IMG/VR virus record: IMGVR_UViG_3300000116_000172 | Coordinates: 1 to 27,046 of that record | Source: a virus | DNA length: 27,046 nt | Strand: one strand, 5' to 3' | Shown: positions 1-27,046 of the stretch, piece after piece | Numbering within the stretch: the first letter of the stretch is position 1 | How the letters are laid out: every line of letters starts with the position of its first letter | Translations under genes and position numbers: made by a program | Notes under the pieces: generated by a model | Database searches by the model: none | What the model was told of the DNA's origin: nothing | What the model saw: the letters and a program-made list of their open reading frames with translations, nothing else

Positions 1-324
1 TACTTGAGCATCACTAGAGGCATTTTGAGCGCCTCCTTTAGCTTGTATAGCTAAAGACTCTGCATTCTGTGCTGATACTTTAGCGGTCGATGCGGTGGCT
101 TCTGATGCTAACGCATTTACTTTGGACTGTGTAGCAGCTGCTTCAGCTACTTGAGCATCACTAGAGGCATTCTCAGCTCCTCCCTTGGCTTGTATAGCTA
201 GTTCGTTAGCTTGAATAGCGGAGACTTTAGCAGTCGATGCAGTCGCTTCTGATGCTAGAGCATTTATTTGAGACTGACTAGCAGCTGCTTCTGCTACTTG
301 GGCATCGCTAGAGGCATTCTGAGC
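1..324 (-). repeat. 147-bp tandem repeat (49 codons) in the fibre shaft
   Basis: In coding order, copy one covers 324-178, copy two 177-31, and a third begins at 30 and leaves the window. The period is exactly 147 bases. The copies differ mainly at scattered sites and in one block near the end of the unit. Each unit splits into seven heptads that nearly all start with Ala and usually have Ala or Ser three residues later, ending in QAKGG. A degenerate relative of the unit's end precedes copy one. The total copy number is unknown. Confidence 0.9.
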
Positions 325-1140
325 ACTGCCCTTGGCTTGTACAGCCAACCCTTCTGCTGTTACAGCACTAACAGCTGCCCCGCTAGCAGTGTTAAAGGCA
401 CTAGCTGCTTGCAAAGCGAAAGTATTGGCACTTGAGGCTTCAGAAGAAGCGAGTAATTTAGAGGATAATGCAGATGAAAACGCTCTAAAGGCTGCATTAG
501 CATCACTTAAAGCTTCTAGAGCATAAGCATTAGAGTCAATAGCAGCTGCATTTGCATCCGACTTAGCATTTTCAGCAAGTGTTTTTGCAGCAGTTGCAGA
601 AATTTTTGCAGCATTTGCATCCGAAGAAGACTGAGTAGCATTTAAGAGGGCAGCTGCAGCATCAACACGAGAAGAGTCTGCGGCCGTTTTTGCAGATAGG
701 GCAGAAGATCTAGCGGCTTCTGCATTATTTTTAAAGTCAACTGAAAGAGTAGCGGCTACAAGGGCATCACTTCTTGCATTGTTAGCAGTATCTTTATACT
801 GTGTAGCTAGATTTTTGGCTTGACATACTGATTGTCTTGCTAAAATAGATGCAGCTTCCGCATCGCTTGCAGAGCCTTTATCTTCTAAAATAAGAGTAAG
901 TGCTGCAGTTGCATCCGATTGTGCTTCTTCTATAAGAGTTAGAGTAGTAAGCGAGCTTTCATAAGTGCCTAAAGCAGCAGAGAGCGACGATAGAGTAGCT
1001 GTTGCAGAAGCCCCAAAGTCAGATAATAGGATTGCTCCGAGAGTAATCGAGCTGGACGATAAATTACCGTCTGCGCCTATTACTTCTTTATCTCCGACTT
1101 TAAGTCCATTTTTTATTCTAAAATGTTTATCGTTCGCCAC
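1..1140 (-). CDS. Alanine-rich coiled-coil tail fibre, N-terminal part (runs off left edge)
   Basis: An open frame of 380 codons runs from a GTG at 1140 to the window edge without a stop, so the protein is C-terminally incomplete here. The GTG has a purine-rich ribosome site (GAGGGGAG) about 8 bases upstream. The first 30 or so residues (VANDKHFRIKNGLKVG onward) resemble the short attachment segments that begin many phage fibre and appendage proteins. The rest is overwhelmingly Ala, Ser, Asp, Glu, Gln and Asn with Ala at heptad spacing, which fits a long trimeric coiled-coil shaft. The last part seen is built from 49-residue repeats. It is the only gene served by the promoter at 1200-1228 inside the window. 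Fibre function is inferred from composition and its place after the tip genes; the receptor-binding end lies outside the window. A gene ending beyond the edge cannot be checked for frameshifts. Confidence 0.82.
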   Translation of the reverse strand, partial: MANDKHFRIKNGLKVGDKEVIGADGNLSSSSITLGAILLSDFGASATATLSSLSAALGTYESSLTTLTLIEEAQSDATAALTLILEDKGSASDAEAASILARQSVCQAKNLATQYKDTANNARSDALVAATLSVDFKNNAEAARSSALSAKTAADSSRVDAAAALLNATQSSSDANAAKISATAAKTLAENAKSDANAAAIDSNAYALEALSDANAAFRAFSSALSSKLLASSEASSANTFALQAASAFNTASGAAVSAVTAEGLAVQAKGSAQNASSDAQVAEAAASQSQINALASEATASTAKVSAIQANELAIQAKGGAENASSDAQVAEAAATQSKVNALASEATASTAKVSAQNAESLAIQAKGGAQNASSDAQV

Positions 1141-1199
1141 GGTTCACGTCTCCCCTCTGGCTTGTCTTACAATGAAGATCTTTTTTGAAATTTTCGTAA

Positions 1200-1228
1200 A
1201 GTATATAAAATTTCAACTACTTTGTCAA
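1200..1228 (-). promoter_or_regulatory. Sigma70-type promoter for the left-edge fibre gene
   Basis: On the minus strand, TTGACA (1228-1223) and TATACT (1205-1200) are separated by exactly 17 bases. The -35 box is perfect and the -10 box has one mismatch to TATAAT. The predicted start of transcription is near 1193, giving a leader of about 50 bases before the GTG at 1140. It sits in the intergenic gap after the 1831-residue gene. No terminator hairpin was seen in that gap, so read-through from upstream is likely to add to its output. Confidence 0.85.
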
Positions 1229-1247
1229 GGACTATTTTTTTGCTTGG

Positions 1248-4200
1248 TTAAGTACAATGATAAGTTGTGTGAAACTTCAAAGTTTTAGCACCTCCTGAAG
1301 TATTTAGAGCTGTCAAGGTATAGAACTCGCCCGATTTGCCTACGGAAAAACTTATATTCTTTGTACTGCCGTCACTGCAAATTACTCCATATTCTGTTGC
1401 ATAAGCATTGCTTCCTGAGCAAAGTATGTTTAACTCTGAGCAAAACTCTGTGGCACCCTCATTTACATGAGCAAATACTTTCGCCGCTTTTATATCCGCA
1501 ACAGAGAATACTAAAGCCGTAGAGTTTGCAGCATGACCTGCTGAGAAGCTCAAAGTAGTTGTATCTTGACTAGTATGTCCCATATTAAGAGTGCCTTTGT
1601 CAATTGTAGTACCTGTACCTAATTTCAAATGTCCTGTTGAGGTATCTAATGACATGGCATCAATATCTTGGTAATTTGTAAATCTGAGGTTTGAACCCTG
1701 TGTGGTAGTTTTAGCTATAATTTTAGAGGTTTTTCCGCTATTATCTGTATTTTTAAACCTAATGGTTGCAAAATTTGTTCCTATGTCAGAGGCATCGCCT
1801 GAAACAGCTAAAAATCCATGTGCTCCTTGTAGTGAGGTGACCTCTAAATTGTCATTTACGCCAATGCAGTTAATACCCGCATGCCCTCCTCTTGAAAGAG
1901 TTAACGATCTACTGAGTCCCGTAGACGAGTTAAGGGTAGGATATTGCTCAGTGTGCTGTATTCCAAATTCCATAAAGCCGTATCCGGCATTCTGCTGATT
2001 TGGTCCACAAAATATATAACCTCTTTGACACACCGGTACATCTGAATTTAAATAATCTGTGAATACTACTCCACTACCTTGATAACCTCGTCCTTGAGTT
2101 TCAGCATCATATTCATAAGGATTATGTATTTGAAGAGCCGCATTCGTTGGTACTGAATTGGTTGCTCCGACAGGATTATGTTGCCGAGTAATTTTTACCG
2201 CAGGGTTGGTAGCCGCATCTGCAAAAGAAAACTTAGAAACAGAACTAGTTGTTTTTGATATATCTAAAAAAGAACCTGAAGTAGCGGTCATCTTTAAAGA
2301 TGCATTAGTATTATCAAATAGTATAGAAGTAGGTTTAGTAGAACCTCCGGCAGACTTTATAGTTACAATTGCTGCAGAAGTAGAAGATTCAAATCTTGCT
2401 ATGTCTTGTTGGGATTGTTTTACATCTAGCGGAACTTGTGGATCTGTTCTGCCAATTCCTACTCTCCGTTGTTGCGAACTCAAGGTCATTATGGGAATGT
2501 CATTACCTGAGTGAGTATTTATAAATTTAAAATCACCAGCACTAGAAGGATCTGCTCCTGTACTAGCTAACCAAGTACCTCCAATATTTCTAAAGGCAGC
2601 ACCATCACTAGTATAAACATTATAGCTTGAAGTAAAACCTGCATTATTAAAGAAAGCTGTTCTTTGTACAGAATCACTATTTGTAATTGTTACATTTATT
2701 TGATCATTGGTGTTATCGCCTGACTGCTCGTCAGATGCCCACAGCCCTGCCACTTTAGTTCCAAATTTAAACACGGGATTTCCAGCTGTGCCATGAATGT
2801 CAGATCTGAAACGGTTACAAGATACTTGATTTGATATCTCCCATTCATCATTAGTCTCGTTCCATGCCAAAGATGCATCTGTTTGACTAATACCTGTTCT
2901 ATCTACTATTACCCCTGCAGTATCAATATCTGATGCTGCGGATGCTCCCGATGCTAGAGTAATATGCTTATCAGAAATTGTTAAATCTTGTTGAGTAACA
3001 GTTGTCTGTACGCCTGTAACATGTAAATTTCCTGCAATGGTAACCGTACCCGCACTTCCTGTAATAGCATTCGTAGTAGGACTAATAGTTGTAGCATGAG
3101 GACTAAAAACTCCCCCTCCCAAAGTTAAATCTTGTACAGTACTATTTTGAGAAGATTGAGTAAGAGCACTTTCTCCTTGTCCTGGTATAAGTTTACCGTC
3201 ATTAGATGTAATTTTAAACAATCTATTTATAGGATAAAAACTTGAATTACCTCCTGAAAAAGTTAAAGTCGAGTGATAAAAATATTTATTTTTGAGAAGA
3301 GTTTCTGTATCTGTACCTGTTGTAAAAAATCCCTCCGCATCTATAGCGCCTCCTGGTACAACTCCTACTGTCGAGTGTATTGTATCTACATCTACTATAT
3401 CTTTTGTTAGTGTTTTTGCTAAAAATTGAGAGCTAGTAGGAGTACCCGTACTTACTTTAGAGATACTTACTGGAGCTATTACTTGAGTTGCCGCAGCTTC
3501 TGCTGAGCCGGTACTTCTATTTAGTCCGAAAGTGACAGTATTAGGTATGTTTGCTAAAGCTGTTGCTTCGGTATCTGGCTTTGCTGAAATATGTGCAGAT
3601 GTTTCAGCATCCATAACAATATTAGCAGTATCATTAGAGTTAATATTAAAGGTAAAGTCTACACTTCCTCCATTGATTTCAAAAAGTAAATACCCAAACT
3701 TAGAAGGTCCAGGTATTGTATAGTTAGACGTAAAGGCAGAGCCTGTAAGAGCATTAATAGCTCCTGTCACACTTGTAAGGTTCATACCTGAAACAGTATT
3801 TTCTAAATTTAAACGTACAAGCTCCCCTATTTTTACTGCCCTATCTAAAGCATCCCCTCCAGGTTTCTTTATACTAGAAGCTCTGGTTAAGTTGGTTTGT
3901 CCGGAGGCTGCAAGGGTTGATACATCTACTGTAATAGTTAAAGGGTTACTCCTATTTCCAAAGTATTCTTCAGATACTTTACTAGACATTTTTGTAGTGG
4001 GTATAGACAGAGAAGTTACTAATTCAGTACTTGCTGTTAAAACTAACTCCTGAAAAGTAGTAGCATCAGTTTTATCTACATTTCCTGTAAACAAATCACT
4101 GGCTGTTGAAATAGGCGTACTAAAATTTCTTGCGAACTGAGTAATAGCAGAAGGTGTAAATCCTCCGGTATTAGAGTCAAAGTATATATTATTATTTGAG

Positions 4201-6743
4201 TCAAATAATTGTAAATTATCTGCTGTTATTTGACCTTCTTTGCTCACTCGAAAAGGTGCTAATCTAGGATTATCATTACCAGCATATATTCTAAAATTAG
4301 AGTCTGCTCCATCTAGGGCGGCATAACTGGAAGGAATTATATTACCCGCTCCAGTTCTATTAAATACTGCAATAGTACCACTAGGACTAATATTATAACC
4401 TGCAATACCTTCTGAAGCTAACTCATTTGCATCTACAGAGCCATCCTGTATTTCTGAACCTGTTATTGTACCTTCGCCGGCTCCCCCGCTAAAAGTACCT
4501 GTAGCTCCGCTAATATCTCCAGAAAACGACGAAGTACCATCTGAATTAATGAAAAAATTACGAGAGTGTAAAGACCCTTGATTATGAATAACAATACCGT
4601 TATTATTTAAAAACCCGCTAGCAGTTATATTTGCATTAGATGCAAAAGATAAATTAGAACTGAATAGTCCTTCTTCGTGTATCTGCCACCCTCCTATCTG
4701 TCCGGAGCAAGCACTAATATTTCCTTTGAAAAAAGCATCACCATCATTATCTATATAAAAATTCTTAGCATGAATTGACCCAGTTTTTCTAAGAGTAATT
4801 CCTGAGCATGCAGAAAATTCAGAAGTATAGGGTCTAGTTCCACTATATATAGAACTTGCACTTAATTTCCATCCTGCTACTTCTCCTGAAGTTGCATCAA
4901 TAGCACCAGCTGTTGTAACAGAAAACGGAGAATCAGAGGTATCAGTACCTCCAACAACTATACCATTTTCATCTATTTGTATAGAATTTATTCCTTCACC
5001 CATTTTAAAGGGACGACCAGAAGAAGAGTTCTCAGTACCTTGCCTACTCCAAAGACTACCTATTTCTGAGTCCGAAAAACTTCGATTTGCAAGCCAAACG
5101 TCAGTGAAAGCACCTACGAAGCCGTTATTTCCACTAGCCCAACCACCTATTGTTAAAGGTTTGAGTAGTATATTTCCATCAGGCTCTGATGAGTCATTAG
5201 GTAATAAAACAGAATCTTCATCAAGAGATGCAATAGGGATTCTGTCAATGTATAAGTATGCTTTATACCTATTTTCTTGTGTATAGTCGTCTGTAGATAA
5301 AGCTACCTGGTGCCAAGCGCCTTGTGAAACTACAGAAGACATGAGAGTACTGCTTGTAGTTTCATCTACTAAAGATATTGTTTGATCACCGGAACCACTC
5401 TGATTTAACTGTAAAGACCAGAGATTTTTTCTACCTATTAATATAGCATCATTTTCGCCGCTAGTAGAATCTGATCTAAACCACATCACAAAATCCCCTC
5501 CTGAGTTATTTGTGTGGCGGTACGCAAAATTATCTCGTAAAAGTCTAACATATTGAGAGCCATCTAGTAGTATTGCATTACCTATAGGGGATTCACTAGT
5601 TATAAGTGCGCCTGATCCTACGACTTCGGCAACAAAATTAGAAACTTTTTTATTAACTCCTACTACTTTATTATTAATCATACTATCAAAAGTAAAATGA
5701 GCTATTAGAGTAGAAGATTGTGAGGTAGGAGACAACGAAGGAACTAGGGTAGTGTCTAGCGTAGTCATTAACTCATGTTCGTATGTATTTTGTCCTGTTT
5801 TATAAACTCTTGCAATTATACTATCCTGTAAGGGATCTATTCTAAGATTTACTCTTCCAAAGGTATTATCTTCTATATACTCAATCTTTTCAGGGCTAGC
5901 TATTTTTAATTCTGTTTTTGATATAATTTGAGATACTTTACCTATATAAAAAGAGTCATTGGCATGTTGTGTGGAGAATATAGTATCGCCTTCTATTAGC
6001 TCGCCTAAAAAATCCGTATTATTTCCAGTAACAGTTGAACCTGCTACGCTTATTGTACCTGTTAATGCTACTCCGTAAGAAGAATTCGATTGCCCTACAA
6101 AGTCAGACTTTTCGCCTGTTCCTGCATCATACCAGAAAAAATCTTTATGTCTTGTCTCTAGTTTTATAAGTCTTAATTTATCTATAGTATCGTCTGCGCT
6201 CAATAATATATAATGTGCAGAAGGTAAAATTCCTGAGATCTCTGCAGATTCTGTAATTTCTAAATTTGATAATATAGGTAAATTATTTAAAGGTTGTTTA
6301 TAAGTATCTTCGATACCTGAAAAGTTTGTAGCAGCTATAGAGTCTTTTCCGGAAGGTTTAAAAGTCCAATCATGCTGCTGTATATAAAATACAAAAGAAT
6401 CTCCTACACCCCTAAAAAATGTTGGACAACTTATAGAACCCCCTAAAGATACGCCTCCTATAGTTCTAGAATCATCAGAAGATCCTTTTATCTCTCTAAC
6501 CTCTATAGTTTCTGCGTACATTGCAGATTTTCTACCTATGTCTGAAACAGCTTCAATCTCAACCGTATAAAACCCAGGATCTATGTTATTATATGTTAGG
6601 GAGTTAGCAGGAGCTTCAACTTCTCTATAGAAATTATTTTCTCCGTTAAAATCAGTACGCACGACGTATTTTACAATATTATCTGCAATAATGTCTTTTT
6701 CGGTTGTAGGGTGTTCCCAAGATACTACTATTTGTCTTGACAT
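1248..6743 (-). CDS. Large tail tip/fibre protein with FN3 start and LamG-like lectin domain (1831 aa)
   Basis: Residues 1-85 read as strands of a fibronectin type III domain (IVVSWEHP, then DPGFYTVEIEAVSDIG). Residues 343-569 look like a LamG/concanavalin-like jelly roll (LIAHFTFDS, WHQVALS, KAYLYIDRIPI, IGGW). Two repeats of a GW...GSIHAKNFYID...GNISACSG type occupy about 618-752. Residues near 1247-1300 match a segment common in marine phage fibres (QDLTISDKHITLASG, then LAWNETNDEWEI), and near 1428 there is a VGIG...PLDV motif. The C-terminal third is Ser/Thr/Gly-rich and beta-like. It lies in the same frame as J, 15 bases past the J stop, and probably continues the J protein as a distal tip or baseplate fibre. 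The ATG at 6743 has only a distant TAAGGA site overlapping the J stop, so reinitiation is likely. The domain calls are by eye. Confidence 0.85.
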   Translation of the reverse strand: MSRQIVVSWEHPTTEKDIIADNIVKYVVRTDFNGENNFYREVEAPANSLTYNNIDPGFYTVEIEAVSDIGRKSAMYAETIEVREIKGSSDDSRTIGGVSLGGSISCPTFFRGVGDSFVFYIQQHDWTFKPSGKDSIAATNFSGIEDTYKQPLNNLPILSNLEITESAEISGILPSAHYILLSADDTIDKLRLIKLETRHKDFFWYDAGTGEKSDFVGQSNSSYGVALTGTISVAGSTVTGNNTDFLGELIEGDTIFSTQHANDSFYIGKVSQIISKTELKIASPEKIEYIEDNTFGRVNLRIDPLQDSIIARVYKTGQNTYEHELMTTLDTTLVPSLSPTSQSSTLIAHFTFDSMINNKVVGVNKKVSNFVAEVVGSGALITSESPIGNAILLDGSQYVRLLRDNFAYRHTNNSGGDFVMWFRSDSTSGENDAILIGRKNLWSLQLNQSGSGDQTISLVDETTSSTLMSSVVSQGAWHQVALSTDDYTQENRYKAYLYIDRIPIASLDEDSVLLPNDSSEPDGNILLKPLTIGGWASGNNGFVGAFTDVWLANRSFSDSEIGSLWSRQGTENSSSGRPFKMGEGINSIQIDENGIVVGGTDTSDSPFSVTTAGAIDATSGEVAGWKLSASSIYSGTRPYTSEFSACSGITLRKTGSIHAKNFYIDNDGDAFFKGNISACSGQIGGWQIHEEGLFSSNLSFASNANITASGFLNNNGIVIHNQGSLHSRNFFINSDGTSSFSGDISGATGTFSGGAGEGTITGSEIQDGSVDANELASEGIAGYNISPSGTIAVFNRTGAGNIIPSSYAALDGADSNFRIYAGNDNPRLAPFRVSKEGQITADNLQLFDSNNNIYFDSNTGGFTPSAITQFARNFSTPISTASDLFTGNVDKTDATTFQELVLTASTELVTSLSIPTTKMSSKVSEEYFGNRSNPLTITVDVSTLAASGQTNLTRASSIKKPGGDALDRAVKIGELVRLNLENTVSGMNLTSVTGAINALTGSAFTSNYTIPGPSKFGYLLFEINGGSVDFTFNINSNDTANIVMDAETSAHISAKPDTEATALANIPNTVTFGLNRSTGSAEAAATQVIAPVSISKVSTGTPTSSQFLAKTLTKDIVDVDTIHSTVGVVPGGAIDAEGFFTTGTDTETLLKNKYFYHSTLTFSGGNSSFYPINRLFKITSNDGKLIPGQGESALTQSSQNSTVQDLTLGGGVFSPHATTISPTTNAITGSAGTVTIAGNLHVTGVQTTVTQQDLTISDKHITLASGASAASDIDTAGVIVDRTGISQTDASLAWNETNDEWEISNQVSCNRFRSDIHGTAGNPVFKFGTKVAGLWASDEQSGDNTNDQINVTITNSDSVQRTAFFNNAGFTSSYNVYTSDGAAFRNIGGTWLASTGADPSSAGDFKFINTHSGNDIPIMTLSSQQRRVGIGRTDPQVPLDVKQSQQDIARFESSTSAAIVTIKSAGGSTKPTSILFDNTNASLKMTATSGSFLDISKTTSSVSKFSFADAATNPAVKITRQHNPVGATNSVPTNAALQIHNPYEYDAETQGRGYQGSGVVFTDYLNSDVPVCQRGYIFCGPNQQNAGYGFMEFGIQHTEQYPTLNSSTGLSRSLTLSRGGHAGINCIGVNDNLEVTSLQGAHGFLAVSGDASDIGTNFATIRFKNTDNSGKTSKIIAKTTTQGSNLRFTNYQDIDAMSLDTSTGHLKLGTGTTIDKGTLNMGHTSQDTTTLSFSAGHAANSTALVFSVADIKAAKVFAHVNEGATEFCSELNILCSGSNAYATEYGVICSDGSTKNISFSVGKSGEFYTLTALNTSGGAKTLKFHTTYHCT
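4488..4892 (-). repeat. Two diverged internal protein repeats in the fibre-like protein
   Basis: Residues about 618-682 and 683-752 share the order Gly-x-x-Gly/Ala-Gly-Trp-(K/Q)-(L/I), then Gly-Ile-(T/V)-(L/I), then GS(I/L)H(A/S)(K/R)NF(Y/F)I, then (F/S)F(K/S)G(N/D)ISG-type endings. Similar repeats are known in J-related and other phage tip proteins. The match is clear in protein but not striking in DNA, so the duplication is old. Confidence 0.7.
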
Positions 6744-6758
6744 CTTATTTTTAATTCC

Positions 6759-9700
6759 TTACGTTATCTTAAAGAATAAATCTTTAACTGGAGAGGGGTT
6801 TTTAGGGGCGGCAAGTACGGAACCTTGCCCTTGGGAGGTTTCAACAGGCAGTACTTCAAGACTACCAATTCCTGAAGAAATTCTCTCGCCTTCTAGCGTA
6901 GGAACACTTACCTCTAAGGGAGATGCAAAATCTCCTTCATTTTCTATATCATAGAATTTTTCATTAAAATGTTCTACAGCAGTTATAGATACGCCCCCAT
7001 TACTACCCTCAGCAAGTGACATAATCTTATATTGCTTAGCACTATTTAGAGTGTTATTTCCTTCGGGGGATGTTTCTTCTATAATCCATACACTGTCTAT
7101 TTTTGGTATTTCAACAAAAGCTGATGACACAGTTACAAAGCTTAAAGCAGTTGATGCAGAATGTCCTCCAGGAAGTGTTATATCTTTTGTTTGTATCATA
7201 CTGTGCTCAGACCAAGATAGTATTAAAGGATCTCCACTTTGATTTGTTTTACAATTAGTAGCTTTTTCTTCAGTATCTAAAATACCATAGGTATACGACC
7301 CATTGTTATAATACCAAGCTTTTTGTATAAAGTCTCCCGCATAATAACTCGTGTCATTACCTAGGTTGTCTGTAATAACTATTGCTGTATTAGCAGTATC
7401 CATGGATAGTAACGCACCTCCTGTAGGTAACAATATAGAAAGTTTATAAGTATTGGCAGGGTCTAAATATACTTCACTATCTAAAGGAATATTTGTTGTA
7501 CTAAGGGTTGTAGCTGTATTAGTAGAGGATATTCTACCCGCTAATCTTTTTCTTGATGGAGCCATTGAAGGGTCGGATATATTTATTATATCTCCTGGAG
7601 CCAAAAAATTACCCTCTATTGAGGCTTCAAATGATGCTATTCTGGTCTGATTTGCCGCTGTCCATAATTTCCAATATCCGTATCTACGGGCTTGAGTTTC
7701 GCTAGTACAGCCAAATGCTACTGCTTTTTCAGATAAAGCTATTCCTGTTTTTATTATATTTTTTCTATCTTCTACAAGTAATGCTTCTAATTTAAACTGA
7801 TTTGCTGGGTTGTTCCAAGTAACAACTACTTGATTAGCTCTAGTTTTACTACCTGTTGTTTCATATTTAATATTACCATCTATTATATTTGCTTTAGAGA
7901 AATTATATATAGGATCTTTTGGCATATCTATTACAGGAGTAATTTTATTGTTATGCCAATAAATAATAGCTCTAAATACTGTGGCCATATCTTTTAGTAA
8001 TTTGTAACAGTCAACAGGTCTAGTAAGATACAGATTACAAGTAAATCTAGGTTCTAAGCCTGCGTTGCCATTAGATACTAACTCATCACAATATCTTGCA
8101 ATTCTATATAACGCATATTTATCTAAATCATCAGCCTTTACAAAATCCCCTAAGCCATACCTATTATTTGTAACTATATCATAGAATACCCAAGCAGGGT
8201 TGTTTGTATATACCTTCGTATCTCTAAAAGAGCCGTCCCAGTTTACGTAACTTCCATTATTAGTACCATCACTATTTCTATTATAGTTTGCTATTCCTGA
8301 AGGAACTTCTTCTCGAGTCATATAATTATGTGGTACGCTTACCTTCATACCTCTAACATGATAGGTTACTTGAGGCATCTGAGTAAATTCTTGAGTACTG
8401 AAAGTAGTTTTTGCAAGCGCGCTATAAGGAAAAGTTGTTTTTTCTAGGATAAAAGTGGTACACGCACCTATATTAGAAGTAGCAAAATGATTTGCCCAAC
8501 CATCCTGCCTGCCTATTTTAGCAAAAGAAGCCCCGGCATAAGCATCTCCTGTGTCACAAGTCATTCTTTGTATAATAATCTTAAAATCATCAAAAGGGGC
8601 AAACTTAGCTATGTTTATATCATGCTGAGCCGTAAACGCATCTTCCGTATCTCCTGAATGGGCTAGCATACTAGCAATTTCAAATTTTTCAGGGTTAAAT
8701 CCAGTCTCACCGGTATCTTTTAATTGTAAAAGTACTCTATATTTAGCATGTCCGGTACCTATATGCCCTTTCTTTTTAGTTCTATGATATAAGCCATTTG
8801 GATAGTCAAAAGTTAGTCTTACTTTATCAGCCTGTCTTATTTGAGCTAAAGTAAGGTTAAGCCCAGTAGCAGAAGAAGCTTGAATAATAGTATCTTCTAC
8901 ACCCTCATGCTCTGTTTTTGTACTATTAGGATCAACTACAAAGTCTTCGTGTTGTTTTAACTCTGCGGCCGGTGTAGGAGTTGTTGTAATTGCTGCAGCT
9001 ATATCTCCTGCAATTGTTTTTTGTATGCGATTGCCTACCCTAAACTGAACCGAACCTCCTTTAAAATTTGAGTTTGTTAAGGTATTAAAGGAATCTAGAT
9101 TAGGATTAGCGGTTTCTCCATCTATGAAAGCTTCTCCTATATTAAAGTCGTAAGTTCCTGTTTCCCCTTCCCACGTATATTTTAGGTTAACATTATCTAC
9201 ATTTTGCCAGTCTCTATTATCAGGGGTAAAAAACTGTGAAGATAAGTCTGTAGAAAAAGAACCTCCCTTTTTTCTCCATTCGAGTTTAGTATTATCGGCC
9301 TTATAAAAACAATAACGAATAGGGTAATATTTGTCTTTTTGAAGATATATAGCTTTAGAAGTTACAGGAGATTTGTTAGGTGTACCGCTACTTCGTCTTC
9401 CCCCGGTGGTAGCCGCTACAGTATTAGCTATTTGTTTGTGGTGAAGTCTAAAAGTACCTCGATCCGTACACTCGTTCCCCAGCCATAAATAAGTATACGC
9501 TTTACTAGTTAGTTTAAATTCGTATTGACCCGAGCTAGGAGGTCTAAAGTACCCTATATAAGTGTATCCATGTATGGAAGAACCTCCTACATTTACAAAA
9601 CTACTTTTTATGTTTACACCTGTTCCAGACGCTAATACCCCTCCATCCGTTAAACTAGTAGAAAAAGGAAACTCTGCTCTACCTTCTCCTGGATCAAAAG

Positions 9701-10838
9701 CCCATCTTATATTATCAGGTGCACCTTCATAACTTTTTGAATGTCTACCTCCAGTACTGTAAGTTTCGGTGCCTGCTCCCGCCATAACAAGGCCTCCCGC
9801 AGTTAAACCCGAATTAATCTCTACAGGTGTAGTTACATCTAGACTCACTTCGCTATCTACTTCTAAAACATAGCTGCCTACCGGCGGTAGAAAAGAGGTG
9901 CTTCCATTACCATCACTTGGTAGCCATGTGGCAGATCTAGGTGATGCAACACTATGTATTATTCCTTCAACGTCTACATAGCCTGATGCAGGGTTTCCTT
10001 TAAGACGCGCGGGTAGGATTGCTGATCGAGTAGGTACTCCTACAGGTGATACTAATCTTAAACTATGTACAGATTCTGCGTTATTTGCATTTGTAGTAAT
10101 ATTAATCGTATTTACTATAGGCTGGGGCGCAGGTTTAAAAAGCGTAAAATTTGATGCAGCGTCCGCGATAGTATTACAAAGGTATACCTTGCTTCCCCTT
10201 TTAACAACATAATAGGTTTGTCCACTAGTTAAACCTGCTACATTATTTGTACCACTTATATGTGTATAGACTACAGCTGCAAAAGTATATAAACTCTTAA
10301 ATTGATTAAAACCACTTACTAAGTGTCCGTCTTCTACTTCAGAGCTTCTAAACTGTGCAGTATATAGCTTATCTAGACCTTCTCCGCTCAACATATCACT
10401 AGTAAAAAAGTCTGACGATGTTGTAAGAACAAATCCTTCTCTATCTCCTACAGTAGTTTCTGCTGCTGTACAAGATATACTTCCGTTACCTTTAATAACA
10501 TTTACAGGCCTGCTTTTAGTTAGTTTTGTACTTAACTCTACATCTACTTCACTTTTAGAACTAAGAGTAGCAGTCTTGGATCCATTAGTGAGAAAAATTT
10601 GTGTGCTGTAAGCAGAGGAATTATTAGCAGCAGAATAAGCAGAATCCATCAACGGGATTCCATCAAACATAACACTTGCCGGACCTTCTACAAGACCTTC
10701 TATAGGCCCTTCAGAAATCAAATCCATATTATGTATAATTCTAGAATTAGTTCTAGTCTGTCCTTCTGTAAACCAATCTTTTGTTCTTGAGATTGCATCT
10801 TGTGCTGCTTGTCTTTTATCTTGTGATGATAAGGCCAT
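6759..10838 (-). CDS. J: Lambda gpJ-like tail tip attachment protein (1359 aa)
   Basis: This is the central tip protein, expected to contact the host receptor and organise the tail end. Recognition rests on the N-terminal MDLISEGPIEGLVEG region, the GMKVSVPHNYM segment, VFYDIVTNNRYGLGDF and the NQVVVTWNNP region, all typical of the J family. Residues about 420-540 look like an inserted PA14-type beta barrel (GYFRPPSSGQYEF, YLWLG, YYPIRYCFYKADN). The start follows the I stop by two bases with a strong GGAAGGGGGG site. The usual C-terminal fibronectin modules are missing: the protein ends in PSPVKDLFFKIT, the first strand of an FN3 domain, and the next gene resumes it in frame. It lies directly after I, as in lambda. 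The family call is confident. Confidence 0.93.
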   Translation of the reverse strand: MALSSQDKRQAAQDAISRTKDWFTEGQTRTNSRIIHNMDLISEGPIEGLVEGPASVMFDGIPLMDSAYSAANNSSAYSTQIFLTNGSKTATLSSKSEVDVELSTKLTKSRPVNVIKGNGSISCTAAETTVGDREGFVLTTSSDFFTSDMLSGEGLDKLYTAQFRSSEVEDGHLVSGFNQFKSLYTFAAVVYTHISGTNNVAGLTSGQTYYVVKRGSKVYLCNTIADAASNFTLFKPAPQPIVNTINITTNANNAESVHSLRLVSPVGVPTRSAILPARLKGNPASGYVDVEGIIHSVASPRSATWLPSDGNGSTSFLPPVGSYVLEVDSEVSLDVTTPVEINSGLTAGGLVMAGAGTETYSTGGRHSKSYEGAPDNIRWAFDPGEGRAEFPFSTSLTDGGVLASGTGVNIKSSFVNVGGSSIHGYTYIGYFRPPSSGQYEFKLTSKAYTYLWLGNECTDRGTFRLHHKQIANTVAATTGGRRSSGTPNKSPVTSKAIYLQKDKYYPIRYCFYKADNTKLEWRKKGGSFSTDLSSQFFTPDNRDWQNVDNVNLKYTWEGETGTYDFNIGEAFIDGETANPNLDSFNTLTNSNFKGGSVQFRVGNRIQKTIAGDIAAAITTTPTPAAELKQHEDFVVDPNSTKTEHEGVEDTIIQASSATGLNLTLAQIRQADKVRLTFDYPNGLYHRTKKKGHIGTGHAKYRVLLQLKDTGETGFNPEKFEIASMLAHSGDTEDAFTAQHDINIAKFAPFDDFKIIIQRMTCDTGDAYAGASFAKIGRQDGWANHFATSNIGACTTFILEKTTFPYSALAKTTFSTQEFTQMPQVTYHVRGMKVSVPHNYMTREEVPSGIANYNRNSDGTNNGSYVNWDGSFRDTKVYTNNPAWVFYDIVTNNRYGLGDFVKADDLDKYALYRIARYCDELVSNGNAGLEPRFTCNLYLTRPVDCYKLLKDMATVFRAIIYWHNNKITPVIDMPKDPIYNFSKANIIDGNIKYETTGSKTRANQVVVTWNNPANQFKLEALLVEDRKNIIKTGIALSEKAVAFGCTSETQARRYGYWKLWTAANQTRIASFEASIEGNFLAPGDIINISDPSMAPSRKRLAGRISSTNTATTLSTTNIPLDSEVYLDPANTYKLSILLPTGGALLSMDTANTAIVITDNLGNDTSYYAGDFIQKAWYYNNGSYTYGILDTEEKATNCKTNQSGDPLILSWSEHSMIQTKDITLPGGHSASTALSFVTVSSAFVEIPKIDSVWIIEETSPEGNNTLNSAKQYKIMSLAEGSNGGVSITAVEHFNEKFYDIENEGDFASPLEVSVPTLEGERISSGIGSLEVLPVETSQGQGSVLAAPKNPSPVKDLFFKIT

Positions 10839-10840
10839 AA

Positions 10841-11482
10841 TTACCCCCCTTCCGTTGATACTGTAATATTGTTTTGATTATCTAATTTATGTACTGGATT
10901 TGACAGTGTGTGCCCTTCGTACGTGTATACCCCTATATTTTGGCCTGGTATCATTAGTTCACCATATAGTACGGGTACAGGGTCTCCTTCAATAATATTT
11001 TTATTATTACCTTGAAATAAATAGTTCGTAGGTTCATCCTCGTCTTCGGCAGGATCGGGAGCAAGCATTTTTTGTAAACCTTTCATAGCAATATTGGTAG
11101 CAATAGTTTTATATATAAATACTCCTATTTTTTCAGATAAAAGCGCTTCTGCCCCTAACTGTGGAGCATATATAAACATTACGATAGCTACTAGTGTTTC
11201 TAAAATACCACTGTCTCCACCCGCTCCCGCAGGTACAATACCCATCGTTACATCGCCTTTCTGTAGAGGTAATAAAACATCTAAAGGATTATCTATCTTA
11301 GTTTCCTCTACTAAAAGAGAGATACCAAGTTTTTGCTCTGCACAATTTAATAAGTATTTCCTAAAACCAGGCTTATTTACGTCCAGGCACTTAAAAATAT
11401 CTTCCAGCTTGTCCCCTTCTATCTCGAAGGCAGTGCCGAATTTTTCGCCCATTTCTCCTGTTAAATAAACCTTACGCTTCAT
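10841..11482 (-). CDS. I: Lambda gpI-like tail assembly protein
   Basis: The 213-residue protein matches the I family in layout. A ubiquitin-like N-terminal half (residues 1-80, MKRKVYLTGEMGEKFG) is followed by a Gly-rich turn and two hydrophobic segments (about 92-107 and 116-137). The conserved tail is YLFQGNN...IEGDPVPVLYGEL near 154-176. In lambda the protein is needed for building the tail tip initiator but its exact role is not settled. The ATG overlaps the K gene by 11 bases and has AGGAG nine bases upstream. Its position between K and J is the lambda order. Confidence 0.9.
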   Translation of the reverse strand: MKRKVYLTGEMGEKFGTAFEIEGDKLEDIFKCLDVNKPGFRKYLLNCAEQKLGISLLVEETKIDNPLDVLLPLQKGDVTMGIVPAGAGGDSGILETLVAIVMFIYAPQLGAEALLSEKIGVFIYKTIATNIAMKGLQKMLAPDPAEDEDEPTNYLFQGNNKNIIEGDPVPVLYGELMIPGQNIGVYTYEGHTLSNPVHKLDNQNNITVSTEGG

Positions 11483-12167
11483 GTCTGTAAACTCCTGTTA
11501 TATACTGTGCCCAAAAAGGAAATAAGTTTTCTTTGCAAGATAGCCTATTAACTGCGTGGTGGAAAAAGATATCTTCACCTAAATAAACTCCACAATGATT
11601 AGGTACTGGAGAGTTTACCGAAAAAGTAATAAAATCATTTTCTTTCATTGTCTCTACTTTTTTAAAATCCCATGTTTTAATGTAATCTTCCGAAAAATAA
11701 TTAATATCTTTTAACCACCAATGCTCTTCAAAAGGTATTCTATTTGGGATGTCTAAACCTTTTTCTAAGTAAAAGTCTCTAGCAGCCTCAAAGCAATCAT
11801 TTGTACCAAACTCATACTCTCTTCCATATAAACTTTTTGTTTTACTTTCTGGGACTAGCTCATACATTTCCATATTTGGGTAACTAAAAATGTAATACTT
11901 TAAACCTGTAGCATTACAATATTTAATATCAAAACTGCTAGGTTTACAATCTCCGTCCGGATGGCTATGAACAGTGGCGACTATATCACATCTTTGAGCT
12001 ATTTTTAAGTATTCTCTAGAGTCGAAAATAAACTCTTCGGTTCCTGTAGAAATATTTTTACAAGGAAACCACTCTAATTTACCTTTTACAACTCCTAATA
12101 AACCACAACCCTCTCTAGGGTATTCTTTTTTAAAATGTTCTTCTATTTGCTCTAAAAACTCTATCAT
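11472..12167 (-). CDS. K: Lambda gpK-like tip protein: JAB/MPN plus NlpC/P60 peptidase domains
   Basis: Two putative peptidase domains are fused. Residues 1-105 form a JAMM-type metalloprotease: Glu19 in PREGCGLL, and HSHPDGDCKPSSFD giving His67, His69 and Asp80 as metal ligands. Residues 115-231 form an NlpC/P60-like domain with Cys125 (NDCFEAARDFY), His191 (NHCGVYLG) and a further His pair at 203-204. In lambda-type tails this protein works with I and L in tip assembly, and the NlpC part may cut peptidoglycan peptides during DNA entry. All key residues appear intact, so both domains may be active. It overlaps L by ATGA. Call confident. Confidence 0.92.
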   Translation of the reverse strand: MIEFLEQIEEHFKKEYPREGCGLLGVVKGKLEWFPCKNISTGTEEFIFDSREYLKIAQRCDIVATVHSHPDGDCKPSSFDIKYCNATGLKYYIFSYPNMEMYELVPESKTKSLYGREYEFGTNDCFEAARDFYLEKGLDIPNRIPFEEHWWLKDINYFSEDYIKTWDFKKVETMKENDFITFSVNSPVPNHCGVYLGEDIFFHHAVNRLSCKENLFPFWAQYITGVYRHEA

Positions 12168-13252
12168 TTAAACTTGTCACTCCCTGGGAAAGCTCCAAAA
12201 GGTAAATTTCTCGTTGAAACGTCTCCAGTTAATCTATTACTTTGATGATTACTTCCAAATCTTATTTTACAGGCTTCTAAAGTTTTTTGACAACTATCAG
12301 CAATTGTCCAATAGCTGGAAATTAGAGCTGGAGTTTTACTTGCTGATTTATCGTGCTGTCTTATACACTTCCAAACAGTTCTTTCGTGTTCTACGTAGTC
12401 TCCTACATCAATCTGAACAGAATTGCTTAATGAAGTCCAAACGTCATAAAAAAAGACTTGCTGCCAATAAGCACTTCCAACTGTTTCCGGGCTTTGACCT
12501 GTAGAGGATCTATCAGATCTGTAAATAAAATTGTTTAAAGTTACAAAATTCTGCGCACTATAAGTAGTACCTGAAAGCCACGCATTGGCAGTAGTACGTA
12601 AAATTAAAGGCTCATTATACTCTGTGAAGTAACTCCTATTATTACTTTTTATAGGGTCCCAATCACAAGCTCCGCAAAGTTTATGTGAAGCAGTATAATT
12701 AGGATCTAAACCTCTATATACCCAACTACAATACTTTCCTACCACAACTCTTCTAGGGAGTTGTATATTATTTAGATCAAAAGGGTTTGTTAACTCATAT
12801 TTTATATATAAACTATTTTCTTCTGATATTCTATCTATAACATAACTTTCTTCCGGAAATTCTGTAGGGGCAGAGCTGCTGCTTCCTGAACTAAGATACT
12901 TCTCTAGAGTTCTTCTTCTAGTTAGTCTTGCTCCTACTATTTCATCAGCACTTATATCCCCTAAATCAGTTCTAAACTCTGATAGAACATTTGCTACTGT
13001 TAGTACAGGTCTTGCAGGTGCTCCATCTCCTGTTACCTCTATACCTTTTAATTCCAAAGGTAAGGCTACGTAAGTTCTTGTAGTGTAAGGAGCTTTAGAG
13101 TCTCTAAAGGTTATTTCGGATAGGTTGGATCCTACTCCTGGATGGAAGTATAGAGTTGAGGAATTATTGTCTCCAAACTCTAATACATATAAATCCAATA
13201 GACCACTAAGTACCTCTTGAGATTGTAAATCTGTTGCTATTATATTTGTCAT
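12164..13252 (-). CDS. L: Lambda gpL-like minor tail protein with inserted carbohydrate-binding-type modules
   Basis: The first 170 residues match the L family, including ELKGIEVTGDGAPARPVLTV. The C-terminal half carries the cysteines that hold an iron-sulfur cluster in lambda L: Cys175 in CSWVYRG (lambda CTWTYRG), Cys193/196, then Cys321 and Cys328 in DSCQKTLEACKIRF (lambda KCSKCLSGCKFR). The protein has 362 residues against 232 in lambda. Much of the excess lies between Cys196 and Cys321, where two modules of CBM5/12 pattern can be read: about 224-266 (AWLSGTTYSAQNFV...IYRS...SPETVGSAYWQQV) and 271-317 (VWTS...VGDYVEH...WKCIRQH...YWTIADS). The start overlaps the M stop as TAATG. Family call confident; module call by eye. 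Confidence 0.9.
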   Translation of the reverse strand: MTNIIATDLQSQEVLSGLLDLYVLEFGDNNSSTLYFHPGVGSNLSEITFRDSKAPYTTRTYVALPLELKGIEVTGDGAPARPVLTVANVLSEFRTDLGDISADEIVGARLTRRRTLEKYLSSGSSSSAPTEFPEESYVIDRISEENSLYIKYELTNPFDLNNIQLPRRVVVGKYCSWVYRGLDPNYTASHKLCGACDWDPIKSNNRSYFTEYNEPLILRTTANAWLSGTTYSAQNFVTLNNFIYRSDRSSTGQSPETVGSAYWQQVFFYDVWTSLSNSVQIDVGDYVEHERTVWKCIRQHDKSASKTPALISSYWTIADSCQKTLEACKIRFGSNHQSNRLTGDVSTRNLPFGAFPGSDKFK

Positions 13253-13656
13253 TAGCTTTCATATACTCTTTTAAAAGTTGCGTTACAGCTATAAAAATTA
13301 TCTTGTACATATACTTGAGACCAAGAAGTACAAACTACCTTTATAGTATTTTCAGCTGCGGCACCCGCAGAATCTTGAGCTGTTGCAGGAATAGTAAAGT
13401 CAAATTTAGTAACAGCGGCTCTTATATTAAAAGTTTCTACTATTGCGTCTATTTCTTTTCTACCTCTATTACTAAAAGCTACCGCATACTCTTCTTTAAT
13501 ATTATTTATACCTTCTACTATTCTCTGCTCATAACCATCTCCGAAAGAGATTTGCCTAACTGAAGGAGTTACGGTTCTTGTCATATTTTTATCGGGAATG
13601 ACTCTTGTGCTATTAGGCATGCCTACATTGTTTTCAAGTAAAAAACCTAGTGCCAT
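13252..13656 (-). CDS. M: Lambda gpM-like minor tail protein
   Basis: The 134-residue protein has the hallmark ISFGDGYEQRIVEGIN segment (residues about 36-51) of the M family, followed by a beta-rich body ending in FYSCNATFKRVYES. M forms a ring of the distal tail linking tube and tip in lambda. Its size is close to the family norm (lambda M is 109). It is coupled to the tape measure gene upstream and to L downstream by TAATG overlaps, exactly in the lambda order. Confidence 0.92.
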   Translation of the reverse strand: MALGFLLENNVGMPNSTRVIPDKNMTRTVTPSVRQISFGDGYEQRIVEGINNIKEEYAVAFSNRGRKEIDAIVETFNIRAAVTKFDFTIPATAQDSAGAAAENTIKVVCTSWSQVYVQDNFYSCNATFKRVYES

Positions 13657-16600
13657 TATGATGCTCCATAGGGATTAAGCATCCCTCCTGATCGTTTTTG
13701 ATTTTGTAATTCGTCTCTAACTGCATTTGCAACGGCTCTACCTAGTTTTTCGTTATCAGCACCTCCGTTATTACCTTGGGTGCTTGTTGTTCCGTCTGAA
13801 GCTACGTTTACTACGATATTATTATTCTGTTCACCACCACCTTTCATTTCTACAGGTATTTTTTTATTATTCGGTAATGGTACTACAGCTTCTGTACCGT
13901 GTAGTATCGCAGGATAGCCACCAGTAGATCCAGAAGCTACGCCTCCAGCTGCATAGCCTGATATTTTTGAGCCTCCTGGACTAAAAATACCTCCATCTCT
14001 AGCGGCTCCTACTCCTCCGAATCCGAAGAGACTCATAAATCCACTACCAAGGTCTCCTAGTATGTCTCCTAGACCTCCGAATATACCTTTGAGATCTGTG
14101 CCGGCATCTTTAAATATATTACCTATACCTTCCAAGAAAGGGGTATCTCCTGAAAATATATCTTTTAGATTTGCTGTGAATCCTGAAAATAATCCCTTTA
14201 GAGTACCTGTTCCAGCAGCACCTGTTCCTGTTGTTACAATTTCATCTACAGTTATGCCGCCTCCGGTAATTGGCGAAGTTATACTACCATCTCCTACTGA
14301 TGCACCTACCGAAGTACTTATACCACCCCCTATGGAAGGTGCCTTTACAGCTCCTAAAGAAGACTTAGGCTTAAAGAAACCACTTATACTTGATCCTATA
14401 TTAGTACTAGAACTAACTCCAGTAGCTGTAGTATTACCTCCTAATGCTGCAGTATTTGCATTTAGTGCTGCAGTATTACTATTCATTGCAACCTCTAAAG
14501 TTTTTTCAGGGCTTCCAAATATAAAGTCTGTGAACATCTTTGCAGCTTGTTCGGCTAATTGATCTGCTACTGCTTCTACTGCTGATTTTGCAATAACTTT
14601 AAAAGCATCTTTAATACTACTCTTTTCTCCTTTGATAAGAGCTGCGAACTCTGTTTTAGCTGTTCCTTCAGCGGCAGCTTTTGCAGCGTCTAACTGTCTA
14701 GCACTTTCCAGTGTAAGTCTTTCTGCAGTAAGTAATTGTTCTTTTAGCAGATCTAGTTTATCCTGCTCTGCAATCATTTTTGTATCATCGGTAGAAACAT
14801 CGTTCTTTTTAAGTATAGCCATCGCTTGTTCTATTTTTAACATTTCATTTCGTAACTTTAATACATTACTTTCTCTTGTCAGTTCTGCTACTTGTAAAGG
14901 ACTTTTTCCTCTGGAAATAGCGGCCATAGATATTTCTAGTCTTTTTTGTTTGCTTGTAATATCAAACTCTTTTTGTCTTATATCTACCGACTGTGCTTGA
15001 AATTTTGCAATAAGTTCTAATCTTGTTAATTTGCCTGCCGCTTCGACGGTCATATTTAAAGCTTCTGCAATAGCTGCTAAATCAGCACGACCTTTCTCAG
15101 TACCATCAAAAAAGTCAGAAGCTGAGCTATCGAAAGTTAAAGTTGAAAGTTGATCTGTAAACTGTCTATTAAAACTTAAAAACTTACTAAACTGCGAGGA
15201 GGTTTGTTTTAATTCTTCTTTAAATTTACGAAACCCTTCAGCAGACTGTCCGATGCCTTTAATTGCACCTGCCTGTGCGGCAAGAACTGGATTTAGTTTT
15301 GCGGCTTCAGCATTAACTTGAGAAAATCTAGTTTGTAGTAGTTTTACAGCAGCATCATACTCTTCAGCGGTAGAGGGAATTGTTCCTGAAATTATATCAA
15401 GAGGTTTTTTCAATTCTACAATACCTTTTTCTACTGCTTTACTACCCTTAGTTGCTTTTATTCCAAAGTCTGCAAAAGCAGTAGACTGTAGTTTAATAGT
15501 TTCATATACTTCCATCATTGAAGCAGCTACTTTTTCATTCTGCTCTGGAATCTGAGCTACACTCTTTTTAACATAACGTTTTATATTATCTTCACCTCGT
15601 TCCTGTACGTACATTTCTTTTAAGAAAGTGTCTCCAAGTCCTTGTGCCATCCCTTCTACACCACCGAATGAGAAGTTAGAAAGAATATTTGCTTGTTTTA
15701 CTAAAGTCTCCATAGGAGAAGCTGCTTCTTTAAATCCTCTTATTAATTTGCGAACTTCTTCATTTTGATTTCTGAACCTTTCTTCTAGTGCCTGTGCACT
15801 TTTTTCTATTTCTTTAATGCGGTCATCTTTTAAAGTATTTAGTAACTCTTTTACAAGAGTAATAGCAGTGTATAACATACCAATAAATGCAACAGCACTT
15901 AGAAGTTTATTTACACCGGATACCATAGTTGCTGTAGCCGCTTTTATTAAACCCATAGTTTTACCGTGCTCTGCCTGTAAAGCTGCAAGATTAGCTTTCC
16001 AGTTAAGATACCATGCTTGTACACCAGTCTTTTCTTTTGCAAGAGCACTCAGGTGAGCTGCTTCAATTATTTTAATATTTTTCATTCTTGCAGACTTTTC
16101 CATTCCATCTAAGTTAATTACGGTGGAAGTTTTAGATTGGTGTGCTTTTTTAAGTCGTCGAAGAACATCTTCGTCAAATGTCCCGTCTCTCATTTTATCA
16201 GCGGTTGCACCTTTACCTGCTATACCTGCTAAATCCTGGGTTGCAGATTTAGCTAGCTCATCAACACCTGCCATTGCAGGCATTGCCGGCATTAGTGCTC
16301 TACCTATAGATAGTCCTAATACACTGAATGCAGCTGCAAGTCCATGAATATTGTTTGCTAGTGCTCCTGATATAAAGCTTGATATAGGATCTATGAACTC
16401 TCCTATCTGCTTTACTAAGTCAGTGAAACCTTTTCCTAATCGAGCAACTTGGTTTACATTAGCCCCTACTTCATCAAATTTTTCTACACCTTGAGCAAGT
16501 ACAGCATTTACCACTGCTTGAGATTTTTCAAACTGTGTTAGATCTTTTGCATTTTTTCCAAGTGTTCTTGAGTAGTCTTTTGTAACTTTATCAAGACGAA

Positions 16601-17186
16601 TAATAATACCAAGTTCGTCAAGTAGTTCTGGTTCTGCTTTGATTGCACCTCGAGTAAGGCGATTGAAAGAATCTGTTAAGTCTCTACCTAAGGCTACAGA
16701 AGCATTTTTTGCAACTCTAGCAAGACCCGTAAGTTGGTCGTTTGATAGACCTGCAGCTTGCCCGATAGCAGCTGCTTGTGAAGCATCGTTAAAAGCTAGT
16801 ATTCCACCCGTAGCTTCTTGAATACGGTCTGTCAATAGTTTCATTGACTTACCAGTTTTCATAGCATAGGCTTCTTGGCCTCGTGTTAGAGCTGCAACAT
16901 CACCAGCTCTCTTAAGAAAGCCATATGCCGCAGATATAGCAAATATATTAGCAGCAAGAGTTGCATAGGCGGCTACAAGGCCGCCGGTACCTTGTGCCAT
17001 TTTAGAAAAGTTTTTAGTAGAGTTTGAAGATGCTTGAGCAGCACCTTTAAGGTTTCTATCTGCTGTGCGGGCGCCTTTGCCTACATCATCTAGTCCCTTA
17101 GCTGCTTTTTTAGATTCAAGACCTAACTTTTTAGTTCTGCCTTTATCATCTACTTCTACATCTATCTCAATTTTATTCTTTGCCAT
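13656..17186 (-). CDS. Tail tape measure protein (1176 aa)
   Basis: This sets tail length and is ejected ahead of the DNA. It is long and largely helical, with hydrophobic segments near residues 66-92, 275-305 and 418-446 that could insert in the host membrane. A Lys/Glu-rich coiled coil follows between about 450 and 880. A Gly/Ser/Ala-rich region leads into a C-terminal end (GGVASGSTGGYPAILHGTEAVVPLP) that is very typical of lambda-like tape measures. By the usual rule of about 0.15 nm per residue it predicts a tail near 170 nm; this is inference. It follows the G/GT chaperones with a TAATG overlap. Confidence 0.94.
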   Translation of the reverse strand: MAKNKIEIDVEVDDKGRTKKLGLESKKAAKGLDDVGKGARTADRNLKGAAQASSNSTKNFSKMAQGTGGLVAAYATLAANIFAISAAYGFLKRAGDVAALTRGQEAYAMKTGKSMKLLTDRIQEATGGILAFNDASQAAAIGQAAGLSNDQLTGLARVAKNASVALGRDLTDSFNRLTRGAIKAEPELLDELGIIIRLDKVTKDYSRTLGKNAKDLTQFEKSQAVVNAVLAQGVEKFDEVGANVNQVARLGKGFTDLVKQIGEFIDPISSFISGALANNIHGLAAAFSVLGLSIGRALMPAMPAMAGVDELAKSATQDLAGIAGKGATADKMRDGTFDEDVLRRLKKAHQSKTSTVINLDGMEKSARMKNIKIIEAAHLSALAKEKTGVQAWYLNWKANLAALQAEHGKTMGLIKAATATMVSGVNKLLSAVAFIGMLYTAITLVKELLNTLKDDRIKEIEKSAQALEERFRNQNEEVRKLIRGFKEAASPMETLVKQANILSNFSFGGVEGMAQGLGDTFLKEMYVQERGEDNIKRYVKKSVAQIPEQNEKVAASMMEVYETIKLQSTAFADFGIKATKGSKAVEKGIVELKKPLDIISGTIPSTAEEYDAAVKLLQTRFSQVNAEAAKLNPVLAAQAGAIKGIGQSAEGFRKFKEELKQTSSQFSKFLSFNRQFTDQLSTLTFDSSASDFFDGTEKGRADLAAIAEALNMTVEAAGKLTRLELIAKFQAQSVDIRQKEFDITSKQKRLEISMAAISRGKSPLQVAELTRESNVLKLRNEMLKIEQAMAILKKNDVSTDDTKMIAEQDKLDLLKEQLLTAERLTLESARQLDAAKAAAEGTAKTEFAALIKGEKSSIKDAFKVIAKSAVEAVADQLAEQAAKMFTDFIFGSPEKTLEVAMNSNTAALNANTAALGGNTTATGVSSSTNIGSSISGFFKPKSSLGAVKAPSIGGGISTSVGASVGDGSITSPITGGGITVDEIVTTGTGAAGTGTLKGLFSGFTANLKDIFSGDTPFLEGIGNIFKDAGTDLKGIFGGLGDILGDLGSGFMSLFGFGGVGAARDGGIFSPGGSKISGYAAGGVASGSTGGYPAILHGTEAVVPLPNNKKIPVEMKGGGEQNNNIVVNVASDGTTSTQGNNGGADNEKLGRAVANAVRDELQNQKRSGGMLNPYGAS

Positions 17187-18021
17187 TAGCCTTTTACGTT
17201 ATGAGTGAAGTTTTGTCCACTGCCTGCAGATCGTTTTCTTTCCTCTGCCTTACGTTTTTGTTCTGCTTTTTCTGCTCGATAGTTTACTATAGTGTTTTCG
17301 TACATTTTCATAATATAGATGACAGTTTTTGGCTCGTCTACATTGTATAGCTTAAATAAGTACTCTATGTTCGACCATTTTTTTCCTAAATAACTTCCGG
17401 ATGCTCCATCCCAGGTATCCTCTAAAAAGCCAAATATAAAAAATGCCACTTGAACCTCTACGGGAAAATCCGAAGGCTCTAGCGGCATCTTATTGGGGTC
17501 GGGCTCTTGATTTAACTGTTCACAAATTTTTAGATATTTGTCAATACTTAAAGAATCTTCCTCTTTTACGTATCGTTCAAGTAACCCCTGTATGAGGGCT
17601 ACTTGTTCCCAGTAAAATTTTCTAGATCACTCACTGTTTCTGTAACCCAATTATCAAAATCACCAGAGTTTTTCATAAGTAACTCTGCATTTTCTTGGGT
17701 AAAGGGCAGTTGATCGTTAGCGTCAAGAGCTGTTATATCTACCAATAGAAGCTCTTCCAAGTACCGATATTTTAAGCCTGACCATCCTTTAATCACTGCC
17801 TTACAGTATTCTGTTAAAAACTTTTCTTCTTCTAAAACTTCTTCGGGTTGACGAGTTTTTTTATTAAATTTAGTAGTTACACATCTTTTACGTAGTTTTA
17901 CTAGCTCTTCTCTTGCTAAGTAACATAGCAAGACTTTCATGCCTGCATACCCAGGGAAGTCAATGCTAACTGTTTTACTAGGAGTCATAAGACTCGCTAA
18001 AGAAACGGGTTTGTCGCTCAT
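17186..18021 (-). CDS. GT: Tail assembly chaperone GT, made by -1 frameshift (about 278 aa)
   Basis: The reading frame ending at 17186 is open, without a stop, back into the end of G, but its first ATG (17488) lacks a ribosome site. Shifting by -1 at AAATTTT (17620-17614) joins 136 codons of G to 142 codons reading YWEQVALIQGLLERYVKEED and onward through PNKMPLEPSDFPVEVQVAFFIFGF. That last segment is typical of the T part of GT chaperones in lambda-like tails. GT binds the tape measure and recruits tube subunits and is absent from the finished tail. The location immediately before the tape measure fits. A weak hairpin (CCCT/AGGG, 5-base loop) starts 15 bases past the slip site. The frameshift is inferred from sequence. 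Confidence 0.88.
17599..18021 (-). CDS. G: Tail assembly chaperone G (140 aa)
   Basis: The zero-frame product reads MSDKPVSLASLMTPSKTV... and stops at TAG (17601-17599). I chose ATG 18021 because AAAGGA lies about ten bases before it; an upstream in-frame GTG at 18072 lies inside the hairpin and would add an implausible leader. The protein is mostly helical with no signal peptide or membrane segment. It is assigned as G by position just before the tape measure gene, by size (lambda G is 140 residues) and by the slippery AAATTTT near its end. It should coat the tape measure during assembly. The primary sequence alone would not give a confident family call. Confidence 0.87.
   Translation of the reverse strand: MSDKPVSLASLMTPSKTVSIDFPGYAGMKVLLCYLAREELVKLRKRCVTTKFNKKTRQPEEVLEEEKFLTEYCKAVIKGWSGLKYRYLEELLLVDITALDANDQLPFTQENAELLMKNSGDFDNWVTETVSDLENFTGNK
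17614..17620 (-). other. Programmed -1 ribosomal frameshift site AAATTTT
   Basis: In the G frame the codons read gaA AAT TTT, a perfect X XXY YYZ heptamer. Both tRNAs can re-pair after a one-base slip. The next -1 codon is TAC and that frame stays open to 17186, while the zero frame meets TAG four codons after the heptamer. The position close to the end of G is the expected one. Confidence 0.88.
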
Positions 18022-18051
18022 TTTATAATTATCCTTTAAAGTTTGTGGAAT

Positions 18052-18077
18052 AAAAAAGGGGGTGAAAATCACCCCCT
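18052..18077 (-). terminator. Intrinsic terminator-like hairpin in the G leader
   Basis: On the minus strand, AGGGGGTGA pairs perfectly with TCACCCCCT around a TTT loop, giving nine base pairs, and runs straight into a tract of six T. This is a textbook intrinsic terminator. It lies between the tube genes and G, but downstream of the promoter at 18098-18126. It could close the head/tube operon, trim transcription into the tail genes, or act as a protective 5' hairpin. Confidence 0.87.
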
Positions 18078-18097
18078 GTTTCGATTTTCTATTTCAT

Positions 18098-18126
18098 AGT
18101 ATAGTCTAAAAGACCATAAATGTCAA
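18098..18126 (-). promoter_or_regulatory. Sigma70-type promoter upstream of the tail assembly genes
   Basis: TTGACA (18126-18121) and TATACT (18103-18098) have a 17-base spacer on the minus strand, the same boxes and spacing as the promoter at 1200-1228. Transcription would start near 18091, only about 13 bases before the terminator-like hairpin. Confidence 0.85.
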
Positions 18127-18143
18127 GAAATATTTTTTACTAC

Positions 18144-19280
18144 CTAAGATGTTACTGCATTGTAGGTGAGTTTAGCTTCATAACTATCAGCTGTACTTCC
18201 TGGATCTAAACTATCGGTCAAGCCGTGGAATGCAACATCTAAAGAAATAACATCTTCAATAGAGTGTGTGGGCACTTCTAAGTGACATTGTGATAGATCT
18301 ACTTTTAAGCTAGGTGTTCCAGTACCTCCAATGTTAAAAGCCAAACTAAAGTCATTAGTAACTACATTAGTTTTTGAAGCAAGATCAGTAAATAATTGAT
18401 CACTGTCCCCATTGTTAGTACTATCTAAATAACAAGTAAAATTACCTGTAATATTACGAGCACCAGTAACATGTCCTAAAGGTTTATCAACTTTTCCTAA
18501 AGTTTCAGGTGTTAAGAAAGTAATATTATTGTTAAAGGAAAGACTACCGCCTGTAAGTATAGCATTATAAACGCCTGCACCACTTCCAGGGAAGTTAGTA
18601 GTATCTGCAGCTGTAATAGTTAAAGACGTTAGTCTATTACGAATAAAGTTGTCAGTAGAAGAAATACCATCATTAATTGTTACTGAACCTACACTTTCTT
18701 CTGTAATTGCTGAACCAAATCCTGACCAATTAATAGTTGCTACACCGTCAATATCAAAGTCAATAGTTGCTTCATTTACACAACAGCCTGTGAGTTTATA
18801 TGTCTTACTATCGATTTTAAAGAATAAATCAAAAGTACCTAATTCAGATACTTCAGAACCTGTCCAGTCTATTACGGCTGTTGAGGCACCGTTAGTAACT
18901 CCGTTCGACCATGTTGCAGCAGCGCCCGAACTTGCACTAGTTAAAGAGTTTTTTGCTACAAAGTTAGCCCATAGAGCTTCTTCTACAGAGTGTACTGAAT
19001 TTGCGCTGTATCCGTTATCCCAACCGCCCGCTGTAGTTTTTGAATCTATAGGTCTTACATAAGTAGAAAAAGACCATTCAGCAGGTGAAAGAGAGTCGTT
19101 GAACATTCTTTTACTACGTCTACTTTTAGTAGACGCAGAACCTTCTCTTGCTTCTGCTAAAGTTACTTCTGAAGTATTAGTTCCCTGTGAAAACGAATAG
19201 CCTTCTAGAACAGGGATTTCAAAAATATTAGTTCCTTGTTGCAAGTAAACTTTTGTATCTCTGCTAAAAAATAATGACAT
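18144..19280 (-). CDS. Major tail tube protein, second paralogue (378 aa)
   Basis: This protein is a clear paralogue of the product of the gene just upstream. Shared blocks in order are LFFSRDT, SFSQ-TN-SEV, MFNDS--PAEWSFSTY-RP, CCVNEAT-DFDIDG, LTGGS, NNNIT, TPETLG, PLGHVTG, TCYL and CHLEVP-HSIEDVISL. Its place between tail terminator and chaperones is that of a tube protein in lambda-like tails. It lacks the extra loop of its sister around residue 210. The start overlaps the sister's stop as TAATG, so they are translationally coupled. Tube function is assigned by position and size; one paralogue may instead decorate the tube or cap its end. Confidence 0.85.
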   Translation of the reverse strand: MSLFFSRDTKVYLQQGTNIFEIPVLEGYSFSQGTNTSEVTLAEAREGSASTKSRRSKRMFNDSLSPAEWSFSTYVRPIDSKTTAGGWDNGYSANSVHSVEEALWANFVAKNSLTSASSGAAATWSNGVTNGASTAVIDWTGSEVSELGTFDLFFKIDSKTYKLTGCCVNEATIDFDIDGVATINWSGFGSAITEESVGSVTINDGISSTDNFIRNRLTSLTITAADTTNFPGSGAGVYNAILTGGSLSFNNNITFLTPETLGKVDKPLGHVTGARNITGNFTCYLDSTNNGDSDQLFTDLASKTNVVTNDFSLAFNIGGTGTPSLKVDLSQCHLEVPTHSIEDVISLDVAFHGLTDSLDPGSTADSYEAKLTYNAVTS

Positions 19281-20527
19281 TAGTGTCCTCCTGCGTAGCT
19301 AATTACTAGCTCGTCTGTACTTTCCATATTAGAAGGTAATGCGTGGAAGGTTGTTTCGAGAGAAATAACGTCTTCAATGCTATGCGCTGGAACTTCTAAA
19401 TGACAGTTAGCCATCTTAAATTCTACTGCGGGCACTCCTTCAGTAATACCTCCACCTATTGAAAAGGTTAAATTAAATTTGTTAGTAATAGTACTTGTAG
19501 CCCCTAAAACATCGCTAAATAAGTCTGCACTCGCTCCCTCTTCTGCATTTAAATAACAAGTTACAGATCCTCCAACAGTTCGTGTTCCCGTAACATGGCC
19601 TAGAGGTTGATTAACTACACCTAAAGTTTCTGGAGTAATATAAGTAATATTATTATTGATATTAATGCTTCCTCCAGTAAGAGTTACTCCTGCTGTTCCG
19701 CCGGTATTAAGAGAGGAAACTGATAAGTATGAAACTCTATTTCTAATATAGTTAGAATCTTGATTAATGCCTGTTACTGTGATCGGGAAAGCACCCTCAC
19801 TTGCTGCCATATTTGCACTATTTGAAACGTGTACTGAAGATGCACTATAAGCCGGTGAAGCAGTTTTTACCCATAAATCATCGCCTTTTGTAGCTCCACT
19901 AGTAGGTGCTGCATCTTGAACGTATACATTTACTTCTTTAATAATTTTTCCAAAGCCGGCCCAGTTAAGGGTTGCAATACCATCAATATCAAAATCAAAA
20001 GTAGCTTCATTTACACAACACTCTTCTATTTTGTAGGCTGTTGCAATAGTACTAGAATGTGCTGAATCGGAAGAATCTCCCATTAAGAACCAAATATCGG
20101 CGGTGCCTAAAGTTGTTTTATTAGACTCTGCAAAACTAATATCTTGTTTATTTGTACCCTGGCTAATATAAGCTGCGCCCGAGGCTGACTGAGATTTAAA
20201 ACCTAAAGAAGTATAATGAGGTTGTCCTGCAATTAATGCCCAAAGTACTTGCTCTACTGATTGATCTTTACTATTATCTGAGTCGTAGTAAGGTCTTGCG
20301 TAAGTTGAAAAAGACCATTCTGCTGGTGCATATGAGTCATTGAACATTTGACGTGCTCGACGACTTCCCCCAGTAGCATTAGCCATCTCGTTAATAGAGA
20401 CCTCTGAAGCGTTAGTGGCTTGAGAGAATGAAAATCCATCAAGTACAGGCAGTTCCCATACAGTATCTTGGCCCGTTATCTTTATGAAGACTCTCGTATC
20501 TCTGCTAAAAAATAATGAATCTGCCAT
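19280..20527 (-). CDS. Major tail tube protein, first paralogue (415 aa)
   Basis: The first of two tandem related tube genes, starting MADSLFFSRDTRVFI. It has AGGAG seven bases before the ATG, a much better ribosome site than its partner, so it may be made in larger amounts. Relative to the partner it carries an insertion near residues 205-250 that contains APTSGATKGDDLW, a short pattern also seen in fibre proteins. It follows the tail terminator gene after a 61-base gap in which I see no promoter or terminator. Polymerised tube subunits form the tail shaft through which DNA passes. Position and paralogy support the call; the fold is not provable by eye. Confidence 0.85.
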   Translation of the reverse strand: MADSLFFSRDTRVFIKITGQDTVWELPVLDGFSFSQATNASEVSINEMANATGGSRRARQMFNDSYAPAEWSFSTYARPYYDSDNSKDQSVEQVLWALIAGQPHYTSLGFKSQSASGAAYISQGTNKQDISFAESNKTTLGTADIWFLMGDSSDSAHSSTIATAYKIEECCVNEATFDFDIDGIATLNWAGFGKIIKEVNVYVQDAAPTSGATKGDDLWVKTASPAYSASSVHVSNSANMAASEGAFPITVTGINQDSNYIRNRVSYLSVSSLNTGGTAGVTLTGGSININNNITYITPETLGVVNQPLGHVTGTRTVGGSVTCYLNAEEGASADLFSDVLGATSTITNKFNLTFSIGGGITEGVPAVEFKMANCHLEVPAHSIEDVISLETTFHALPSNMESTDELVISYAGGH

Positions 20528-20588
20528 AGTTTTCTCCTATGTTTCTTGAAAAGACTTGGAATTGAACATTTGTTCTTACCAGTATTTT

Positions 20589-21041
20589 CTAGTATCGAAC
20601 CTCTATGAGTATTTCTCCTACTCCTAAAGGCTCTAATACACCTTCATCAGTATCAATACTGACTATTGTGATTTGTTGAGTGTATTGAGTCGTACCTGTA
20701 CGATCTGTATACGCTAGTCTTGAGTTATTTTCGAGTACGGTTTCCACATCTTCTAGCAATTCGTCTAATGCTGTAACTGCGTCCTCGTCTTGTACATAAC
20801 ATCTTACTGTTATGTTTAAAAAGCGGTCTTTATATCCACCGCCTTGATATTCCCTGCTCTCTGAACCTGCGTTAAGATGAATTGCTGGAAATTCTTCTAC
20901 CTCGTCCCAAAACTTTAGTCGAGGAGACACATTCTCGGATACATCAGATAAAAATGCACCAGTGCCATTTATGTCTTTTAACTTATCAACGATGCCAGCA
21001 ACTATGCCTAAACGTCTTGTTGTATAGTCTCTTGTTGCCAT
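20589..21041 (-). CDS. Tail terminator protein (gpU-like, 150 aa)
   Basis: The short protein starts MATRDYTTRRLGIVAGIVDKL and shows the pattern of minor tail U/terminator proteins: an N-terminal helix, a FPAIHLNAGSE strand pair, RFLNITVRCYVQDEDA, then a helix of acidic residues (ALDELLEDVETVLE) and a last strand GEILIEVRY. Such proteins cap the tube when it reaches tape length and join it to the head. It lies between neck and tube genes, as in HK97 and lambda. The start overlaps the neck gene stop as TAATG. Confidence 0.88.
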   Translation of the reverse strand: MATRDYTTRRLGIVAGIVDKLKDINGTGAFLSDVSENVSPRLKFWDEVEEFPAIHLNAGSESREYQGGGYKDRFLNITVRCYVQDEDAVTALDELLEDVETVLENNSRLAYTDRTGTTQYTQQITIVSIDTDEGVLEPLGVGEILIEVRY

Positions 21042-22474
21042 TACTGTCTCCTAGTGTAAAATCTGCCTATTGCGAACTGTGCTGCTATTTCTCTAATAGA
21101 CTTATCAATTAAAACTCTGGGGTCTCTATTTCCATCTGACCAGGGTGGTCTACCTGAACCGTCTTCAAAAACCTGATAAGGATTCTTTGCATAAGTATAT
21201 CCTATACTTGGAAAACCTTTTTTGGTTGTAGTAATATCTGTAACTCTAACACTTTCTGCAAACCTACCAGTTTGATTTTCAAGAGCTGGAGGACCCATAT
21301 TCTTTCTTACTGTGTTTGGTAATTCTTTATTTATTATACCAATCAAATGTAAAGGGCTTGAAGCAGTTCCACGCTTTGGCTGTGTTTTCTTTCTTTTTGT
21401 TCTCTGTGCTGCTTTTGGTATTGCAGCTTTTGCCAAAGTATTATTTCTTGCCGCACCCGATTTTGCTTTTTTCTGAGATGCTTTTGCAGACCTTTTCTTT
21501 AGTTTTGGTTTAACAGCTTTAGTAGTTTTTAAATTAGGCTGTTTCTCGTATTCACTCATAGCCGCATATTCGGCTTGTTTTGTTTTAACTTGCTCTATTG
21601 AGTCTGAGCCTTTCAAACCTTTAATAGGAGTAGAATCTTGTAATCTGTCAATAGCTGCTTTTAGTTGTTTTTTAAGCTTTTGCTTATCTTCAGCAGCCAT
21701 AAAACCTAAGGTTTGGTTTTCTACTCTACTTTGTGCTGTAAAAGTATGATGGTCTGATTTATCATCCCTTACAAAATGTAGGTCTATTCCTAATGCAGCT
21801 AAATTGCTTTTTAGAACCTCTTCACTTGCCTTCTCAGTATAAGTTTTATTCATGGCTCTATCAATAGCATTACGCACATCAGTTTCTAAAATACCTTCTC
21901 CTTCGATATGACCACCTTCAATTAGGTCTGAGCCATATTGTATTTCTTCATCACTGACTTTAAGAGTACGTTTAAACATTCTTTCTTTTTTATCAAACCT
22001 ACCTTTTATTTCTGTTTTTGTGAGCTTTTGATTGTATTCCTCTTTCATAAACTCATTTAAGTCAAGAGCAAAACTATCTAACTCCTCTTTATACAACTTC
22101 TTTAGTTTGGTAAAGTTATCATAGTTTTTATTTTTCTGAGGATTTACCTCTTGAGCAAGGCTTACTCTAATTGAGTGCTGGTTACCTCTAATAAGAACTC
22201 CACGAGTCTTTTTAAATTTTTGTGCTTGCACTCTACAAGCCGCTAAAATACTATATGCCCCATCATTTATTTTCTTTTGTACAGGGCCTTTGTCAAATAT
22301 GTCTAAGATCTTTCTTTCTTTAAATTCTTTTCGTAGTTCTCCTGCTAGAGAACTGGCATTAAAGAAAAAGTTTAACTCGTTTCTATCTGCTTCTTCCTTA
22401 CGGAAAACAGAACTACTTCTTCTTAACTCGCCCTGTAGCTTTACTAAAAAATCTTCGAGACTCTTTCTACTCAT
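21041..22474 (-). CDS. Neck/head-tail joining protein with long N-terminal extension (477 aa)
   Basis: The last 100 residues (about 376-477) resemble HK97 gp10-type neck proteins: TGRFAESVRVTDI, GYTYAKNPYQVFEDGSG, then DPRVLIDKSIREIA. In front is a charged helical region (1-310) that I do not recognise, and a Lys/Ala/Arg-rich low-complexity linker (about 317-370) of histone-H1-like composition. Proteins of this class are commonly 110-170 residues, so this one is greatly expanded. Its place between the connector and tail terminator supports a neck role. The basic linker could touch packaged DNA; that is inference. It is coupled to both neighbours by TAATG. Confidence 0.72.
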   Translation of the reverse strand: MSRKSLEDFLVKLQGELRRSSSVFRKEEADRNELNFFFNASSLAGELRKEFKERKILDIFDKGPVQKKINDGAYSILAACRVQAQKFKKTRGVLIRGNQHSIRVSLAQEVNPQKNKNYDNFTKLKKLYKEELDSFALDLNEFMKEEYNQKLTKTEIKGRFDKKERMFKRTLKVSDEEIQYGSDLIEGGHIEGEGILETDVRNAIDRAMNKTYTEKASEEVLKSNLAALGIDLHFVRDDKSDHHTFTAQSRVENQTLGFMAAEDKQKLKKQLKAAIDRLQDSTPIKGLKGSDSIEQVKTKQAEYAAMSEYEKQPNLKTTKAVKPKLKKRSAKASQKKAKSGAARNNTLAKAAIPKAAQRTKRKKTQPKRGTASSPLHLIGIINKELPNTVRKNMGPPALENQTGRFAESVRVTDITTTKKGFPSIGYTYAKNPYQVFEDGSGRPPWSDGNRDPRVLIDKSIREIAAQFAIGRFYTRRQ

Positions 22475-23049
22475 TAGAAGTTTTTATATAGATCCAAGAC
22501 TCTTTTAATGTGGTCAGGGAACGCTACGTTATTACGCTGACTTGAAGATGACTCGTTTTGTATACTAGCACCTGCTAATGTTTGACGAGCTTTATGTTCA
22601 TCTTTTAAGTAGTAAGTAATTAAGTCAAACACTGCTAATTTTAAATCTGAAGGACAAACTGCATAACCTGCTGTATATTCTACCCTAACAGAGGCTGGTC
22701 CTGTAGGCCAGTTTCTTGCAGTACCAGTCGTATTAACTCTATAAACACTATCTGTAGAACTTTCTAAAAAATATTCTGAAGTAGGTAATCCTGTATAAGA
22801 ATCACTGTAACTATCTCTAATATTTACAGACACAATACTGTTTGCAGGACTTTCTGTTAATTGTACTAAATTAGTTCCCCAGTTAATACTGAAGTTTTCT
22901 ACGTGTGTTGCTGATAAAATACTGTTTCCACAATAAGTTTTTACTAATTGACTCACGGAAGTAATTAAAGACTCAATGCGCTCATCTTCTTTTACGCTAT
23001 TGATTCCTTTATTAATCTTATATTCATTTAAAGATACTAAATTTGCCAT
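22474..23049 (-). CDS. Head-tail connector, HK97 gp6-like adaptor (191 aa)
   Basis: The protein begins MANLVSLNEYKINKGI and continues in the manner of gp6-like connectors: an N-terminal helix pair (EDERIESLITSVSQLVKTYCG), a beta-rich middle (SPANSIVSVNIRD, YFLESS, SVRVEYTAGYAVCP) and C-terminal helices (DLKLAVFDLITYYLKDEH). These form a ring under the portal after packaging. It follows the capsid gene past a terminator, and its ribosome site is weak (only GGA about 12 bases upstream), consistent with lower expression than capsid. Confidence 0.85.
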   Translation of the reverse strand: MANLVSLNEYKINKGINSVKEDERIESLITSVSQLVKTYCGNSILSATHVENFSINWGTNLVQLTESPANSIVSVNIRDSYSDSYTGLPTSEYFLESSTDSVYRVNTTGTARNWPTGPASVRVEYTAGYAVCPSDLKLAVFDLITYYLKDEHKARQTLAGASIQNESSSSQRNNVAFPDHIKRVLDLYKNF

Positions 23050-23068
23050 ATTCTATAAGTCCATTAGT

Positions 23069-23096
23069 AAAAACTTGAGGGAGGCGAACCTCCCTC
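23069..23096 (-). terminator. Terminator after the capsid gene
   Basis: Minus-strand GAGGGAGG pairs with CCTCCCTC around a TTCG loop, eight perfect base pairs, followed two bases later by G and TTTTT. It lies 25 bases past the capsid stop. Since the connector has no clear promoter of its own, this is probably a partial terminator that lets some transcripts continue and lowers downstream gene dosage relative to capsid. Confidence 0.85.
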
Positions 23097-23104
23097 TCGT
23101 TTTA

Positions 23105-23119
23105 TTGGTTAAAAACCAA
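23105..23119 (-). other. Small hairpin just past the capsid stop
   Basis: TTGGTT pairs with AACCAA around a three-base loop, beginning a few bases after the capsid stop codon. It lacks a following T tract. Stacked before the main terminator hairpin, it could protect the 3' end of the capsid mRNA. Confidence 0.6.
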
Positions 23120-23120
23120 A

Positions 23121-25109
23121 TTATGCGCCGCTATATTCAACCTTAACTGCTACATTACCAGTTAGTTGAGTTTTAGTTAGACCCAACGACTGAGAAGCAA
23201 CAATAATATTACGTTGATTCATAACTTCATAGTCCTGTTCAACACTTACGCCACGAAGACGTGGAACTACGTAACCACGAGTATATACAGCTAGAGCAGA
23301 AGTAACGTTTGCTGCGCCAGTTTTGAACTCGTTAGATACAATTACGGGAGAACCGTATAGAGCACCTACAGTACCAGTTACTTTAATAGCAAGCTCAGTA
23401 CCTACTTCATCAAGAGTTTGGAAGTCACCATCACTTAATAGATCATAGTAGGCATCTTGGCTAACGATATAAGTAACATCTGCTGGATTCAAACCATATA
23501 GACCCATTTGTTTACGTGCGTCTAATAGTTTAGCGGAAGTAACTGTAACTGCCGCTGCTGAACCAGCTGCGTTAGTACCAGATTCTACTGCGTCTGCAAC
23601 AAGACCACTGATGTTTGCTGCGTTACCATGAAGGAATGAGTACTCTACTTGCTTACCATGAGCACGTGCAATGCTCTCAGTAATCATTGGCATCAAGTTC
23701 ACTAGAACTGACTCATCTACATCGTTATCGATGAAAGAAGTCGAGATCAAACGATCTGTGTTCATAATTACTTGTTTTGCTTTATAAGCACTTTGAGCAC
23801 CACCATCAGAACTAGCACTAGCTAAAGTACCAGCTTTCTCGGTATCACCTGGAACACCAGTCCAGTTTGCGCCTTGACCATCAGGCTGAATTGGTAGTAC
23901 AGTAGACTTACCATTTACAGTGATTTCACGGAAAAGAGCTGCAACTTTAAGTTCAGATTGAATTTCTTTCTCAATAAGATTAGAAACTTCCTGATCAATA
24001 TCAGCTGCTTCAGCAGTATAATTAATACCAGCTTTTTCTTGAAGGTCTTGAGCAAAACGAGTGTTCATTCCTTTACCAGTAATAGTACCAAGTAAAGAAG
24101 CGTGCATAAACTCTTTACCAAACTTACTTAGATCGCCAGCACCTGAACGGTCAGCAAATTGGCGCTTACTTTTAGACATAGCTTCGATTTCAGCATTTTT
24201 CTCTGCTAGGTCTTTTTGGAAAGAGGCAACTACTTCTTCGATTTTAGCGTCTTTTTCATTAAGTTTCGCTTCAACGTCTGCCATAAGCTTTTCAACACCT
24301 GATTCTACACCAGAGTTAATAACTGTTTTAATTGATTCTGCTTCTAAAGCTTTCGCTTCGTCTGCTTCTTGAGCTGCTTTAGCTTTTGCTTCATCAGCTG
24401 CTTTTTGCTCGGCTTGCTTCATAGCAATCTTAGCAGCAGTGTCTTCTGCTACTTGTTTTGCAAAAGCTTCCAAGTCGATGTCTTTATTGTCCATCTTGAT
24501 CTCCTGATCTGCGGATTTCTCCGCGCTTTTCGGTGCGTCACTAGCTATGCTAGAAGTATTAACTTCGTCCTTAGCCAGAGACTGACCGGCTAGATCTACA
24601 CGATTTGTGAAAGTTTTTTTGAATTCATCGTACTCTTCATCTGAGTCAAATGACTTCGCGAGCGAAAAAGTAGCTGATTGATTGCATGGTACAGATACTA
24701 CCGATACCTCAAACAACTCAGCATCCTTAATCTTTAGTCCGTCGGTTTCCTCTAAATAATCAGCGTCCTTGACCCGGAAACCCACGGAAAAGGCTCCAAG
24801 TACGCCGTCTTTAACAAGTTGCGCCACATTTGCTGGTGCAGCCTTACTAATTTTTGCTTCAAGCTCCAAGCCATCAGGACCGGCTTTCAATCCTGTAGCT
24901 CGACCAATAGGTTTATCATAGTCGTGATTAAACAAGATAATTGGGTTTTTCTCAAAATTTGATAATCCACCTTTCTGCCAAGCTTCGCATGAAATTGAAT
25001 CACCCGCGCGATCAAAGTCTGCTGTACTTGCCATACCACGAATCATCACAGAACCATCATCGGTTTCGTGAGATTTAAAAGTAGATGTTAAATTAAAGAT
25101 TTTATTCAT
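23121..25109 (-). CDS. Prohead protease-scaffold-major capsid fusion (662 aa)
   Basis: Residues 1-155 are an HK97-type prohead protease: His62 in LFNHDYDKPIGR and Ser108 in GAFSVGFR are the expected catalytic pair, and ELFEVSVVSVPCN (about 131-143) is the family's conserved third block. Residues about 206-313 are an acidic Ala/Glu/Lys coiled coil like the HK97 delta (scaffold) domain. Residues about 318-662 are an HK97-fold capsid protein (VNLMPMITESIARAHGKQ, YGLNPADVTYIVSQDAY, LYGSPVIVSN). Protease and capsid are separate genes in HK97. Here a strong internal start at 24494 offers a scaffold-capsid product. The protease should clip the scaffold after assembly, probably near residues 313-320 (inference). 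The start overlaps the previous gene by 8 bases with AAGGAAATAGAAG before it. Confidence 0.95.
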   Translation of the reverse strand: MNKIFNLTSTFKSHETDDGSVMIRGMASTADFDRAGDSISCEAWQKGGLSNFEKNPIILFNHDYDKPIGRATGLKAGPDGLELEAKISKAAPANVAQLVKDGVLGAFSVGFRVKDADYLEETDGLKIKDAELFEVSVVSVPCNQSATFSLAKSFDSDEEYDEFKKTFTNRVDLAGQSLAKDEVNTSSIASDAPKSAEKSADQEIKMDNKDIDLEAFAKQVAEDTAAKIAMKQAEQKAADEAKAKAAQEADEAKALEAESIKTVINSGVESGVEKLMADVEAKLNEKDAKIEEVVASFQKDLAEKNAEIEAMSKSKRQFADRSGAGDLSKFGKEFMHASLLGTITGKGMNTRFAQDLQEKAGINYTAEAADIDQEVSNLIEKEIQSELKVAALFREITVNGKSTVLPIQPDGQGANWTGVPGDTEKAGTLASASSDGGAQSAYKAKQVIMNTDRLISTSFIDNDVDESVLVNLMPMITESIARAHGKQVEYSFLHGNAANISGLVADAVESGTNAAGSAAAVTVTSAKLLDARKQMGLYGLNPADVTYIVSQDAYYDLLSDGDFQTLDEVGTELAIKVTGTVGALYGSPVIVSNEFKTGAANVTSALAVYTRGYVVPRLRGVSVEQDYEVMNQRNIIVASQSLGLTKTQLTGNVAVKVEYSGA
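24492..24505 (-). promoter_or_regulatory. Internal ribosome binding site and start in the protease-capsid fusion
   Basis: AGGAG (24505-24501), a six-base spacer and ATG (24494-24492) lie in the fusion's own frame at codon 206, exactly where the protease linker ends and the scaffold coiled coil begins. Translation from here would give a 457-residue scaffold-capsid protein spanning 24494-23121. The site is at least as good as most true gene starts in the window. The role is inferred. Confidence 0.75.
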
Positions 25110-25419
25110 CTTCTATTTCCTTTTTAACCGAGACTTTAGGTATTGGCTTTTTAACTACTTTCCTAACCTTTGGTGCTACGGGCTTGGGTGGAGGTTCAAC
25201 AATTTTCTCTGTTATTATTTCCTCCCATACTTCAGGAAGATTGACCTTAATAAGTTTTACTACTCTAGGCCATCTCCCAAAATGGTTATTTACTGCTCTA
25301 AGACTAACGGAAGCGTTCGTTAATTTTCCATATTCCTGCTCCGATAGCTCTTTTCCGGCTTCTAACATATCAAATGCTATAGATTTTAGTATTTCTGATC
25401 TTACTCTATCTCTTGCCAC
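25102..25419 (-). CDS. Small basic protein with helix-turn-helix-like segment (105 aa)
   Basis: I do not recognise a virion family for this gene. Residues about 25-60 (SEQEYGKLTNASVSL, then NNHFGRWPRVVKLIK) resemble the small DNA-binding repeat found beside homing endonuclease domains, with its FGxW core. The remainder (75-105) is a Pro/Lys/Val-rich basic tail ending in acidic residues. It starts with GTG (AAGGA nine bases upstream) sharing one base with the portal's TAG, and overlaps the capsid fusion by 8 bases, so it is tightly embedded in the head operon. A role at the DNA-portal interface, in packaging or as a regulator is possible. Function unknown. Confidence 0.75.
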   Translation of the reverse strand: MARDRVRSEILKSIAFDMLEAGKELSEQEYGKLTNASVSLRAVNNHFGRWPRVVKLIKVNLPEVWEEIITEKIVEPPPKPVAPKVRKVVKKPIPKVSVKKEIEDE

Positions 25420-26630
25420 TATTCTGTTCCTTCATCTGTTCCTGTATTTTCGGTGGGTCTGCCGCCTTCACTAGGGTTAGCCGCAGATCCTGCTATATTT
25501 GCTGGTACTCTTATATCTTCAGTGCCTTCTATACTATCAAAACCAAGTCTTTCTCTGGCTTCTGCCGGAGTAATAATTCCTCCATTTACTAGAGAGGTAT
25601 AATAAGCTGCTGAATCTCTCAACTCTGGTTGTAGTGCAGGAATATCTGAGATATCCTCTTTTATTTCAAATCCAAAGTATCGTTCTAGTCCAAAATTTAA
25701 CTTTCTTACAATCGGTATAATGGTTTCTAAATAATACATTCTCATATTTGGACGAATATTTGCATTATTCCCCGAGTCTAATAAAATGGGAGGAACTCCT
25801 AAAGCTTTTAGTATAATTTTTTCATTTTCTGAGATTGCTTCTTGGAAGTCTAAATCTCTAAAACTTGTATTTGAAAGCTTATCTACTTCTATACCACCGT
25901 CAAGAATGAGAGGTCTTCTTCCTCCTGCTGTTGGATTATATCTGGCTTGCCAAGATACCATCATACGTTCTTTAATTTTTTCTGAAAGAGTATTTGGTGA
26001 TTTAAGTACTAAACCTGGTATTGCTCCATTCTTGAAAAAATTATCTTGAAACTCTCTCATATTCTTCATAAGTATCATTGTACGAAGAGCAGGCTTCAAG
26101 CGAGAGATGCCTCTATAAATAGAGTAAAAAGAATTATCTTTAATATGAATAATCTCATCCGGCGAATAATCTACTGTTTCATTAAAAGTAAATTTTTCAA
26201 TATAAGTATCTTTGCTTGCATGAATATTCATTTTATTTGCAGGTAAATGATATAAATGAACTCCATCAAAATAAATAAATATGTTACCATCAAGTAAGAA
26301 ATCAGTAATTAAGTTACGACGAAAAGTACTAATGTCTTGAAAAGGGTTAGGCTCTTTATTAAGTAGTAAATCAACTCTGGAACGCTTTACTCCTTTTACT
26401 ACACCTTTTACACCTGTTGCAGGAGGTAGTATAGTAGTAGGAATTGCAGCTGCATCATCTACTATTAAATTAACTCCTCGATTTACAATTTCTAAGTCTT
26501 CATAAGCTTTTTCATAACTAGTAAAGTTTTCTCGGGTATTTTCTATTTTATGGTCAAAATACTGTTGAGCAGGATTTAACTTCTCTTCGACTTCAACAGG
26601 TTTTTTGCTAAAAGGATTATACCAAGCCAT
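25419..26630 (-). CDS. Portal protein, HK97 family (403 aa)
   Basis: The dodecameric portal forms the DNA gate at one head vertex and the docking point for terminase and connector. The length is near the family norm. Family-typical stretches include EIVNRGVNLIVDDAAAIP (about 47-64), GNIFIYFDG, a central FFKNGAIPGLVL, and the ISENEKIILKALGVPPILL segment with NANIRPNMRMYYLETIIPIV (about 265-310). The C-terminus is a Gly/Thr/Glu-rich tail. It overlaps the HNH gene by 14 bases and has a moderate AGAG site. Confidence 0.93.
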   Translation of the reverse strand: MAWYNPFSKKPVEVEEKLNPAQQYFDHKIENTRENFTSYEKAYEDLEIVNRGVNLIVDDAAAIPTTILPPATGVKGVVKGVKRSRVDLLLNKEPNPFQDISTFRRNLITDFLLDGNIFIYFDGVHLYHLPANKMNIHASKDTYIEKFTFNETVDYSPDEIIHIKDNSFYSIYRGISRLKPALRTMILMKNMREFQDNFFKNGAIPGLVLKSPNTLSEKIKERMMVSWQARYNPTAGGRRPLILDGGIEVDKLSNTSFRDLDFQEAISENEKIILKALGVPPILLDSGNNANIRPNMRMYYLETIIPIVRKLNFGLERYFGFEIKEDISDIPALQPELRDSAAYYTSLVNGGIITPAEARERLGFDSIEGTEDIRVPANIAGSAANPSEGGRPTENTGTDEGTE

Positions 26631-26982
26631 GTTTTTCTCTTTGAATCTTTACCCAACGCATCTGCTTTGTAGCTGTAGTCAGTGCTGGATCTTTACCGTA
26701 AATTGAATGAAGTTTTAAATGATGAGTATGACACAAAGTAGCTGTGTGATCATATAGCTCAGCATGATGCTCTTCTATAAAATCATCCCGAAGTGCTTGA
26801 ATATACTCGGGATTGTGATTGTTATCTTTTATCCATTTGTTTAACAAAGGTGTGAGACTGTAAAAGTGGTGAAAGTCTAACTGCTCTGTTGCACCACAAA
26901 TCTCGCAAGAGGAACCCTTCTTATACTTGGACTTTGCCTTGTCTCGTACATACTTTACAATGTCACGTTTTAACTTAGGCAT
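26617..26982 (-). CDS. HNH endonuclease (121 aa)
   Basis: The protein has Cys26 and Cys29 (CEIC), the DFHH pair at about 36-39, then CHTHHLKLHS at about 83-92, the arrangement of a zinc-stabilised HNH nuclease. Residues 1-20 are strongly basic. HNH proteins beside head and terminase genes assist terminase in DNA cutting for packaging in HK97 and relatives; that role is likely here by position as the first gene of the head operon. A free-standing homing nuclease is the alternative. The ATG has AGAGGA close upstream and AAAGGA further off. Promoter at 27016-27044. Confidence 0.88.
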   Translation of the reverse strand: MPKLKRDIVKYVRDKAKSKYKKGSSCEICGATEQLDFHHFYSLTPLLNKWIKDNNHNPEYIQALRDDFIEEHHAELYDHTATLCHTHHLKLHSIYGKDPALTTATKQMRWVKIQREKHGLV

Positions 26983-27015
26983 TTTCCTCTGGTTCCTTTA
27001 TTTTTCATTTAAAGA

Positions 27016-27044
27016 ATTATATCTAGTTTAAGCTAACTTGTCAA
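27016..27044 (-). promoter_or_regulatory. Consensus sigma70 promoter of the head operon
   Basis: Minus-strand TTGACA (27044-27039), a 17-base spacer and TATAAT (27021-27016) match the bacterial consensus at every box position. Transcription would start near 27009, giving a leader of about 27 bases before the HNH start. Its strength suggests the structural genes can be read by unmodified host RNA polymerase. Confidence 0.9.
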
Positions 27045-27046
27045 TA

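Follow-up and report, generated by a model that had tools for sequence, protein, structure and literature searches.

A conserved, probable internal start and a covarying RNA element inside the protease–scaffold–capsid fusion gene of uncultured, mostly marine phages

The stretch of DNA analysed here, the window, is a 27,046-base fragment of a virus record (IMGVR_UViG_3300000116_000172), and its minus strand carries a head and tail module of the siphovirus type. The head part runs in the order HNH-like gene, portal, small ORF, fusion gene, head completion protein and neck protein; the tail part comprises the tail terminator, tail tube proteins, tail chaperones, tape measure and tip proteins. Two adjacent tail assembly chaperone genes (17186–17488 and 17599–18072, minus strand) have a layout that often uses programmed frameshifting. 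No close relatives at the DNA level were found among sequenced phages.

The fusion gene (23121–25109, minus strand) reads from 25109 to 23121 as a single uninterrupted frame of 662 amino acids, predicted mass 70.6 kDa, in which a prohead protease, a linker, a scaffold region and a major capsid protein succeed one another. The protease domain (residues 18–152; 24654–25058, minus strand) matches Peptidase_S78 over residues 18–150 (PF04586, 55.7 bits; cut-off 21) and proheadase_HK97 over residues 48–152 (TIGR01543, 66.3 bits; cut-off 59). Both matches exceed the curated cut-offs, and the criterion for an S78 (HK97-type) prohead protease is thus met. The catalytic residues His62 and Ser108, already listed for the protease in an earlier note made from the sequence alone, are invariant in fused and split relatives alike. 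The assignment rests on these profiles and catalytic residues; in the absence of biochemistry, proteolysis of the scaffold domain is an inference. The HK97-fold major capsid domain (23121–24134, minus strand) has T5-type head protein as its nearest solved structures, and the major_cap_HK97 profile matches residues 259–625 of the fusion. We found no second protease or capsid gene in the window. A strong terminator-like hairpin, GAGGGAGG-UUCG-CCUCCCUC, lies at 23077–23096, directly 3′ of the fusion gene.

Between protease and capsid lie the linker (residues 156–205; 24495–24644, minus strand), variable in protein sequence, and the scaffold (delta-like) region (residues 207–325; 24135–24491, minus strand), which is rich in Ala, Glu and Lys. 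Structure prediction of the fusion reached a pLDDT of only 47, too poor for a fold search, and offers a mere hint that the linker is unstructured and the scaffold region helical. Where the earlier note saw an acidic coiled coil, the region is mildly acidic (27 D/E versus 19 K/R in 119 residues) and its helices are predicted by this low-confidence model alone.

Where might ribosomes begin on this frame? The initiation region of the full-length fusion (25110–25129, minus strand), with a weak Shine–Dalgarno (SD) sequence AAGGA 8 nt from the ATG, overlaps the 3′ end of the upstream small ORF (25102–25419). A further ATG, codon 206 (24492–24494, minus strand), is preceded by the SD sequence AGGAG (24501–24505, minus strand) with 6 nt between them, and is the predicted start of a lone scaffold–capsid protein of 457 amino acids, about 48.4 kDa. 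Frame, profiles and coordinates thus confirm the claim of the earlier note that a continuous protease–scaffold–capsid frame holds AGGAG-N6-ATG at codon 206. As evidence for an internal start, the motif in a single sequence was rejected as too common by chance: the window holds 12 copies of AGGAG-N4-9-ATG where 4.7 are expected. What raises the internal motif above chance is its conservation in comparison. No sigma-70 promoter was found on the coding strand of the linker upstream of the internal ATG; promoter-like sites number no more than chance, and an internal sigma-70 promoter was rejected.

How well is the internal start conserved? The alignment of homologues, proposed in the earlier note for judging this, shows ATG and SD kept in every fused homologue of the family. 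A scan of viral contigs, with the linker peptide as one seed, returned 80 relatives at 63–74% identity, all of them fused (80/80), and all with the ATG in the identical column and GGAG six bases upstream. Because a linker seed risked ascertainment bias, the scan was repeated with a query confined to the capsid domain and with a protease profile. The former yielded 75 new loci whose readable junctions were all fused, save two single frameshifts, with the signal kept. The latter reached relatives at 45–62% identity to a T5-like protease; in fused loci with unalignable linkers the SD–ATG still stood directly before the scaffold. Since the results were equal, we rejected ascertainment bias from the linker seed.

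In total, an ATG with a core SD is found at the protease/scaffold border of 212 of 212 fused homologues and in 69 of 69 clusters (defined below 85% DNA identity), where synonymous resampling expects 24.8 of 69; among other in-frame ATGs of those genes, only 62 of 1044 (6%) have an SD. In the aligned family the position of the ATG is fixed by the alignment. For the 69 most divergent loci we selected, from the ATGs of the linker, one that bore an SD, so that their share of the total is inflated. The clusters are moreover related by descent, and the counts are not independent events. The homologues belong to uncultured phages, mostly marine, that make up a large group. Contigs with this phage gene (L240–L245) were binned into Bacteroidetes, Gammaproteobacteria, Halieaceae and Parcubacteria MAGs, a binning that is doubtful as host evidence because it is taxonomically mixed.

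The conservation extends below the protein level. Glu203 and Met206 are invariant as residues, and the residues around them vary freely. The Glu203 codon is GAG in 34 of 34 clusters (GAG accounts for 29% of Glu codons), and the base before it is always G, whichever residue (Q, K, E or L) is encoded there. The conserved start and its SD are shown at the level of sequence, and with them the frame has two conserved initiation sites.

Is the long product maintained as well? Indels in the linker are multiples of three and its frame is open in all fused loci (80/80, 77/77 and the other fused sets), from which we conclude that the long product, too, is under selection. The linker dN/dS is 0.41; linker dS is depressed, so that the ratio is no clean measure. 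Apparent frame breaks at two loci, one in the protease domain (L116) and one in the scaffold (L144), are single frameshifts in otherwise intact fusions and are likely to be assembly errors. Larger fusions of 970–1040 amino acids also occur (L191, 1509–4427; L194, 1834–4941; L196, 926–4046; L227, 1963–4965). In these an extra N-terminal part of 300–400 amino acids (phrog_2859), which in two of them contains a TUDOR-like domain, is in frame with protease and capsid, and the border SD–ATG is kept.

The nearest sequenced relatives are T5-like phages. In the Demerecviridae phi 3, KIT04 and Stubb the order is portal, small ORF, protease (201–203 amino acids), stop, capsid (463–474 amino acids), head completion; the gene order of the window is the same except that no stop parts protease from capsid, an absence shared by the 212 homologues. 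In alignment, the internal ATG coincides with the position at which T5-like phages begin their separate capsid gene. When the family profile is compared with the solved T5-type head protein of 458 amino acids (hmmsearch to 8ho3, E 4e-54, query 233–642 on chain 26–444), residue 233 aligns with its residue 26, and codon 206 therefore falls at the first residue of the T5-type protein. The predicted internal product, at 457 amino acids, nearly equals in length the 458-residue T5-type precursor. Because the profile sets codon 206 at that first residue, we regard the internal product as the equivalent of T5 pb8; the homology of the start is shown, the production of the protein is inferred. The T5 prohead contains 775 copies of pb8, whose scaffold domain is cut off by pb11, the protease (PMC5292684). 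T5 thus resembles the window family in having a homologous protease and capsid and in carrying its scaffold as an N-terminal domain of the capsid protein, but in two genes. In a tree all split T5-like phages fall into a single clade, next to two fused lineages. A single fusion or fission explains this; with no outgroup, the tree does not give the direction.

Does the nucleotide sequence around the internal start carry more than the protein code? A synonymous-substitution trough covers codons about 163–222 (24444–24623, minus strand), reaching about 130 nt upstream and 50 nt downstream of the internal ATG. Its core dS is 0.04–0.15 and its edges are at about 0.34 and 0.27, compared with about 0.45 elsewhere in the gene (61 pairs); synonymous substitutions are 3–10-fold lower across it. 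The coding strand over the trough folds with z = −4.3. A second, narrower trough (0.106) lies at codons 103–114 (about 24768–24803, minus strand), around the catalytic Ser108.

Both the consensus fold of 34 clusters and a count of their base pairs support two hairpins in this RNA, a conserved structure directly upstream of the internal SD that the earlier note had missed. Hairpin I (24531–24588, minus strand) is a long irregular stem of three stacked helices in which CUGGCUA/UAGCUAG is invariant and the outer and apical helices covary. Hairpin II (24511–24524, minus strand), GCGGA-GAAA-UCCGC, ends just 5′ of the SD, and its stem covaries (GCGGA/UCCGC, GUAGA/UCUAC, GUGGA/UCCAC, GAACC/GGUUC and others). 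Over both hairpins 97.3% of cells are paired, against 90.9% in shuffled alignments; double compensatory changes number 43, against 7.8; and the covariation score is 0.185, against 0.078. None of 500 shuffles reached the observed values, and sliding the pairing partners lowered the paired fraction to 27–40%. An invariant G–U pair favours the RNA of the coding strand. The mere presence of a hairpin was rejected as evidence, because 53% of other in-frame ATGs likewise have a stem of at least 4 bp by chance; for this reason the case rests on covariation and on composition-matched shuffles. The covarying RNA is thus shown by sequence.

How far does the element extend? A covariance model finds it in the close family and matches many divergent fused loci at the equivalent place (E 1e-7 to 1e-3). 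The same model did not find the element in the T5-like split phages searched, which have no comparable hairpins before the capsid start, or in the other fusion lineages searched, where hairpins gave no consistent signal; nor does the window contain an Rfam match at the gathering threshold. As a check we chose 79 loci solely for matching a 26-base pattern from hairpin I. The sequence was long enough at 77 of them, and each of the 77 has an in-frame GGAG-N6-ATG with no stop between, as well as hairpin II; about a quarter of these contigs were already in the earlier sets, and the check is not wholly independent. At three loci (L204, 2629–2694; L208, 2566–2629; L243, 3611–3674) the model also gives weak second matches (E 0.01–0.04), close to where the portal gene ends and about 0.3–0.4 kb upstream of the fusion gene. 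These may be chance hits or a further hairpin that precedes a start.

The role of the hairpins is a matter of inference. Elongating ribosomes will unfold both. The element might keep the SD free of pairing with upstream sequence, direct RNA processing or serve as the binding site of a regulator; our data do not distinguish among these possibilities, and it is possible that the hairpins serve something besides initiation.

Which of the two starts is the stronger? The internal SD pairs better with the 16S tail than does the full-length SD in 32 of 32 family clusters, with mean energies of −8.5 and −5.2 kcal/mol, respectively, and in 29 of the 32 the internal start also comes out ahead on the sum of opening and SD energy. 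The relative SD strength is shown by sequence; the comparison of energies is a crude model, and the excess of scaffold–capsid over fusion that it predicts is an inference. A strong SD within a translated frame does not guarantee initiation. That the internal start yields scaffold–capsid as the majority product, as the earlier note had proposed, is supported by conservation, by the T5 alignment and by SD strength, and is probably right.

Taken with the T5 homology, these observations lead us to a reading that we consider very likely, translation being undemonstrated and expression data lacking: a dual-product head gene in a T5-type head module, giving a minority of fusion and a majority of scaffold–capsid. 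Ribosomes starting at 25109 would make the 662-residue protease–scaffold–capsid fusion; those starting at 24494, from a stronger SD shielded by the RNA hairpin, would make the 457-residue counterpart of pb8. Long and short products would co-assemble through their common scaffold and capsid domains. A minority of shell subunits would then carry the protease inside by a covalent tether, and the protease would remove the scaffold before packaging. That both products are made, their ratio and their co-assembly are inferred. Packaging of the protease by covalent tether, also put forward in the earlier note, remains an inference without translation, copy-number or packaging data.

Might the fusion be the only product? 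On this account it is the protein that requires Glu203 and Met206, perhaps as a cleavage site between protease and scaffold. The account has in its favour that both residues are invariant and that the fusions of Emperor, SallySpecial and Idaho have no border start. Against it, Glu is encoded by GAG throughout and preceded in every case by G, with free neighbours; dS collapses, the RNA covaries and the site matches the T5-type capsid start exactly. We consider this account very unlikely. Nearly as improbable, in our judgement, is that the SD-like site and hairpins form a site of ribosome pausing for folding, or of RNA processing, with the ATG incidental. In its favour, a pause or a cleavage site would fit well with folded RNA and an SD-like motif where two domains meet, and hairpin I is long and irregular. 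A pause, however, needs no ATG at a fixed N6, yet the ATG is present in all 212 homologues and in all 77 members of the hairpin-selected set, and it equals the capsid start of the split relatives. The converse proposal is that the short product alone matters, the stop-less junction being accidental and the fused protein unneeded. T5-like phages do work with separate proteins, but the frame is open across the fused loci and no other gene for either protein was found in the window; this proposal is highly unlikely.

Fusion of these functions is itself already known, and the novelty lies in the dual start conserved in the window family and, still more, in the covarying RNA element. Triple fusions have been described in actinophages (PMC7302621, PMC5513430), in Microbacterium groups EE/EL, Arthrobacter AM/AU/AN, Gordonia CW/DM and Rhodococcus RRH1; Pseudomonas phage MD8 has protease, scaffold and capsid in a single gene with a ClpP-like protease (PMC8508860). 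Salmonella Gifsy-2 is also a triple fusion with a ClpP-like protease. All hold the three functions in one frame, as the window gene does, but with little or no sequence similarity to its family. In the literature searched we found no report of an internal start within a protease–capsid fusion or of this covarying RNA element inside the capsid gene.

The arrangement has partial parallels elsewhere. In lambda C/Nu3, an in-frame internal start in a protease–scaffold gene gives the C-terminal product alone. (Shaw and Murialdo 1980, on lambda C/Nu3, is cited in PMC8508860.) The window family shares with it a conserved in-frame SD start at a domain border. In lambda, however, the internal product is free scaffold without capsid, the capsid has its own gene and the protease is of another fold; the window gene, with an S78 protease and a short product that includes the capsid, is no member of that type. 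The comparison with lambda drawn in the earlier note is amended accordingly, the nearest relative being T5, with separate protease and pb8 genes. HK97 gp4/gp5 resemble the window gene in protease type and in a capsid with an N-terminal scaffold domain; they are separate genes, and the window sequence is nearer to T5. Herpesvirus UL26/UL26.5 are nested, 3′-coterminal genes that give protease–scaffold and scaffold alone. They differ in using separate promoters, in a eukaryotic host and in a capsid protein that lies outside the fusion.

Annotated as single proteins, such fusions pose a puzzle of stoichiometry, since each subunit would carry a protease. With a conserved hidden start the puzzle would be solved for a large group of uncultured phages, probably also for several fusion lineages in culture, and a question of head assembly would be reduced to a simple start-codon experiment; many database records would then miss a major structural product. 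A bolder reading is that the two-hairpin element is an active regulator, such as an RNA-processing site or a site of autogenous control to which a head protein binds, and that it determines the proportion of subunits with and without protease, such internal starts having arisen repeatedly in unrelated fusions. We lean slightly against it.

How widespread are border starts in other fusions? A border SD–ATG, unannotated in each case, is found in six of the nine actinophage fusions examined: RRH1 (M274), GMA5 (M265), McGonagall (M276), BlueFeather (M204), KylieMac (M160) and Atraxa (M165). In a second fusion lineage, four plasmid-borne prophage or phage fusions have one as well. The remaining three of the nine actinophage fusions, those of Emperor, SallySpecial and Idaho, do not, and in such phages a protease on every subunit may be tolerable. 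The border start thus likely recurs across fusion lineages without being universal. In RRH1, GMA5 and McGonagall (L251–L253) a hydrophobic, membrane-like segment is fused ahead of the protease. In SallySpecial (L254, M134) and Emperor (L255, M121) an SD–ATG lies before the protease domain rather than after it, and a start there would give a protein without the N-terminal membrane-like segment.
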